This document shows positions 1 to 64,000 of a stretch of 64,000 nucleotides of DNA, piece by piece. The stretch covers positions 310,001-374,000 of the forward strand of contig NZ_QGGB01000002.1 of NCBI RefSeq assembly GCF_003150675.1, given 5' to 3'. A model generated the notes under the pieces. The model saw nothing but the letters and a program-made list of their open reading frames with translations. It had not been told where the DNA came from and made no database searches. Each line of letters starts with the position of its first letter. Position 1 is the first letter of the stretch. Both the position numbers and the translations under genes were made by a program. This stretch comes from Rhodohalobacter mucosus (GTDB lineage: Bacteria; Bacteroidota; Rhodothermia; Balneolales; Balneolaceae).

Positions 1-936
1 GAGTGGGAGAATCTTGGCGACACCTTTGTTTCCATTTTGGGGGATCCGCTGATCTATCCAACCCAAAAAATGGAGCTGGTTCGCTTTATCTATTCGCAGC
101 ATACCCAAAATCCGGAAATCGAAACCCTCGCAGAGCAGACCAGTTCCGTTATTCTGGCTTTCAGCCGCAATGAACCGGAATACACACCCGCACAGCTCAT
201 TGCCGCCGAGTTCTTTATTCAGCGGGGCGAATCGGAACTGGCACTGGAAACACTTGAACGGGTTACAACAAGTGCACCCGATGAACAGGATGCCTGGGCT
301 CAAAGGCTTCAGCTGCTTTTTTCACTTGAACGGTATGATGACATAATAAATCTGGAAGACCAGGCGGCTGAGCACGCTCCAAACAACGCCTTTGCAGGGT
401 TTTTTACAGGGCTTGCATTTCTTGTGACCGATCGCTTTGAAAAAGCTGAATACTGGCTTGAAAAAGCGGCCATGCAGCCCGGGCGAAGAAACTTCAGATC
501 ATTGGTTTACAGCAGTCTGGGCGATGCCAGACATGAACTTAATGAATGGAGTGCTTCGAAAGAGGCCTATGAGATGGCGCTGCGCCTTGACCCCGATAAC
601 CACGGGGCAAAAAATAATTATGCTTATCACCTTTCACTGCGTGATGAACGTCTTGATTATGCGATGGATCTGGCGGAAGAAGCTACAACTGCAGAACCGG
701 ATAACGCCGCCTACCTGGATACCCTTGGATGGATACATTTCAAAAAAGGGAACTACGAGGAAGCACGGCGGTATATAGAGCAGGCTGTTGAAACAGGCAA
801 TGCAGGCGTTGACGTGCTTGAGCACTTAGGTGATGTGTATGATGCTTTGGGTGACCCGGAGAATGCCAGAATCTGGTGGCAAAAGGCGCTGGACGCTGAC
901 CCGGAAAGACAATATTTAGAAGAAAAAATTCAGTAA
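1..936 (+). CDS. TPR-repeat protein, C-terminal part (5' end lies before the window)
   Basis: The reading frame is open from base 1 to the TAA at 934-936, and the residues encoded before the first TTG at 37 (EWENLGDTFVSI) read naturally into the rest, so the true start is outside the window. The visible 311 residues carry several tetratricopeptide repeats: helix pairs with the typical A-x-Y-x-x-A and L-x-P spacing, for example AYEMALRLDPDN, LDTLGWIHFKKGNYEEA and LEHLGDVYDALGDPENA. TPRs form scaffolds for protein-protein contacts. The gene lies 67 bp upstream of a DUF4292 lipoprotein and a LytM/EnvC-like protein in the same direction. That trio is a familiar Bacteroidota arrangement and suggests an envelope role, but the specific partner cannot be told from sequence. 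Confidence 0.9.
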   Translation, partial: EWENLGDTFVSILGDPLIYPTQKMELVRFIYSQHTQNPEIETLAEQTSSVILAFSRNEPEYTPAQLIAAEFFIQRGESELALETLERVTTSAPDEQDAWAQRLQLLFSLERYDDIINLEDQAAEHAPNNAFAGFFTGLAFLVTDRFEKAEYWLEKAAMQPGRRNFRSLVYSSLGDARHELNEWSASKEAYEMALRLDPDNHGAKNNYAYHLSLRDERLDYAMDLAEEATTAEPDNAAYLDTLGWIHFKKGNYEEARRYIEQAVETGNAGVDVLEHLGDVYDALGDPENARIWWQKALDADPERQYLEEKIQ

Positions 937-1003
937 CGGCTACAGTATCGGTAAACACCGGTATGAATCTTTTCCAAACAATGGACAGATAACCCCATCC
1001 ACT

Positions 1004-1765
1004 TTGATTTCTTTAAGGAAAAATACTTTTGTTCTGATTGTTCTTACCGTCCTGCTTGCAGGAGCCTGCAGTACGCAGCGAACGGTACTAAATGTGGAGG
1101 ATATGAATCCTTCGGACCTCAGCGGCAGTGAACTGGCAGAAATGGTTAACGATTACAGCGAGTCGCTGCTAACCATAACAGGCAGCGGACGGGCGATAGT
1201 GAGCGAGCCGGGAAACAGTGACCGGGTGACGCTTGAGTTTTTATCGAGCAGGGAAGCCAGCCTGATTACGGTACGAACGGGTGTGGGAATTGAAGGCGGG
1301 CAGATTCTGGTCGATTCCGATTCCCTTCTGGTCTACAACCGGGTTGACGGATATGCTGAAAAGGTATCCGTAAACCAAAGCAATCTTACAAGTATCGGGT
1401 CACTGGCGTCTCTCAATATGCTCAGCATGTTCAGCTATTCACTTCCCGCAGGTCAGGTAGACTATGTTTTTGAAGATGACTCCCGCTATTTGGCCATTCT
1501 GGAAGATGAAACAAGGGTAACGGTTATGAAAGGGAGCGGATTCGTAGAGTCGGTTCAGCAGCAGGATACCCGTGCAGCCTACAGCCGGATCGAGTATGAA
1601 GGCTATGCAGAGATTGATGCCTTTTATCTGCCACGAAAAATCACCATTTTTAGCCGTGACGGAAGCTCAAGGGCCACATTTCTGGTCCAGCGACTTGATG
1701 TAAACAACCCGCTTCCCGAACTTACGATCGACTTGCCAGAAAATACTCCAATCAGAAGGTTATGA
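1004..1765 (+). CDS. DUF4292-type outer-envelope lipoprotein
   Basis: A 253-residue protein with a lipoprotein signal (hydrophobic VLIVLTVLLAGAC; the Cys at the end of the LAGAC lipobox would be lipidated), so it should be anchored in the periplasmic leaflet or at the outer membrane. The body is predicted to be beta-rich, with the pattern GSGRAIVSEPGNSD ... GVGIEGGQILVDSDSLLVYNRVDG that I associate with DUF4292, a family with a LolA/LolB-like appearance found in Bacteroidota. Translation appears to begin at TTG (1004), because no in-frame ATG precedes the signal sequence. It follows the TPR gene, and its stop overlaps the start of the LytM protein (ATGA at 1762-1765), which indicates translational coupling. 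A role in lipoprotein or peptidoglycan handling is inferred from context only. Confidence 0.8.
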   Translation: MISLRKNTFVLIVLTVLLAGACSTQRTVLNVEDMNPSDLSGSELAEMVNDYSESLLTITGSGRAIVSEPGNSDRVTLEFLSSREASLITVRTGVGIEGGQILVDSDSLLVYNRVDGYAEKVSVNQSNLTSIGSLASLNMLSMFSYSLPAGQVDYVFEDDSRYLAILEDETRVTVMKGSGFVESVQQQDTRAAYSRIEYEGYAEIDAFYLPRKITIFSRDGSSRATFLVQRLDVNNPLPELTIDLPENTPIRRL

Positions 1766-3024
1766 TTTCGCGATCCGGACTCATCCTGATCTTACTATCG
1801 CTCATTGCAGCCCCAACTGTCCTCGCCCAGGGAAATGGCAGCTACGAGGAGCGCCGTGCTGAGCTTATCGAGCAGCAAAACACTACCAGGGAGCAGATCG
1901 AGAGCCTCCGCCAGCAAATTGAAACCTATACGGAGCGATTGGGTTTTGCAACGGAGCGTTATGAGCAAATGTATCAGCAGTATCTTGAACTCGAACGGGT
2001 CATCACCCTTCAGCAGGAGCAGATCCGCCAGATGCGCCGTGAGCAAAGCCAGATTACAGAGGAGATCGACCTGATTGAGGAAAACATTACCTCCAGTGAA
2101 GAGCGGCTCCGGGATCTCATAATGGAGTACAAGGATATTCTTACCTTCTCCTACAAGAACGGACGAACCACCGAGCTTGCCCTTCTGCTAACATCCTCTT
2201 CATTTAATCAGCTGCTGGTACGGTCATTTTATCTTGGTAAATTCGATGACTTCCGTCAGGCACAGGTTAATGAAATTGAAGACACCCATGATGAATTGCT
2301 AGCCTCCAAAACCGACCTTGAAGAAACCCGTTTGCGCAATCTGGATGCTCTCGCAGCCATTGAGCAGGAGATGAACAATCTGGAGGAGCAGCAGCAGCAA
2401 CAGGAACGTAATGTGGAACTGCTTCGGCGCGACCGCGATAACATCCAGGAGCAGGTCGACATTCGTCAGCGGCAGCTGAGCGAGCTCACCAGCACGCTCG
2501 ACAACCTGATTGCAGAAGAGGAGCGGATACGCCGCGAAGAGGCTGCCGGCACGCGTGTGATGCGCAGCGAGCGTGTCATGAATGATGAGGAGCTGGTGGC
2601 CGTAGCATCCACTTTCAGAAATAGCAAGGGACAGCTCCCCTGGCCGGTCGATAACGGAACCATCACTCAGAAATTCGGGCTTCGAATACACCCTGTATTT
2701 GGCACCCGAACGAACTACCCGGGCGTTGATATATCAGCACCGCCCCGCTCAACAGTGCGGGTTGTGAATGACGGTTATGTAATCGGAGTCGAAATTCTTC
2801 CCAACTTTGGCAACTCCATCCTGGTGCATCACGGCGGATTTTACACCGTGTATGGCAATCTCAGCGAAATCTATGTGCGCAAAGACCAGGTACTCAGCCG
2901 TAACGACGTGATCGGCCTCTCAGGTGATGAAAATTCGCTGATCGGCGAAGTGCTCTTTTTCATGGTGCGCGAAGGCACCACCAGCCTGAATCCCGAGGAG
3001 TGGCTGCAGAATGCGGTGCCGTAG
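1762..3024 (+). CDS. EnvC-like murein hydrolase activator (coiled coil plus degenerate LytM domain)
   Basis: A 420-residue secreted protein. The signal peptide is residues 1-22 (cleavage after VLAQ). A long Q/E/R-rich coiled coil spans about 28-270, and a LytM/M23 domain spans about 295-415. The LytM domain keeps the fold landmarks (PGVDISAP, GNSILVHHGGFYTVYGNL), but the metal site is mostly lost. The first His of HxxxD is Tyr319, the active-site His of the Y-x-H-L motif is Asn366, and the HxH segment reads VLFFMV. E. coli EnvC and NlpD likewise lack zinc ligands and work by activating amidases, so an activator role in daughter-cell separation is more likely than hydrolysis. The start is set by the 4-bp overlap with the DUF4292 gene. 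Only the Asp of the HxxxD motif remains. Confidence 0.88.
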   Translation: MISRSGLILILLSLIAAPTVLAQGNGSYEERRAELIEQQNTTREQIESLRQQIETYTERLGFATERYEQMYQQYLELERVITLQQEQIRQMRREQSQITEEIDLIEENITSSEERLRDLIMEYKDILTFSYKNGRTTELALLLTSSSFNQLLVRSFYLGKFDDFRQAQVNEIEDTHDELLASKTDLEETRLRNLDALAAIEQEMNNLEEQQQQQERNVELLRRDRDNIQEQVDIRQRQLSELTSTLDNLIAEEERIRREEAAGTRVMRSERVMNDEELVAVASTFRNSKGQLPWPVDNGTITQKFGLRIHPVFGTRTNYPGVDISAPPRSTVRVVNDGYVIGVEILPNFGNSILVHHGGFYTVYGNLSEIYVRKDQVLSRNDVIGLSGDENSLIGEVLFFMVREGTTSLNPEEWLQNAVP

Positions 3025-3027
3025 GAG

Positions 3028-3190
3028 TGAAAAGGCAAAAGGCAGAAGGCAGAAGTGAGAAGGTGGAACCGATCAACCGATCAACCGAAAAAAGGCAAAA
3101 GTTAAAAAGTAGTTGAATCTTTCCTTTTCACTTTTGCCTTTTGCCTTTTCACTAACCCCGTCTCACGTTTGACGTTTGACGTCTCACTCC
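3028..3190. repeat. Two-armed TC-anchored heptad array
   Basis: The whole gap between two convergent genes is heptad-phased. The left arm (about 3028-3066) reads on the minus strand as units such as TGCCTTT and TCACTTC. The right arm (3121-3190) reads on the plus strand as TCACTTT, TGCCTTT (twice), then TCACGTT, TGACGTT, TGACGTC, TCACTCC. The AAAAGGC units of the left arm are complementary to the GCCTTTT units of the right arm, so a hairpin is possible. The middle contains an 8-bp direct repeat (TCAACCGA twice, near 3069-3084). The same words recur at 39148, 42507, 43232, 48050 and 55524. Confidence 0.85.
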
Positions 3191-3191
3191 C

Positions 3192-5633
<2,442 letters not shown>

Positions 5634-5790
5634 ACAAACAGTGGATTAGGTTCAAAGTGATCTCTTGGAATTAACCAAGTTCGACGATCAGGTACAAGTG
5701 GTTTTCAGGGTGCAGGACGGAAAGAGGCCTGTCAGCATTTCCTGTGCCTTTCAGGAATTCTGACAGCGCCGGATTAGGGGCAAGGCGCGT

Positions 5791-5923
5791 GGTTCAGGGT
5801 TCAGGGTTCAGGGTTCAGGGTTCAGGGTTCAGGGTTCAGGGTTCAGGGTTCAGGGTTCAGGGTTCAGGGTTCAGGGTTCAGGGTTCAGGGTTCAGGGTTC
5901 AGGGTTCAGGGTTCAGGGTTCAG
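5791..5923 (+). repeat. Perfect heptanucleotide tandem repeat, 19 copies (GGTTCAG)
   Basis: Exactly 133 bp consisting of 19 uninterrupted copies of GGTTCAG (equivalently TCAGGGT), in the 518-bp gap between the divergent S9D peptidase and the propeller lipoprotein. On the plus strand it has GGG runs spaced by TTCA, the pattern of a G-quadruplex-forming sequence. No spacers are present, so it is not CRISPR. An open frame crosses it only because a 7-bp unit without stops stays open; it is not a gene. A perfect array of this length is expected to vary in copy number between strains by slippage. Confidence 0.97.
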
Positions 5924-5980
5924 TAAGCTGTTTGTGAACTGTTTTAATGTCAAATTTATTAGTAGTTTATGAAATTGAAT

Positions 5981-6080
5981 AATACTCAATACTCAATACT
6001 CAATACTCAATACTCAATACTCAATACTCCCTTCTCCCTTCTCCCTTTTCACTTTTCACTTTTCACTTCTCCATACTCCG
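5981..6080 (+). repeat. Heptad array: seven TCAATAC units followed by drifting CT-rich heptads
   Basis: Positions 5981-6029 are seven perfect copies of AATACTC. After a 2-bp shift the next seven heptads (6032-6080) stay in phase while changing sequence: TTCTCCC twice, TTTTCAC three times, TTCTCCA, TACTCCG. The remainder of the 5634-6151 gap (5634-5790, 5924-5980, 6081-6151) holds no gene that I recognise; it must contain the two divergent promoters, which I cannot locate confidently. Confidence 0.93.
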
Positions 6081-6151
6081 CTTGCAGCTTTTCGCAAATG
6101 GATGTATACTCTCTACGAACTAAATAGTAATTATAAGATTCAAATACCCGA

Positions 6152-7276
6152 ATGAGATCCCCCATATCATATATTATTGTCAGTTTCGTAATCCTGGCAG
6201 GTTGTTCAGGGCAGGAAGAGTCTGCAGAACAGATTACCTACTCCGGGCTTCCTGACCTGCAGGTCAATCAAACTATTGAAGCTGGAGAATCCGGTGAATA
6301 TTTTCCCTCCAGGCTCAACGACTTGTTTGTAGGCCGGGATGGCTCCATCATCGTTTCAGATTGGGGAAGCAATACTCTTGAGCAGTTTTCTCCGGATGGA
6401 GAGCATGTTCAAACCGTCGCCTCTGAGGGAGGTGGTCCGGGAGAACTCCCAAGCTTTTTCTTCATTGCCGATACCGGAAACGACCGATTTATGATTGAAC
6501 ATCAGGGGGCCCGACGGGATCTGTTCATACCGGATGAAAACGGTCTTTATACCTATTCATCCACTGTTTCATCGGATGAGAACAGCGGCTATGGGTACAA
6601 CATCATCGGTAAAAAATCAGACAGCGAATACTATGCGACCCCCAGAAATGTAATCAGAGACGTTCAGAGCCTGATGGTAAACCCCAAAGATTACCGGGAA
6701 GGGCCTGTGGTTCTTATTGATGATTCAGGCGGGCTGATACAGGATTCACTGGAGATGCTGCAAACTCCCCTTCCCCACCTGACGGATGCCGGTAACGGTG
6801 GTTTTCGCGTTGACGTGATTCCATACCGCAATACGGACCGATTTCATCCACTGCCTGATGGCGGCTACCTGCTTGCCAGGCCCGACAACTCGCGCCTGGA
6901 ATTTTACGATATGACTCAAACCCTTCAGAGAGCGATTGAATTGAATGTGGTTCCAAGGGAGATTACACAAGCCGATATGGAATATGCTTTCAGGGATCAC
7001 CGGGATGACGTAATTCGGGATATCAGGCCACGATTGCATGATTTCAAGCCGCCATTCCTAGATATTCTGGCGTCTGAAAACCATCTCTGGCTGCATACCG
7101 ACAACAGTGAAAGCGGTAAGGAGTTTGTTGTTTTGGAGATGGACGGCACACCGGTTGGAAAGTTTCTTCTATCAGAATTTGATGAGGTGAAAAAAGCAGT
7201 TGATAACAGAATCTACACCATTCATAAAAACCCCGATATTGGCCATTCCGTGAGGGTGTATGAAGTGGCAATTTAG
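6152..7276 (+). CDS. 6-bladed beta-propeller lipoprotein
   Basis: A 374-residue lipoprotein. The signal SYIIVSFVILAGCSG has a lipobox with Cys at about residue 18. The body contains NHL/6-bladed-propeller strands, including LNDLFVGRDGSIIVSDWGSNTLEQFSPDGEHV, FHPLPDGGYLLARPDNSRLEFYD and the closing VYEVAI. Proteins of this type are common in Bacteroidota and Balneolota as periplasmic or surface sensors or binding proteins. No catalytic residues are evident. It stands alone, divergent from the S9D peptidase and convergent with YajQ. Ligand unknown. Confidence 0.8.
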   Translation: MRSPISYIIVSFVILAGCSGQEESAEQITYSGLPDLQVNQTIEAGESGEYFPSRLNDLFVGRDGSIIVSDWGSNTLEQFSPDGEHVQTVASEGGGPGELPSFFFIADTGNDRFMIEHQGARRDLFIPDENGLYTYSSTVSSDENSGYGYNIIGKKSDSEYYATPRNVIRDVQSLMVNPKDYREGPVVLIDDSGGLIQDSLEMLQTPLPHLTDAGNGGFRVDVIPYRNTDRFHPLPDGGYLLARPDNSRLEFYDMTQTLQRAIELNVVPREITQADMEYAFRDHRDDVIRDIRPRLHDFKPPFLDILASENHLWLHTDNSESGKEFVVLEMDGTPVGKFLLSEFDEVKKAVDNRIYTIHKNPDIGHSVRVYEVAI

Positions 7277-7317
7277 AGGGTGGTAATTCAAGATAATTGA
7301 GTGTAAGTAGCGAGATT

Positions 7318-7413
7318 GACATGGTATGTCTGTCAATAAAGGTATGACGATCTGATTCGCATCAGAATAGGGCGGGAGAATTAAACTCACAACCATAACA
7401 GACATACCATGTC
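7318..7413. repeat. 96-bp element bounded by perfect 16-bp inverted repeats
   Basis: GACATGGTATGTCTGT at 7318-7333 is the exact reverse complement of 7398-7413, with a 64-bp loop. Each arm also contains its own GACAT...ATGTC palindrome. It lies between the propeller gene and the hexamer repeat. It could be a long-loop hairpin, a paired operator, or a tiny MITE-like element; there is no transposase and no clear target-site duplication. Confidence 0.75.
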
Positions 7414-7430
7414 TGCGGTTAGTGCAGGGT

Positions 7431-7472
7431 GCAGGTGCAGGTGCAGGTGCAGGTGCAGGTGCAGGTGCAGGT
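7431..7472 (+). repeat. Hexanucleotide tandem repeat, seven copies of GCAGGT
   Basis: Seven perfect GCAGGT units, preceded by an imperfect GCAGGGT. This is the one homogeneous tandem repeat in the window with a 6-bp rather than a 7-bp period, and neither strand fits the TC-anchored pattern. It lies in the 379-bp gap 7277-7655, which otherwise contains the inverted repeat and the heptad array. Confidence 0.95.
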
Positions 7473-7500
7473 AGAAATGTAAAAAATCTGAGTTCGATGG

Positions 7501-7643
7501 TCAGCGCTCAGCGGTCAGCAAGGACAGGGTATAATTTTCATATTCAATACCCAATACCCAATACCCAATACTCAATACTCAATACTCAATACTCAAAAAG
7601 AAGATACTTCAGAGATCAAATATCGCATATCACTATTCTGAGA
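7501..7643 (+). repeat. TC-anchored heptad array with a TCAATAC/CCAATAC block
   Basis: There are three blocks. TCAGCGC, TCAGCGG and TCAGCAA run from 7501 to 7521. Seven CAATAC(C/T) units run from 7545 to 7593, the same unit as at 5981. Five consecutive TC heptads (TCAGAGA, TCAAATA, TCGCATA, TCACTAT, TCTGAGA) run from 7609 to 7643. The array ends 12 bp before the 3' end of the minus-strand yajQ gene. Confidence 0.85.
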
Positions 7644-7655
7644 ACCGCTGCTCCC

Positions 7656-8144
7656 TCATTTCATATTCACAAACTGCAGCGGAATGCCAAATCGCGTTGA
7701 TTTAAGATGCGAGATTACCGCCTGAAGGTCGTCAATCTTCTTCCCGGTTACGCGAACCTGGTTATCCTGGATGGCAGGCTGCACCTTCAGCTTCAAACCT
7801 TTAATCTCCTTTACGATCTTTTTGGCCGTTTCACGATCTATGCCTTCTCGAATAATGGCATCCACTTTTATGTGCCCTTGACTTGTGCCCTCTTCAAGTC
7901 CATACTCAAGTACCTTGGGCTCGAGCCCGCGCTTGATAAAGTGCTTTACCAAAATATCCTTCACAGCCTGCAGTTTCATGTTTTCAGCCGCAACAAGATG
8001 GATCCGGTTCTCCTTTTTATGAAACTCCACATCGGTATGCAGTCCGCGGAAATCATAACGTGTCCCAACTTCCTTGAGCGTATTATTAACGGCATTATCC
8101 ACTTCCTGGGCGTTGATTTCATTGACAATATCAAAAGAGGGCAT
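7656..8144 (-). CDS. yajQ: YajQ family nucleotide/RNA-binding protein
   Basis: A 162-residue cytoplasmic protein matching YajQ (UPF0234) over its full length. It begins MPSFDIVNEINAQEVDNAVN and contains TRYDFRG, IREGIDRETAKKIVKEIK and the C-terminal DLQAVISHLK. The length is normal for the family. YajQ proteins consist of two ferredoxin-like folds; some members bind cyclic di-GMP, and others have been linked to RNA binding. Which applies here is not visible from sequence. It is transcribed divergently from the trypsin-like protease, with 164 bp between the starts. Confidence 0.95.
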   Translation of the reverse strand: MPSFDIVNEINAQEVDNAVNNTLKEVGTRYDFRGLHTDVEFHKKENRIHLVAAENMKLQAVKDILVKHFIKRGLEPKVLEYGLEEGTSQGHIKVDAIIREGIDRETAKKIVKEIKGLKLKVQPAIQDNQVRVTGKKIDDLQAVISHLKSTRFGIPLQFVNMK

Positions 8145-8308
8145 GATGGAATCCTTAATCTTGGTTTTGGTTGAAGCAGGGTCAAATATAAATGATTTCT
8201 ATTTGTAAATAACAGATTCTGTAACGAGACTTGGGTTTTAGAAATCCTTAAGATCTGAAGTATCAATATCACTACAGAAAAACAACCCTTACAATTACCC
8301 CATCGACC

Positions 8309-10036
8309 ATGAAAAATAACCTGCTCAGTTATGTCGCAGCGAAGGACAAAAAATATCCTTTTACTGCACCCACCTGGATATATATTTCCATTATTGCCCT
8401 GTTTTTTACTTCCTCAGCAGCCGCACAGTCTGTCATGGACCGCTCACTTATTGACCGCATATCCATGGCAGTGGTACAGATTCATACACCGGACGGCACC
8501 GGATCCGGAAGCCTTGTAGAGGGATCCAACCTTATCTACACCAACCGCCATGTAGTTGAAGGATTCTATGAGTTTGAAATTTACGGCATTACGGATCCCA
8601 CCCGACCCGTAGAACCGCTTTTTGTTGCTGAGCTTCTTGGCTTTTCTGAAGAGTATGATTTTGCCGTTCTGCGAATTACCGGCGATATGAACGGGAATCC
8701 CGTTATTAACCCTCATCAGTATATTGCAAACTACTCGGACTCCGGATTGACTCCGGCACTGCAAAAATCTGGCTTGAGAACCATACCCGGGCGCGGTGAT
8801 CAGGTGGCAATTTTCGGTTATCCCGGAATCGGGGATAATGAACTTGTATTTACCACCGGCATTGTCTCATCGGTAATGTACGATACCTTCACGGAATCCC
8901 GCATTCCCGTCTGGTATCGAACCAATGCGGAAATGGCACCCGGCAACAGCGGTGGTGTGGCTACCGACATGAACGGGAATATTATTGGTATTCCAACCTA
9001 TGTGCGTTCCGAAAACCGGACCGGCGGAAGACTGGGAAGCCTCCTGTCAATGCATGTGGTGAGTGAAATCGTGGATGGCAACCTGCTGACAAACCGCTGG
9101 GAAAACCGATCTTCGGATGCAATAGCCAGTAACAGCCCTGCACCCGACAGCGATCAGCTCGATTTTTCCGTGGATCCGGCCTATGGCTCTGCAAGCCTTG
9201 CTGCAGGATTCACTCCCGATCCTCACAGGGTTTCCGTGGTTTCGGGCGGAGCCGTTGACGCCTCCTACCTCAGCAGCGGTTGTGTGGGTTATGCTGCAGA
9301 GGGACCTGACTACAGCCTCCAATGGTCCGGATCCTCATCCATGCTGCGTTTCTTTTTTGTTGCAGAAAACGATGGTGATGATACATCACTCATTATCAAC
9401 CGACCGGACGGCAGCTGGACCTGTAATGATGATGCTGAAAGCGGAAGCCTGGATCCCATGGTGACTGTCGACAGTCCGCAGGAAGGGCGCTATGATGTCT
9501 GGATTGGAAGTTACTCAGAGGGCGAATACATTGATGGAGTGCTTCATATTTCAGAGAGGGACGTCACTCCCGCGGGACAGGAGGAGAGCGACTCGGGTTC
9601 TGCGGCCGCTCTCGACTACAGTCAGGATCCGATGTATGGTACCGTGGCTTTGTCTGCCGGTTTCACTCCCGACCCAAATGAGAGGGATATGACCTCGGGC
9701 GGGTCGGTGGATGTATCTGCGGAAAGCCTGGGAACAGGCTGTACCGGATATGCATCCTCTGCTCCTGATCTGAGACTGCGCTGGAGCGGAGACACAGACG
9801 ACCTGCGAATCTTTTTTGAGCCCAACCAGCCCGGAAACGACACGGTATTGATTATCAATACGCCGGGCGGAGGATGGGTCTGCAATGATGACGCCAATTC
9901 AGACACGCTCAGCCCAATGGTCAATCTTCGGGGCTACTCCGACGGCCAGTATGATATCTGGATCGGCAGCTACACCAGCGGAGAATACATCAGCGGTAAA
10001 CTGACGATCACGGAACTGAACCGGGTGCCGGAATAG
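8309..10036 (+). CDS. Secreted trypsin-like serine protease with two tandem C-terminal domains
   Basis: A 575-residue exported protein with a long signal region (residues 1-40, ends SSAAAQ). The protease domain covers about 45-265 and has the S1 triad His81 (TNRHVVEG), Asp117 (EYDFAVLRI) and Ser214 (APGNSGG). Two homologous domains of about 140 residues follow, at about 279-415 and 432-570. Both contain the series FTPDP, SGCxGYAxxxPD, LxWSG, RxFFxxNxxxDTxLIIN, WxCNDDAxSxxLxPMV, YDxWIGSYxxGEYIxGxLxI. They resemble bacterial pre-peptidase C-terminal domains. The duplication suggests a substrate- or surface-binding module. The gene stands alone. Confidence 0.9.
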   Translation: MKNNLLSYVAAKDKKYPFTAPTWIYISIIALFFTSSAAAQSVMDRSLIDRISMAVVQIHTPDGTGSGSLVEGSNLIYTNRHVVEGFYEFEIYGITDPTRPVEPLFVAELLGFSEEYDFAVLRITGDMNGNPVINPHQYIANYSDSGLTPALQKSGLRTIPGRGDQVAIFGYPGIGDNELVFTTGIVSSVMYDTFTESRIPVWYRTNAEMAPGNSGGVATDMNGNIIGIPTYVRSENRTGGRLGSLLSMHVVSEIVDGNLLTNRWENRSSDAIASNSPAPDSDQLDFSVDPAYGSASLAAGFTPDPHRVSVVSGGAVDASYLSSGCVGYAAEGPDYSLQWSGSSSMLRFFFVAENDGDDTSLIINRPDGSWTCNDDAESGSLDPMVTVDSPQEGRYDVWIGSYSEGEYIDGVLHISERDVTPAGQEESDSGSAAALDYSQDPMYGTVALSAGFTPDPNERDMTSGGSVDVSAESLGTGCTGYASSAPDLRLRWSGDTDDLRIFFEPNQPGNDTVLIINTPGGGWVCNDDANSDTLSPMVNLRGYSDGQYDIWIGSYTSGEYISGKLTITELNRVPE

Positions 10037-10095
10037 ACTTGTTAGGCTTAAATTTCCGTTAACTACCCGGGATTTTCAGCCTTATCGTGCATAAA

Positions 10096-10124
10096 AAATC
10101 CCACCACAAAGTGTGGTGGGATTT
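10096..10124 (-). terminator. Perfect 13-bp hairpin, probable terminator
   Basis: AAATCCCACCACA pairs perfectly with TGTGGTGGGATTT around a 3-nt loop. Read on the minus strand it is followed by six T residues, so it works best for minus-strand transcripts coming from the tRNA side; it may also close the plus-strand protease gene. It and the 10202-10230 hairpin are each followed, after four bases, by GTCGG(A/G)ACGA, which suggests duplication of the tRNA 3' end. Confidence 0.75.
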
Positions 10125-10201
10125 AAAAGTCGGAACGATCACCCACAGGGCGTGACGATCCCTCAACATGCCCTGGTTCAATGAAACCATTTTGAATAAA
10201 A

Positions 10202-10230
10202 AAAGCCCACCGCGATGTGCGGTGAGCTTT
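10202..10230 (-). terminator. Rho-independent terminator of tRNA-Pro
   Basis: Hairpin AAAGCCCACCGC / GCGGTGAGCTTT with one mismatch and a 5-nt loop. On the minus strand it is followed by a run of seven T residues. It begins 5 bp after the 3' end of the minus-strand tRNA, so it is its natural terminator. Confidence 0.85.
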
Positions 10231-10235
10231 ATGAG

Positions 10236-10309
10236 TCGGGACGACAGGATTTGAACCTGCGACCCCTCGACCCCCAGCCGAGTGCTCTACCGGACTGAGC
10301 CACGTCCCG
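10236..10309 (-). tRNA. tRNA-Pro (anticodon GGG)
   Basis: A 74-nt cloverleaf on the minus strand. The acceptor CGGGACG pairs with CGTCCCG, the D arm is GCTC/GAGC, and the anticodon stem is CTCGG/TCGAG with loop CTGGGGG (anticodon GGG, reading CCC/CCU). The T arm is GCAGG-TTCAAAT-CCTGT and the discriminator is A73. The 3' CCA is not encoded. All stems pair, with G-U wobbles only in the anticodon and T stems. Confidence 0.97.
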
Positions 10310-10346
10310 AATCAGACTTCAAAAATATCGCTATCGGCAGGTAATA

Positions 10347-10538
10347 TCAATGACTATCTTTTCTGCGCTTTTTTAAATCCTCAAGAAGGTATACTTCGGC
10401 GGAATACCCGGTTGTCGCGGCGCTAGCTATTAATGCAGGGTCTGCGTGCATTGAAACAGGGTCAGCTTTGGGGAAGTCATCCCAATTGTAAAAAATTCTA
10501 CAGGGCAGACACTCTGCTGTTAAGTTCATACTTTCCAT
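10347..10538 (-). CDS. Possible small hypothetical protein (weak)
   Basis: An open frame of 63 residues that could start at the ATG at 10536-10538. The C-terminal part (SAEVYLLEDLKKRRKDSH) looks like an amphipathic helix rather than random translation. Against it, the proposed start is only 37 bp from the divergent TonB-receptor start, no ribosome-binding site is obvious, and I recognise no family. It may be a relict or noise next to the tRNA. Confidence 0.2.
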   Translation of the reverse strand: MESMNLTAECLPCRIFYNWDDFPKADPVSMHADPALIASAATTGYSAEVYLLEDLKKRRKDSH

Positions 10539-10575
10539 GCATGAGGATTTATTTTGTAAAGCATCGAGCGTATTC

Positions 10576-13002
10576 ATGAAAGTATTTCTTTCGCTGTATT
10601 TAGTTGTCGGGCTGACATGTCTTGCACATTCACAAACCATTACCGTAACAGATCAAAAAACGGGAGAGCCTCTGGAAGGCGTGGTGCTGATGAGTGTACG
10701 TTCAGAGGCAGCCCTCATCACCGATGCGCGAGGTGAGGCAGATATTTCTTCTTTAGAAGGGGCAGAAACCATTCTGATACGGTCTTTGGGATATAAAACG
10801 AGGACCCTCAGCTTTGGTCAAATCGAAGATATGAATTACGAGGTTGCCCTGGAACCGTCCATTTTGAACCTGGATCAGCTGGTGGTTTCAGCCACAAGAT
10901 GGCGTCAGACTTCAGGAAATATACCCCTGAAAATTGTTTCTGTTACACCGGAAGAGCTGACTCTCCAGAATCCGCAGACAGCCGCTGATTTATTGAATGT
11001 TACCGGAAAGGTATTCATTCAAAAGAGTCAGCAGGGAGGCGGGAGCCCCATGATACGCGGGTTTGCCACCAACAGGCTCATCTATACAATAGACGGTGTG
11101 CGAATGAATACGGCAATTTTCAGAGGGGGCAATATCCAGAATGTGATCAATCTTGATCCGTTTGCCATCGAAAATACCGAGGTGCTTTTTGGCCCGGGTT
11201 CGGTCATTTACGGCAGCGACGCAATCGGCGGGGTAATGAGCTTTCAAACACTGACTCCGCGGCTTTCGCCTGATGATGAACTGCTCTTGACCGGAAAAGC
11301 GGAAACACGATTTTCTTCTGCCAACAACGAGCGTACCGGGCATTTCGATGTGAGTATCGGCCGGAAAAAGTGGGCTGCGGTAACAAGTTTCTCTTCGTGG
11401 GATTATGACCATTTGAGGCAGGGCAGCCATGGCCCCGATGATTACCTCAAGGGGTTCTATCCGCAGCGGCAGGACAGCCTTGACGTGCTGATTGTTCAGG
11501 ATGACCCCCTTTTACAGATTCCCACAGCCTACTCTCAAATCAACCTGATGCAGAAAGCACGGTATAAACCCAACGAAACCTGGGATTTTCAGTATGGGTT
11601 TCATTTTTCTGAAACATCCTCCTACGGACGATACGACCGGCATCAGAGGATCAGAGAAGGAACTGCACGATACGGTGAATGGAAGTACGGCCCGCAGAAA
11701 TGGCTGATGAATAATTTATCCGGGCGGTATACGCAAAGCAATGCAATTTTCGATCAGCTCTCTCTGAGAGTGGCCCATCAATCATTTGAAGAGAGCAGGA
11801 TCAGCCGCAACTTCAATGACGATACCCGTCAAAGACGAATTGAAAATGTAGAAGCCTACTCTGCAAATCTTGATTTCACCAAAAATACCGGCACCAGAAA
11901 CACGATCTATTACGGGATAGAGTATATTTTGAATGACGTGACGTCAATAGGCCGGAATGAGTTCATTTTTGACAGCGTAATAAAACCCGATTCCATAAGC
12001 AGCGGACCCAGCCGGTATCCGCTGTCAACATGGGAATCCCTGGCCGCTTATGCGAATACAGAGTACAGGCTTTCAAGTCGAATTACATTCCAGGGAGGCC
12101 TCCGGTATAACCGGTTCATGCTGGAATCAGATTTCAGCAACAACGCAGACTTTTATCCTTTCCCATTCAGAACTGCAGAAATAAATAACGGTGCTCTTAC
12201 CGGCAGCATTGGAGCTGTTTACAAACCCGATGAACGTTGGGTCATCAGGGCAAATGCAGGCACTGCTTTCCGTTCGCCCAACGTGGACGATGTCGGTAAA
12301 GTGTTTGATTCCGAGCAGGGTACGGTTGTGGTGCCCAACCCCGGTCTTGAAGCAGAATATGCCTACAGTTTCGATCTGGGAATCGCAAAAGCTTTCAGGG
12401 GCCGTGCAAAACTGGACGTTACGGGGTATTACACCATTCTGGACAATGCAATGGTACGCAGGGATTTTGAAATAAACGGGCAGGACAGCATCCAGTACGA
12501 TGGTGTTCTAAGCCGGGTGCAGGCTCTCCAGAACGCCGCTGTAGCAAGGGTGTATGGTGTTCAGGCAGGAGTAGAAGTCAGGCTGTATGACGGATTCAAC
12601 TTCCTTTCGGATGTGAACTACCAGTCGGGTGAAGAGGAACTGGATGATGGCAGCATCAGCCCATCGCGTCACGCGGCGCCCCTCTTTGGTATGAGCAGAT
12701 TGAGATACGAACGAAACGGCCTGATGCTTGAACTCAACACGATCTATCAGGGTAAACGGGCTCACGAAGATCTTGCCGTCAGCGAAAAAGGAAAGGAGGA
12801 AATCTATGCACTGGATGAAAACGGAAATACCTACTCCCCGGCCTGGTACACGCTTAATTTCAAATCCATGTACCGGCTTTCGGAAACATTCAGCATGAGT
12901 GCGGGAATAGAAAACATGACCGACCGCAGATACCGTCCCTACAGTTCGGGTTTATCTGGCCCCGGCAGGAATTTTGTTCTTTCGTTGAGGGCGGAGTTTT
13001 AA
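10576..13002 (+). CDS. TonB-dependent outer-membrane receptor (heme/hemoglobin receptor-like)
   Basis: An 808-residue receptor. The signal peptide is MKVFLSLYLVVGLTCLAHSQ; starting at 10576 rather than the upstream in-frame ATG at 10537 gives a clean signal. A CarboxypepD_reg-like domain (about 20-95, ITVTDQKTGEPLEGVVLMS) precedes the plug (about 110-230, with LVVSATRW and IYGSDAIGGVMSF). A 22-strand-type barrel follows, ending in the aromatic signature VLSLRAEF. The plug motif RGFATNRLIYTIDGVRMN ... FRGGNIQN is typical of receptors annotated as heme or hemoglobin-type, so iron or heme uptake is a reasonable but unproven substrate. It is energised by TonB-ExbBD, which is not in the window. 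Confidence 0.9.
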   Translation: MKVFLSLYLVVGLTCLAHSQTITVTDQKTGEPLEGVVLMSVRSEAALITDARGEADISSLEGAETILIRSLGYKTRTLSFGQIEDMNYEVALEPSILNLDQLVVSATRWRQTSGNIPLKIVSVTPEELTLQNPQTAADLLNVTGKVFIQKSQQGGGSPMIRGFATNRLIYTIDGVRMNTAIFRGGNIQNVINLDPFAIENTEVLFGPGSVIYGSDAIGGVMSFQTLTPRLSPDDELLLTGKAETRFSSANNERTGHFDVSIGRKKWAAVTSFSSWDYDHLRQGSHGPDDYLKGFYPQRQDSLDVLIVQDDPLLQIPTAYSQINLMQKARYKPNETWDFQYGFHFSETSSYGRYDRHQRIREGTARYGEWKYGPQKWLMNNLSGRYTQSNAIFDQLSLRVAHQSFEESRISRNFNDDTRQRRIENVEAYSANLDFTKNTGTRNTIYYGIEYILNDVTSIGRNEFIFDSVIKPDSISSGPSRYPLSTWESLAAYANTEYRLSSRITFQGGLRYNRFMLESDFSNNADFYPFPFRTAEINNGALTGSIGAVYKPDERWVIRANAGTAFRSPNVDDVGKVFDSEQGTVVVPNPGLEAEYAYSFDLGIAKAFRGRAKLDVTGYYTILDNAMVRRDFEINGQDSIQYDGVLSRVQALQNAAVARVYGVQAGVEVRLYDGFNFLSDVNYQSGEEELDDGSISPSRHAAPLFGMSRLRYERNGLMLELNTIYQGKRAHEDLAVSEKGKEEIYALDENGNTYSPAWYTLNFKSMYRLSETFSMSAGIENMTDRRYRPYSSGLSGPGRNFVLSLRAEF

Positions 13003-13060
13003 GGTCGTTTCTTTGTAAAAAATGATCTGATTTCAACTTATGAATTGGTTAGAAAGTGTC

Positions 13061-13220
13061 CCTCCGTCGGCTGACGGAGGGCAATGGGGGATGATACTTG
13101 TGGACTCAAACCACAAAATTATCAATCAGTCGCATCAACGCTCCGTCAATCATCCCCATGTCCGGCTGCGCCGTCCTTTCCCCCTTCTCCCATAGGGATC
13201 CCTTTGGGGAAAGGGGGACT
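13061..13220. repeat. REP-like palindromes in the gap 13003-13225
   Basis: There are two hairpins. CCTCCGTC-GGCT-GACGGAGG is perfect at 13061-13080. A second structure at about 13173-13220 has the core CCCATAGGGATCCCTTTGGGG (written here with its centre at GGGATCCC) flanked by TCCTTTCCCCC and GGGGAAAGGGGGAC. The GGGATCCC-centred core recurs, diverged, at 16546, 41133, 43034 and 47969. It lies between convergent genes, where it may act as a bidirectional transcript end. Confidence 0.7.
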
Positions 13221-13225
13221 TTTTC

Positions 13226-16200
13226 CTAATTCAACCGAATGGTGCTGCGCTCAATCTCCCTGATCTGTTCTGGAAGGTCGCCTTCGAAAACCTGTACCAG
13301 CCGCGCAAACTGCGCATCTATCTGAGCTTCCAGATCAACATACACCTCATATTGCTGACGCGTAGGCCGGCCATCCCCCGTAGCTACCGTGCTTGCCAGA
13401 GAGGCCAGTTTATTATTCAGCTTAATCGGATAGTTGAGAACGTCCTGGCTGGATTCTGCTTTCGTTTGCATCAATTCGCCCTCCACATCCGCCAGCACGC
13501 TTAGCACTTCATTCGCACGCTCCAGGAGTTCGGTATTCTCTGCGTTGTCCGATTTCAGATCGTTAATCTGGGCCCGCACATCCCGGATTCGATTAATCGT
13601 TTTGTGTGTGGTATCCAATTTGGCAATGATGGTTTGGTGCAGATCAAACTGAGCCTGAAAATCCTCCTGCGTTGTGTCAATACGCGGATCCTTGGTTAGT
13701 TCAAACGTCTGTTCCGAAACTACCTCATCATCCACAAGAAGCTGCACCATGTAGGTGCCGGGAATGGCTTTTGGTCCCGTTGTAGAGCCGGCCCAGAGGA
13801 TCTGCCGGCCTTCAATATTTGTCGCACCCGGATAGCGCATATTCCACTCAAATGTATTGTTGCCCTCTTTGGTTGTCAGTACATCCGAAGGAACATCATG
13901 TTCTTCTTCGTAGAATTCATCCGACTCTTCTACCGGGTCCCCCTCAAGGGTCTCCAGATTTGAAAAGGTTCTGATTTCAGTGCCATTCGATTCAAGGAAC
14001 CGGAGCTTCACTTCATCTTCAGGTACACTGTTCAGGTTATAGTATACCACAACGCCATCTTTCGGATTTTCTCCCAGGGTGACTCCCGGCCCAATATCGC
14101 GGTGACTGCCAAAAAGATAGGTGGTTTCCGGTTTAAACAGGTAATAGTCGGAGTTTTTGACTTCATCACTTAATTGATGGAGAACAGACAGATCATCCAG
14201 AATCCAGAACGATCGCCCCTGTGTTGCAACAACCAGATCTTTATCCCTTGCATGCACGGTGAGGTCGGTGATTGGAACAGCCGGTAAGTTCAGCTGAAGA
14301 GGCTGCCACTTATCACCATCGTTAAAGGATACATAAACCCCTGTTTCGGTACCTGCATAGAGCAGGCCCTCCCTGTTGGGATCTTCCCTGATAACGCGGG
14401 TAAAATCTCCTTCCGGTATACCGTTGTTTATTCTGCTCCAGCTTCGCCCGTAGTTGTCGGTTTTGTACAGCATCGGGGAAAAATCGTCAAATTTATATCG
14501 CGTGGCTGCCAGATACGCTGTTCCCGGATTGTGCGGGGATGGATCAATGATGCTTGCCATAGCTTCCGGCATTCCATCGGGGGTAACTTCCGTCCATGTT
14601 TCCCCGTTATCCCGGCTCACGTGAATAAGCCCGTCATCGGCGCCGGCCCACAGCACACCCGGCTGAACCGTAGACTCCGCAAAGGTGAATACGGTATTGT
14701 AATACTCCACACTGGTGTCGTCTTTTGTGATCGGGCCGCCTGATTCACCCTGCTTCGACTTATCATTTCGGGTAAGGTCATCACTGATGGTTTCCCAGCT
14801 CATTCCCTCATCCCCCGATCGGTGCACGTACTGCGATGTGGCATACAGTACATTGGGGTCGTGCGGAGAGATATAGATCGGAAAGGTCCACTGAAACCTG
14901 TATTTAAGATCTTCTGCACCGGCACCCATCGGATTATCCGGCCAGACATCGATGCGGTCGCTTTGATTCGTAAAGTCATTAAACTTGTTGAAATATCCGC
15001 CGTAACTCCCGCCAAACGTAACATTCGGATCCTCAGGATCGGGTGCGATATATCCGCTTTCTCCACCGGCTACAGGCGCCCAGTCTCTTTCAGTGATTCC
15101 GGATCCTGCCGTTCTGCTCATAATACCGACGGTACTGTTATCCTGCTGTGCACCGTATATTCGATATGGGAACTGGTTATCCGTAATCACCTGATAGAAC
15201 TGTGCCGTGGCATATTTGTAATAGGATGACCAGCTTTCGCCGCCATTGTAGGAAACCTGTCCGCCGCCGTCATCAGCTACCACCATGCGGTTTCCGTCAT
15301 TAGGAGAAACCCACAAGTCATGATGATCTCCGTGTGGTGTGCCTATCCGCTCAAAGGATTCTCCTCCATCGGTGGATTTGTAGAAACCGACATTCAGCAC
15401 ATATACTTCATCTTCGTGATTTGTGCCGGCAACAACGTGCGTATAGTACCATGCACGCTGGCGCAGGTTACGATCGGCTGTAGTACGCGCCCATGTTTCA
15501 CCGCCGTCGTCGGACCTGAACAGTCCGCCGTTTTCGTTTTCGATAATCGTCCAGACACGGTCTGAATTTAATGGAGAAACGGCCACCCCGATCTTGCCTG
15601 AAATACCTTTCGGCAGCCCCGGCCGGTTGGATATATATTCCCAGTTTTCTCCGCCATCCGTGCTTTTGTAAAGACCGCTTCCTTCGCCACCGCTCGACAT
15701 CTCCCAGGGATTTCTATAGGCTTCCCAAAGAGTGGCGTACAAGATCCGCGGGTTGTTCGGGTCTATTTCGATATCAACAGCACCGGTTTTATCATTATGA
15801 TAAAGTACACGCTCCCAGTTTGCTCCGCCATCCGTGGTTTTGAAAACACCTCTTTCAGAGTTTCCCTCGTTGCCAAACGTGTGTCCCAAAACGGCGACCC
15901 ATGCTGTATTTTCATCGTTCGGGTGTACTACTATTTCGCCGATGAAATGAGAATCACCAAGCCCGATATGTTCCCAGGTCTTTCCACCGTCCACTGATCG
16001 ATACGTCCCATCTCCGGCAGACATATTCCCCCTGATACAGGTCTCACCCATGCCGGCATAAATAACATTCGCATTGGACGGTGCAACCGCAATGGCGCCA
16101 ACTGAACCGGTTTTGAAGTATCCGTCAGATACATTATGCCAATTTATGCCGCCATCAGTGGTTTTGTAAACTCCGCCACCGGTAAATCCGGTATAATACG

Positions 16201-16435
16201 TATGCGGTTGATCTTCATGGCCCGCAACGGCTACAGAACGGCCCCCGCGAAACGGACCAATGTTGCGGTACTCCAGCTCCTGAAAATGTGTGTGTTCGTA
16301 ATCCGGATTTGATATCTCTTCGCCATGTCCGAATATCTGCGCCCGGGTTGTTGTTACAGAACCCAGCAGAAGGAGTGATACTGCAAACGTGAATAGAATA
16401 GAGAAGAGGACCGATTTATTAAGGCTGTATAGCAT
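13226..16435 (-). CDS. Sortilin/BNR-repeat (VPS10-like) secreted protein
   Basis: A 1069-residue exported protein with a signal peptide (about 1-32, ends TTRAQ). At least eight BNR Asp-box motifs (S/T-x-D-G-G-x-x-W) are spread over about residues 90-700, including TTDGGINW, SVDGGKTW, TTDGGANW, STDGGENW, SDDGGETW and SRDNGETW. They form one or two beta-propellers of the Sortilin/VPS10 type common in Bacteroidota and related phyla. The last 150 residues are helical (FDLHQTIIAKLDTTHKTINRIRDVRAQI). The sialidase catalytic residues are not recognisable, so a glycosidase role should not be assumed. It may bind or process secreted protein or polysaccharide. The gene is convergent with the TonB receptor. 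Confidence 0.88.
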   Translation of the reverse strand: MLYSLNKSVLFSILFTFAVSLLLLGSVTTTRAQIFGHGEEISNPDYEHTHFQELEYRNIGPFRGGRSVAVAGHEDQPHTYYTGFTGGGVYKTTDGGINWHNVSDGYFKTGSVGAIAVAPSNANVIYAGMGETCIRGNMSAGDGTYRSVDGGKTWEHIGLGDSHFIGEIVVHPNDENTAWVAVLGHTFGNEGNSERGVFKTTDGGANWERVLYHNDKTGAVDIEIDPNNPRILYATLWEAYRNPWEMSSGGEGSGLYKSTDGGENWEYISNRPGLPKGISGKIGVAVSPLNSDRVWTIIENENGGLFRSDDGGETWARTTADRNLRQRAWYYTHVVAGTNHEDEVYVLNVGFYKSTDGGESFERIGTPHGDHHDLWVSPNDGNRMVVADDGGGQVSYNGGESWSSYYKYATAQFYQVITDNQFPYRIYGAQQDNSTVGIMSRTAGSGITERDWAPVAGGESGYIAPDPEDPNVTFGGSYGGYFNKFNDFTNQSDRIDVWPDNPMGAGAEDLKYRFQWTFPIYISPHDPNVLYATSQYVHRSGDEGMSWETISDDLTRNDKSKQGESGGPITKDDTSVEYYNTVFTFAESTVQPGVLWAGADDGLIHVSRDNGETWTEVTPDGMPEAMASIIDPSPHNPGTAYLAATRYKFDDFSPMLYKTDNYGRSWSRINNGIPEGDFTRVIREDPNREGLLYAGTETGVYVSFNDGDKWQPLQLNLPAVPITDLTVHARDKDLVVATQGRSFWILDDLSVLHQLSDEVKNSDYYLFKPETTYLFGSHRDIGPGVTLGENPKDGVVVYYNLNSVPEDEVKLRFLESNGTEIRTFSNLETLEGDPVEESDEFYEEEHDVPSDVLTTKEGNNTFEWNMRYPGATNIEGRQILWAGSTTGPKAIPGTYMVQLLVDDEVVSEQTFELTKDPRIDTTQEDFQAQFDLHQTIIAKLDTTHKTINRIRDVRAQINDLKSDNAENTELLERANEVLSVLADVEGELMQTKAESSQDVLNYPIKLNNKLASLASTVATGDGRPTRQQYEVYVDLEAQIDAQFARLVQVFEGDLPEQIREIERSTIRLN

Positions 16436-16545
16436 TTTATTTTATACTCATTAGATATTTGGTTAGAAAGGCTTCTTAAAATGTATAAAAAATAATGTGG
16501 ATTGCTCGTAAAAAAATGTGAGCGCATTTTTAAACAGCATGACTT

Positions 16546-16568
16546 TCCCGAGGGGATCCCTCACGGGG
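16546..16568. repeat. Diverged GGGATCCC palindrome in the gap 16436-16774
   Basis: CCCGAGGGGATCCCTCACGGGG is a diverged copy of the palindrome family found at 13173, 41133, 43034 and 47969. The rest of this 339-bp gap between two divergent genes (G/C-rich text with CCCCTCAAGGG at about 16622-16634, then an A-rich leader at 16721-16774) has no gene that I recognise. Confidence 0.6.
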
Positions 16569-16774
16569 CGAGATAAGGGATTGAACTTAAAAAGTCCCCC
16601 GTTCCATTACTAAGGCGGTACTCCCCTCAAGGGTGACCCCATTACCCTGCGGCCTCCCCCGGGTGGCTTCATGACAATTTTTTTCAAAACAATCGGCCCC
16701 TCCTTTCGTACATTCACAGGTTGAACAACAAAACCATAGCAAGCAAAACGATAACAAACGACCCAAATCTATCC

Positions 16775-19378
16775 ATGAAATACCGAAAACTTCTATTTCT
16801 TATGGCTGCTCTGATTCTGGCTCCTGCCGCTCTTACAGCACAGGATTCAGAAAGCAGTGATGATGATAATGCGTACGCAAAAATGATCGAGGGTGCAGAA
16901 GTCAGTGAAGGATTTTTCACCTTTTACCAGAAGGATGGCAAACTCCTGATGGCTGTATCAGAAGACCAGCTCGACAGTGATTTTCTTTTAAATTATCAGA
17001 TAGCACGAGGCATCGGCTCATCCGGCCTTTACGGTGGAACCATGCTCAATATTTTCGAAGCTGAACTTGTGGCTCTGCGCAAACAGAACGACCGCATTAT
17101 GCTGGTGAACAAACCGCACCGCTACAATGCGGAAGCCGGCACGCCGCAGGCCCGCGCCGTTGATCTTACCTATGGTGAGTCCATTTTAGAGACGGCCAAG
17201 GTTGAGGCTACCAATGAGGATGGCATGATGCTGATTGATGTTCACAGCTGGTTTGTGGGCGATCTGTCCAACATCAGTCAACGGATACAGTTTGCACTCT
17301 CTTCACGTCCCGGACAACCCGGACGCGCCTCTCTCGACCGCGACCGCAGCTTTGTTGAAATGGTTGAATCGTTTCCCGAAAACAGCAATGTTCAGGCCAT
17401 GCTCACCTTCCGCAATCAGGAGCGCTCAGCTCCGCGCACGGTACCTGATTCCCGGTTTGTACCGGTCTCCATCTTCTATTCCATTGCCAAGCTTCCGGAA
17501 GAGCCGATGAAACCGCGCATGGCAGACGATCGTCTCGGCTACTTCATGACGGTGCACAAAGACTTTACCGAAACACAGGAGGAGTTCTTTCAGCGTTTCG
17601 TTAACCGCTGGAGGCTGGAATGCGACGGCCCAAGGGATGCGGAGGGCCTCTGCGAACCCAAAGAGCCCATAGTCTACTACCTGGAGAACACCATTCCGGA
17701 GCGATACCGTCAGCCTATGATGGAGGGCGTTGAAGCCTGGGGCGACGCATTTGAAGAAGCAGGTTTCAAAAACGCTATCCGCGCTGAAATGCTGCCCGAT
17801 TCTGCCTCTGCAGGCGACATCCGCTACGCAACCCTGCGCTGGAACGTCTCCGATCAGCCGGGTTACGGAGCCATAGGACCTTCTGTTGTGGATCCCCGAA
17901 CCGGAGAGATCCTCGACGCCGACATGCTATACGAAGCCAACATGTTTCTGGGGCAGGTGAACACGTTCCGCAATTTTGTGGAGCCACAGGAAGCCATCAA
18001 TGAAATTTATAACGTTACCGCGGAAGAACTCGAGTTGATGAAGATGGGCGTTAAAACCGAGTCTTTCTTTACGGAGATGGGCACCCAGACCAACCTGGTA
18101 CGCACGGCGCTGATGGCAAACGGCCTTCTGGAAGCCGGCGCTCCCATGCCGGACGAGTTTGTGGATCAGGCCACGCGCTGGGTAACCATGCATGAAGTGG
18201 GTCACACGCTCGGACTGCGACACAATTTCCGGTCATCCACGGATACGCCGGTCAACAGGCTGCACGACACCTCCTTTACCGGCCCTCGCGGGGTGTTCAG
18301 CTCCGTGATGGATTACCCATCACCCAACATTGCGCCCAACGGCGAGGAGAACGGACACTTTTACAACACCGGAGTAGGAAGCTATGACCGATGGGTAATC
18401 AGCTACGGTTACACGCCCGATGATGACGACGCGGAAGAGATTGCGCGCCGGGCTGCCGAACCGGGCCACGCCTATGGCAGCGACGAGGATGCACGCGGTT
18501 CCGCCGCCATCGATCCGAACGTAAACGTCTTCAGCCTGAGTGCCGATCCTCTCGCATGGGGACGTCAGCGGGCTGATTTGATTCGAGGCATGCTCCCTGT
18601 TCTTCCCGACATTGCCCTGGAAGACGACATGCCCTATTACGAAGTTACCGATCTCTTTTCGAGCGCATTCTTCCAGTATGCGAGGGCGCTCGCTCCCAGC
18701 GTGAAGTATATCGGCGGACAGTACCAGCATCGCGATCACATCGGTGATCCGAACGGACGCATGCCGTTTGAGCCCGTACCCCTTGAGAAGCAGCGTGAAG
18801 CTCTGAACACCATTGTGGATTATGCGTTTGCCGAAAACGCCATTCGTCTGCCGCAGGACGTCTATCAAAAATTCGGAGCCAACCGATGGAGCCACTGGGG
18901 CAACAGCAATACCTACTCGGGCAGAATCGACTTCCCGCTTCACCAGACCCTTCTGGGTGTACAGAGCAGCCTTCTGAGCCAGCTCTTCAACCCTGTACGC
19001 CTCCAGCGAGTCCGCGATACTGAGGTGAAATTCGGCGCTGAAAACACGGTAACCATTCCCGAGCTGATGGATACGGTAACCGAAGCGATCTGGAGTGAAG
19101 CCTGGAACTCCCCCGGAAGCAACATCGGCAGCAACCGGCGCGATCTTCAGCGTGCCCATCTGGATGCAGTGATCGGCCTCGTTACGGATGCACCCAACGG
19201 CACACCGGCTGACGCACGATCCGTTGCGCGACTGGTGCTTCAGGATCTGCATGAACGTCTCGAGCGGCGCCTTGCTCCGCCGGCTTTCGATTTTGACACC
19301 TATACCCGGGCACATTTGGTGGAGTCAAAAGAGCGGATAGAGCGTGCACTGGAGGCAGGACTCAGTCTTGAGAACTGA
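16775..19378 (+). CDS. Exported zinc-dependent metalloprotease (DUF5117/DUF4953 type)
   Basis: An 867-residue exported protein. The preferred start is the ATG at 16775, giving the signal peptide MKYRKLLFLMAALILAPAALTAQ; an upstream TTG at 16721 would add a polar extension. The zinc site is HEVGHTLGLRH (first His is residue 473), the extended metzincin-like HExxHxxGxxH, followed by SSVMDY, a plausible Met-turn. The N-terminal region resembles DUF5118/DUF5117, and the region after the zinc site resembles DUF4953. It ends in a strong terminator at 19428-19465. It is divergent from the BNR protein, and both are probably involved in handling exported protein. Confidence 0.93.
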   Translation: MKYRKLLFLMAALILAPAALTAQDSESSDDDNAYAKMIEGAEVSEGFFTFYQKDGKLLMAVSEDQLDSDFLLNYQIARGIGSSGLYGGTMLNIFEAELVALRKQNDRIMLVNKPHRYNAEAGTPQARAVDLTYGESILETAKVEATNEDGMMLIDVHSWFVGDLSNISQRIQFALSSRPGQPGRASLDRDRSFVEMVESFPENSNVQAMLTFRNQERSAPRTVPDSRFVPVSIFYSIAKLPEEPMKPRMADDRLGYFMTVHKDFTETQEEFFQRFVNRWRLECDGPRDAEGLCEPKEPIVYYLENTIPERYRQPMMEGVEAWGDAFEEAGFKNAIRAEMLPDSASAGDIRYATLRWNVSDQPGYGAIGPSVVDPRTGEILDADMLYEANMFLGQVNTFRNFVEPQEAINEIYNVTAEELELMKMGVKTESFFTEMGTQTNLVRTALMANGLLEAGAPMPDEFVDQATRWVTMHEVGHTLGLRHNFRSSTDTPVNRLHDTSFTGPRGVFSSVMDYPSPNIAPNGEENGHFYNTGVGSYDRWVISYGYTPDDDDAEEIARRAAEPGHAYGSDEDARGSAAIDPNVNVFSLSADPLAWGRQRADLIRGMLPVLPDIALEDDMPYYEVTDLFSSAFFQYARALAPSVKYIGGQYQHRDHIGDPNGRMPFEPVPLEKQREALNTIVDYAFAENAIRLPQDVYQKFGANRWSHWGNSNTYSGRIDFPLHQTLLGVQSSLLSQLFNPVRLQRVRDTEVKFGAENTVTIPELMDTVTEAIWSEAWNSPGSNIGSNRRDLQRAHLDAVIGLVTDAPNGTPADARSVARLVLQDLHERLERRLAPPAFDFDTYTRAHLVESKERIERALEAGLSLEN

Positions 19379-19427
19379 TTGAGGGCTGATTCCCGAGTCA
19401 GCACGTGATCATACCATACTATAAAAC

Positions 19428-19465
19428 AAAAAGGCCTCACGGATTTGATCTGTGAGGCCTTTTTT
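19428..19465 (+). terminator. Rho-independent terminator after the metalloprotease
   Basis: A 13-bp perfect stem (AAAAAGGCCTCAC / GTGAGGCCTTTTT) with an 11-nt loop, followed by T. Because the stem begins with A residues it is symmetrical and could also stop transcripts from the convergent fasciclin gene. Confidence 0.9.
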
Positions 19466-19537
19466 CATGGTATAAATCCAATTAAACGACTATTGGGTGT
19501 TGACGTCAGTACGAGTGAAGAGATCGCCTTTCAGACA

Positions 19538-20743
<1,206 letters not shown>

Positions 20744-20953
20744 GGTAAATTAATTTTATGTTTTGGAAGGTATTTTTATTGAACTGCTGTAAGGGTATCA
20801 ACCTCTTGCGGAAGTGAAATGTTCCATTTCTGAGCTGATCTGAAAAATTTTATTCATTTCATGCATTGCGGTTTAAAAATGATTGGATTTTCTGTCTGTC
20901 ATTCATGCATATTCCTTCAACCTGTTCAATAATCCTGTAAATCACGCAATCAT

Positions 20954-22282
20954 ATGGCGGAGACACTTCGCGGCTTTATAATCTACCTGCTACTTTCTGT
21001 TGTTGCAATTTCGTGCAGTACGTCATCTGAACCTGCACCGGGTCCATTTTCCGGACCCAATCCCTGGCCCGAAATCCGCCATGAGAGAATTGAGACTCTG
21101 CTGCCGGAAGCCATGGAGCGTGCAGGAACGGAAGCCTGGGCCGTTCTGTGCAGGTCGAACAATAACGATCCGCTGGCACGGCATGTGGGATGCGAGAATG
21201 CCGTTGCACCGGCTGTATTCCTATTTCAGCTTCAGGATGGTGAACTATTTTCAATTGTCTTTACCCCGCCGGGGGAAGCGGAGGCGCTGCGGGATATCGC
21301 TCTTCATGACAGTATTGCGGTGGTCAGCCGGTCGCCCGGAGCCCTTGTTGAGGCAGCCGATTATATTAACCGCCGGGTTCGGGGTAACCTGGCACTCAAC
21401 TACAGTGAAACCAATGAGCTTGCCGACGGACTGAGCTACTCGCAGTACACCCGCTTCACCGATATGCTGATGCAGACCGTCAAAAACCGCATTGTCTCTT
21501 CCGAGGAGCTGGTGTATGAATGGCTTTCAGTAAAAACGCCTGCTGAAGTGGAGATTTTAAGAAAGGCGGCTGAATTGACCTCAAAGTGGCAATATGAAGT
21601 CTATGACATGGTGGTACCGGGTGAAACCACCGACCGGGATGTGGCAGGTTTCCTGGAAACCAAAATGGCTGAAGCAGGTGTTACGGATGCGTGGTCGCCG
21701 GACCAAAATCCGAACGTAAATTCCGGCCCTGACCGGGGCCATGCCCATCCCACAGATAAGGTGATCAGCCCGGGGGATGTTATTCAAATTGACTTCGGTA
21801 TCCGGGTGTACGACACCTGGGTATCGGATATTCAGAGATTTGCCTATGTACTGGCACCCGGTGAAACGGAGGCACCGGAAGAAATTCAGCGCTACTGGAG
21901 CACGGCTCGTGACGGAAACCGGATGGTGTTGGAGGTGATGCAGCCCGGAATCACGGGAATCGAAGCGGATCGCGTTCAGCGCGACTGGATGGATGAAAAC
22001 GGCTCTATGAATGTTATGTGGAATACGGGTCACCCGGTAGGCTATGTGGCCCACGATATCGGGCCAAGCCTCGGAGGAGCACAGCAAGGCCGTGATCCCC
22101 ATCCGACGGCTTTTCGCGAACTGCGTGCCGGCAACGTATTTGCCTACGACGGTTTCTACATGTGGGAAATCGAAGGGGGAACCAAAACCATATCCGTTGA
22201 GGAGATGGTTGTTATTACGGATAACGGAGCCGAATACCTGACCGAGCCTCAAAATGAATTGATTTTGATCCGGTCGGATTAA
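20954..22282 (+). CDS. M24 family metallopeptidase, lipid-anchored (Xaa-Pro aminopeptidase-like)
   Basis: A 442-residue protein with a lipoprotein-type signal (IIYLLLSVVAISC). A creatinase-like N-terminal half (about 35-185) is followed by a pita-bread domain (about 195-430). The expected dinuclear metal ligands are present in order: Asp in IQIDFGIRV, Asp in WVSDIQRF, His in VAHDIGPSLG, Glu in YMWEIEGGT, and Glu in SVEEMVVIT. The likely reaction is release of N-terminal residues from Xaa-Pro peptides; creatinase-type activity cannot be excluded. Secretion is unusual for cytosolic PepP-like enzymes but fits the exported peptidase set in this window. Confidence 0.9.
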   Translation: MAETLRGFIIYLLLSVVAISCSTSSEPAPGPFSGPNPWPEIRHERIETLLPEAMERAGTEAWAVLCRSNNNDPLARHVGCENAVAPAVFLFQLQDGELFSIVFTPPGEAEALRDIALHDSIAVVSRSPGALVEAADYINRRVRGNLALNYSETNELADGLSYSQYTRFTDMLMQTVKNRIVSSEELVYEWLSVKTPAEVEILRKAAELTSKWQYEVYDMVVPGETTDRDVAGFLETKMAEAGVTDAWSPDQNPNVNSGPDRGHAHPTDKVISPGDVIQIDFGIRVYDTWVSDIQRFAYVLAPGETEAPEEIQRYWSTARDGNRMVLEVMQPGITGIEADRVQRDWMDENGSMNVMWNTGHPVGYVAHDIGPSLGGAQQGRDPHPTAFRELRAGNVFAYDGFYMWEIEGGTKTISVEEMVVITDNGAEYLTEPQNELILIRSD

Positions 22283-22352
22283 CCCTTTTCACGGGGCTTT
22301 CATCCTGAACAGTACAGGTATTTAAGTGCTTTACTCCGTTCCATGGCAGAAG

Positions 22353-22799
22353 TTACAATAGCGCCAGTTCATCATGACGGATGAACCCGCCCAGGTACCC
22401 TGTATAAATCAGATAGGCAGCAGCAGCCAGCGCAACCGCCAGGGAGACCCATATAAATACCTTAAAGCCTTTTCTTTTTTCGTTTTTAAAATAGGTTAAC
22501 CCAGCGACTCCGCTGAGCGCTGTCAGCAATACGATCCACCTGGCTGTTTCTGCCGCATGCTCGTGATCTTCCAGAACGTCATGATCGAACCATGAATAGC
22601 CTTCCACGATCTCTTCCGCATTTTCACCTGACTGGAAGGTGATCACCACAAACACCCCTGCAATAATAAAACCTATGAATGCAAGCTTTCTGTAATCCGC
22701 ATTGTCAGAAACCATAGCCCATACCAGGATAAGCAGGGATAATAGTGTGACGATTATCGGTACGTGGTTTGCGATAAGGTGAAGATGTACTGCATCCAT
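22353..22799 (-). CDS. Small four-helix membrane protein (DUF2231-like)
   Basis: A 148-residue protein with four predicted transmembrane segments (about 10-28, 38-55, 87-105 and 115-135). His residues cluster at the N-terminus (VHLHLIANHVP) and in the first periplasmic loop (FDHDVLEDHEHA). The arrangement resembles DUF2231, an uncharacterised membrane family sometimes suspected of heme or metal binding. It is the last gene of the metal-efflux cluster, 178 bp beyond the CzcA-type pump, so a role in metal handling is plausible but not shown. Confidence 0.75.
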   Translation of the reverse strand: MDAVHLHLIANHVPIIVTLLSLLILVWAMVSDNADYRKLAFIGFIIAGVFVVITFQSGENAEEIVEGYSWFDHDVLEDHEHAAETARWIVLLTALSGVAGLTYFKNEKRKGFKVFIWVSLAVALAAAAYLIYTGYLGGFIRHDELALL

Positions 22800-22977
22800 A
22801 AGAATCCTCCTGTTTGATTGAACATATCATGAGCCGCAATCAGGGCCTGACCATGTTTGCCGTGCCCGCTCCGGATTATATGTGTTTATGCGAATTGCAA
22901 AATGATAACCTACCCTGATAACCCCCTCCGCGAAGTTTACTTCATGAGAAGGGTAAAACTTTACCATCGAAGTATTG

Positions 22978-25900
22978 TTATGTTTGATCTTCTTTCTTGT
23001 CAGTTGAAAACGTTTTTTTAGCTGAGTCAAGAGGCACATCCCTTCCTTTCTCCATCCAGTGATAGATTGTCGGCAGAACGAGCAGAGTCAGTAATGTTGC
23101 AGTTATCAGTCCGCCAATCACCACTGAAGCCAGCGGCCGCTGCACCTCGGAGCCCGGACCTGTATTAAAAGCCATCGGGATGAACCCAAGACTGGCCACC
23201 AACGCGGTCATGAGAACCGGTCTCAGCCTGTCGGCGGCACCCTCCAGCACGGCCTGCCTGAGCGGCTGACCCTCCTGGCGCAGTTCATTGAGATGAGCCA
23301 CAAGCACAATTCCATTCAGCACAGCCACCCCAAAAAGGGCCACAAAACCGATGCTGGCAGATACGGAGAGATAGAGTCCGCGAATCCAGAGAATGAAAAT
23401 ACCCCCCGATAGGGCAAGAGGAAGATTCAGGAAAATCAGAAACGTGAATCGAATGTAGCCGAACATCAGATAGAGCAAGCCCAAAATAATCATCAGCGAT
23501 AGAGGCACCACAATGAGGAGGTGCTGCATGGCACGCTGCTGATCCTCGAAAGCCCCTCCGTATTGCAGAAAATAGCCCGGCGGAACATCCACATTCTGAT
23601 CGATAACCTCCTGCAGGTTGGCTACATACGAGCCGATATCAATACCGCTGATATTAATCCCTACGATGGTTCGTCTCCAGTTATTTTCCCGGGCTATTTC
23701 GCGTGGGCCCTCTTCGGCATGGATTCTGGCAACGCGGCTTAAGGGAATGAACCCTCCTTCAGGAAGACGCACCTGCGTGTCTGCAATTTTTGAAAAAGAG
23801 TTCCGTGTCTCCTCCGGCAGACGAACCACAATGTCGAACCGTCGCTGGCCTTCGAAGACTTCACTGACCACGGATCCGCCAATACCCGTCTCAATTACCT
23901 GCTGCACATCATTGACATTCAGGCCATATGCAGCAACCGCTTCCCGGTCTATATCAATATTGAGGTAGGGCTGACCTATCGTTTGTTCCAGGAAGAAGTT
24001 ATCGGTTCCCTCAAGATTACCCAGAAGGGATACAATATCAGTCCCCACCCGGTTCAGTACGTCCAGCTCCTCCCCAAATATTTTTACGGCAATATCCGAC
24101 TTCACCCCGCTGGTCAGCTCGTCAACCCGCATCGCTATCGGCTGGGTGAAATTGTAGGCCAGCCCCGGCTCCGTCTCCAGGTAAGGCCGTATCATCTCAA
24201 TGATATCCTGCTTGGTTACACCTTCCCTCCATTCCTCCATGGGCTTCAGGATAACCCATACATCCGTTTGGTGAACGCCCATCCAATCGTTTGCCAGGTC
24301 GGAGCGGCCCGTTTTCGGAACCACTGTTTTGATTTCCGGAATATTGGCCATCAGTTCACCGGCAAACCAGTCAGCATTTTCAACCGATTCATCAAGCGTA
24401 ACCGACGGCATCCGGATCTGCTCAACCAGGATCGATCCCTCATCCAGTTCGGGCAAAAATTCTGTACCGAGAAAGGGCGCCAGCACAAGAGAAGAGGCAA
24501 AAACAACCACGGCCGCGCTAATCGTTACCATCTTATGATCGAGACTTTTCTCCAGAAATGACTGGTACCTTGGCTTCAGCCAATTGATAATGTAGTTCTT
24601 TCTGACTTTCACACCCTTCCGGAACAGAAGGGCCGACATCGCTGGAATGTAAACCAGGGCCAGAATAAGGGATCCGAAAACGGCCGTTGCCACCGTAATG
24701 GCCATAGGCCTGAACAGAATACCCTCCATGCCTGAAAATGTCATGATGGGCACATAGACCATCAGAATGATCAGGACACCAAAAAATATAGGCCTCGCAA
24801 CCTGATGGGCCGCTTTTCTGATCACATCAATTTTTCTCTTTTCACCCTGGTTCTGATGAAGGCGGTGTACCACATTTTCAACCATTACGACCGAACCGTC
24901 TACAACCATTCCAAAATCGATAGCTCCCAGACTCATAAGGTTCGCTGCCAGGCCGAACTGCTCCATACCGATAAAGGCAAAAAGCATGGAGAGCGGAATC
25001 ACGGAGGCTACAATGAGTGCACCGGTAATTTCGCCCAGCAACAGAAGCAGCACCGCGATGACAAAAAAGCCTCCCTCCACGAGGTTGATGGTAATCGTAT
25101 TGGTCGTGCGGTCAACAAGGTCGGATTGATCATAAAACTTCTCGATCCTTACATTTTCCGGCAGGCTTTTATTCACTTCTTCGATCCGCTCATCGATAGC
25201 CTGAATCACTTCCCTTCCGTTGCCCCCGCGCAGCATCATTACGATTCCGGTTACCACTTCTCCATTGCCATTCTGTGTTACAGCACCCTGGCGCAGCTGC
25301 CGGCCAAGGGTAATTTCGGCCAGGTCCCGAATGTATACCGGACGCCCGCCCGGATTTGCCACAATGATATCAGCAATGTCCTGCTCTCCCGAGATCTGCC
25401 CGAAGCCGCGAATAATGTACTGTTCCCGGTTGTGTTCCAGAAAATTCCCCCCGGACACACTGTTATTGGCGGAAATCGCATCCACCACATGTGATAGTCC
25501 GACTCCGAAAGTTCGTAGTTTTTCTGGCTCTACAAGTACCTCATACTGTTTTACGAAACCGCCGAATGAATTGATCTCGGTTACACCGTTAACCGTTTTC
25601 AGCTGTGGTGCGATGATCCAGTCCTGGATGGTTCTCAGTTCGGTCAGCGAGTAGCCGTCGCCCTTTACCACATACTGAACTATTTCTCCCATCGCTGTCG
25701 ATATTGGCCCCAGTTGCGGGGTATCTACGCCCTCCGGAAGGTCTTCCGCAATACTTTGCACGCGCTGGCTAACAAGCTGCCTGGCAAAATAGGTGTCTGT
25801 TCCCTCATCAAACTCGACGGTAACGGCAGACAGGCCAAAATGGGAAATCGACCGTACCTCTTTCACGTCAGGCAGGCCGTTCATGGCCGTTTCAATAGGA

Positions 25901-26100
25901 TAGCTGACGAGCCGTTCCACATCATAGGGAGAGTACCGCCCCGCTTTGGTAATCACCAGCACCTGCTCGGGCGTTACATCGGGGAGTGAGTTGATGGGGA
26001 TTTCGGTCAGGGCCCTGAAACCCGCAAAAGCCATCAGCACAACCAGTGCCAGCGCAATAAATTTTTGTCTCAGGCTAAAATCGATGATCCCCTTTAACAT
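22978..26100 (-). CDS. czcA: CzcA-type heavy-metal RND efflux pump
   Basis: A 1040-residue inner-membrane RND transporter of the heavy-metal efflux family, with 12 transmembrane segments and two large periplasmic loops. The TM4 motif DFGMVVDGSVVMVEN has the Asp/Asp/Glu arrangement of CzcA/NccA-type (divalent Zn, Co, Cd, Ni) pumps rather than the VGAMVDAAIVMIEN motif of the copper pump CusA, so divalent-cation export is the better guess. I start it at the ATG at 26098-26100, eight residues inside the longest frame. That ATG lies one base after the adaptor's stop and follows a strong GGAGG. Residues in the longer frame before it overlap the adaptor gene and add nothing conserved. Confidence 0.95.
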   Translation of the reverse strand: MLKGIIDFSLRQKFIALALVVLMAFAGFRALTEIPINSLPDVTPEQVLVITKAGRYSPYDVERLVSYPIETAMNGLPDVKEVRSISHFGLSAVTVEFDEGTDTYFARQLVSQRVQSIAEDLPEGVDTPQLGPISTAMGEIVQYVVKGDGYSLTELRTIQDWIIAPQLKTVNGVTEINSFGGFVKQYEVLVEPEKLRTFGVGLSHVVDAISANNSVSGGNFLEHNREQYIIRGFGQISGEQDIADIIVANPGGRPVYIRDLAEITLGRQLRQGAVTQNGNGEVVTGIVMMLRGGNGREVIQAIDERIEEVNKSLPENVRIEKFYDQSDLVDRTTNTITINLVEGGFFVIAVLLLLLGEITGALIVASVIPLSMLFAFIGMEQFGLAANLMSLGAIDFGMVVDGSVVMVENVVHRLHQNQGEKRKIDVIRKAAHQVARPIFFGVLIILMVYVPIMTFSGMEGILFRPMAITVATAVFGSLILALVYIPAMSALLFRKGVKVRKNYIINWLKPRYQSFLEKSLDHKMVTISAAVVVFASSLVLAPFLGTEFLPELDEGSILVEQIRMPSVTLDESVENADWFAGELMANIPEIKTVVPKTGRSDLANDWMGVHQTDVWVILKPMEEWREGVTKQDIIEMIRPYLETEPGLAYNFTQPIAMRVDELTSGVKSDIAVKIFGEELDVLNRVGTDIVSLLGNLEGTDNFFLEQTIGQPYLNIDIDREAVAAYGLNVNDVQQVIETGIGGSVVSEVFEGQRRFDIVVRLPEETRNSFSKIADTQVRLPEGGFIPLSRVARIHAEEGPREIARENNWRRTIVGINISGIDIGSYVANLQEVIDQNVDVPPGYFLQYGGAFEDQQRAMQHLLIVVPLSLMIILGLLYLMFGYIRFTFLIFLNLPLALSGGIFILWIRGLYLSVSASIGFVALFGVAVLNGIVLVAHLNELRQEGQPLRQAVLEGAADRLRPVLMTALVASLGFIPMAFNTGPGSEVQRPLASVVIGGLITATLLTLLVLPTIYHWMEKGRDVPLDSAKKTFSTDKKEDQT

Positions 26101-26101
26101 G

Positions 26102-27316
26102 CTATTCCTCCGCAAATTCCTCAAATTTACCCAGTGCTTTCAGGCTGAAAACCTGCGTTACAGCTACTTCCTCGCCTGCTGAGAGCCCTGATGAAATGAT
26201 GGCCGACTCACTGAGTATTCTCAGAATATCCACCGGCCTGCTTTCATAGGTCAGTTCGTCCCTTTTCACAAAAACCCTTGCGGATTCTCCTTCATACTGT
26301 ATGGCGTCCAGCGGAATGGAAATGACCTCAGAAGGTGTATACGCATCGTACTTAATTCTCACACTTTGACCGATAACGGGCCATTGATTCAGGGTTTGAA
26401 CCAGAGAATTCACAATAATTGACTTGTTCTCCGGATCGAGTCCCGGCTGAATGGTTGTTATCTGTGATTCAAGGGAGAGCATTCCCTTGTCTTCACGCTG
26501 GGATATAACGGCTCTTGCGCCTGTCTGAAGGTTGGATATGTCTTTCGGGTCCACAAATCCTCTTGCCAGAACCTGTTTGTTATTTACGATATCCAGAAGC
26601 ATATCATTTGCGTTTACGGCCTGCCCCAGGTCAATCAGATGCTGATTGATTTTTCCGTCGATGGTAGCGTACATGGTAAGTACCGCACTTTCATCCTCCT
26701 CCTGTTCATTCCATTGGGATAGTCTCTGTTCGCTTACCCCAACAGATCTGAGTCTTGCAGCAGCAGCCCGCACTCTTGTATTCGCCCGTGAGAGGTCTGC
26801 ATTGACACGGTCGAGCGCACTTTGAGGACTTATTTTTTGTTCTACCAGTGATCGGAGCCGCTCCACCTGCTGTTCCAGGTAATTTTTTTCAGCCTCCGAC
26901 TCCAGATAGCTCGCTGCCAGCTCCGCAAATTCAAGGCTCTCCATTTCCAGAAGGGGGTCTCCGCTTTTAACCTCTTCCCCTTCATGTGCATAAATTTTTG
27001 TAATGCGCCCGTTGAGCGGGGTGCTGATTACAGCAATGTGTTCGGGAGCTGCAATTACGGTACCGGGAACCGTCATGGAGTACGTTATGCGTTCCTCAGA
27101 AACCACCTTTGTTTGTATATGCAAGTCTTCGGCCTGCTCCTCTGAAAGGCGAACCATTGCTGGCTCAGACTGAGCATCTTCCGAAATGGATGGCGGCAAG
27201 CCTACACTTTCAGGGCTTTCTGCGCCATTCTCTCCTGAACAAGACGTCATTGCAAACAGCATAAGCGGTAAAATCAGGCCGTATGATATTTTTAAAATGT
27301 ATTGACTGTATTTCAT
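26102..27316 (-). CDS. czcB: RND efflux periplasmic adaptor (CzcB-type), lipoprotein
   Basis: A 404-residue membrane-fusion protein with a lipoprotein signal (LILPLMLFAMTSCSG). It has the usual layout: barrel-sandwich hybrid (VISTPLNGRITKIYAHEGEEVKSGDPLLEMES), alpha-helical hairpin (about 130-210), a second lipoyl half and beta-barrel (DGKINQHLIDLGQAVNANDMLLDI), and a membrane-proximal domain. It links the inner-membrane pump to the outer-membrane channel. Its start overlaps the stop of the TolC-like gene by 4 bp (ATGA), and its stop is one base from the czcA start, so the three are translationally coupled. Confidence 0.93.
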   Translation of the reverse strand: MKYSQYILKISYGLILPLMLFAMTSCSGENGAESPESVGLPPSISEDAQSEPAMVRLSEEQAEDLHIQTKVVSEERITYSMTVPGTVIAAPEHIAVISTPLNGRITKIYAHEGEEVKSGDPLLEMESLEFAELAASYLESEAEKNYLEQQVERLRSLVEQKISPQSALDRVNADLSRANTRVRAAAARLRSVGVSEQRLSQWNEQEEDESAVLTMYATIDGKINQHLIDLGQAVNANDMLLDIVNNKQVLARGFVDPKDISNLQTGARAVISQREDKGMLSLESQITTIQPGLDPENKSIIVNSLVQTLNQWPVIGQSVRIKYDAYTPSEVISIPLDAIQYEGESARVFVKRDELTYESRPVDILRILSESAIISSGLSAGEEVAVTQVFSLKALGKFEEFAEE

Positions 27317-28584
27317 TCTGATCCTCCACCTGTGAATACAAGTTCTTTCGGTATATATTTTTCAAGCTCTATCAGCTGCTCATAGTAATTTTTGAGCGAT
27401 TCGTAGTATTGCTGCTCCGATTCCAGGTAGGTTCTCTGGGCTTCGAGCACCCTGAGCAAGTCCAGTTCTCCTGCCCTGTACCCCTCTCGCGTCAATTCCA
27501 ATAGTGTGCTTGCACGGGATTGCACAAAATTTTTATAGGATAGAATCGCCTCCCTGCTGGTTATATAGCTGTGCCATGCATTTTCGGCCCTTTCATTTAG
27601 CCGCAGATGGGTTTTGTTGATGTTCCACTCGGTTTGCCTGAATTCTGATCTCGCCTGCATCACCCTTCGGCTCTCATTTACCCCAAACCATAGCGGAATT
27701 GACACACCAACTTCAAATCCTGTAAAATCGTACCCGCTGCCGAAGTCCTGATAATAGTAATCGAATCGCAGACCGGGTAAATACCGGCTCTTTTCTGTGG
27801 TAATCTTCTGTTTTGCAGACTCGGAAATTTTTCTCGCTATGAGCATTTCGGGTGACTCTGATAACTCTTTCAACACTTCTTCCTGGCTTAGTGCGATATC
27901 GACCCACACAAGTGTATCCGCATAAGAGATGCCATACTCCTGCCCTCCCGGTTCTGTACCCATAACCCTGAACAGTTCGTATCGTGCGCTATTGTGCATT
28001 TCACGGGCCTGGAGCAGTCTGTTGCGCGCTTCGTTCAGCTGGATGTCAGACTGTATCAAATCCAGTTCAGTGGACTCCCCAACATCCAGTCTTGCACTGG
28101 CTATTTCCCGCAGTTCTTCGGCAAGCTGAAGCTCATTCCTGGCCAGATCCACTTTTTTTATTGTATATACAACATTGGTGTAGGCTCTTTTTACATCCGC
28201 TCTTATCCTGATGCGTAAAAAATCAGCCTCAAGCTGCGCAACGTCCAGATCAACGGATGCCTTGCGTTGTTGTAAATACCCTGTCAAAGGAAATGCGACG
28301 GACTGTGATACTCCCCATCTCTGTTCGGAAAAAACACCATCATCCATCCCTTCCCTGAAATAATAGACTTCCGGGCTTTCAATCCCCCAGGAGGGTCCTA
28401 TCAAAGACCTCTGTACCTGTACCTGTTCTTCGGCATACTTCAATTCAGGGTTTTGCTGCATGGCTATTTGAATAGCATCCTGAACCGTGATAACGCGCTC
28501 ATCTGTCGCTTGAGACATTCCGCCGACAGGCAGGATCAACATCCAGAAGACAACTGCACATCTTCTAATTTTTCTACTCTTCAT
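27313..28584 (-). CDS. czcC: TolC-family outer-membrane channel (CzcC-type)
   Basis: A 423-residue outer-membrane efflux protein. The signal peptide is about 1-26 (ends GGMSQA). It contains two TolC repeats of long alpha-helices (DAIQIAMQQNPELKYAEEQV ... EARNRLLQAREMHNSARYELFRVMGTEPG, and a second set from about 230) and beta-strand segments such as PGLRFDYYYQDFG. It forms the exit duct of the CzcCBA complex. It starts 29 bp after the universal stress protein gene and overlaps czcB by 4 bp. Confidence 0.92.
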   Translation of the reverse strand: MKSRKIRRCAVVFWMLILPVGGMSQATDERVITVQDAIQIAMQQNPELKYAEEQVQVQRSLIGPSWGIESPEVYYFREGMDDGVFSEQRWGVSQSVAFPLTGYLQQRKASVDLDVAQLEADFLRIRIRADVKRAYTNVVYTIKKVDLARNELQLAEELREIASARLDVGESTELDLIQSDIQLNEARNRLLQAREMHNSARYELFRVMGTEPGGQEYGISYADTLVWVDIALSQEEVLKELSESPEMLIARKISESAKQKITTEKSRYLPGLRFDYYYQDFGSGYDFTGFEVGVSIPLWFGVNESRRVMQARSEFRQTEWNINKTHLRLNERAENAWHSYITSREAILSYKNFVQSRASTLLELTREGYRAGELDLLRVLEAQRTYLESEQQYYESLKNYYEQLIELEKYIPKELVFTGGGSE

Positions 28585-28613
28585 GGTTGCGCTCCTTAAA
28601 GGATACCGGCCAA

Positions 28614-29525
28614 CTACGCTCTTTCGGCCGGAATAAGAAATACCGGTATGGTGCTCATTCGGGTCACCTGATTACTCACACCTCCCAGAAAGAATTTCTC
28701 AACAAACCCTTTACCCTGACTGCCGATGATTATCATCGTAGCGCCCCGCTCTTCTGATGCCTGGATAATCTCTTTCGCCGGCGTCCCGAACGTGACAATG
28801 ATGTCTGTATGTTCCCGGGTGGAATCGGTAAACTGATTTCTAAGCTTCTCGAGCTGCTCCTGATTTTTTCGGGTTACTTCATCGTACGTTGCCGGGTCGC
28901 TTAGAGCCATGTAGTGATGTCCCTGAACATGCACCAGTGTTACATTTCTTGTATACCCATTCGCCTCAAAATATTTAACAACCTCAAATGCACGGGCCGC
29001 ATTTTCTGAAAAGTCGGTTGCATACAGGATATGATCGAGAGATTCACCCGCAGAACGGGAAAGTACCAGCTTACGCTTCTCGGTATCATCATCATGCCAC
29101 TCCACTTCCACATTAATCAGATATACGGGTAGTGGTGAACGCTGAAGTACCTCTGTTGCCGTACTGCCCATCAGCAGCTCCTGTACTTTGCTGTGTCCGC
29201 GATTGGCAATCACAATATAATCGGCACTGCTTTTTTCAGCCTGCTCGATAATTTCAGTAGGCGGATAGAAGTGCACTCCGCTCCGTATTTCAAAACGTAC
29301 TTCAAACCCCTTCTCCTCAAGCTGCTTTTTGTAGGATTTTAGCTGTTTCCTCTGCTTATCCGTGTTGAATTCAGCTTTTTCCCCGGAATAGGGTATCGGA
29401 ACAACGCTGACCAGGGTCACTTTTTCGGTTCCAAATTTACTGAGATGAGGTACACATTCAAGTATCAGATCGCTTGCTTCTGACAGATCGAGTGCAACCA
29501 ATGCGTGTTTGAAGAGTTTTGTCAT
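28614..29525 (-). CDS. Universal stress protein, two UspA domains
   Basis: A 303-residue cytoplasmic protein of two fused UspA domains (about 1-145 and 160-300). The second has a near-canonical nucleotide-binding loop (GSQGKGFVEKFFLGGVSNQ, of the G-x2-G-x9-G type). The first is weaker (NRGHSKVQELLMGSTAT, first Gly absent). I prefer the ATG at 29523-29525, which begins MTKLFKHALVALDLS at the usual domain edge, over an ATG 66 bp upstream. It is the first gene of the czcCBA operon (29 bp gap), which suggests that it responds to the same metal or envelope stress. Confidence 0.9.
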   Translation of the reverse strand: MTKLFKHALVALDLSEASDLILECVPHLSKFGTEKVTLVSVVPIPYSGEKAEFNTDKQRKQLKSYKKQLEEKGFEVRFEIRSGVHFYPPTEIIEQAEKSSADYIVIANRGHSKVQELLMGSTATEVLQRSPLPVYLINVEVEWHDDDTEKRKLVLSRSAGESLDHILYATDFSENAARAFEVVKYFEANGYTRNVTLVHVQGHHYMALSDPATYDEVTRKNQEQLEKLRNQFTDSTREHTDIIVTFGTPAKEIIQASEERGATMIIIGSQGKGFVEKFFLGGVSNQVTRMSTIPVFLIPAERA

Positions 29526-29762
29526 GGCAATCCCGGTTTTGAGTCTTTGCATCAGAAATCCATTCACAGATTCCCGACGCTTGGTTTTCAATAAACTACC
29601 AAGATGCAGAACGATGCAGTATAGGTAAAACCCTTAAATCGGCGGGGGGATGAATAGCAGAGCAAAGCGATAATCCGGCATCCATCCGTACCTCCCCGAT
29701 AGAAACCGTCTAAAAGATGAATGCAGCCAGACTGCCATTATGGTGGGTGATTTGAAAAAGTT

Positions 29763-30491
29763 CTACTGCGGAAACGACGACAGCCTCTCGAAGGTGATAA
29801 TTTGTTTTCTGTTGGAATCGGATAGTCCCTCAAGTTCCAGCGTTTTATCATCCCGCATCACAGCCCGCCAACTCAGTGCCGGCTGATCGCCTGAATGAGG
29901 CAGCAGCGTCAATTCGGGGTGATGACCGTTCATATGCCAGTATCCGCTGGCCCGTTTTCCGTCCGCCATTTGTTCAATGTATATTCGATCCCATCGAATA
30001 AATATGAAGTACCTGCCATTCGGATCCATTGTGTTCGTGATGTCCACATCCTCTTCGACTGCCATTTTCAGGCCCCAAAGACCCTGTATCCGGTCTGCAA
30101 TAGATTTGGGCAATTCATCCGTTTTTATCAGAGAAATCACTACCTCCCGCCCCTCCTCAACCCTTATCCAGGTCATGCGCGAGCCTTCAACCGCCACCTT
30201 GAAAGGGCCAAAAGGATCTGTCAGCCCATTTTTTTCAACGGGTAAGAAGGTACTATCCTCGCGGTTAAACGTCCAGGTACCCGATGAGTTCTGCAGCCAA
30301 CCGTTCCCTGATTCATAGGTCCCGTCAGCGTGGATGCGTGTCCATTTGGCAACGGGCGTCATTTCTTCTGTTCCGTTCTGTACATGCTCTATCAGCCAGA
30401 GTCCTGTAAACTGAGGCGGCTGAGCAGCCATACCGGAACCGGCAAATAAGGTCAGGTAAATGAATAGTATACGTATCCGTCTTATTTTCAT
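29763..30491 (-). CDS. Secreted protein with two lipocalin-like halves, function unknown
   Basis: A 242-residue exported protein with a signal peptide (about 1-22, ends GMAAQ). The mature part seems to consist of two related beta-rich halves, each opening with a G-L-W motif (FTGLWLIEHVQNG; IQGLWGLKMAVEED) and containing a sheet-turn pattern (ADGTYESGNGWLQNSSGTW; PNGRYFIFIRWDRIYIEQ). This recalls lipocalin-like or DUF4488-type proteins of Bacteroidota. No active site is visible. It is monocistronic, 171 bp beyond the start side of the stress-protein gene. Confidence 0.7.
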   Translation of the reverse strand: MKIRRIRILFIYLTLFAGSGMAAQPPQFTGLWLIEHVQNGTEEMTPVAKWTRIHADGTYESGNGWLQNSSGTWTFNREDSTFLPVEKNGLTDPFGPFKVAVEGSRMTWIRVEEGREVVISLIKTDELPKSIADRIQGLWGLKMAVEEDVDITNTMDPNGRYFIFIRWDRIYIEQMADGKRASGYWHMNGHHPELTLLPHSGDQPALSWRAVMRDDKTLELEGLSDSNRKQIITFERLSSFPQ

Positions 30492-30906
30492 TAGTCTTCT
30501 GTAGATTACGGCTTTATTTCAGGGTATTGGGTATAAAACTGTGCCTTAACGAGAGGGGAACCACTAAATTATGCGATTACATAAGATCGCTAAAGGTACG
30601 GTGATCCATCTTCATGAGTCAATACTTACCGGCATCAATTTGTACCCGTCCGTACTTCCGGGTGGGTTGATGTGCGGCTTACAAAGTCCATTGCATATAC
30701 AAATATCAAGGAGGGGAAGATTTCGGGATACAGGGAGATCAGCCCTATCCGCAGATCTTTTAAATCAAGATAACGCAATGCATTTGATGCGGACGTTTAT
30801 TAACAATTCGTGCCCTGTAAAATTATGACTTCAGATCTGCATCACTGACGAGGCCACTACTATATCCTGACCGGACTCTGTAGGTTCTGAATTCTATTCA
30901 GCGGCA
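30492..30906. other. 415-bp gap with no recognised gene
   Basis: This lies between the start of the lipocalin-like gene and the end of the aldehyde dehydrogenase gene, both on the minus strand. A frame of 85 codons (30571-30828, plus strand) is open but has biased, non-protein-like content and no homology that I recognise. The gap has no heptad repeats and no hairpin that I can support. It presumably holds the promoter of the 29763-30491 gene. Confidence 0.5.
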
Positions 30907-32337
30907 TTAACCATGATTCAGAATCGTGGTTTTTACGGCTGTAACATCAAAGAGTGCCTCAAAGCCTTTTTCCCGGCCGAAACCGCTCTTCTTCATTCCG
31001 CCAAAGGGGAGCTCTACTCCACCGCCTGCCCCGTAACCGTTCACATACACCTGTCCGGCCTTAATAGCGTTCGCAACGCGGTGGGCCCTGCCAAAATTGC
31101 GGGTCCAAACGGCAGCCACCAATCCGTATTCCACATTGTTTGCAATCTCTATCGCTTCCCTTTCATCTTTGAAGGGGATAACGGTCAAAACCGGCCCGAA
31201 TACTTCATTCTGTGCAATGCTGCTGTCGTTGCTTACATGACTGAGCAGGGTAGGCGGGTAATAATATCCGTTTTCTTTAGGAAGCGCTGACTGGGCCATT
31301 ACGCGTGCCCCTTCCTGTTTTGCATTTTCTACAAACTCTTCCACTCTTTTTAACTGTTTTTTATTGATTATCGGTCCAACATCCGGATCCGATTCAGCAG
31401 GAGCCACTTTCAGGTTCCTGAACCTGTTGGCCAGCTCATCCACCACGGCATCATGAACCGTATCCTGCACAACAAGTCTGGACCCTGCCGAGCATGTCTG
31501 TCCTGCGTTCTGTATGATTGCATTCACAATAACAGGCATCGCAGCTTCCATATCCGCGTCCTCAAACAGAACCTGGGGAGACTTGCCGCCAAGCTCCAGA
31601 AGCGTGGGACGTATATGTTCTGCAGAATGCTTCATTACCTCAATACCCACCCGGGGAGAGCCTGTAAATGCCATGTGATCAATTCCCGGATGGCGGGCAA
31701 GCGCATCGCCGGCCTCTTCGCCCTTTCCGGTAACCAGGTTCAGTACGCCGGCAGGAAATCCGGCTCCCTCAATGAGTTCAAACAGGCGCACCACCGACAA
31801 ACAGGCATCTTCGGCAGGTTTGAAAACGGTTGTATTCCCCGCAGCCAGGCTGGGGCCAAGAGTTCGCCCTGTCATCTGAAGCGGGTAGTTCCAGGGAATG
31901 ATGTGGCCAGTAACACCCAGGGGCACCCGATGTGTATAAACCGTATATCCGTTCCTGAACGGAATCGTCTCACCATGCAGTTTATCAGCAGCTCCCGCGT
32001 AAAATTCAAAATAACGGGCTGAGAGCTCTGCATCGGCACGAGCCTGTGTGATGGGTTTACCGGTATCAGCCGCTTCCAGTTCAGCAAGTTCTTCTGTATT
32101 GCGGTAAAGAATCTCTGCCGCTTTTGCCAGCATCTTGCCCCTCTCGGCCGCATCGGTTTCAGCCCAGGGCCCTTCGAAAGCGGTTTGTGCCGACCTTACC
32201 GCATGCTCGACATCCTCATGTCCGCTGCGGGCAATCTCTCCAATCTTTTTATCATACGAGGGATTGATCATATCCAGCGCTCCCAATGACCCTTCGACCC
32301 ATTTTCCATTGATAAAATTTTTCCCTTTGATTTTCAT
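30907..32337 (-). CDS. NAD(P)-dependent aldehyde dehydrogenase
   Basis: A 476-residue cytoplasmic enzyme of the ALDH superfamily, full length. Visible motifs are the cofactor segment (HIIPWNYPLQM), the general-base Glu in LLELGGKSPQ and the catalytic Cys282 in NAGQTCSAGSR; the C-terminal signature is PFGGMKKSGFGREKG. It oxidises an aldehyde to the acid with NAD+ or NADP+. The sequence resembles the betaine-aldehyde/gamma-aminobutyraldehyde branch, but the substrate cannot be fixed. The MaoC-like hydratase lies 240 bp upstream on the same strand, so the two may share a carboxylic-acid/acyl-CoA pathway. Confidence 0.94.
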   Translation of the reverse strand: MKIKGKNFINGKWVEGSLGALDMINPSYDKKIGEIARSGHEDVEHAVRSAQTAFEGPWAETDAAERGKMLAKAAEILYRNTEELAELEAADTGKPITQARADAELSARYFEFYAGAADKLHGETIPFRNGYTVYTHRVPLGVTGHIIPWNYPLQMTGRTLGPSLAAGNTTVFKPAEDACLSVVRLFELIEGAGFPAGVLNLVTGKGEEAGDALARHPGIDHMAFTGSPRVGIEVMKHSAEHIRPTLLELGGKSPQVLFEDADMEAAMPVIVNAIIQNAGQTCSAGSRLVVQDTVHDAVVDELANRFRNLKVAPAESDPDVGPIINKKQLKRVEEFVENAKQEGARVMAQSALPKENGYYYPPTLLSHVSNDSSIAQNEVFGPVLTVIPFKDEREAIEIANNVEYGLVAAVWTRNFGRAHRVANAIKAGQVYVNGYGAGGGVELPFGGMKKSGFGREKGFEALFDVTAVKTTILNHG

Positions 32338-32577
32338 GGCATCTCCTGTTCAATTTTTATTACAACTTCAATGAGCGACGTGACTTCAATATAAAAGAAA
32401 GTTGAAGAGTACTCCTCCGTCACTTTAGGGTGGTAAACGGGGGTTCTTAACCGAGGGTTGAACCGTAGTGAATTGTACAGCAAAACTTAACGATTTGAAC
32501 CAAATCAACGCTCAGTCCCAAAGTGGGACTTTATCGGTTCATTGCCTTATATCGAATTCACAAGTCGTACCAAAATT

Positions 32578-33426
32578 TCAGGTCCATGAATAGGACCAGT
32601 TCACATCCGCTTTCATTGCCAGTTTTCCTTCGGGGCCGGTTACACGGAGAGCTTCCGTAAAGTTGTCGATACTTTTTCCACCTATAGAGATTTGTTCGCC
32701 CAGGTATACCGGGCCAACCGATCTGTATTCGATGGATGTGATCACTTTGCCGTCGTGCTTGCTTCTGAAGGAATCCAGCATCAGCAGCAGTAGAAAGGGA
32801 GCATGAATAAGCGGGTTTGGATATCCTTCAACCTCGCGTGCATACTCCTGATCGTAGTGAATGCGATGACTGTTCCACGTAACAGCTGAAAATCTGAATA
32901 GCTGCAGTGCATCGGGCCTTGTCAGTTTTTTCCAGTCCGGATCCAGGTCCATAGGATCGGTCCGGATGGGATGTGCACCTTTTTCATTCTCTTCCCTGAA
33001 AACATACTCCTGATCTTCATCAATGGCTAAAGCTCCCTTTTGGCTTACCTGGTGCTTCAGCCTGACAAAACAGAGTTTACCGGATGAACCCTCTTTTTCA
33101 CTCACGTCAATGAGCGTCGATTTCTTTTCGGCCGGGCTTCCTGTTATAAGTGGTTTTCTGAAAACCAGTTTCCCGCCTGCCCACATTCTTCTCGGCAGGT
33201 CGCAAGGTGGTATAAGACCGTGATTTCGAGGATTCCCGCTGACGCCCAGTTCAGAATTGGGCAGCGGAGCGTGGAAAAATGCCCAGTGTGCACACGTAGA
33301 GAGTTCGCTGCCGTGTCCGATATCGGAAGGGTTATGATTTAACATCTCCTCAAAGCGCTGCAGCTGCTCAGGCGCCATGGAATCACTCAGATTTTCCGAT
33401 TTACCTTTCCATTCTTCTGCATTCAT
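32578..33426 (-). CDS. MaoC/FAS1-like dehydratase family protein (mesaconyl-C4-CoA hydratase-like)
   Basis: A 282-residue protein of two hot-dog halves. The second half carries FRFSAVTWNSHRIHYDQEYAREVEGYPNPLIHAPF, the hydratase motif with catalytic His and Asp-like residues seen in 3-methylfumaryl-CoA/mesaconyl-C4-CoA hydratases. The first half has SDIGHGSELSTCAHWAFF and PRRMWAGGKLVF. The likely reaction is hydration of an enoyl-CoA-type substrate. The ATG at 33424-33426 is chosen because AGAAGG lies nine bases upstream; a longer frame adds 14 residues without support. The substrate is not determined. Confidence 0.82.
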   Translation of the reverse strand: MNAEEWKGKSENLSDSMAPEQLQRFEEMLNHNPSDIGHGSELSTCAHWAFFHAPLPNSELGVSGNPRNHGLIPPCDLPRRMWAGGKLVFRKPLITGSPAEKKSTLIDVSEKEGSSGKLCFVRLKHQVSQKGALAIDEDQEYVFREENEKGAHPIRTDPMDLDPDWKKLTRPDALQLFRFSAVTWNSHRIHYDQEYAREVEGYPNPLIHAPFLLLLMLDSFRSKHDGKVITSIEYRSVGPVYLGEQISIGGKSIDNFTEALRVTGPEGKLAMKADVNWSYSWT

Positions 33427-33538
33427 ATACGTGTGCCTTCTACTGGTGTCCTGGCGTGCAAACTGCACTTAACATCCAAAAATGATATGCCTGAGGAGTA
33501 CCCCTGCTATGCATTCATTTTAAATAATCTATCCGGGC

Positions 33539-33904
33539 TTATTCCGGATTCTTCTGCTGGTTGTTCATCATCTCCTGCATTTTGGAAGAGTCGACGAACT
33601 GCAGCTGATTGCTGAGTGAGGTTTGAAGTTCTTCAACATCGTCATCACTCAAAATTTCCGACAGGTCTTCGATTCCAACTTTTATCAGAAGGTTATAGAT
33701 CATTCGGTTAAACAGCATCTGATGCGCTGCTGATGAGAGCTGCATCAGCTGTTCCTGGGGAACCTGGGCTCCGCTGAGTTTAATCTTATTGAATACAGGT
33801 TCAAGCATCTGCTCCATCTTCTTGCTGAGCTGCTTCTCCAATTCTCCCGCATCCTTATTTTCCTTACTTGTAACCTCTTTGCCCGATGGATCAACTAACT
33901 TCAT
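33539..33904 (-). CDS. Small hypothetical protein, helical
   Basis: A 121-residue, charged, mainly helical protein without signal peptide or membrane segment (MKLVDPSGKEVTSKENKDAGE ... VEELQTSLSNQLQFVDSSKMQEMMNNQQKNPE). No family is recognised. Coding character is good: no low complexity, a normal ATG start and a gene-like amino-acid mix. It is 112 bp upstream of the MaoC-like gene on the same strand and divergent from the S9 peptidase at 34103. Confidence 0.65.
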   Translation of the reverse strand: MKLVDPSGKEVTSKENKDAGELEKQLSKKMEQMLEPVFNKIKLSGAQVPQEQLMQLSSAAHQMLFNRMIYNLLIKVGIEDLSEILSDDDVEELQTSLSNQLQFVDSSKMQEMMNNQQKNPE

Positions 33905-34102
33905 GTATCTGTTTGTTTTTAGAATTCAATTGTTGTTTTATTTCATAACACATAAGATAAGGCTTACAATTCCGGATCGGAAAAAATGCCTTTCAGCTAG
34001 CCTAAAGGGGTACCAAATGGAAAATCTTGTAAAGCATAAGTGCATTCCACCTCTCCGTTTCAGATATTGTCAGGTCTGATAACTATAAACCACCACATCA
34101 TT

Positions 34103-36463
34103 ATGAATCTACGCAGTCTACTATCACCGCTGTCGATAATCGTTCTTTTAACGTTTATCACTTTTTTATCCGGAACCGCGCAAGCACAGGAACGGCCAAA
34201 TTTTGAGCTTGCAGAACGATTTACCGGGGATAATATGCAGAAAATGACAGGAAGCACCAATCTGCGTGCCAACTGGATTGAAGACCAGGAACAGTTTTGG
34301 TACGAGTGGGAAGATGCAGGCGGAACTCGCTGGATGTACGTTGATGCCGCACGTCAGCAGGTGCGCCCTTTGTTCGATCGCGAAAGAATGGCCGCTGAGC
34401 TGTCAGAAGAGTTTAACCGCGGATTTGACTCAAATAATCTGGAATTGCGTGGGTTTGATTACGATACGGACCGCGAACTGTTCACATTTCATGTAGACAG
34501 TATCGAGTTCAAGTACTATGTAGATAACAACCAACTGGTGAAAGGCGACTCGCTGGAAGCTGAAACGCGCGAACCATGGGCTACCTATTCGCCCGACAGT
34601 ACATGGATTGCCTTTGCCCGTGAACACGACCTCTATGTGATGAGAGCCGATGATCCCGACAGCAATGAAATCCGTCTTACCGAAGACGGCGAACGATGGT
34701 ACAGCTTTCAGGCAGATCATGGAGACACTACATCCACCGAGCGTCTCCGCAGCCGGGCCAACTGGTTTGAAGACTCAGAAAAACTATATGTGAAACGTCA
34801 GGATTGGCGGGATGTCGATGAGCTTTGGGTAATCAACAACCTGGAAGAACGTCCGGAGCTTGAGACCTATAAATACGCTATGCCGGGTGAAGAAGATCAC
34901 TACCAGGATGAAATTCTGGTGTTTGACATGGAGTCCAAAGAGCACATAAGGCTCGACACCGACAAATGGCCGGATCAGTCGCTTGGAGGGGCCTACTTCA
35001 GCGGTGGTGGCATTTTTGAAACCGAAACATCCGACTACCTATATATTCTGCGGCGTACCCGTACCTGGGATGAAATTGACGTGCTGAAAGCCAATACCAC
35101 CACGGGTGAGGTGGAGGTTCTGTGGTCTGAGACCAGCAAGCCCTACTTCAACACACGCTATGCGCAGCTGGCAATTATCAATGAGGGCGAGGAGTATATC
35201 TGGTGGAGTGAGCGGACCGGATGGGGCCAGCTTTACCGGTACGACAGCGAAGGCAATATGCGGAACCGCATCACAACCGGGCACTTTATGGTTGGCGACA
35301 TCGCTGCTATAGATACCACGGCACAGACCATCTATTTCCAGGGGTACGGAGCTGAAGAGGATCGCAATCCCTATCATGCACACTACTACAAAGTCAATTT
35401 TGACGGCTCCGGCCAGCAGCTGGTCACGCCTGAGAATGCAAATCACTCGGTGTCCATGAGCGACTCAAGGCGCTATTTTGTGGACAGTTTTTCCCGTCCC
35501 GACCTGCCGCCGAAAGCTGTGCTTCGCGATAACCGAGGCCGGGAGGTTCTTCAGCTCGAAGAGACCGATCTGACCAGAATGTTTGATGCAGGATACAATC
35601 TGCCCGAACTCTTCTCCGTAAAGGCTGCCGACGGGGTAACCGATCTGTACGGAGTGATGTGGAAACCTTCCGATTTTGATCCTGAGAAAGAGTACCCGGT
35701 TATCTCCTACGTCTATCCGGGTCCGCAGGTAGAGCCCTACCCTAGATCTTTCTCCATCGGTGGATCCGCGGCCCGCGCTCACGCACTCTCGCAGGTTGGA
35801 TTTGTGGTGGTAGCCATGGGGAACCGAGGCGGCAGCCCGCTCCGCGAGAAATGGTATCACAACTACGGCCATGGAAACCTTCGCGACTATGCACTGGCCG
35901 ATAACCGATACGGCATTGAACAGCTGGGAGCCCTACACTCTTATATTGACCTCGACCGTGTGGGAATCTATGGGCATTCGGGAGGAGGTTTTATGAGTAC
36001 GGCCGCGCTGCTTTCCCACCCTGATTTCTTCAAGGTGGCAGTGTCCTCCGCCGGTAACCATGACAACAATGTCTATAACATCTGGTGGAGTGAGGTCCAT
36101 CACGGGGTTGAGGCAAAAACCGATTCCGTAACCGTGACCAATGAAGAAGGCGAAGAGGTTAAGGAAGAGCGTACCACCTTCAGCTCGCGCATTCCGTCAA
36201 ATTCGGAGCTTGCATCCAACTTGCAGGGACGCCTGCTGCTGGTTCACGGTGAAATGGACAACAATGTTCACCCGGCAAACACCTACCGCCTGGCGGACGC
36301 ACTGCTTCGCGAGGGCAAACGGTTTGATATGATGATCTTTCCGGAGGCACGTCACGGATTCGGGCGATATTCAGACTACTTTGAGCGGATGCTGTGGGAC
36401 TATTTTGCGGAGCACCTGATGGGTTACTATCCGACTGAGATTGATTACAACCTGCCGGATTAA
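34103..36463 (+). CDS. S9 family peptidase, dipeptidyl-peptidase IV-like, secreted
   Basis: A 786-residue exported enzyme. I begin at the ATG at 34103, which gives the signal MNLRSLLSPLSIIVLLTFITFLSGTAQAQ; the frame extends 21 codons further upstream with no signal character. A DPP-IV-type propeller (about 50-520) precedes an alpha/beta-hydrolase domain. The catalytic residues are Ser626 (GHSGGGFM), Asp in HGEMDNNVHPANT and His in EARHGFGRY. It should release dipeptides from Xaa-Pro or Xaa-Ala N-termini. A paralogue follows at 36684, separated by a decamer repeat and a terminator. Confidence 0.93.
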   Translation: MNLRSLLSPLSIIVLLTFITFLSGTAQAQERPNFELAERFTGDNMQKMTGSTNLRANWIEDQEQFWYEWEDAGGTRWMYVDAARQQVRPLFDRERMAAELSEEFNRGFDSNNLELRGFDYDTDRELFTFHVDSIEFKYYVDNNQLVKGDSLEAETREPWATYSPDSTWIAFAREHDLYVMRADDPDSNEIRLTEDGERWYSFQADHGDTTSTERLRSRANWFEDSEKLYVKRQDWRDVDELWVINNLEERPELETYKYAMPGEEDHYQDEILVFDMESKEHIRLDTDKWPDQSLGGAYFSGGGIFETETSDYLYILRRTRTWDEIDVLKANTTTGEVEVLWSETSKPYFNTRYAQLAIINEGEEYIWWSERTGWGQLYRYDSEGNMRNRITTGHFMVGDIAAIDTTAQTIYFQGYGAEEDRNPYHAHYYKVNFDGSGQQLVTPENANHSVSMSDSRRYFVDSFSRPDLPPKAVLRDNRGREVLQLEETDLTRMFDAGYNLPELFSVKAADGVTDLYGVMWKPSDFDPEKEYPVISYVYPGPQVEPYPRSFSIGGSAARAHALSQVGFVVVAMGNRGGSPLREKWYHNYGHGNLRDYALADNRYGIEQLGALHSYIDLDRVGIYGHSGGGFMSTAALLSHPDFFKVAVSSAGNHDNNVYNIWWSEVHHGVEAKTDSVTVTNEEGEEVKEERTTFSSRIPSNSELASNLQGRLLLVHGEMDNNVHPANTYRLADALLREGKRFDMMIFPEARHGFGRYSDYFERMLWDYFAEHLMGYYPTEIDYNLPD

Positions 36464-36471
36464 TCATCAAC

Positions 36472-36576
36472 TCAGCGAAAATCAGCGAAAATCTGCGAGA
36501 ACAAATAAAGCCAAATATTTGCTGAAAGGATTTCTCGCAGATTTGCGCAGATGAATCGCAGAGTCACGCAGATTTT
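36472..36576. repeat. Decamer repeats forming an inverted pair
   Basis: TCAGCGAAAA occurs twice in tandem (36472-36491), followed by TCTGCGAGAA (36492-36501). The second half contains CGCAGA(T) four times at 36536, 36546, 36557 and 36567, that is, spaced 10, 11 and 10 bp. AAATCTGCGAGAA is complementary to TTCTCGCAGATTT (36532-36544), so a hairpin can form. A shorter relative sits at 43065-43096. Confidence 0.8.
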
Positions 36577-36580
36577 TCGA

Positions 36581-36616
36581 ACCCCTTGCCCATCATGGCA
36601 TGGGGTTTTTTATTTT
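36581..36616 (+). terminator. Rho-independent terminator after the S9 peptidase
   Basis: ACCCCTTGCC pairs with GGCATGGGGT (one T-T mismatch) around a CATCAT loop, followed by five T residues. Confidence 0.85.
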
Positions 36617-36683
36617 CTGCTTGCCCGATTGAACAAAAACCGTCAATTTCACCACTGCAACCACTAACATCATTATCAGATTC

Positions 36684-39029
36684 ATGAATAAAGGGCTTCT
36701 ACTCACCGCACTGTTTTTCATTTTCACACTTAGCGGGTGTGCGTCTACAGAAAACGTTCAAACCGCAACTCCGGCTGCTGAACCGGAGACGGAACGGGTT
36801 TCGGCCGCCGATTACGAACGTGCGGAACAGATGCTTAGCTGGAACCTTTCCGGCAAAGTGCATGGGCAAAGAGTGAGCCCGCAATGGATCGATTCGGATA
36901 CCTTCTGGTATCGCGTAAGAACCCCCGAAGGAGCCCTTTATAAAATAACCGATGCAGCATCCCGAACAACGGTCAGGGCATTTGATCACGAGCGGCTTGC
37001 CGCCGCCATTCAGGAGTATACCGGTACGGAACAGAGTGCCGTAAATCTCCCCCTCCAGAACCTGAGCTTTTCAAATGACCTTGACACAATCCGGTTTACA
37101 CACTCGGGAAACATTGTGGCTTGTTCTATTGAGTCCTACACATGCGAAGAGGAGAGCGCTGCCCCTGAGGAACCCTCCAACTCGGTGCTTTCACCCGACG
37201 GTACCAAAGCTGTGTACATAAAGGATTATAACCTTTGGGTAAAAGACCTGATTACGGGTGAAGAGACTCAGCTTACAACCGATGGCGTTCAGCATTACGG
37301 CTATGGCATCAACAACCAGGGCTGGAACCGGTCGGATACGCCGATCGTAAAATGGTCGCCCGATTCGGATAAGCTTGCCACCTACCGCCTGGATGAACGC
37401 GGTGTGGAGATGATGACGCTCTGGAGAACGCAGGTGGGCCGTCCGGAAGCCGACATCTGGCCCTATGCGCTTCCCGGAGACTCTATTGTGCCGATGCTTG
37501 AGAGGGTTGTTCTTGATGTTGAAGAAGCAGGGTTTACGAAGCTGGACACACCTCCCTCCCATCAGCGAACATCGAACTGCTGCGGACTCGTCCGAAACGG
37601 CGAATGGGGTGATAATGAGTGGAGCGGGGATGGATCCAAACTCGCATTTGTGTCCACCTCCCGCGACTACAAAGAGGTCACGCTTTATCTGGCCGATGCA
37701 TTCACCGGCGAAGTTCGTCAGGTATACCATGAACGGGACGACATCTTTTTCGAGTCGAACCTCTCCTCAAGAGGCGTACCCAACTGGCGCGTGCTTCACA
37801 ATAGCAATGAGTTTATCTGGTTTACGCGAAAAGACAATTGGGGACATCTCTATCTGCACGACCTTGAAACAGGGAATCTGAAGAATCGCATCACGGAAGG
37901 TGAATGGAACGTGATGGATATCGTACGCGTGGACGAGGTGAACAGACAGATCTGGTTCACTGCGGTTGGGGTTGAGGGCGCATCCGATCCCTACCACGAG
38001 AAACTGATGAGGGCAAACTTTGACGGAAGCGGCCTGATAATGCTCACACAGGAGGATTTTCATCATGATGTGGACCTTAGTCCTGATGCAAACTACATAG
38101 TCTCCACTCATTCCGACTTCGAAACACCTCAGGTTTCCGTACTTCGAAATGAAGATGGGGAGATCCTGATGACGCTTGAAGAAGCGGACGCAACCGAGCT
38201 CTATGCAACCGGCTGGCAAGCACCACAATCATTTGTTACGAAAGGCCGCGACGGGGAAACCGACATTCACGGCATCATGTTTTTGCCGTCTAATTTCGAT
38301 CCGGACAAAAAGTACCCAATCGTTAACAGCATCTATCCGGGTCCTCAAACAGGCAGCATTGGCGGACGCGGTTTCTCCACATCACGCCGCGGGCAGGCGC
38401 ATGCGCTTGCCGAGCTCGGATTTGTCGTAGTACAGGTGGATGCCATGGGCACGCCATTCCGGTCGAGGGAGTTTCACACCGCCTATTACGGCGACATGAG
38501 CGACAACGGCCTGCCCGATCAGATTGCCGCCATGGAACAGCTTGCAGAACGCCATGATTTTATCGATATCGAACGCGCGGGCATGTACGGGCACTCAGGA
38601 GGCGGATTTGCCACGGCATCCGCCCTTTTTCAGTATCCGGACTTCTTCAAGGCAGGTGTTTCCAGCGCCGGAAATCACGACAATCGCGGATACACCTATT
38701 ACTGGGGTGAAAAATATCAGGGCCTGCTGGAAGAGACCGGTGATGGCGAGGATAGCTACACCAACCAGGCCAATCATCTCAAGGCAGAGAACCTGGAGGG
38801 CAAACTGCTGATTTCGTATGGCACTATGGACACCAACGTGCATCCGTCCATGACCCTGTTGGTGGTTAATGAACTGATCCGGCACAACAAGAATTTTGAG
38901 CTGATCGTGATGCCCAACCGCGGTCACGGGTTCGGCAATGAGCCCTACCACCTTAGAAGAACGTGGGACTTTTTTGTACGACATTTGAAAGGCGCTGAAC
39001 CGCCGGAAGGATACCGGATTATGAGATGA
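36684..39029 (+). CDS. S9 family peptidase, dipeptidyl-peptidase IV-like, lipid-anchored
   Basis: A 781-residue lipoprotein (signal LLLTALFFIFTLSGC, Cys about residue 19). The domain order is the same as in the upstream paralogue: propeller (about 45-520), then hydrolase. The catalytic Ser638 is in YGHSGGGFA, Asp is in SYGTMDTNVHPSM and His is in PNRGHGFG. Lipid anchoring, against free secretion of the paralogue, suggests a division between cell-bound and released activity. A CNCC-type segment (SNCCGLVRNGEWGDNEWSGDG) is an unusual cysteine pair in the propeller. The final codons (ATG AGA TGA) are already part of the heptad array that starts at 39022. Confidence 0.93.
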   Translation: MNKGLLLTALFFIFTLSGCASTENVQTATPAAEPETERVSAADYERAEQMLSWNLSGKVHGQRVSPQWIDSDTFWYRVRTPEGALYKITDAASRTTVRAFDHERLAAAIQEYTGTEQSAVNLPLQNLSFSNDLDTIRFTHSGNIVACSIESYTCEEESAAPEEPSNSVLSPDGTKAVYIKDYNLWVKDLITGEETQLTTDGVQHYGYGINNQGWNRSDTPIVKWSPDSDKLATYRLDERGVEMMTLWRTQVGRPEADIWPYALPGDSIVPMLERVVLDVEEAGFTKLDTPPSHQRTSNCCGLVRNGEWGDNEWSGDGSKLAFVSTSRDYKEVTLYLADAFTGEVRQVYHERDDIFFESNLSSRGVPNWRVLHNSNEFIWFTRKDNWGHLYLHDLETGNLKNRITEGEWNVMDIVRVDEVNRQIWFTAVGVEGASDPYHEKLMRANFDGSGLIMLTQEDFHHDVDLSPDANYIVSTHSDFETPQVSVLRNEDGEILMTLEEADATELYATGWQAPQSFVTKGRDGETDIHGIMFLPSNFDPDKKYPIVNSIYPGPQTGSIGGRGFSTSRRGQAHALAELGFVVVQVDAMGTPFRSREFHTAYYGDMSDNGLPDQIAAMEQLAERHDFIDIERAGMYGHSGGGFATASALFQYPDFFKAGVSSAGNHDNRGYTYYWGEKYQGLLEETGDGEDSYTNQANHLKAENLEGKLLISYGTMDTNVHPSMTLLVVNELIRHNKNFELIVMPNRGHGFGNEPYHLRRTWDFFVRHLKGAEPPEGYRIMR

Positions 39030-39182
39030 GCGATGGGCGATGTGAGATGAGTGACTTGTGATTGGCGACTGGCGACTGGCGACTAAGTGAATTTACATCT
39101 GAGATCGCATATCACCAGTCTCCGATCAGAGATCTGCTTCTCCCGTCTCACGTTTGACGTCTGACGTTCCAATACTCAAAAA
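39022..39182. repeat. Two-armed TC-anchored heptad array, 23 units
   Basis: An almost unbroken 7-bp lattice fills the gap. From 39022 to 39091 the TC lies on the minus strand (for example TCGCCAG, TCGCCAA, TCACAAG, TCTCACA, TCGCCCA). From 39098 to 39182 it lies on the plus strand (TCTGAGA, TCGCATA, TCACCAG, TCTCCGA, TCAGAGA, TCTGCTT, then after a 1-bp slip TCCCGTC, TCACGTT, TGACGTC, TGACGTT, CCAATAC, TCAAAAA). The switch is in the six bases 39092-39097. The array starts inside the last codons of the peptidase gene. Confidence 0.9.
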
Positions 39183-39248
39183 ATCCTCATTTGCGTGTAA
39201 CCGGGTAAAGCGACATTTTTGGATCGGATACAATCAAAAACCACTCGG

Positions 39249-39575
39249 ATGAGACACGCACTCCTCTTATTGATAATTACATTTGTTGCTTTTGGATGCA
39301 ATCGGGCCGGACAAGGGTTTACGAACAAACCCGGGAAGCAGATCACCGTAGAGCTGACGGGTTCCAATGTGATTCTGCTGGACGGCAAGGAGATTCATGT
39401 CAGTTATTTTGAGACCCAGATTGAGGAAATGGCCGCTGAATCCGAGCTCAAGGCAGACGTTACCATCCATCCGGATGCCGATATTGAGGTGATCCGGGCC
39501 ATGCAGCAGGTGCTTCGCCGCCATAGCTCCGATATTGTGTACGATTCGGAAAACAGCGATAGAGTGAATGAATAG
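39249..39575 (+). CDS. Small lipoprotein with an ExbD/TolR-like periplasmic domain
   Basis: A 108-residue lipoprotein (start at the ATG at 39249: MRHALLLLIITFVAFGC, lipobox Cys at residue 17). The mature part, ITVELTGSNVILLDGKEIHVSYFETQIEEMAAESELKADVTIHPDADIEVIRAMQQVLRRHSS (given here only in outline), follows the C-terminal periplasmic domain of ExbD/TolR: beta strands, LLDGK, then VTIHPDA and a helix. ExbD normally has an N-terminal transmembrane helix bearing the proton-conducting Asp. Here a lipid anchor replaces it, so it cannot be a proton channel subunit. The function is unknown. Confidence 0.75.
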   Translation: MRHALLLLIITFVAFGCNRAGQGFTNKPGKQITVELTGSNVILLDGKEIHVSYFETQIEEMAAESELKADVTIHPDADIEVIRAMQQVLRRHSSDIVYDSENSDRVNE

Positions 39576-39772
39576 GCCGCAAGAAGTCAGTCGGCTTGCG
39601 TAATATGGCCCAAGAACGCAACTCTCCTCTTTTATTTCGGCCGGTGAACAGCAATTTCACTTCTTCAGATAAACCAATACTGCAGCACGTTTATGACCTC
39701 TCTTTGCCATTTTTAAAAGTTCAAAAATCATTACCTTTTCCACGTCATCATAAGCTATTCAAATTTGGGTGC

Positions 39773-41044
39773 ATGCAGTTGAGAACAAACACACCGTCGT
39801 CTTCATCTACACATTATTTTATTGTCCTGATCCTCTTTACCGGACTTTTCATTTCATCCTGCGGAGGGTCTCAGGAGGTCAACGGTCCCGATGATCCGGA
39901 TCCCAACGGTGAACCGGACGTTTTTAATGTAGGAGGCGAGGTTTTTTCAAGCCCCGGTACCATCACTATGAGGTTGGAGTGGGGAGACAACTACACAAAC
40001 AGCAAGGAGATCGACATCACCGGCGACGGCGGGTATTCGTTCGCCGTCGAAATTGAGGAGAATGAACCATACAGGATCGTCGGCGTATCCGCACCCTCCG
40101 GCTGGCTCTGCAGGGGAAAACTACCGGAGTCGACCATCAACGCACTGGCTGAGATTGAAACGAATATTTATTGCGGAAGTTCGGTCTCTGAACAGGGTAT
40201 CCGGCTTGCCACCTGGAATCTGGAGTGGTACGACAGCGGCAACAGTGAGCAGAAGAAAGAAGCTGTAGGCAGCCTCATCGACAGCTGGAACTTTGATGTA
40301 ATTATCCTGGCTGAGATCCTAAATGCTGCTTCCGTTGAAGATCTGATCAACAACTATTTTGACGAACCGGATCTCTGGGATTTCCGCATAACGGAATCCG
40401 GCTGTTCGTTGAAAAAAGCTACGGTATGGCGTACGGATAAAGTCACTTTTGTATCGGGCTACAACCTGGATGCATCGACCTCGAACGGAATTATTGACGA
40501 GGAAGGAGATGTTTGGCGCGATTGCATCGGCCGCCGGCCGTATGTGGCAACGTTTACGGTAAACGAATCGGACGTGCAGTTTACCACCGCCTCCCTTCAT
40601 TTCAAGGCAGGTTCCGACGGCTCCGACTGCCTGGTCCGCCAGAGTCAGGTGAATACCTTCCTGGAGTGGGTAGAGTGGGCCGGCCTGGATGAGGAGAATT
40701 TTGCGGCCATTGGAGACTTCAATGATGAAATTCCGGGCTCAGGTATCTGCAGCACGATTGACACGCTTTCCGGCATGGAAGCTTTATATCCCGGATTTGT
40801 GTTTGCCACTGCACAGCCTTCATATGATTACTCACATATGATGGGGAACGGACTGGTTACATTCGATACTCGAAATTTTCAAAGCTCCATCGACCATATA
40901 TGGATGACCGGTTCTCTTTTCGGCCTGTTATTGCCGGAAGCCGACACCTATGGAAATTATGCCAACACCGTTCAGGCAAACATGGTGTTCAGCGAGTGGG
41001 AGGAGCCGGATCACAACCCGCCTTTTGTGATTATTGGGAAGTAG
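39773..41044 (+). CDS. Lipoprotein of the endonuclease/exonuclease/phosphatase superfamily
   Basis: A 423-residue lipoprotein (start at the ATG at 39773; signal FIVLILFTGLFISSC). After a linker of Asp/Pro (about 28-45) comes a small beta domain (about 50-125), then an EEP fold from about 140. The EEP motifs are RLATWNLEWYDSG, ILAEIL (metal-binding Glu), FTTASLHFKAG, IGDFNDEIPG (catalytic Asp/Asn) and SSIDHIWMTG (Asp-His). These enzymes hydrolyse phosphodiesters in extracellular nucleic acids or phospholipids; which one cannot be told. A longer frame exists upstream but lacks a signal peptide. Confidence 0.88.
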   Translation: MQLRTNTPSSSSTHYFIVLILFTGLFISSCGGSQEVNGPDDPDPNGEPDVFNVGGEVFSSPGTITMRLEWGDNYTNSKEIDITGDGGYSFAVEIEENEPYRIVGVSAPSGWLCRGKLPESTINALAEIETNIYCGSSVSEQGIRLATWNLEWYDSGNSEQKKEAVGSLIDSWNFDVIILAEILNAASVEDLINNYFDEPDLWDFRITESGCSLKKATVWRTDKVTFVSGYNLDASTSNGIIDEEGDVWRDCIGRRPYVATFTVNESDVQFTTASLHFKAGSDGSDCLVRQSQVNTFLEWVEWAGLDEENFAAIGDFNDEIPGSGICSTIDTLSGMEALYPGFVFATAQPSYDYSHMMGNGLVTFDTRNFQSSIDHIWMTGSLFGLLLPEADTYGNYANTVQANMVFSEWEEPDHNPPFVIIGK

Positions 41045-41127
41045 TACAGAATGAGCTAAATATCAGATTGAGCTCTGAACACAAATTTGGGCAATTGTTT
41101 TATTACTTATCATCCCCCATTGCCCCC

Positions 41128-41157
41128 CTTCTCCCATAGGGATCCCTATGGGGGAAG
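41128..41157. repeat. GGGATCCC-centred palindrome (best copy of the REP-like family)
   Basis: A perfect 20-bp palindrome at 41133-41152 (CCCATAGGGA and its complement), extended by five further pairs (one G-T wobble) to 41128-41157. It sits immediately upstream of the MFS gene, unlike the other copies, most of which lie between convergent genes. Confidence 0.85.
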
Positions 41158-41190
41158 AGGACACTTTATAACATATTTTTTCCTGATGAA

Positions 41191-42378
41191 TTGAAGCTTC
41201 AGAAAAACTCCATACTTGTCATCATTGTACTTTGCCAGTTCCTGGGCACATCGCTTTGGTTTGCAGGGAATGGGGTGATGGCACACCTGATCGACAGCTT
41301 CAGTCTGAATCTTGCTGCAGTCGGTCATCTCACATCGGCCGTTCAGTTTGGGTTTATCTCAGGAACCCTGGTTTTTGCGCTGCTCACCCTGGCTGACCGC
41401 TACTCACCTTCTAAAGTATTTTTTGTTAGTGCCTGCCTAGGAGCTGCATTCAATCTGGGAGTGATTCATTCCCAGAATACATTTTTCACTCTCTTTTTCT
41501 TTCGCTTTGCAACCGGATTTTTCCTTGCTGGTATCTACCCGGTCGGAATGAAGATTGCAGCCGACTATTTCAAAGAGGGTCTGGGGAAGTCACTGGGTTT
41601 TCTGGTTGGAGCGCTTGTTGTGGGAACCGCCCTGCCCCATCTTCTGAACAGCCTAATGACCGACCTGCCGTGGAGGGCGGTCATCATTGTGACATCTGTT
41701 CTTTCCGTAACAGGAGGACTTTTTATATACATTCTTGTGCCTGACGGACCACACCGGACACCGGGTAAAAAGCCTGACTTTTCGGCCTGGTTCCGGGTGT
41801 TCAAAGACAGGGATTTCAGATCGGCTGCCTTTGGCTATTTCGGCCATATGTGGGAGCTGTACGCATTCTGGGCATTTGTGCCCTTGATGATCGCCGGCTA
41901 TTTTGATACTCAAGGGTTGGCTGCCGGTAATATCTCAATCCTTTCTTTCATCATCATAGGACTTGGAGGCGTTTCATGTGCAGTGGGGGGAATCCTGTCC
42001 GGTAAATTGGGAACCAAGCGAACTGCATTTGTTGCTTTGTTCAGTTCCTGTTGCTGCTGCCTTCTCTACCCTCTTTTTTTCAGCCAAACTTCGGGAGCTT
42101 TATTCATAGCATTCCTGATTTTCTGGGGATTGGTGGTGATTGCCGATTCCCCTCTTTTTTCCACGCTGGTTGCACATAATGCACCCGGCGAGATCAAAGG
42201 CACCGCTCTTACCATTGTAAACTGCATCGGTTTCTCGATCACGATTGTCAGCATTCAGACGGTTACCTGGCTGCTGCCATTGGTAAATCCGGCCTATCTC
42301 TATATGATCCTGGCCCTTGGTCCGATTGCCGGGCTTTATGCTTTACGCTTTAGGGAGACTTTTTCGGTTTCTGGTTGA
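41191..42378 (+). CDS. MFS transporter, 12 transmembrane segments
   Basis: A 395-residue major-facilitator protein with about 12 hydrophobic segments. The loop after TM2 (LADRYSPSK) is the position of the MFS A motif, and LGTKRT lies at the equivalent loop in the second half. The start appears to be TTG at 41191, because no in-frame ATG precedes the first membrane helix. The charged loop PDGPHRTPGKKPDFSAWFRVFKD between TM6 and TM7 is typical of the family. It resembles uncharacterised YbfB/CynX-like carriers; the substrate is unknown. It is monocistronic and ends next to the TCCCCTCT palindromes. Confidence 0.88.
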   Translation: MKLQKNSILVIIVLCQFLGTSLWFAGNGVMAHLIDSFSLNLAAVGHLTSAVQFGFISGTLVFALLTLADRYSPSKVFFVSACLGAAFNLGVIHSQNTFFTLFFFRFATGFFLAGIYPVGMKIAADYFKEGLGKSLGFLVGALVVGTALPHLLNSLMTDLPWRAVIIVTSVLSVTGGLFIYILVPDGPHRTPGKKPDFSAWFRVFKDRDFRSAAFGYFGHMWELYAFWAFVPLMIAGYFDTQGLAAGNISILSFIIIGLGGVSCAVGGILSGKLGTKRTAFVALFSSCCCCLLYPLFFSQTSGALFIAFLIFWGLVVIADSPLFSTLVAHNAPGEIKGTALTIVNCIGFSITIVSIQTVTWLLPLVNPAYLYMILALGPIAGLYALRFRETFSVSG

Positions 42379-42387
42379 TGGGGAAAC

Positions 42388-42501
42388 TCCCCTCTCGAGA
42401 GGGGACAGCGTAGTGAGCGTCCAGCGAACTCGCAGGGGTGTGTTATTAATGGTTTCTGAGTGCGCGATGAACACACCCCTAAATCCCCTCTCCAGAGGGG
42501 A
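42388..42501. repeat. Compound palindromic element, copy 1
   Basis: The perfect palindrome TCCCCTCTCGAGAGGGGA (42388-42405) and the near-perfect TCCCCTCTCCAGAGGGGA (42484-42501) enclose an inner inverted repeat, AGGGGTGTGTT (42434-42444) / AACACACCCCT (42470-42480). A spacer with GTGAGCGTCCAGCGAACT (42413-42430) is shared with copy 2 at 43118-43228. The two copies flank the SnoaL-like gene in the same orientation. Confidence 0.85.
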
Positions 42502-42506
42502 CTTTT

Positions 42507-42562
42507 CACTTTTCACTTTTCACTTCTCACTTCTGCCTTTTGCCTTCTGCCTTCTCCCTATA
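42507..42562 (+). repeat. Heptad array overlapping the 3' end of the SnoaL-like gene
   Basis: Eight consecutive phase-locked heptads: CACTTTT twice, CACTTCT twice, GCCTTTT, GCCTTCT twice, then CCCTATA. In the TC rotation these are TCACTTT, TCACTTC, TGCCTTT and TGCCTTC. The minus-strand gene ends at 42527, inside the array, so its last residues are encoded by repeat DNA. Confidence 0.9.
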
Positions 42563-43015
42563 ATCCACAGATCGAATATCGTTATCCTCAACAAGATTCG
42601 TCTCCTTGCCGGGCACAATATCGGTGTTCTGAGCGGCAGCGCAGCTCCAGCCGGCTTCTGTTTTATGAACTACAAATGTGAAAATCGTGAATCGTGTACC
42701 CGGGTCCGTTTTCTCAATCGATGTCTGCCCTTTCAGCCGCATTCTGGCGTGGACGATAGCATTGTCATCAGACAGAAACTTCACCTTTGTTTTGGTGACT
42801 TTCAGATCCGAATCCCTGAAGATTACCTTGAGCCCGTAATCATGTGCCTTTCGGATATCCTCGCGGTTATTCCACCAGATGCCGACCACGTTCACAAAGT
42901 CCGCATCCTGGTCAAACAGCGACGCAATCTTATGCGCATCCCTTTCATTCCAGGCTTCAGCAAACCGGGCGGGTATGTCTTCCGGGTTTTTGATGGGTTC
43001 ATATTCTTTTGACAT
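42527..43015 (-). CDS. SnoaL/DUF4440-like (SgcJ/EcaC family) protein
   Basis: A 162-residue cytoplasmic protein with a cone-shaped NTF2-like fold. Motifs are ARFAEAWNERDAHKIASLFDQDADFVNVVGIWWNN and the final strands TRFTIFTFVVHKTEAGWSCAAAQNT. The SgcJ/EcaC family members are small proteins of uncertain function, some with weak ketosteroid-isomerase-like chemistry. The natural domain ends near residue 140. The remaining residues (about EKAEGKRQK) are encoded by the intergenic heptad repeat and are probably dispensable. It is flanked by two copies of the compound palindrome. Confidence 0.88.
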   Translation of the reverse strand: MSKEYEPIKNPEDIPARFAEAWNERDAHKIASLFDQDADFVNVVGIWWNNREDIRKAHDYGLKVIFRDSDLKVTKTKVKFLSDDNAIVHARMRLKGQTSIEKTDPGTRFTIFTFVVHKTEAGWSCAAAQNTDIVPGKETNLVEDNDIRSVDYREKAEGKRQK

Positions 43016-43033
43016 TCTGATCTATAGGTTCTC

Positions 43034-43055
43034 GTGCCATAGGCATCCCTATGGG
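43034..43055. repeat. Diverged GGGATCCC-family palindrome
   Basis: GCCATAGGCATCCCTATGGGGC resembles the perfect copy at 41133 with one substitution at the centre (GGCATCCC) and shifted flanks. It is immediately upstream of the SnoaL-like gene start. Confidence 0.6.
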
Positions 43056-43064
43056 GCTGATTTA

Positions 43065-43096
43065 CGCAGATTATATCGCAGATGCTCGCAGATTTC
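43065..43096. repeat. CGCAGAT repeats spaced 10-12 bp
   Basis: CGCAGAT occurs at 43065, 43077 and 43087, the last followed by TTCTTTT. This is a shorter relative of the 36472-36576 element, with the same word and near helical-turn spacing. Confidence 0.7.
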
Positions 43097-43117
43097 TTTT
43101 AAGGGCTTTATATAACG

Positions 43118-43228
43118 TCCCCTCTGGAGAGGGGACAGCAAAGTGAGCGTCCAGCGAACTTGCAGGGGTGTGTTCCTGGCAGACTCAGAAGCCCACCTGA
43201 GTTGAACACACCCCTTGCCAGAGGGGAC
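43118..43228. repeat. Compound palindromic element, copy 2
   Basis: TCCCCTCTGGAGAGGGGA (43118-43135) is followed by a segment nearly identical to copy 1 (GTGAGCGTCCAGCGAACT at 43144-43161). AGGGGTGTGTT (43164-43174) pairs with AACACACCCCT (43205-43215). A truncated TGCCAGAGGGGA closes it at 43228. Confidence 0.85.
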
Positions 43229-43231
43229 TTT

Positions 43232-43266
43232 TCACTTCTTACTTCTGCCTTTTGCCTTTTCACTCC
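43232..43266 (+). repeat. Short heptad array, five units
   Basis: TCACTTC, TTACTTC, TGCCTTT, TGCCTTT, TCACTCC in perfect phase, ending three bases before the 3' end of the minus-strand GGT gene. Confidence 0.85.
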
Positions 43267-43268
43267 GT

Positions 43269-45002
43269 TTAGTACCCCGCCGCCTGGCCGTCCACGCGTG
43301 ATTCGGACGCTCCGTAGTAGACACCGTTGTCGGGATCGCGCATGATTCCCTGATAGCGCCCAAAAAACTGGTTCCCGATCTGAACCGAATGTCCACGGGA
43401 CTGGAGTCCCCGGACCACTCCGTATGGAATAGATGATTCGAGATAAATCGTGCCCGGCCTGGTCAGGGTCTCATCCATATCATCGGTGGGTTCAGAGGAT
43501 CCGCCGTGCATCCACCGAAGCGCATCGCCGGCTTCCTGAATGTTCATTCCAAAATCGATGATGTTGGTGAGGATGCTCACATGTCCAACCGGCTGATAGC
43601 CGCCTCCCATGTTGCCGAAGCTGAACCACGGTTCTCCGTCTTTCATCACAAAGCCCGGTATGATGGTATGAAATGGTCGCTTGCCCGGCTCATAGACATT
43701 CGGATGCTGCGGATCGAGCGAAAAAAGCGCGGCGCGATTCTGGAAACTGAAACCCGTGCCGGGTACCACGAAGCCCGTTCCCATACCGGCGAAATTGCTT
43801 TGTATAAGAGAGACCATATTCCCGTACTGATCGGCGGTGGTGAGATAGATGGTATCCCCGTCGCGCGTCACGTCAATTCCCGTTGTAAGCTCGTCCATGG
43901 CTCGTTCGCCAATCATCTCCCGCCGCTCGGCCGCATACTCCTTCGAGAGCAGATGGTCGATTGGCTGGTTGTAGAATGCCGGATCTGCATAGTGCTTGGC
44001 ACGGTCTTCGTAGGCCAGTTTTTTAGCTTCCACAAGCAGATGAAGGGTTTCCTCAGATGCAAAACCGGATTCAGACAGGTTAAACCCTTCCAGGATATTC
44101 AGTATCTGAAGCACCGCAGTCCCCTGGTTGTTTCCGCCGATCTGGTATACATCATAGCCCCGGTAGTTTGTGGTAACCGGATCCACCCAGGTAGACGTGT
44201 GGTTTGCAAAATCCTCGTAGCGGAGGTAGCCATCGTTTTCGCGCATCCACTCATCGATGTTGCGCGCAATTTCGCCCCTGTAAAACGCATCCCTGCCCTC
44301 TTCCGCCAGCAGACGAAAGGTATTACCCAGATCCGGATTTCTGAAAATCTCACCCTTCTGCGGGGCGCGACCGTCGATGGTAAAGGTCTCCTCAAACGCA
44401 CCGGCCTGATTGATCAAACGCGGAACCGAAGCATTCCACCGCATTGCAATCACTTCTGATACCGGAAATCCCTCCTCCGCATAGTAGATAGGTTCACTCA
44501 GTATGTCATCCATCGGCAGGGAGCCGAACCGCTCATGCAGCGTGAACCAGCCGTCCACTGCACCGGGCACGGAAACCGATGTAAGATCAAGTCTGGAGAT
44601 GGACGATCGTCCCTGCTCATCCAGAACCTCCATCAACCTGTCGTAACTGAGCCCTTGCGGTGAGCGCCCGCTTGCATTCAGTGCATACAGCCGGCCGCTC
44701 TCCTCATGCCAGATGATGGCAAACAGATCTCCGCCGATTCCGTTGCCGGTGGGTTCCATCAGCCCGATGGCTGCATTGGCGGCAATGGCAGCATCAATGG
44801 CGTTGCCGCCCCGCCTGAGGACATCGAGGCCCACCTGTGTGGCGAGCGGCTGGCTTGTGGCAACCATGCCGCGTTTACCGATCACCTCGGATCGGGTTGC
44901 AAACTGCTTGCCCGATTCCCTGTCGATCTGTGCAAAAAGAGGTACTGTTATAAAAATGAGCGAGAAAAACGCGGCAATGGAACTAAAAAGAACGAACTTC
45001 AT
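43269..45002 (-). CDS. Gamma-glutamyltransferase family protein, secreted
   Basis: A 577-residue exported enzyme. The ATG at 45000-45002 gives a good signal peptide (MKFVLFSSIAAFFSLIFITVPLFAQ); a longer frame upstream is not signal-like. The GGT landmarks are present: MVATSQPLATQVGLDVLRRGGNAIDAAIAANA, PTGNGIGGDLFAII, and the autoprocessing region GDTIYLTTADQYGNMVS. By alignment of the T-to-D spacing in TTHYSVVD-type motifs, the likely nucleophile is Thr384. The second substrate-binding block is SFGNMGGGYQPVGH. The family cleaves gamma-glutamyl bonds or acts as a cephalosporin-acylase-like hydrolase. The motif differs from classical GGT (no TTH), so glutathione activity is uncertain. Confidence 0.9.
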   Translation of the reverse strand: MKFVLFSSIAAFFSLIFITVPLFAQIDRESGKQFATRSEVIGKRGMVATSQPLATQVGLDVLRRGGNAIDAAIAANAAIGLMEPTGNGIGGDLFAIIWHEESGRLYALNASGRSPQGLSYDRLMEVLDEQGRSSISRLDLTSVSVPGAVDGWFTLHERFGSLPMDDILSEPIYYAEEGFPVSEVIAMRWNASVPRLINQAGAFEETFTIDGRAPQKGEIFRNPDLGNTFRLLAEEGRDAFYRGEIARNIDEWMRENDGYLRYEDFANHTSTWVDPVTTNYRGYDVYQIGGNNQGTAVLQILNILEGFNLSESGFASEETLHLLVEAKKLAYEDRAKHYADPAFYNQPIDHLLSKEYAAERREMIGERAMDELTTGIDVTRDGDTIYLTTADQYGNMVSLIQSNFAGMGTGFVVPGTGFSFQNRAALFSLDPQHPNVYEPGKRPFHTIIPGFVMKDGEPWFSFGNMGGGYQPVGHVSILTNIIDFGMNIQEAGDALRWMHGGSSEPTDDMDETLTRPGTIYLESSIPYGVVRGLQSRGHSVQIGNQFFGRYQGIMRDPDNGVYYGASESRVDGQAAGY

Positions 45003-45154
45003 TGGAGTATCTGTTTGATTGGCGTTTAATGTTAGGTAACAAATGCGAACTCTCACAGTAACCGGCTTTCGGAGAACGGGAGTTCCGATAAAACTTACCT
45101 TAAAATGCATTATTTTTTCAACAGAGTGAAAATCAATCCAAACACAACTCTTCC

Positions 45155-45532
45155 ATGATTCAGGAATATCTCAATTCCGTTGAAAAGTTTATCATCATCG
45201 GCGACCGTGTACTGATAAAGCCCCGCGAGATGGAAACACATACCAAAAGCGGACTTGTGCTGCCGGCTACCGTAAAAGAAAAAGAGGAGATCCAAAGCGG
45301 ATACATCATTAAAACCGGTCCCGGATACCCCGTTCCATCTCAGGAAGTTGATGAGCCATGGAAACAGAACGCCGCTCAGCCAAAATATATCGGTATGCAG
45401 GCGATGGAAGGCGACCTGGCCATTTTTCTTAAAAGCAGCACCCACGAAATTGAATTTGAAAACGAAAAGTATTTGATTGTACCTCATGCAGCCATTCTGC
45501 TCCTCATCCGTGACAATCATGAACTGGAATAA
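45155..45532 (+). CDS. GroES-like (Cpn10 family) protein, divergent and solitary
   Basis: A 125-residue cytoplasmic protein with the Cpn10 pattern: IIIGDRVLIKPREMETHTKSGLVLPATVKEKEEIQSGYIIKTGPG, then a late beta strand EIEFENEKYLIVPHAAILLLIR (outlined). It is longer than GroES (about 97) because of an N-terminal extension and an insertion (YPVPSQEVDEPWKQNAAQPKYIGMQ) where the roof would be. No groEL is next to it, so it is probably a specialised co-chaperone or metal-binding relative rather than the housekeeping GroES. It begins a four-gene operon, 18 bp before the MBL gene. Confidence 0.8.
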   Translation: MIQEYLNSVEKFIIIGDRVLIKPREMETHTKSGLVLPATVKEKEEIQSGYIIKTGPGYPVPSQEVDEPWKQNAAQPKYIGMQAMEGDLAIFLKSSTHEIEFENEKYLIVPHAAILLLIRDNHELE

Positions 45533-45550
45533 TCCCACACCAATCTCATA

Positions 45551-46450
45551 ATGAACAGAAAAGCATTTATTCAGAATTTTTCACTTCTATCGGCGGGAGC
45601 TATCGCCGCCCCGTCCCTTCTCACGAGGGTATTTCAGGAGGGACCATTTTACCCGCTCCGCAACGGGGCTGGCTATTTCACCGGACGCGGAGGAACGATC
45701 GGCTGGTTTGTAACGGATGACGCGATTGTGGTAATCGACTCCCAATTCCGGAACAGCGCCGAGGAGTTTATTTCCGGGATTACAACCTATGGAAACGGGC
45801 CTACCCGCTTTTTGTTCAATACGCACCACCATGGGGATCATGTATCCGGCAACGGTGCATTTGCCGAAAGCGACTATCGCATTATCGCCCATCAAAATGT
45901 TCCGGAACTGCAGCAACAGGCTTCCCAGGGCAACGATGAGGTGATACCCTCTGCTTCCATCACCTTTGAGGATGAGTTCTCCATTGATGCCGGCGATGAA
46001 CAGATCACAGCAAAATACTACGGTAATGCCCATACCGGCGGCGATTCGGTTATCTGGTTCAGCAATAGCAATATAGCTCATATGGGTGATCTGGTATTCA
46101 ACCGCTGGTATCCGTTCATCGATCGTCCCGGCGGGGCTTCCGTTCGGGGTTGGATAACACTCCTCGAAACCGTCGCCGATGAAGCCGACAGCGATACCCT
46201 TTTCATTTTTGGTCACGGCAATTCCGATTTTGGCGTTACCGGCGATCGCAGTGATGTTCTCTACATGCGCGACTTTCTGGCCAAACTTATAGAGCACACG
46301 GAAGCAGGTCTTGCAGCCGGACTCAGCCGCGAGGAGATTACCTCCGTGAATCAGTTTGAGGAGTTTCCGAATCACCAGAGCGCGGGCTCCAGACTATCGC
46401 TTCCCGCCAACCTGTCCGTGGTTTATGACGAGCTTACCGCCGATGAGTAG
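45551..46450 (+). CDS. MBL-fold metallohydrolase, exported (possibly by Tat)
   Basis: A 299-residue metallo-beta-lactamase-fold protein. The zinc motif is His92-x-His94-x-Asp96-His97 (THHHGDHVSGN). Further ligands are plausible in AHTGGDSV (about 162) and in the GHGNSD segment near residue 225. The N-terminus (MNRKAFIQNFSLLSAGAIAAP) resembles a Tat-like or Sec signal with a single Arg-Lys. Substrates of such enzymes range from lactams to lactones and phosphodiesters; not resolved. It overlaps the next small gene by 8 bp. Confidence 0.88.
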   Translation: MNRKAFIQNFSLLSAGAIAAPSLLTRVFQEGPFYPLRNGAGYFTGRGGTIGWFVTDDAIVVIDSQFRNSAEEFISGITTYGNGPTRFLFNTHHHGDHVSGNGAFAESDYRIIAHQNVPELQQQASQGNDEVIPSASITFEDEFSIDAGDEQITAKYYGNAHTGGDSVIWFSNSNIAHMGDLVFNRWYPFIDRPGGASVRGWITLLETVADEADSDTLFIFGHGNSDFGVTGDRSDVLYMRDFLAKLIEHTEAGLAAGLSREEITSVNQFEEFPNHQSAGSRLSLPANLSVVYDELTADE

Positions 46451-46643
46451 TACGCAAGCCAAACATAACCCTTTTGCAGAACGCTGTCTCTACTGCGGGC
46501 AACAAGCGGGGGTTGTATGGGTTCACGGACACGGGCAGTGCGCCGCCTGCGGCACCAATGTGGATGAGTGCTGCCGTGGTGAGAATTTCTCCTTTCCACC
46601 CTCTCAAAACGGTAATGCCAATTCTAACGGGGAAGCGTCATGA
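46443..46643 (+). CDS. Small zinc-ribbon protein
   Basis: A 66-residue protein in a different frame from the MBL gene, starting 8 bp before its stop; its own stop overlaps the P1 peptidase start (ATGA at 46640). It has two CxxC knuckles, CLYCGQQAGVVWVHGHGQCAACG, followed by VDECC, enough to bind one zinc. Gene overlap at both ends and a coherent Cys pattern make it a real gene rather than a shadow. The C-terminus is Asn/Ser-rich and probably disordered. Function unknown. Confidence 0.78.
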   Translation: MSSTQAKHNPFAERCLYCGQQAGVVWVHGHGQCAACGTNVDECCRGENFSFPPSQNGNANSNGEAS

Positions 46644-47854
46644 AGCCGGCCTGCTTACTATTTCTGGTCTTTTTTCTTTCTCTATTTATCATTGCTCCGG
46701 CGCAGTCGCAGGAGCGCGACCGTGTGCGGGACCTTGGCATTACCCCTGGCATCCTTCCAACCGGGCCGTTAAATGCCATAACCGATGTGGGCGGCGTTCA
46801 GGTGGGACACCGGACGCTGACAGAGGGCGAAAATATTCGCACGGGCGTCACCGCTATCCTGCCCCACGGCGGGAATCTCTACCGAGACAGGGTTCCTGGC
46901 GCCGTTTATGTGGGTAACGGGTTTGGGAAAGCCCTTGGCTTTACACAGGTACGCGAACTTGGCGAACTGGAGACACCCATTGTGCTGACCAATACCCTGA
47001 GCATTTTTCAGGCAGCGCACGGGCTGGCCGACTATATGCTAAACCTGCCGGGAAATGAGAATGTACGATCGGTGAATCCGGTTGTGGGCGAGACCAATGA
47101 CGGCTGGCTGAATGATATCCGTGCCCGCGTAATAACCACGGAGCATGTTTCGGAAGCCCTTGTATCTGCAAAGAGCGGGGTAGTAGAAGAGGGCAATGTG
47201 GGCGCCGGAACCGGTACGCGTGCGCTCGGTTTTAAAGGCGGTATCGGCACGTCATCGAGGATGATCCCGGAAGATAACGGCGGATACACCGTGGGTGTGC
47301 TGGTGCAGTCCAACTTTGGCGGGGTTCTTACCGTAGACGGCGTACCCGTGGGTGAGGAACTGGGTAATCACTATCTGGCAAGTCAACCGGGTACGACGTT
47401 GCCGAAATCTGGTTCAGAGGTGAGTCGCCTGATCACTCAAAGTGATCGGACGACTTATGACTTCGATGTTGACGGTTCCATCATGATTGTGGTGGCTACC
47501 GATGCACCTATTACTTCACGGAATCTTGAGCGTCTCGCCAAACGGGCATTTCTGGGAATTGCACGTGTTGGAGGATTCGCATCGAACGGGAGCGGTGATT
47601 ACGTGATTGCATTTTCAACACACCCGGATGTTCGGATCAGCCTGGACCACACAGGGCCAACTCTGGAGAATACTGAGCTGAAGAACTCCGAAATGAGCCC
47701 GCTTTTCCTTGCTGCGGTTGAGGCCACCGAAGAAGCCATTCTGAACTCCCTCTTTATGGCCGAAACCATGGAGGGCGCAGATGGCCGCGTGCAGGAGGCG
47801 CTGCCGGTGGATGAAGTGATGGAGATTATGAGGAAGTATGGGAGAGTGGAATAG
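46640..47854 (+). CDS. P1 family peptidase (DmpA/BapA-type aminopeptidase), secreted
   Basis: A 404-residue exported peptidase. The signal peptide is about 1-23 (ends APAQSQ). P1 family landmarks are the opening RVRDLGITPGILPTGPLNAITDVGGVQVGH, VLTNTLSIFQAAHGLADY, VNPVVGETNDGWLND and FASNGSGDYVIAF, where the Ser in GSGD is the expected autoprocessing nucleophile. These N-terminal-nucleophile enzymes cleave D-Ala/L-Ala or beta-peptide amides. It is the last gene of the operon and is translationally coupled to the zinc-ribbon gene. Confidence 0.93.
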   Translation: MKPACLLFLVFFLSLFIIAPAQSQERDRVRDLGITPGILPTGPLNAITDVGGVQVGHRTLTEGENIRTGVTAILPHGGNLYRDRVPGAVYVGNGFGKALGFTQVRELGELETPIVLTNTLSIFQAAHGLADYMLNLPGNENVRSVNPVVGETNDGWLNDIRARVITTEHVSEALVSAKSGVVEEGNVGAGTGTRALGFKGGIGTSSRMIPEDNGGYTVGVLVQSNFGGVLTVDGVPVGEELGNHYLASQPGTTLPKSGSEVSRLITQSDRTTYDFDVDGSIMIVVATDAPITSRNLERLAKRAFLGIARVGGFASNGSGDYVIAFSTHPDVRISLDHTGPTLENTELKNSEMSPLFLAAVEATEEAILNSLFMAETMEGADGRVQEALPVDEVMEIMRKYGRVE

Positions 47855-47855
47855 A

Positions 47856-47894
47856 CAAGCTCCAAGCTCCAAGCTCCAAGCTCCAAGCTCCAAG
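47856..47894 (+). repeat. TCCAAGC heptad tandem repeat, about 5.5 copies
   Basis: 39 bp of perfect TCCAAGC units begin directly after the stop codon of the P1 peptidase gene. This starts the 387-bp gap 47855-48241, which also holds a palindrome, a longer heptad array and a hairpin. Confidence 0.95.
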
Positions 47895-47961
47895 GATGAA
47901 AACAGATCCAATGCTTGTTGTCTAGAGATTAAATTAGAGTCCGAAGGACGACACAGGCGAG

Positions 47962-48003
47962 TGGGGAATTTCCCATGGGGATCCCTTCGGGGTATTCCCC
48001 GTG
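47962..48003. repeat. GGGATCCC-family palindrome, diverged
   Basis: The core CCCATGGGGATCCCTTCGGGG (centre at GGGATCCC) is enclosed by an outer stem, GGGGAAT ... ATTCCCC. It belongs to the family at 13173, 16546, 41133 and 43034. Confidence 0.65.
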
Positions 48004-48049
48004 TACATGCTACAGCGGGCAGGATTTATATACTTTCTGAGTTCCATCG

Positions 48050-48133
48050 TTTGACGTCTGAGGTCTGACTTCTCACTTTTACCTTTTGCCTTTTCACTCC
48101 CAAGATCACATATCACTCATCTCCAATCTTAAA
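48050..48133 (+). repeat. TC-anchored heptad array, 12 units
   Basis: Consecutive heptads in perfect phase: TTTGACG, TCTGAGG, TCTGACT, TCTCACT, TTTACCT, TTTGCCT, TTTCACT, CCCAAGA, TCACATA, TCACTCA, TCTCCAA, TCTTAAA. The words match those at 3121, 43232 and 55524. Confidence 0.85.
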
Positions 48134-48177
48134 TCAACAAGCCGCCTCCCTCCGACTGGAAAGAGACGGCTTGATTT
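48131..48177. terminator. Possible bidirectional hairpin terminator
   Basis: AAATCAA ... AAGCCG opposes CGGCTTGATTT with a 3-nt bulge in one arm. No long T tract follows on either strand, so termination efficiency is uncertain. Confidence 0.4.
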
Positions 48178-48241
48178 GCATCATGAATAGTGCATGAGCA
48201 CTATTATCATTTTCAGAATGCGATAATTTATGCCAAGTGAA

Positions 48242-50476
48242 TCAAAAAGTTGGAGGTAAGAAACGTATTGTTCCAATGAGATCATTATTCCTCGAACACA
48301 GTGCTATCATACCTATGTCATCGCCACTAGGATTGATCCGAACACATTCAATACCATCAAGCTCTGATGGATAACTGCCGAGCCTTTCGCCAAGAATAGT
48401 GCCCGTAAAATCCATAATCCCCCTATAATTATTACCACCGGAGAAACTAGGCGACGTGAAATCTATCTCACCTGAAAGAGTCAATCGACTGTCGATTGCA
48501 AATGGCCTGGGGGTTGTGGAAATTGGAGGAAGTACTTGAACAGGGTTTGATTCATCCTCGAATATTAATATCCGATGCACTTCATCATTGACACCGTCAA
48601 CGCTCAAACATGCTCGATCAGCCTCCCCTTGGGCAGGGGTTTCATCGGGATGATCTTGACAAGTGAAATCATATGATACTGCACCAACTATTGGTCCTAT
48701 ATTTTCTGTGTATGTTCCATCGGATTCACGTTTGAGATGATAAGCACGGAGAACCCTGGAACCATTTTCAGGATAACTTGCTACACCCGTAACACTCCCG
48801 GGAGTATTATCTGAAAAGTTTGTATATGCCTGACGAGGTTCTCCAGTCATATTTCCGGGATTGAAATCTTTGTCAAGTGCACCAACCAAAAATTCACCCT
48901 GATCCGCATATCCGCCAGGTTGGCTCAAATCTGCCGAAAGCTTCTCAGTTCGAAATTGACTTGTAATCAGAGCATCTTCGGTACCTCCCAGTCTGTTGGG
49001 ATTGGCAGCATAAATAAATCCCTCATTGTTTGCGGTTCCGCGAAATTCAGCTATCTCAATCTCACCTGTCTCTTGATTCGCTCCCAATTTTGCCAGAAAC
49101 CAACCGCTTTGCGAAGTGAGTAATAGCAAATTGTCAATAACCGGTGACAATGCAATTCCTCCATTCAGGCCCGTTGACGATACTTCAAATGGAATATCGA
49201 GAACAGAAATGACACTTCCGCTGCACGGATCAACCACTCCTACATCTGCTCCCGCTACAATATGTACATATGGGCAATCGGTTGGGAAAGTAAGATCCCC
49301 CCATGGATTGGGCACAGTCATGATTTCCCTTGGAAACCCTGTACCTGATGAAAAGATACCTTCAGAACCTCCTGAAACATCAAATGTGGCTGTCAGGGTT
49401 CTGGCTTGATCCATCGTGACTTCAATAACGGGATTGTTCGATATCTCAACGCCGAATTCACTCCAAACAGTGAAAGCGGAACCCTCATCAGGAGTAGCCG
49501 TAAGTTCCACAAGCGTATTTTCCGAATAATCTTCAGTACAGTCTTCAGGGCAGTCAATCCCTTCAGGGTTACTGGAAACAGACCCCGAACCGTTCCCATC
49601 CAAGAGAACCTGTAGGTTTGAGGTTGCCGGTACACATTCAATATCACTTTTTACTTGAATAAACTCACCACTTTGACCTTCTATAGATTCAATTGATACC
49701 CCAATAATGAATCGCCCGTTACCAACTTCTGGGCAGCGATGTCTCACATTTTGAATGTATGCTCCACTTAATAGCACCAACTTTTGTAAACCTGACCCTT
49801 CTTCTACTTCAAGTGGGGCCTCAGGTCCTGCGGCAATTAAAACAGAATCTCTATCAAATTTATTTAAGTCCACTTCCCCCCCTACAAAAACATCAAAAAA
49901 ATTGGTACTTACCTCTACTTCATCTCGCAATCCACCTACTCTTAAAGTCAAAGCACCCCTCGTTTTAACTAATGGTGAAAAGTGAGAAATCTCACCGGTT
50001 CCCATTGTTGTGCCCTCATCTGAATCTACAATTGTCTGAGAATTATCAAGAAAAAATACTTCTCCGTTTTCTGAACTCAGAAGAGATACAGAACTCATTT
50101 CAAGACTATCGGATTCCACAACTGGGTTTTGATTTTCAGCAAAAGAAACTAAAACAGGAACGTCAAACTCCAAACCATCTGGACCGAGCTCATACGCCTC
50201 CTGAACATCAATATTCTCAAATTCAGAACCCAGGTCATCCGCCGTTATTTTTTCGATCGTAATGGTCTCTGATCCGCTCAGTGCTCCGGCCGGAATTTCC
50301 AGGGTCACAAGTCCATCCTTCGACGTCAGGTTTCCACCTGCAGGACCGATCTCTTTGCTTTCAACATTGGGATCCACAGGATCATCATCGGTTGTGGAAG
50401 TCGGATTATTATCCCCGCATGTTGTTAATAGCAACAAAATTCCAATCGCAAAACATATGTTTATTCTTGTTTTCAT
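48242..50476 (-). CDS. Large surface lipoprotein with ZU5-like and InlB B-repeat-like domains
   Basis: A 744-residue lipoprotein (signal IGILLLLTTCGD). A ZU5-like domain (about 42-130: IGPAGGNLTSKDGLVTLEIPAGALSG) is followed by a divergent InlB B-repeat-type domain (about 285-365: GSGSVSSNPEGIDCPEDCTEDYSENTLVELTATPDEG). The remaining 370 residues are beta-rich and may form a propeller that ends in RINPSGDDIGMIALCSRN. It has no catalytic motif. The DNA is visibly more AT-rich than its neighbours (for example 49741-50100), which suggests recent acquisition or relaxed codon choice. It is divergent from the ECF sigma factor gene. Confidence 0.78.
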   Translation of the reverse strand: MKTRINICFAIGILLLLTTCGDNNPTSTTDDDPVDPNVESKEIGPAGGNLTSKDGLVTLEIPAGALSGSETITIEKITADDLGSEFENIDVQEAYELGPDGLEFDVPVLVSFAENQNPVVESDSLEMSSVSLLSSENGEVFFLDNSQTIVDSDEGTTMGTGEISHFSPLVKTRGALTLRVGGLRDEVEVSTNFFDVFVGGEVDLNKFDRDSVLIAAGPEAPLEVEEGSGLQKLVLLSGAYIQNVRHRCPEVGNGRFIIGVSIESIEGQSGEFIQVKSDIECVPATSNLQVLLDGNGSGSVSSNPEGIDCPEDCTEDYSENTLVELTATPDEGSAFTVWSEFGVEISNNPVIEVTMDQARTLTATFDVSGGSEGIFSSGTGFPREIMTVPNPWGDLTFPTDCPYVHIVAGADVGVVDPCSGSVISVLDIPFEVSSTGLNGGIALSPVIDNLLLLTSQSGWFLAKLGANQETGEIEIAEFRGTANNEGFIYAANPNRLGGTEDALITSQFRTEKLSADLSQPGGYADQGEFLVGALDKDFNPGNMTGEPRQAYTNFSDNTPGSVTGVASYPENGSRVLRAYHLKRESDGTYTENIGPIVGAVSYDFTCQDHPDETPAQGEADRACLSVDGVNDEVHRILIFEDESNPVQVLPPISTTPRPFAIDSRLTLSGEIDFTSPSFSGGNNYRGIMDFTGTILGERLGSYPSELDGIECVRINPSGDDIGMIALCSRNNDLIGTIRFLPPTF

Positions 50477-50723
50477 GATGCATACCTCATTGATTGATTA
50501 ACTATTTGAAAGAGCCACAACCGGGATGAACTGCACCAGCTCCCGATCCGGCTCTCAATGACTACGCAGGAAAAAATTCCGGACTGTTCATTTTTTCGTT
50601 GGATTTCACCAAAATGGTCTTCTAAAGAGTCGTTAAGTGGATTTTTAGATCGAATTCACTATGTTGGATTAGATTTGTGCTGAGTATCGCATATCCGGAT
50701 GAACTTTGAAGGGGTAAGAAGTC

Positions 50724-51338
50724 ATGTCTGAAGAGAAGAGTCATAGCCGGCAGAATGTCACGCAGCTGCTGCAGGCATCCCGGGCCGGAGATCAAAAGGC
50801 CATCAACGACCTGATGCCATTGGTGTATGATGAAATGAAAAACATTGCTCACCAGAAGCTTCGTTTTGAACGCAACGGACACACCCTGGATACCACCGCA
50901 CTGGTTCACGAAGCTTATTTCAAGCTGATCAATCACGAAGAGGTTGAATGGCAAAGCAGAGCTCATTTTTTGGGCGTGGCTGCTCTTGCCATGAAGCGCA
51001 TTCTGATTAACTATGCCGAGTACAAGCAGGCTGTTAAACGGGGCGGCGATTACTCAAGGGTTAAGATGGAGGAGATCAGGGATCCGGATAGCGTACATTT
51101 ACCGGATTCGACGGCTGAACAGATCCTGGCCCTGGATGAAGCGCTGGAACGAATGAAAACGTTCAATGAGCGAGGGAGCAAGGTTGTTGAATATCATTTT
51201 TTCGGCGGACTGACATGGGATGAAATTTCCACCATCATGGGAGTGGCGCCTATTACAGTAAGACGCGCCTGGAATGCTGCACGCCTGTGGCTCAACCGTG
51301 AGCTCAACCAAAAGAACCGGGGACAATTGTCTCTTTAA
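50724..51338 (+). CDS. ECF-type RNA polymerase sigma factor
   Basis: A 204-residue sigma-70 family protein of the ECF class common in Planctomycetes, Acidobacteria and Balneolota and usually found beside a protein kinase. Region 2 is about 25-95 (LVYDEMKNIAHQKLRFERNGHTLDTTALVHEAYFKL ... HFLGVAALAMKRILINYA). Region 4 is about 130-190 and has the helix-turn-helix WDEISTIMGVAPITVRRAWNAARLWL. The start is supported by AAGGGG 12 bp upstream. It forms an operon with the kinase (22 bp gap). No anti-sigma factor is present; the kinase may control it (inference). Confidence 0.95.
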   Translation: MSEEKSHSRQNVTQLLQASRAGDQKAINDLMPLVYDEMKNIAHQKLRFERNGHTLDTTALVHEAYFKLINHEEVEWQSRAHFLGVAALAMKRILINYAEYKQAVKRGGDYSRVKMEEIRDPDSVHLPDSTAEQILALDEALERMKTFNERGSKVVEYHFFGGLTWDEISTIMGVAPITVRRAWNAARLWLNRELNQKNRGQLSL

Positions 51339-51359
51339 CACCCTAACAAACCAGGCTTC

Positions 51360-53915
51360 ATGAATTCGGATACATGGAAAAAAATAGAGCTGATCTGCTT
51401 CGAAGCCATGGACCTGGAGGGTGAAAAACTCGATACCTATCTGCTCGAAACCTGTGGCGGGGACAAAGAGATTTTGAATGAAGTCAGATCCCTTTTGCAA
51501 CAGGCCAATTCTGAACCCACAATCCGGCCGTTTGTTTCGTCACCATCATCGTTCATTTTTAGCGATACTTCCGAACTATCCGAACGATTTATTGGTCCGT
51601 ATCGACTCATCAGAGAGCTCGCTTCAGGGGGAATGGGCCGTGTTTATCTGGCCGTCCGGGACGATGATCAGTTCAAGCGATTTGTTGCACTGAAAGTGAT
51701 ACGCAAAGACCTGGTTGATCAACGCATTTTGGACCGGTTTTATGAAGAACGCCGTATCCTGGCTTCTCTGAATCACAGTTACATTGCACGTTTGTTTGGA
51801 GGCGGAACGGATGATCATGGCGTGCCCTGGTATGCAATGGAATACGTGGATGGAGAAACTATAACGGAATATACAGAGAGAAGGAATATGTCAACGGGAG
51901 AGGTTATTAAGCTTTTCCTGAAAGTATGCTCCGCCGTCCAGTATGCCCATCAAAACCTGGTCATTCATCGGGACCTGAAGCCAGAAAATATTCTGATTAA
52001 CTCTGACGGAGATCCCAAACTATTGGATTTTGGTATCGCCAAACTTTTATCGCAGGAATCTGTTGATGGTCAGACACAATACCAAAATCGAATCATGACG
52101 CCGGAATACGCATCTCCGGAGCAGGTAAGTCATGAGCCGGTCTCAACCGTAAGCGATGTTTACTCTTTGGGAGTTCTTTTATACAGACTCACGACAGGGA
52201 CACTGCCGTACACGTTTGAAAAGAAATCTCCGGCTACTATTGAAAAAATAGTCTCCCATACCATTCCTGAACTTCCATCCAGGAAATCAGGCTTAAAAAT
52301 CCTCCGTGGAGATCTGGATAGTGTGATCATGAAGGCACTGAAAAAAGACCCTGCTGAGCGTTATTCCTCGGTTGAACAGCTTTCAAATGATCTGAATAGA
52401 TTTTTACAACATCGGCCGGTAATGGCCGGAAAAGACTCGCTGATTTACCGGGCCAGGAAGTTTACCTCCCGCAACCGATGGACCGTTGCAGTATCCGCAG
52501 CTGTCATCCTGCTGGTTTTGTCATTTTCCGTCATCACACTGGTCCAATCCAGAGCCATCCAGGAACGTGCTATTGAAGCAGAACAACAGAGAGACCGTGC
52601 CGAACAGGTAAGCGGTTTTTTAACCGATCTGTTTAATTCAGTGAATCCGGATGAGGCGGAGGACAACGCATTATCGGCCATCGATTTACTTCACCGCGGA
52701 GCAGATCGGGTCGAAAACGAACTGGCGGATCAGCCCGAACTGCAGGCCAACCTCTATCTTGTCATCTCTGACGTATATGAAAAACTGGGCCTGTATGACG
52801 AAAGCCTGAATCTGGCCGGCAAGGCTTTTGAGATGAACAGGTCACTCTTCGGCAGCATCCACCCAGAGACTGCACGCAGTTTGAACGCGATGGGCTGGCT
52901 TTACAGACAAAAAGCGGATTATGCGATGGCAGACTCCCTGCTTTCATCGGCACTTGCCACCAGACGTATGCTTTTTGGAGATATCCATCCGGACGTGGCA
53001 CGGTCACTCAATGATCTCGCCGTACTGAAGCAGTCGCAAGGTGATTTTGCCGCTGCTGATTCACTCTTGCTCGAATCCATCACCATACGGCAATCCTTGT
53101 CAGACACACCGGACGAGGCCCTGGGAGTGGCCTTAAGCAATCACGCCGCCCTGAAATACGGACTCGGCGATTTTGAAGCTGCTGAAAATCAAATGAAGGA
53201 GGCTCTGGACATTTTCATGCAGACTACGGGAAACCGCGACATGCGTACCGCCAATGTATTAAGTAATCTGGGGGCTATTTTGATGACCGTAAACAAAATG
53301 GATGAGGCCATAATATATTATGAGCAAGCCCTCGAGTCCCGGTCTGCTCTACTCAGCCCGGATCATCCCGACATCGCTTCCAGTTATGCACATCTTGGAA
53401 ATCTTTACAGAAGAACCGGAGATCTTGAGAATTCTGAAACCTCTCTGTTACGAGCTCTGAGTATTCGCAGGAACACGCTCGGAGAGAACCACGAGCTTAT
53501 ATATGATACTAAACGACTTTTGGGACTTTTGTATGATACGATAGGCAATGTGCGCGAAGCCGAAATTTATTATGGTGAAGCGGTGGAGGGATTCAGGAAG
53601 CATAATCCACTGGGTCACAATGAAATGGCCGAAACCCTGCACAATCTGGGATCTCTGTATCTTCGCGAAGGTAATCCCGTTAGAGCTGAACCCTTACTCC
53701 GGGATGCATTTGAGATACGTAAACGGATCCTGGGAGCCGGTCATGCATTGACGCTTAGCACCCATATTCATCTTGGAATCTGTGTTGCCGAACTGGGAGA
53801 TACGATTCGGTCGCGTGAACTACTCGAGTCTGCTTTGAAACAGCTTGATGAATCAGATTTAGATGAACCGGAATTACGCAATTTGGCATTTAATACACTC
53901 ACCGGATTGGAATGA
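51360..53915 (+). CDS. Transmembrane Ser/Thr protein kinase with C-terminal TPR domain
   Basis: An 851-residue kinase. An N-terminal helical segment (1-70) precedes the catalytic domain (about 80-345). The ATP loop is ASGGMGRVY, the ATP-anchoring Lys is Lys112 (VALKVI), the HRDLKPEN loop has Asp205, DFG begins at 223, and the P+1 loop is MTPEYASPEQ. One transmembrane helix (about 373-395) follows. The extracytoplasmic part (about 430-850) contains many TPRs (AKSLNAMGWLYRQKADYAMADSLLSSALATR and similar, 42-residue spacing, a kinesin-light-chain-like pattern). The cytosolic kinase and external TPRs suit signal sensing coupled to the sigma factor. Its stop overlaps the amidohydrolase start (ATGA at 53912). 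Confidence 0.96.
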   Translation: MNSDTWKKIELICFEAMDLEGEKLDTYLLETCGGDKEILNEVRSLLQQANSEPTIRPFVSSPSSFIFSDTSELSERFIGPYRLIRELASGGMGRVYLAVRDDDQFKRFVALKVIRKDLVDQRILDRFYEERRILASLNHSYIARLFGGGTDDHGVPWYAMEYVDGETITEYTERRNMSTGEVIKLFLKVCSAVQYAHQNLVIHRDLKPENILINSDGDPKLLDFGIAKLLSQESVDGQTQYQNRIMTPEYASPEQVSHEPVSTVSDVYSLGVLLYRLTTGTLPYTFEKKSPATIEKIVSHTIPELPSRKSGLKILRGDLDSVIMKALKKDPAERYSSVEQLSNDLNRFLQHRPVMAGKDSLIYRARKFTSRNRWTVAVSAAVILLVLSFSVITLVQSRAIQERAIEAEQQRDRAEQVSGFLTDLFNSVNPDEAEDNALSAIDLLHRGADRVENELADQPELQANLYLVISDVYEKLGLYDESLNLAGKAFEMNRSLFGSIHPETARSLNAMGWLYRQKADYAMADSLLSSALATRRMLFGDIHPDVARSLNDLAVLKQSQGDFAAADSLLLESITIRQSLSDTPDEALGVALSNHAALKYGLGDFEAAENQMKEALDIFMQTTGNRDMRTANVLSNLGAILMTVNKMDEAIIYYEQALESRSALLSPDHPDIASSYAHLGNLYRRTGDLENSETSLLRALSIRRNTLGENHELIYDTKRLLGLLYDTIGNVREAEIYYGEAVEGFRKHNPLGHNEMAETLHNLGSLYLREGNPVRAEPLLRDAFEIRKRILGAGHALTLSTHIHLGICVAELGDTIRSRELLESALKQLDESDLDEPELRNLAFNTLTGLE

Positions 53916-55369
53916 GCATCCGCTTCTCGTCATTAACCAAAAAACATTTCCGAAATTTGAATAAAATGACAAAACAGTATCTAATAGCTTTTTTACTAAT
54001 TGCAAGCTGCACGGTATTCCTTTTCATCCCTTCAATTTCCTCAGCCCAAAACCTGATCATCCGCGGTGGCTGGATCGTTCATCCCGAATCTGCAGAAGTC
54101 ATCCCAAATCCAGACATCCTGATACAAAATGGAGACATTGCTGCCATTCAAAGAACCACTTTTGATGATGATGCCAAAATCCTGGCGCTTGATCCCAATG
54201 ATCATATTCTGCCGGGTTTGATAGACCTGCATGCCCACCTGAAAATGGAATACAGAGGAATTACTCGCGATGACACAACTGCAACGCCCAAAATGCTGCT
54301 GGCAAACGGCGTCACAACCATCTTTACGGCGGGTGATGTAGAACCTGAAAAAGTTCTTCAGTTCAAAAAGAATGTGAATGCCGGGAATTCTTATGGTCCC
54401 AGGATTCTGAATTCCGGACCCTATTTCGGAAGGGCCAATCCGGACTGGAATCCTGAATATACCCGCGGGGACATCTATAGAATCGTAGACGAGTGGGCTG
54501 AAAGAGGGGTTGGTGGGTTTAAAGCCAAAACGATCAGTCCGGTGAACCTGAAACATCTGATAGACCGTGCGCACCATCATAACATCACCGTTACCGCACA
54601 TCTAAACTCAGGTTGGAACAATACCGTCCGTTCGGATGAAGCCATTTCAATGGGTATCGATCGTGTTGAACACTTTCTGGGCGGAAGCGCACTCCCCGAT
54701 TCTGTTCACGCCTATGATGGTCTGGAACAGCTGGACCCAGATGATCCTGAATTTGATAAAATCATAGACATCTTCATTGAAAACGATGTCTTTTTCAGTG
54801 CAACGATGGGAACCTTTGGGGCCTGGTCGGGAAGCAGCGACCCGGCTTTTGAGAAATGGGTTGATGAAACTGTATACCTCACTCCTTTTACGAAGCAGCT
54901 TTTTGAGAAATTTGAAGAGCCTGATACGGAAGGTACCATTGCTGCAGTATATGGTATAAAGAAAGAGCTGATAAAGGATTATTATGACAGGGGCGGTATG
55001 ATCGTTCTCGCCACAGACAGGCCACTGTATCTGGACAGTTCTCTCGGACCTCATTTTAACGGTTTTTTTGTGCATCGCGAAATGGAAATCCTGGCTGATG
55101 CCGGTATCCCGAACGCGGATGTCCTGACCATCGCTACCCTGAACGGGGCCAGGGCGATGGGCCTGGATCATCAGATTGGCTCCATTGAACCCGGCAAAAT
55201 AGCGTACCTGATGATCATTGACGGCAATCCGATCGAGGATATCCGGAGGACTCGCACGGTACACACCGTCATAAAAGAAGGGAATATTTTCAATTCCGGT
55301 TATCTGCTTAACCTGGCGGAAGGCAAGCTGGGTCCTCAGAGTGATGAGAAGTGGATGGAAGACAAGTGA
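53912..55369 (+). CDS. Exported amidohydrolase-family protein
   Basis: A 485-residue protein with an N-terminal signal-like segment (hydrophobic YLIAFLLIASCTVFLFIPSISSAQ at about 22-45; the alternative ATG at 53966 starts just before it). It is a metal-dependent TIM-barrel amidohydrolase with HAH in GLIDLHAHLKM, a Lys at the carbamylation position in GFKAKTIS (probable), His in TVTAHLNSG and VEHFLGG, and the late Asp in VLATDRPLY. Substrates in the family include imidazolonepropionate, dipeptides and ureas; unresolved. It overlaps the kinase stop by 4 bp, so it belongs to the sigma/kinase operon, which is unusual. Its last codons merge into the next heptad array. Confidence 0.88.
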   Translation: MSIRFSSLTKKHFRNLNKMTKQYLIAFLLIASCTVFLFIPSISSAQNLIIRGGWIVHPESAEVIPNPDILIQNGDIAAIQRTTFDDDAKILALDPNDHILPGLIDLHAHLKMEYRGITRDDTTATPKMLLANGVTTIFTAGDVEPEKVLQFKKNVNAGNSYGPRILNSGPYFGRANPDWNPEYTRGDIYRIVDEWAERGVGGFKAKTISPVNLKHLIDRAHHHNITVTAHLNSGWNNTVRSDEAISMGIDRVEHFLGGSALPDSVHAYDGLEQLDPDDPEFDKIIDIFIENDVFFSATMGTFGAWSGSSDPAFEKWVDETVYLTPFTKQLFEKFEEPDTEGTIAAVYGIKKELIKDYYDRGGMIVLATDRPLYLDSSLGPHFNGFFVHREMEILADAGIPNADVLTIATLNGARAMGLDHQIGSIEPGKIAYLMIIDGNPIEDIRRTRTVHTVIKEGNIFNSGYLLNLAEGKLGPQSDEKWMEDK

Positions 55370-55558
55370 CTGGTGATTGCTGACTGGCGACCTGTGACTT
55401 GTGATTCTTGATTCGCGAATGATGCCAAATCAGGCTTCAGGCTTGAGGCTTGAGGCTTCAACGTGCGGAATACAATACAGTTCTTAGATCTGAGATCGCA
55501 TATCTGTTTTCGTATATCATTCCTCACGTTTGACGTCTGACGTTTCCCTTTTGCCTTT
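55366..55558. repeat. Two-armed TC-anchored heptad array, longest heterogeneous example
   Basis: Left arm 55366-55463: TC on the minus strand (TCACTTG, TCACCAG, TCAGCAA, TCGCCAG, TCACAGG, TCACAAG, TCAAGAA, TCGCGAA, then GCATCAT, TGATTTG, TGAAGCC, TCAAGCC twice). Right arm 55482-55558: TC on the plus strand in eleven consecutive units (TCTTAGA, TCTGAGA, TCGCATA, TCTGTTT, TCGTATA, TCATTCC, TCACGTT, TGACGTC, TGACGTT, TCCCTTT, TGCCTTT). Phase is never lost within an arm. Located between convergent genes. Confidence 0.9.
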
Positions 55559-55561
55559 CAT

Positions 55562-55602
55562 AAAAAAAGACAGCCCCGGATCTGACCGAAGCTGTCTTTT
55601 AT
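55562..55602. terminator. Bidirectional terminator between the amidohydrolase gene and katG
   Basis: AAAAGACAGC pairs perfectly with GCTGTCTTTT around a loop that contains a small CGG/CCG stem. Flanking A7 on one side and T4 on the other give a T tract for transcripts in both directions. Confidence 0.9.
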
Positions 55603-55661
55603 GTTTATTGCTTATGCTATTACCCGTGATTCGGAAGTCCGAATCCGCAATGATTCAGATC

Positions 55662-58161
<2,500 letters not shown>

Positions 58162-59112
58162 TTATATCCCTGCCCCTGCACAGACTCCCCTGATTGCTGC
58201 CTTATCTTCCCCGGTCAGCTGCAGAATAGGGAATAGTTCCTGATCACCCATCTGGCTGTGCATCACTGATTTTGAGTTTGGCAGGTGGTCGAGTCCGAAT
58301 GCATGCCCCAGCTCGTGTGCGAGAATCAAAACCAGTTCCGACTTGGTCAGGTAGGTGTTAACCGTAATCGCGCCTCCGTCCGGAAGGTTCTGATAGGTGG
58401 CTTTTGTAAATTTCTTTTCTCCGGAGTACCTGTTGTTGTACTCATCCACGAGACGGTTATTTTCTGCAGTCATCAGGTTCAGGCGATCTGCATCTCGGTT
58501 CAGTTCTTGAGCCAAACTCTCCAGATTCTCTTTTTCGCGCTGCACCTCCTGCTGTTTCCGCTCGAGTTCGCGCTTACGATCCTCAAAACGCCCGGCATCC
58601 TGCTCTGAGAGCCCTCCCGCTGGCGATCTCTGTTCAACCCATCGATTCAATTCTCCAATTTCTCTCAATGTCTCATTTGCAAGCCGTGAATATCGTTCTG
58701 ATCTCTCCTCAAACTCTCTCCTCTTTCGTTCATACGTGCGGAGAAACTGATCAAGCCTGATCTGTTCGGACTCAATGCGCTGACGGAATCGCACTTCACC
58801 GTCCACCACCTGTTGGCGCTCGTCATATACAAACTTTACCACCACATTGCCTTCATCAGACTCAATTGCCGCGGGTCTGCTGAGCTCTTCCGACCAGATG
58901 GAGGCCGCTTGTTTCATGGCAGCCGCTACTTCACTTTCCGAAATTCCAAACCGGCTATCGATCTCACCGATTCTGTAGGTAAGTGGTTCCAGGCATGGGA
59001 CAGACTGAACAGTGGCTTGCCGTGCCGGTCCCTCATAGTTCAGAAAATAGTATCCTGCACCAGCGAGGATTAAAATGATGAAAAGGGGTTTTAAAAGATC
59101 GGGTAGCGTCAT
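58162..59112 (-). CDS. Membrane-anchored matrixin-like metalloprotease
   Basis: A 316-residue protein. An N-terminal transmembrane segment (LLKPLFIILILAGAGYYFL, about 6-25) tethers it. A domain at about 30-110 has the matrixin-like PCLEPLTYRIGEIDSRFGISESEVAAAMKQAASIWSE. An E/R-rich coiled coil (about 115-225) is inserted before the zinc site HELGHAFGLDH (His266 is the first ligand), followed by SVMH as Met-turn. Matrixins usually lack such a long insert, so the catalytic domain is split by a coiled coil. Next gene on the same strand upstream: TamB, 105 bp away. Confidence 0.88.
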   Translation of the reverse strand: MTLPDLLKPLFIILILAGAGYYFLNYEGPARQATVQSVPCLEPLTYRIGEIDSRFGISESEVAAAMKQAASIWSEELSRPAAIESDEGNVVVKFVYDERQQVVDGEVRFRQRIESEQIRLDQFLRTYERKRREFEERSERYSRLANETLREIGELNRWVEQRSPAGGLSEQDAGRFEDRKRELERKQQEVQREKENLESLAQELNRDADRLNLMTAENNRLVDEYNNRYSGEKKFTKATYQNLPDGGAITVNTYLTKSELVLILAHELGHAFGLDHLPNSKSVMHSQMGDQELFPILQLTGEDKAAIRGVCAGAGI

Positions 59113-59217
59113 ATCCGATAGGGTTGAACAGGTAGTTCAGGCTTTCGGCCGGATAAATTATAAAATTCTGTTTCCGTATACTTAACGTTTAATGAGTGCC
59201 GTGCATTGCTGTAAAGA

Positions 59218-62200
59218 TTAATAATCGTAGTTCCAACGCAGGTCTATACCCTCCCTGGAGTCGTCACCCTGGGTAATGATAAGTTCCAGGTTCTCCCTGA
59301 GCAAATATTCAAGAATAAAGAGGGTTTTGGGTTTTGAACTGCCTATTTCATTCAAAATTGCAAAAAAGGTGCGCTGGTTCAGATACCATCCGGTTTTAAC
59401 GGAGGTGGTACTCGACGAACCGCTGCCGGTATTGTCAATCTCTACCACGTCAATTCCAAGCTGCTGAGACGCGAGCAGTTCAACCCTGTCGAGAAGTACA
59501 TCCAGGGCGATATCCGCCGCCGAGGGGCTGCTGCCGGACCCTGCAACAACTTGTTCCCATGACTCCAGTTCATAAAACGGTTTCCCAAAAAGAGTATAGC
59601 TAATGATATCCTGCAGCTCCAGCTGAGGTTCGCTGTCGAACCTGAATTCGGGATTTTGCGCCGTCCCTTCTATGATATAAAAAATTCGCACATCCTGGCT
59701 TTGGGGAGGTTCGTACCGGGTAACAACATTCAAACCCGGGTCGTCTGCGGGCCCGGTAAAAGTGACACTGCCCTCATCCAGGACGAAATTTTTACCGAGT
59801 GGTCGCGCATAGCCGCTTTCCGCAAGCAGGCTCCCAAACATCTGAAGATCCTGCTCTCTGTTTTTAACCAGATCTACGCTCCCGCCCAGTTCGATCTCCA
59901 TATCGAGGTACTGTCTGTTGCGAATCTGAAATTCTCCTGGAAAGCTTATGTTCATCTCCATGGCAAGCGATTCGTAAAACTCAACGGGTTCTGCTTCCTC
60001 CTCTTCCTCAAGCCTTACATCTTCAACCGCAGTTTCCCCAAAATTCTCCAGATTAATAAATCCGCTTACGAACGTAAGACCACCCCGAAGATCCGGTTCC
60101 TGAAACGTGCCGCTAAGCGATGCATCCAGATCGATTAATGCATTATATTCGGAACTGTTCGCTGCCCTGAACCGGTCTCCACGTATCGTTAGATCTATCT
60201 TTCCGGGAGTCAGGTTTTCATACATAAGAGATCCGCTCGCACTGATCTGCCCCGGTCCGCTGTTCATAGTAAATTGTTGGAGATCCAGCCTGTCGGGCTC
60301 TACATTCATAAGGGCACCGATTTGTGAGATTGTAATTCCGGCAGGCACAATTCGAACCGATCCATCCGAAAGCTCCATTCTTCCACTGGGTTTAAGATTT
60401 CCGATTGTACCGCTAACCGACACATCCCCGTTGAGCATGCCTTTCACCTGCCGTACCATCCCCGGGTCTGCAAAATCATTGATTACCGCAAGGTTGAAAT
60501 TATCCGTAGTCAGATCGATCGAGACGCTGTCATCATCAGCAGGCAGTACAACTTCAGCGCGTTTCAGGTCAATTATCAGCGGTGCTGCTGCATCGAAACG
60601 GAGCACAGGGTCTTCCTGGGCCACAACCAAACCGTCGAGCCTGAACTCTTCTACATCGTGTATGTAGCTAAGGTCCACATCCACTGAATCAATTCTGATG
60701 CCGGAAAGCACACCTTCGCGCAGCTGAAACCTTCCGTCCAGCTGAGGATTGCCAGCTTCGCCGGAGAGATTGGCAATAAAATTCATGCGGGCTTCGGTAT
60801 CCGTACTACCCGGCTCATACCCCTGATTGGCAAATCCGAGCAGGTACGACAAGTCTGTTTCCACCAATTCAAACCTGCCCTCTATTTCACGGTCAAAAAA
60901 ACGATCGTCGAAGGTCAGGGGATCGCCTGGCAAATAGGGAATAAGCAGACTGCCCTCAAATATTCGCCCTTCCCTGTGCCATCCTGCCATATGGCCGTTG
61001 AGCCACTCATTCTCAATCTGAAGATCGAATCGAACTGAATCCATCTCACCTCCATTAAACGTAAATCCGGTTACGTCTGCTGCTGCTCTCACGGAAAGAA
61101 TGTCGGGACGCCTGTTGATGTATGCACTCCCGGAAAGCGTTCCCTGAAAAAGCGGGTCTTCCATCATCACAGACTGGATGGCACTCAGGTTAAGATTTTC
61201 AGCCTCCAGCCCCACTTCCTGCCGCGTGGAATCGATTCCTGGGATCCAGAGGGATAGATATGCCGTATTGCCGGGGCTTTCAATTCTCATGGTGTCGCTG
61301 CGAACGGTACCTTCTTCAATGTATAAACCAAACGGCTCATCCAGGGATAGAGTCCGTTCCCGGGTTGTAAAATTGAGCCTGTCAGTTCGAATTCTAACCA
61401 ACGACGAATCGGCCCTGAAATCACCTTGCTGCGAAATTGAGTTTCTCTCATCGCCAACAATTTCGAAGCCCATCCTGCCCATTATCTGACCGCCGGAAAA
61501 AACAGGAACGAGATTAATCGAGATGTCCTGCAGTTCAAACTCATTAATTACAGGCTGAATTACTTCAATTTGAAGCTCTGCCTCAGTCTCATTTTTCAGG
61601 AATGCCGTTGCGCTGCCATTCAATTCCGTGGCGCGAAAGAGGGTATCGACCGCAATTTCGGTGAGTAACGCTTCCGCATCAAACTGCAGGATACCGGTAT
61701 TATTTCTGGTCAGGCTTCCCTGAATGGATCCTTCTGATCGAAGGTCAGTCAGTCCAAACTGAGCGGCAATCGGGTCAAGATTTTTAAGACGGGCTGTAAA
61801 ATCGAGCGTATTGGATGGATTTGTAATCTCAAACAGATGCTGGTTCAATGTAATTGATGCGTCCGCAATCGGACTCTCAAGTTGTGCTTCTTCAACAATA
61901 AAGCGGCTGTTTTCAACTCTGAATTGAGCCCGAAGGGTTTCGATCTCTTCACCATTCACAAAACTTGAATCGAATTGCATCACTGCATTCACGCTCATAA
62001 ACTCCGGATCAAACAGCATACCGCTTCCGCTAAAAGCACCATTGAGGCGGGTCGGCAATAGTTCCGTTTCAGCATATGTAATCTCGGCGGCATTAAATGC
62101 ATTTAACATAATGTCAAAATCATAGGCCGGTTCGGCCTGCCAGTTCCGGACCTCCGCATTTAGAGTCACTTCACTTTCCTGAAGAAGAAGGCCTGCAGAT

Positions 62201-63699
62201 CCGCTTATCCGTCCCGGATCAATATTGCCTTCAAAAATAAATGAGGCGAACTCCTGACTCCCGACCCTGTCGCCGTCCACCCTGATTTCAGCGGACGATT
62301 CAAACCTTTCCCGATCAAAGCCGATGCCGCTGAGCTCTGCCAAAATGTTGAGATTGCCTTCATATTCGTCATTGTTCAGCCAAAGCGCCGGGTTGATGCG
62401 GCTCCCCTCAATGCGCCCGTTCCATTGCGGCTCATCGCTAAAAATTTCAGCTGCATCAAATGAGTAACGTAAATTCTGGTCATCAAGAGTAATTGCACCG
62501 GTTGCGTCAACCTTCCCTTTCCCGAGTTGATGGCTTACTGTTGTGCTGCTCATCCTGTGATCCCCTGCGATGACTTCATTAAGACTGAGATCACCGCTCC
62601 ATACCATCTGCTCCGGATTTTCAGGCATGATATTTCCCTCTCCGTTATAGCTGAAGCGGCCAACGCGGGGAAAATCTTCATTACCCGTCAATACCGGTGA
62701 ATCAAGATTTTCAATTTCCATATTCAGTGCGGTCAGCATTATCGATTCACCAACCGAACCTGTGACGGCAAGCCGGAGGGATTCAAGCCCATCTGCCTGC
62801 GCATGCATCGAGAGCGTAAGCTCACTCAATGAGCCCGATGCCCCCAGATTGACCTCAAGGTCGCTTGCAAGAGGGAAATCCTCCATGTACACAGCAATGT
62901 CTCTCCATGATATCCGGTTCAGTCCCGATTGGGCCCTTACATCTCCATCCGTACTGTACGAACCCGCAGCCTGAACAAGGGATCGTCCCGTATTTAGAAC
63001 GAATGATTCAAGCGTTATGCGTCCTCCGTCAGCACTTCCCTCTGCCATCAGACGTACCGACTCGGGAAGCCGGTCTTCCTGCAGATAAAGCTCAAGCTGA
63101 CGCAGATTTCCATAAAACCCTTCTTCCCCGACACCTGCAGAAGCCTCAAGATCAATGTCTGTAATATTCAGATAGCCATCCGGCAGAAGCTGTTCCGATC
63201 GGATATACAGAGCCCCGTTTTCAAGACTGAATGTTTCCAGCGCCCACTGCAGGGTTTCCGCAGGTTCTGTTTCATCGGCAGATGCATCCACAAGCTTCAT
63301 TATATTCCATACGCTATCCTGCTCCTGCGTCACATATACATTCAGGCCGCTTATTCCGGCCTCATCGATCGTGTGAGGCGACCATAAAAGCGCCCAGATC
63401 CCATATTCAACACGGAGTGAATCAAGACTGAGAACGGTTTCACCATTCTGATCCTGCAAAACGGCGCCGGTAACGGCAACTCCGTTTAACAGATCGCCGC
63501 TTATGGAATTTATGCTCAGATTACCGTTCAGAAGGGAATTCGCCTGCTTTTCCGCTATTGGGCGCAGCCGATCGAACAAAAAATCACTTTTCAGCAGCAG
63601 CCGGAGTCCGGCCAGGATTACAACGGCTACACCCAATGCAATAACCCACCTTTTCCAGCGGCTCCGTTTCACTTCGCTATGTTTTCCGTTTTCGCTCAT
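59218..63699 (-). CDS. tamB: TamB, translocation and assembly module subunit
   Basis: A 1493-residue inner-membrane-anchored protein. An N-terminal helix (RWVIALGVAVVILAGLRLLL) is followed by a very long beta-rich, AsmA/TamB-like groove spanning the periplasm, and by the C-terminal DUF490 domain (FVLDEGSVTFTGPADDPGLNVVTRYEP, then LGIDVVEIDNT, TSVKTGWYLNQRTFFAI). TamB works with the TamA barrel in outer-membrane protein assembly and in phospholipid transport to the outer membrane. It starts 11 bp after the TamA stop, so they form an operon. The length is typical of Bacteroidota TamB. Confidence 0.94.
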   Translation of the reverse strand: MSENGKHSEVKRSRWKRWVIALGVAVVILAGLRLLLKSDFLFDRLRPIAEKQANSLLNGNLSINSISGDLLNGVAVTGAVLQDQNGETVLSLDSLRVEYGIWALLWSPHTIDEAGISGLNVYVTQEQDSVWNIMKLVDASADETEPAETLQWALETFSLENGALYIRSEQLLPDGYLNITDIDLEASAGVGEEGFYGNLRQLELYLQEDRLPESVRLMAEGSADGGRITLESFVLNTGRSLVQAAGSYSTDGDVRAQSGLNRISWRDIAVYMEDFPLASDLEVNLGASGSLSELTLSMHAQADGLESLRLAVTGSVGESIMLTALNMEIENLDSPVLTGNEDFPRVGRFSYNGEGNIMPENPEQMVWSGDLSLNEVIAGDHRMSSTTVSHQLGKGKVDATGAITLDDQNLRYSFDAAEIFSDEPQWNGRIEGSRINPALWLNNDEYEGNLNILAELSGIGFDRERFESSAEIRVDGDRVGSQEFASFIFEGNIDPGRISGSAGLLLQESEVTLNAEVRNWQAEPAYDFDIMLNAFNAAEITYAETELLPTRLNGAFSGSGMLFDPEFMSVNAVMQFDSSFVNGEEIETLRAQFRVENSRFIVEEAQLESPIADASITLNQHLFEITNPSNTLDFTARLKNLDPIAAQFGLTDLRSEGSIQGSLTRNNTGILQFDAEALLTEIAVDTLFRATELNGSATAFLKNETEAELQIEVIQPVINEFELQDISINLVPVFSGGQIMGRMGFEIVGDERNSISQQGDFRADSSLVRIRTDRLNFTTRERTLSLDEPFGLYIEEGTVRSDTMRIESPGNTAYLSLWIPGIDSTRQEVGLEAENLNLSAIQSVMMEDPLFQGTLSGSAYINRRPDILSVRAAADVTGFTFNGGEMDSVRFDLQIENEWLNGHMAGWHREGRIFEGSLLIPYLPGDPLTFDDRFFDREIEGRFELVETDLSYLLGFANQGYEPGSTDTEARMNFIANLSGEAGNPQLDGRFQLREGVLSGIRIDSVDVDLSYIHDVEEFRLDGLVVAQEDPVLRFDAAAPLIIDLKRAEVVLPADDDSVSIDLTTDNFNLAVINDFADPGMVRQVKGMLNGDVSVSGTIGNLKPSGRMELSDGSVRIVPAGITISQIGALMNVEPDRLDLQQFTMNSGPGQISASGSLMYENLTPGKIDLTIRGDRFRAANSSEYNALIDLDASLSGTFQEPDLRGGLTFVSGFINLENFGETAVEDVRLEEEEEAEPVEFYESLAMEMNISFPGEFQIRNRQYLDMEIELGGSVDLVKNREQDLQMFGSLLAESGYARPLGKNFVLDEGSVTFTGPADDPGLNVVTRYEPPQSQDVRIFYIIEGTAQNPEFRFDSEPQLELQDIISYTLFGKPFYELESWEQVVAGSGSSPSAADIALDVLLDRVELLASQQLGIDVVEIDNTGSGSSSTTSVKTGWYLNQRTFFAILNEIGSSKPKTLFILEYLLRENLELIITQGDDSREGIDLRWNYDY

Positions 63700-63710
63700 G
63701 CACTGTTCAT

Positions 63711-64000
63711 CTAAAACGCCTGGCCTATGCTAAAATGAATTCCAATTCTGCTCCACCGGGACCCAAAGTCTGTACCTTCATAAATATTCAGATCTTCATC
63801 GGTCGGATTGAGTTTGTAGCCGATATCAACGCGAATCGGCCCGATGGGTGATTGATACCTGATACCTCCGCCCGTGCCAAACTGTATAGGCCTTTCATCC
63901 AGGCTGGTTGCATCCGCCCAGATCTGTCCACCGTCAAGGAAGGCTGCAATACCCACCTTGGGAAGAAATCCCGACAACTGCTGACGCACTTCAATATTAA
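63711..64000 (-). CDS. tamA: BamA/TamA-family outer-membrane barrel, C-terminal end only
   Basis: The final 96 residues of an Omp85-type barrel. The frame stays open to the window edge, and the residues before the GTG at 63989 (NIEVRQQLSGFLPKVGIAAFLDGGQIW) match the conserved N-x-E-x-R strand of BamA/TamA, so the gene continues beyond 64000 and the GTG is not its start. The end has the expected motifs: GGGIRYQSPIGPIRVDIGYKLN and a terminal beta-signal with C-terminal Phe (GIHFSIGQAF). Direct linkage to tamB makes TamA the likely identity rather than BamA. Confidence 0.9.
   Translation of the reverse strand, partial: NIEVRQQLSGFLPKVGIAAFLDGGQIWADATSLDERPIQFGTGGGIRYQSPIGPIRVDIGYKLNPTDEDLNIYEGTDFGSRWSRIGIHFSIGQAF

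Follow-up and report, generated by a model that had tools for sequence, protein, structure and literature searches.

The window, the whole stretch of 64,000 nucleotides analysed here (G000:C2:310001-374000), comes from a 97% complete draft of the 3.9-Mb Rhodohalobacter mucosus genome in 17 contigs. Near its left end, genes for an S9 family peptidase and a lipoprotein-like protein diverge, and a GGGTTCA array lies between them (Table 1). Tandem Repeats Finder described the array as 133 bp of period 7 with 19.0 copies, a 100% match and 0 indels, and the exact run was confirmed. GGGTTCA is present in 18 exact units, with as many GGG tracts, the nineteenth copy being divided between the array ends (GGTTCA on the left, G on the right). 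The nineteen-copy perfect heptamer repeat of an earlier, sequence-only reading is therefore borne out, as 19.0 copies by period and 18 exact units. Its placement of the array between divergent genes also held; its description of the lipoprotein as a propeller protein was not confirmed, no Pfam family having matched. That reading had overlooked a second heptamer tract in the same intergenic region, which grades into degenerate units ending beside the -35 element of the predicted lipoprotein promoter, and had likewise missed that such arrays recur at many places in the genome. The right flank of a further tract, beyond the lipoprotein gene, is found again at other AATACTC arrays. An imperfect hairpin stands 24 bp left of the GGGTTCA array and had no further copy in the examined third of the genome. 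Within the array itself, duplex-type pairing prediction, which says nothing on quadruplexes, found no hairpin.

Table 1 Features of the window (positions numbered from its first nucleotide)
Feature	Position	Strand	Remarks
S9 family prolyl-oligopeptidase-type peptidase	3192-5633	-	Start at 5633
Candidate S9 peptidase core promoter, TTGTAC-17-TTAATT	5669-5697	-	Same layout in L057
Imperfect hairpin	5729-5766		Left of the GGGTTCA array
(GGGTTCA) array	5791-5923	+	G-rich strand is the plus strand, here the negative-GC-skew strand
Second heptamer tract: AATACTC x7, then CTCCCTT x3, CTTTTCA x3.4	5981-6072	+
Predicted lipoprotein core promoter, TTGCAG-17-TATACT	6082-6110	+	Cross-locus comparison
Lipoprotein-like protein	6152-7276	+	Pfam search negative at E<=0.001; L057 and L058 have orthologues in conserved gene order
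AATACCC/AATACTC heptamer tract	7545-7596	+	Between the lipoprotein and YajQ (DUF520) genes
CAAGCTC x5.6 array	47856-47894	+	34-bp partial copy of dispersed intergenic element E2 after it, at 47938

Relatives identified through the window's S9 peptidase were six Balneolaceae MAGs (75–78% identity), and loci L057 (MAG CSBr16_177) and L058 (coassembly_bin.34) preserve the arrangement of YajQ, then lipoprotein, then an S9 peptidase gene in divergent orientation. Measured from aligned start codons, the intergenic region is 518 bp long in the window versus 199 bp in L057 and 243 bp in L058, and neither heptamer array is present in either of the shorter regions. Conservation of the array's position across relatives was accordingly rejected, the array being absent at two orthologous loci.

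Both core promoters were identified by comparing loci and are predicted, not mapped. A predicted TTGCA(A/G)-17-TATA(C/A)T element recurs at the equivalent place in the window, L057, L058 and L067; the layout of the candidate peptidase promoter was not found in L058. A sigma-70 scan returned one unrelated minus-strand match, not above shuffles. The array lies between the two predicted core promoters, outside both and outside open reading frames, 93 bp from the candidate peptidase -35 element and 158 bp from that of the lipoprotein. Judged by these predicted promoters, it does not occupy the position of the repeat at a phase-variable locus, which is in the reading frame or among core promoter elements, as between -35 and -10. 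Among the ten GGGTTCA array rows of the genome, gene pairs are divergent at two, co-directional at five and convergent at three, two of the convergent rows being one place on C10.

Together, the flanking predicted promoters, the two orthologous loci without the array and the 2/10 share of divergent rows count against the phase-variation-like effect of copy number suggested by the sequence-only reading. A switch of promoter spacing by the GGGTTCA array is not supported by the predicted layout, and any effect of the array on its two neighbours is probably minor. As an explanation of the array, a phase-variable or rheostat promoter element whose copy number alters expression of both peptidase and lipoprotein draws on its position between divergent genes at 93 and 158 bp from their -35 elements and on Helicobacter pylori, where promoter-proximal repeat length can tune expression (PMC4081817). 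We consider it quite unlikely, since the predicted core promoters are external to the array and are found again at array-free loci, and since eight of the ten sister rows stand between co-directional or convergent genes.

Arrays of at least three GGGTTCA units are found at three places on C2, two on C3, one each on C4 and C10, and two on C12 (1.3 kb apart), giving eight clusters when places less than 10 kb apart are joined. Other words are similarly dispersed: AATACTC x3 at 11 places, GCCTTTT x3 at 10, and CCATCGT x3 and ACAGGCT x3 at 7 each. We counted perfect runs (at least 12 lag matches) by period. In 606 kb not picked for arrays there were 19 runs of period 7, with 2, 5 and 2 of periods 6, 8 and 9 and 6 of period 14. 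A 986-kb sample, in which no stretch had been selected on either main motif but two (L181, L188) were placed on CCATCGT matches, gave 37 runs of period 7, 3, 6 and 3 of periods 6, 8 and 9, and 9 of period 14. One second-order Markov copy of the 606-kb sample contained 0 period-7 runs against the 19 observed, which excludes chance. By a purpose-written simple gene caller, 18 of these 19 runs are intergenic in a sample that is 83% coding. With tandem units of 7 bp, an intergenic excess of period 7 and dispersed words, the arrays belong with the intergenic heptanucleotide simple sequence repeats (STRR/LSSR type), and the GGGTTCA array is one of many members of this known class. Loss of mismatch repair as the source of heptamer abundance was rejected, MutS being present with an 899-residue open frame. 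A reverse-transcriptase-templated or telomerase-like repeat was also rejected, because RVT_1 (PF00078) had no match in the genome (97% complete). Rfam searches of L037, L165 and L036 matched tmRNA only.

Arrays of this kind have been described elsewhere, and we cite those accounts for the passages that bear on ours. The Xanthomonas GGGAATC and Nostoc PCC 7120 GGGGA(C/T)T heptamers (PMC4692102) are likewise seven-base G-rich words, dispersed and mostly intergenic, in 2 to 26 units, and the Xanthomonas word shares with GGGTTCA its three-G tracts and four-base spacers. They differ in a preference for four units; here the words are numerous and unrelated, the arrays are long, a strand rule applies (below) and the two orthologous loci are free of the array. 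TAACTGA and mixed heptamers are reported from Beggiatoaceae, Cyanobacteria and five Bacteroidetes (PMC4679880). That system resembles ours in being intergenic, in mixing with other heptamers in Microcystis and some Bacteroidetes, in the great length of some arrays, and in having close relatives that share the genes but lack the repeats; 7-nt indels distinguish two Cyanothece strains (PMC4679880). It differs in that one word was studied, which in Beggiatoaceae often lies just upstream of a start codon. As relayed in PMC4692102 and PMC4679880, Mrazek and colleagues (2007) found heptanucleotides to be the most abundant class of long simple sequence repeat in most genomes surveyed, an excess that our genome shares, and slippage tied to the polymerase footprint was proposed for these repeats; the passages cited give no strand rule of the kind found here. 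PMC4692102 likewise takes a polymerase-footprint hypothesis for period 7 from others. In the relevant passages of both papers, the period-7 excess, traced to the 2007 survey, and the spread of one word to many places are left open.

Folding of the GGGTTCA array as a G-quadruplex is plausible. Its 18 GGG tracts are regularly spaced, where the G-quadruplex heptamer class has at least four, and quadruplex potential is a fair reading by analogy because the related (GGGAATC)3GGG forms a quadruplex in vitro, melting at 50.4 C in K+ (passage in PMC4692102).

We then considered the orientation of the arrays. Replication strand was assigned by GC skew and third-codon-position skew, separately for genes of both strands. 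Skew signs are mostly consistent along whole contigs; C4 is weak, C8 is mixed and C3 switches sign near 340 kb. The test omits all of C8 and C14, the part of C3 past 330 kb and the first 40 kb of C9, where skew is weak, mixed or unmeasurable on both gene strands; three CCATCGT arrays in the omitted part of C9 are therefore uncounted, and the skew of that stretch (-0.027) would put them on the predicted strand. Thirteen stretches (seven plus six) had been selected for GGGTTCA or AATACTC arrays, orientation being no part of the choice. In bacteria, the negative-GC-skew strand is conventionally taken to be the one synthesised as the lagging strand.

Across 17 motif families, 58 of 68 clusters face their family's majority orientation relative to the skew strand (null 46.4, p<5e-5). 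Flipping whole sites (arrays less than 10 kb apart) together gave p 0.0001, and 0.00025 on a repeat run. The result holds at p<=0.0045 with any one of ten contigs dropped, stands at 56/65 without weak-skew C4, and persists without GGGTTCA and AATACTC (41/49, null 34.5, p 0.004). GGGTTCA is uniform, all eight clusters having its G-rich form on the strand of negative GC skew; the counts are 9/11 for AATACTC, 8/9 for GCCTTTT, 6/7 for ACAGGCT and 4/5 for CCATCGT. The eight families with at least three clusters give 43/50. Six of the nine two-cluster families agree (chance 4.5) and three are split; AAGGCAG, AATCATC and AGCTATC divide evenly. Orientation showed no bias relative to the strand of the nearest gene (41/63, null 43.7, p 0.90) or to the contig strand (46/72, null 48.8, p 0.90). 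The ten exceptions among the 68 clusters include two long arrays on the other strand, one of 17 GCCTTTT copies (C7:78164) and one of 18 CCATCGT copies (C10:238667). Motifs without G-runs follow the rule as well, so a quadruplex cannot be its general cause. The Xanthomonas heptamers, by comparison, had no leading or lagging preference in two genomes according to the passages cited from PMC4692102, unlike the 8/8 clusters of GGGTTCA on the negative-skew strand.

The bias sharpens with copy number. Over six families, the intergenic share on the predicted strand is 608/1086 (0.56) for matches of 7–11 bp, 38/50 (0.76) at 1.7–2.5 copies, 21/25 (0.84) at 2.6–4.9 copies and 19/20 (0.95) at five or more, in a count of single arrays rather than clusters, for families chosen from the arrays themselves. 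These counts omit pattern matches beyond the stretches analysed, namely the predicted-strand matches at C1:30627, C12:46032, C2:148654, C5:167891 and C6:97810 and the contrary match at C7:78164. GGGTTCA alone goes from 100/200 at 7–11 bp to 10/10 at 2.6 copies or more. The arrays themselves served to define the predicted strand, so the shares of the long classes are partly high by construction; the informative points are the null-corrected 58/68 test, the 1.7–2.5-copy class, too short to pass the array cut-off, and the singles, which split almost evenly. A strand rule that depends on length would be unexpected to a specialist, and it rests on one draft genome and on skew-based strand assignment. 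That it sharpens with copy number argues against each array being a regulatory switch of its adjacent genes.

Part of the bias is background, because intergenic singles lean the same way: a rotation-by-rotation count leans with the arrays in all six families (GGGTTCA 159 to 130). It could thus be argued that strand-biased intergenic composition favours certain words on one strand and that the arrays, like the 608/1086 short matches, merely mirror it. We regard such an artefact as highly improbable, since the array bias is far larger than the singles allow: under a stricter null built from the intergenic singles' own lean, 38 of 43 clusters agree against 25.9 expected (p 2e-5). GGGTTCA is moreover a G-rich word on the C-rich strand, and its singles, counted once per run, divide 100 to 100.

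KOPS are strand-biased short words of bacteria. Selection might similarly hold heptamers in one orientation as directional binding sites for proteins of chromosome segregation, repair or the fork, and short words of this type (AIMS) are known in bacteria (PMC5993296). One bound word would not be expected to behave as these do, however: the majority orientation is found in 14 of 17 families (six of the 14 resting on two clusters) comprising many different words, and intergenic single GGGTTCA shows the even split just given. Orientation by selection is therefore very improbable in our judgement.

The strand rule suggests instead that slippage during replication acts unequally on the two strands and so lengthens seeds of one orientation. 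On balance we favour the reading that the array grew in place from a seed of one or two units by slippage, expanding only, or mainly, in one fork orientation. A loop or quadruplex forming in the nascent lagging strand would lead to units being added, and the same structure in the lagging-strand template would lead to units being removed. With loss in one orientation and gain in the other, one orientation would persist. We infer both slippage as the cause and the identity of the looping strand.

Paralogous flanks within the genome are relevant to growth from seeds. The two C12 arrays have about 65 bp of left flank in common with copies on C7, C10 and C4. The C7 copy (L165) reads GACCAAGGGGTTCAGGC, with one unit, and the C12 copy (L037) reads GACCAAGGGGTTC followed by 16 units, so that L165 is an unexpanded paralogue with a single GGGGTTCAGG where L037 carries 16 units. 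Related words without GGGTTCA expansion are present in L036, the first C10 copy, and in L035, the C4 copy; the L036 flank runs into a GCCTTTT-type tract. Farther along the element, L037 has CTACAGG x11 (11559-11635) versus about nine copies of a CTACAGGG octamer in L165 (about 19625-19800). Homologous seeds thus seem to have expanded independently, by steps of 7 bases in one copy and of 8 in the other. These comparisons are few and made within one genome, and the pair of C12 arrays may have arisen by local duplication.

The main rival to growth in place is dispersal, in which IS200/RAYT-type HUH transposases would move heptamer cassettes as single-stranded DNA into the lagging-strand template and so set their orientation. 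IS608 and ISDra2 do insert into the lagging-strand template (passage in PMC6006769), and Y1_Tnp genes, both IS200-like and RAYT-like, are present here, with six strong and three weak matches. Five of the proteins were tested: two score above the cut-off for IS200 and one above that for RAYT, while the remaining two resemble RAYT proteins without reaching its cut-off. Array flanks also share dispersed elements. In a third of the genome, and with the query copies included, E1 has seven copies (6 N, 1 P) and E2 has 11 (8 N, 3 P), 18/18 of them intergenic; and, by eye, 6 of 15 AATACTC arrays have their right flank in common. A REP/RAYT element would be a dispersed palindrome flanking a Y1 transposase gene; 22 bp of E2 occur close to one IS200-like gene, and the hairpin left of the GGGTTCA array had no second copy in this third of the genome. 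In L223 and L222, RAYT-like Y1 transposase genes have similar repeated, partly palindromic stretches on both sides and appear REPtron-like by eye.

Polarity of the shared repeats bears on the choice. Among pairs of array-holding segments, 38/55 have co-polar flanks (null 27.4, p 0.012), as dispersal would also predict. Repeats shared by intergenic segments without arrays have no polarity, with 55/107 pairs co-polar against a null of 53.5. Pairs in which either segment has an array give 72/129 (null 64.5, p 0.13), and all segment pairs 127/236 (null 118.1, p 0.15). As array-free shared repeats are non-polar and array-holding pairs are polar, the asymmetry is placed in array growth or retention, and polarity seems to belong to array growth rather than to dispersal in general. 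Single heptamers, moreover, lean weakly, and E1 and E2 as transposase substrates are hypothetical. We therefore think that strand-specific dispersal is unlikely to have set the orientation. The REP/RAYT/IS200 systems described in parts of PMC8266576 and PMC6006769 are similar in having dispersed intergenic pieces near arrays together with Y1 transposases, and dissimilar in that array-free repeats here are non-polar and a tie between E1/E2 and a transposase is hypothetical.

To survey for similar arrays in other genomes, we searched for the two main words. (GGGTTCA)3 occurs in 8 and (AATACTC)3 in 3 of 58 relatives, and (GGGTTCA)4 in 4 of 394 genomes of the phylum, the source genome being included in each count; many of the relatives are fragmented MAGs, which may lose repeats. 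Period-7 runs in stretches sampled from relatives numbered 0 in 140 kb of G011 (a further stretch, selected for its array, being left out), 1 in 160 kb of G023 and 2 in 20 kb of G022, with 0 in the remaining sampled stretches. GGGTTCA and AATACTC arrays in relatives are mostly on short contigs. Of 17 pieces of other species considered for orientation, nine were without sign. Seven could be given a sign by eye: five agree with the strand rule (G051 twice, G025, and soft calls in G420 and in G011, the last beside a skew switch) and two, both in G291, disagree. G138, a distant genome of the phylum, has two GGGTTCA arrays, one each way; they lie 0.7 kb apart (L179 9199-9233 and 9967-10001), contrary to the rule. 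In the same-genus genome G011, a 10-unit AATACTC array (L167 9449-9518; G011:C1:885449) stands near a GC-skew switch, and is perhaps close to the origin or terminus.

Intergenic heptamer arrays being already known, our data suggest that what is new is a strand orientation that rises with copy number, in one draft genome. Titles and abstract openings on repeat strand rules, or on Bacteroidetes or Balneola heptamers, contained no replication-strand rule for heptamer arrays, a weak negative with the subscription literature mostly uncovered. Eight Microcystis repeat sets all have one chromosomal orientation, for which the passages of PMC4679880 concerned leave the explanation open, replication strand being outside that study. 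A rule that is sharper in arrays of more copies implicates the replication fork as the site where arrays are made, and provides a simple test in any closed heptamer-rich genome. More tentatively, and with less confidence than we attach to growth in place, bacterial heptamer arrays may in general be fossils of strand-specific slippage, a seed turning into an array only where its word has one particular orientation to the fork, their genome-wide orientation and length recording the looping strand and the step of about 7 nt being set by the replisome. If so, the old puzzle of the bacterial preference for period 7 becomes a test of fork geometry.

The window contains further repeats. A TCATCGTCG-type tandem repeat at 19541-19621 has periods of 6, 9, 12 and 24 and is not a heptamer. 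Between the lipoprotein and YajQ genes there is a perfect 16-bp inverted repeat (7318-7333 / 7398-7413), 17–19 bp of which recur near a heptamer array in L109 and also in L184. A hexamer array, GGTGCA x7.5, follows at 7428-7472 with GTGCAGGGTGCAGG immediately before it, and it has the appearance of a GGGTGCA heptamer whose expansion came after the loss of one G.
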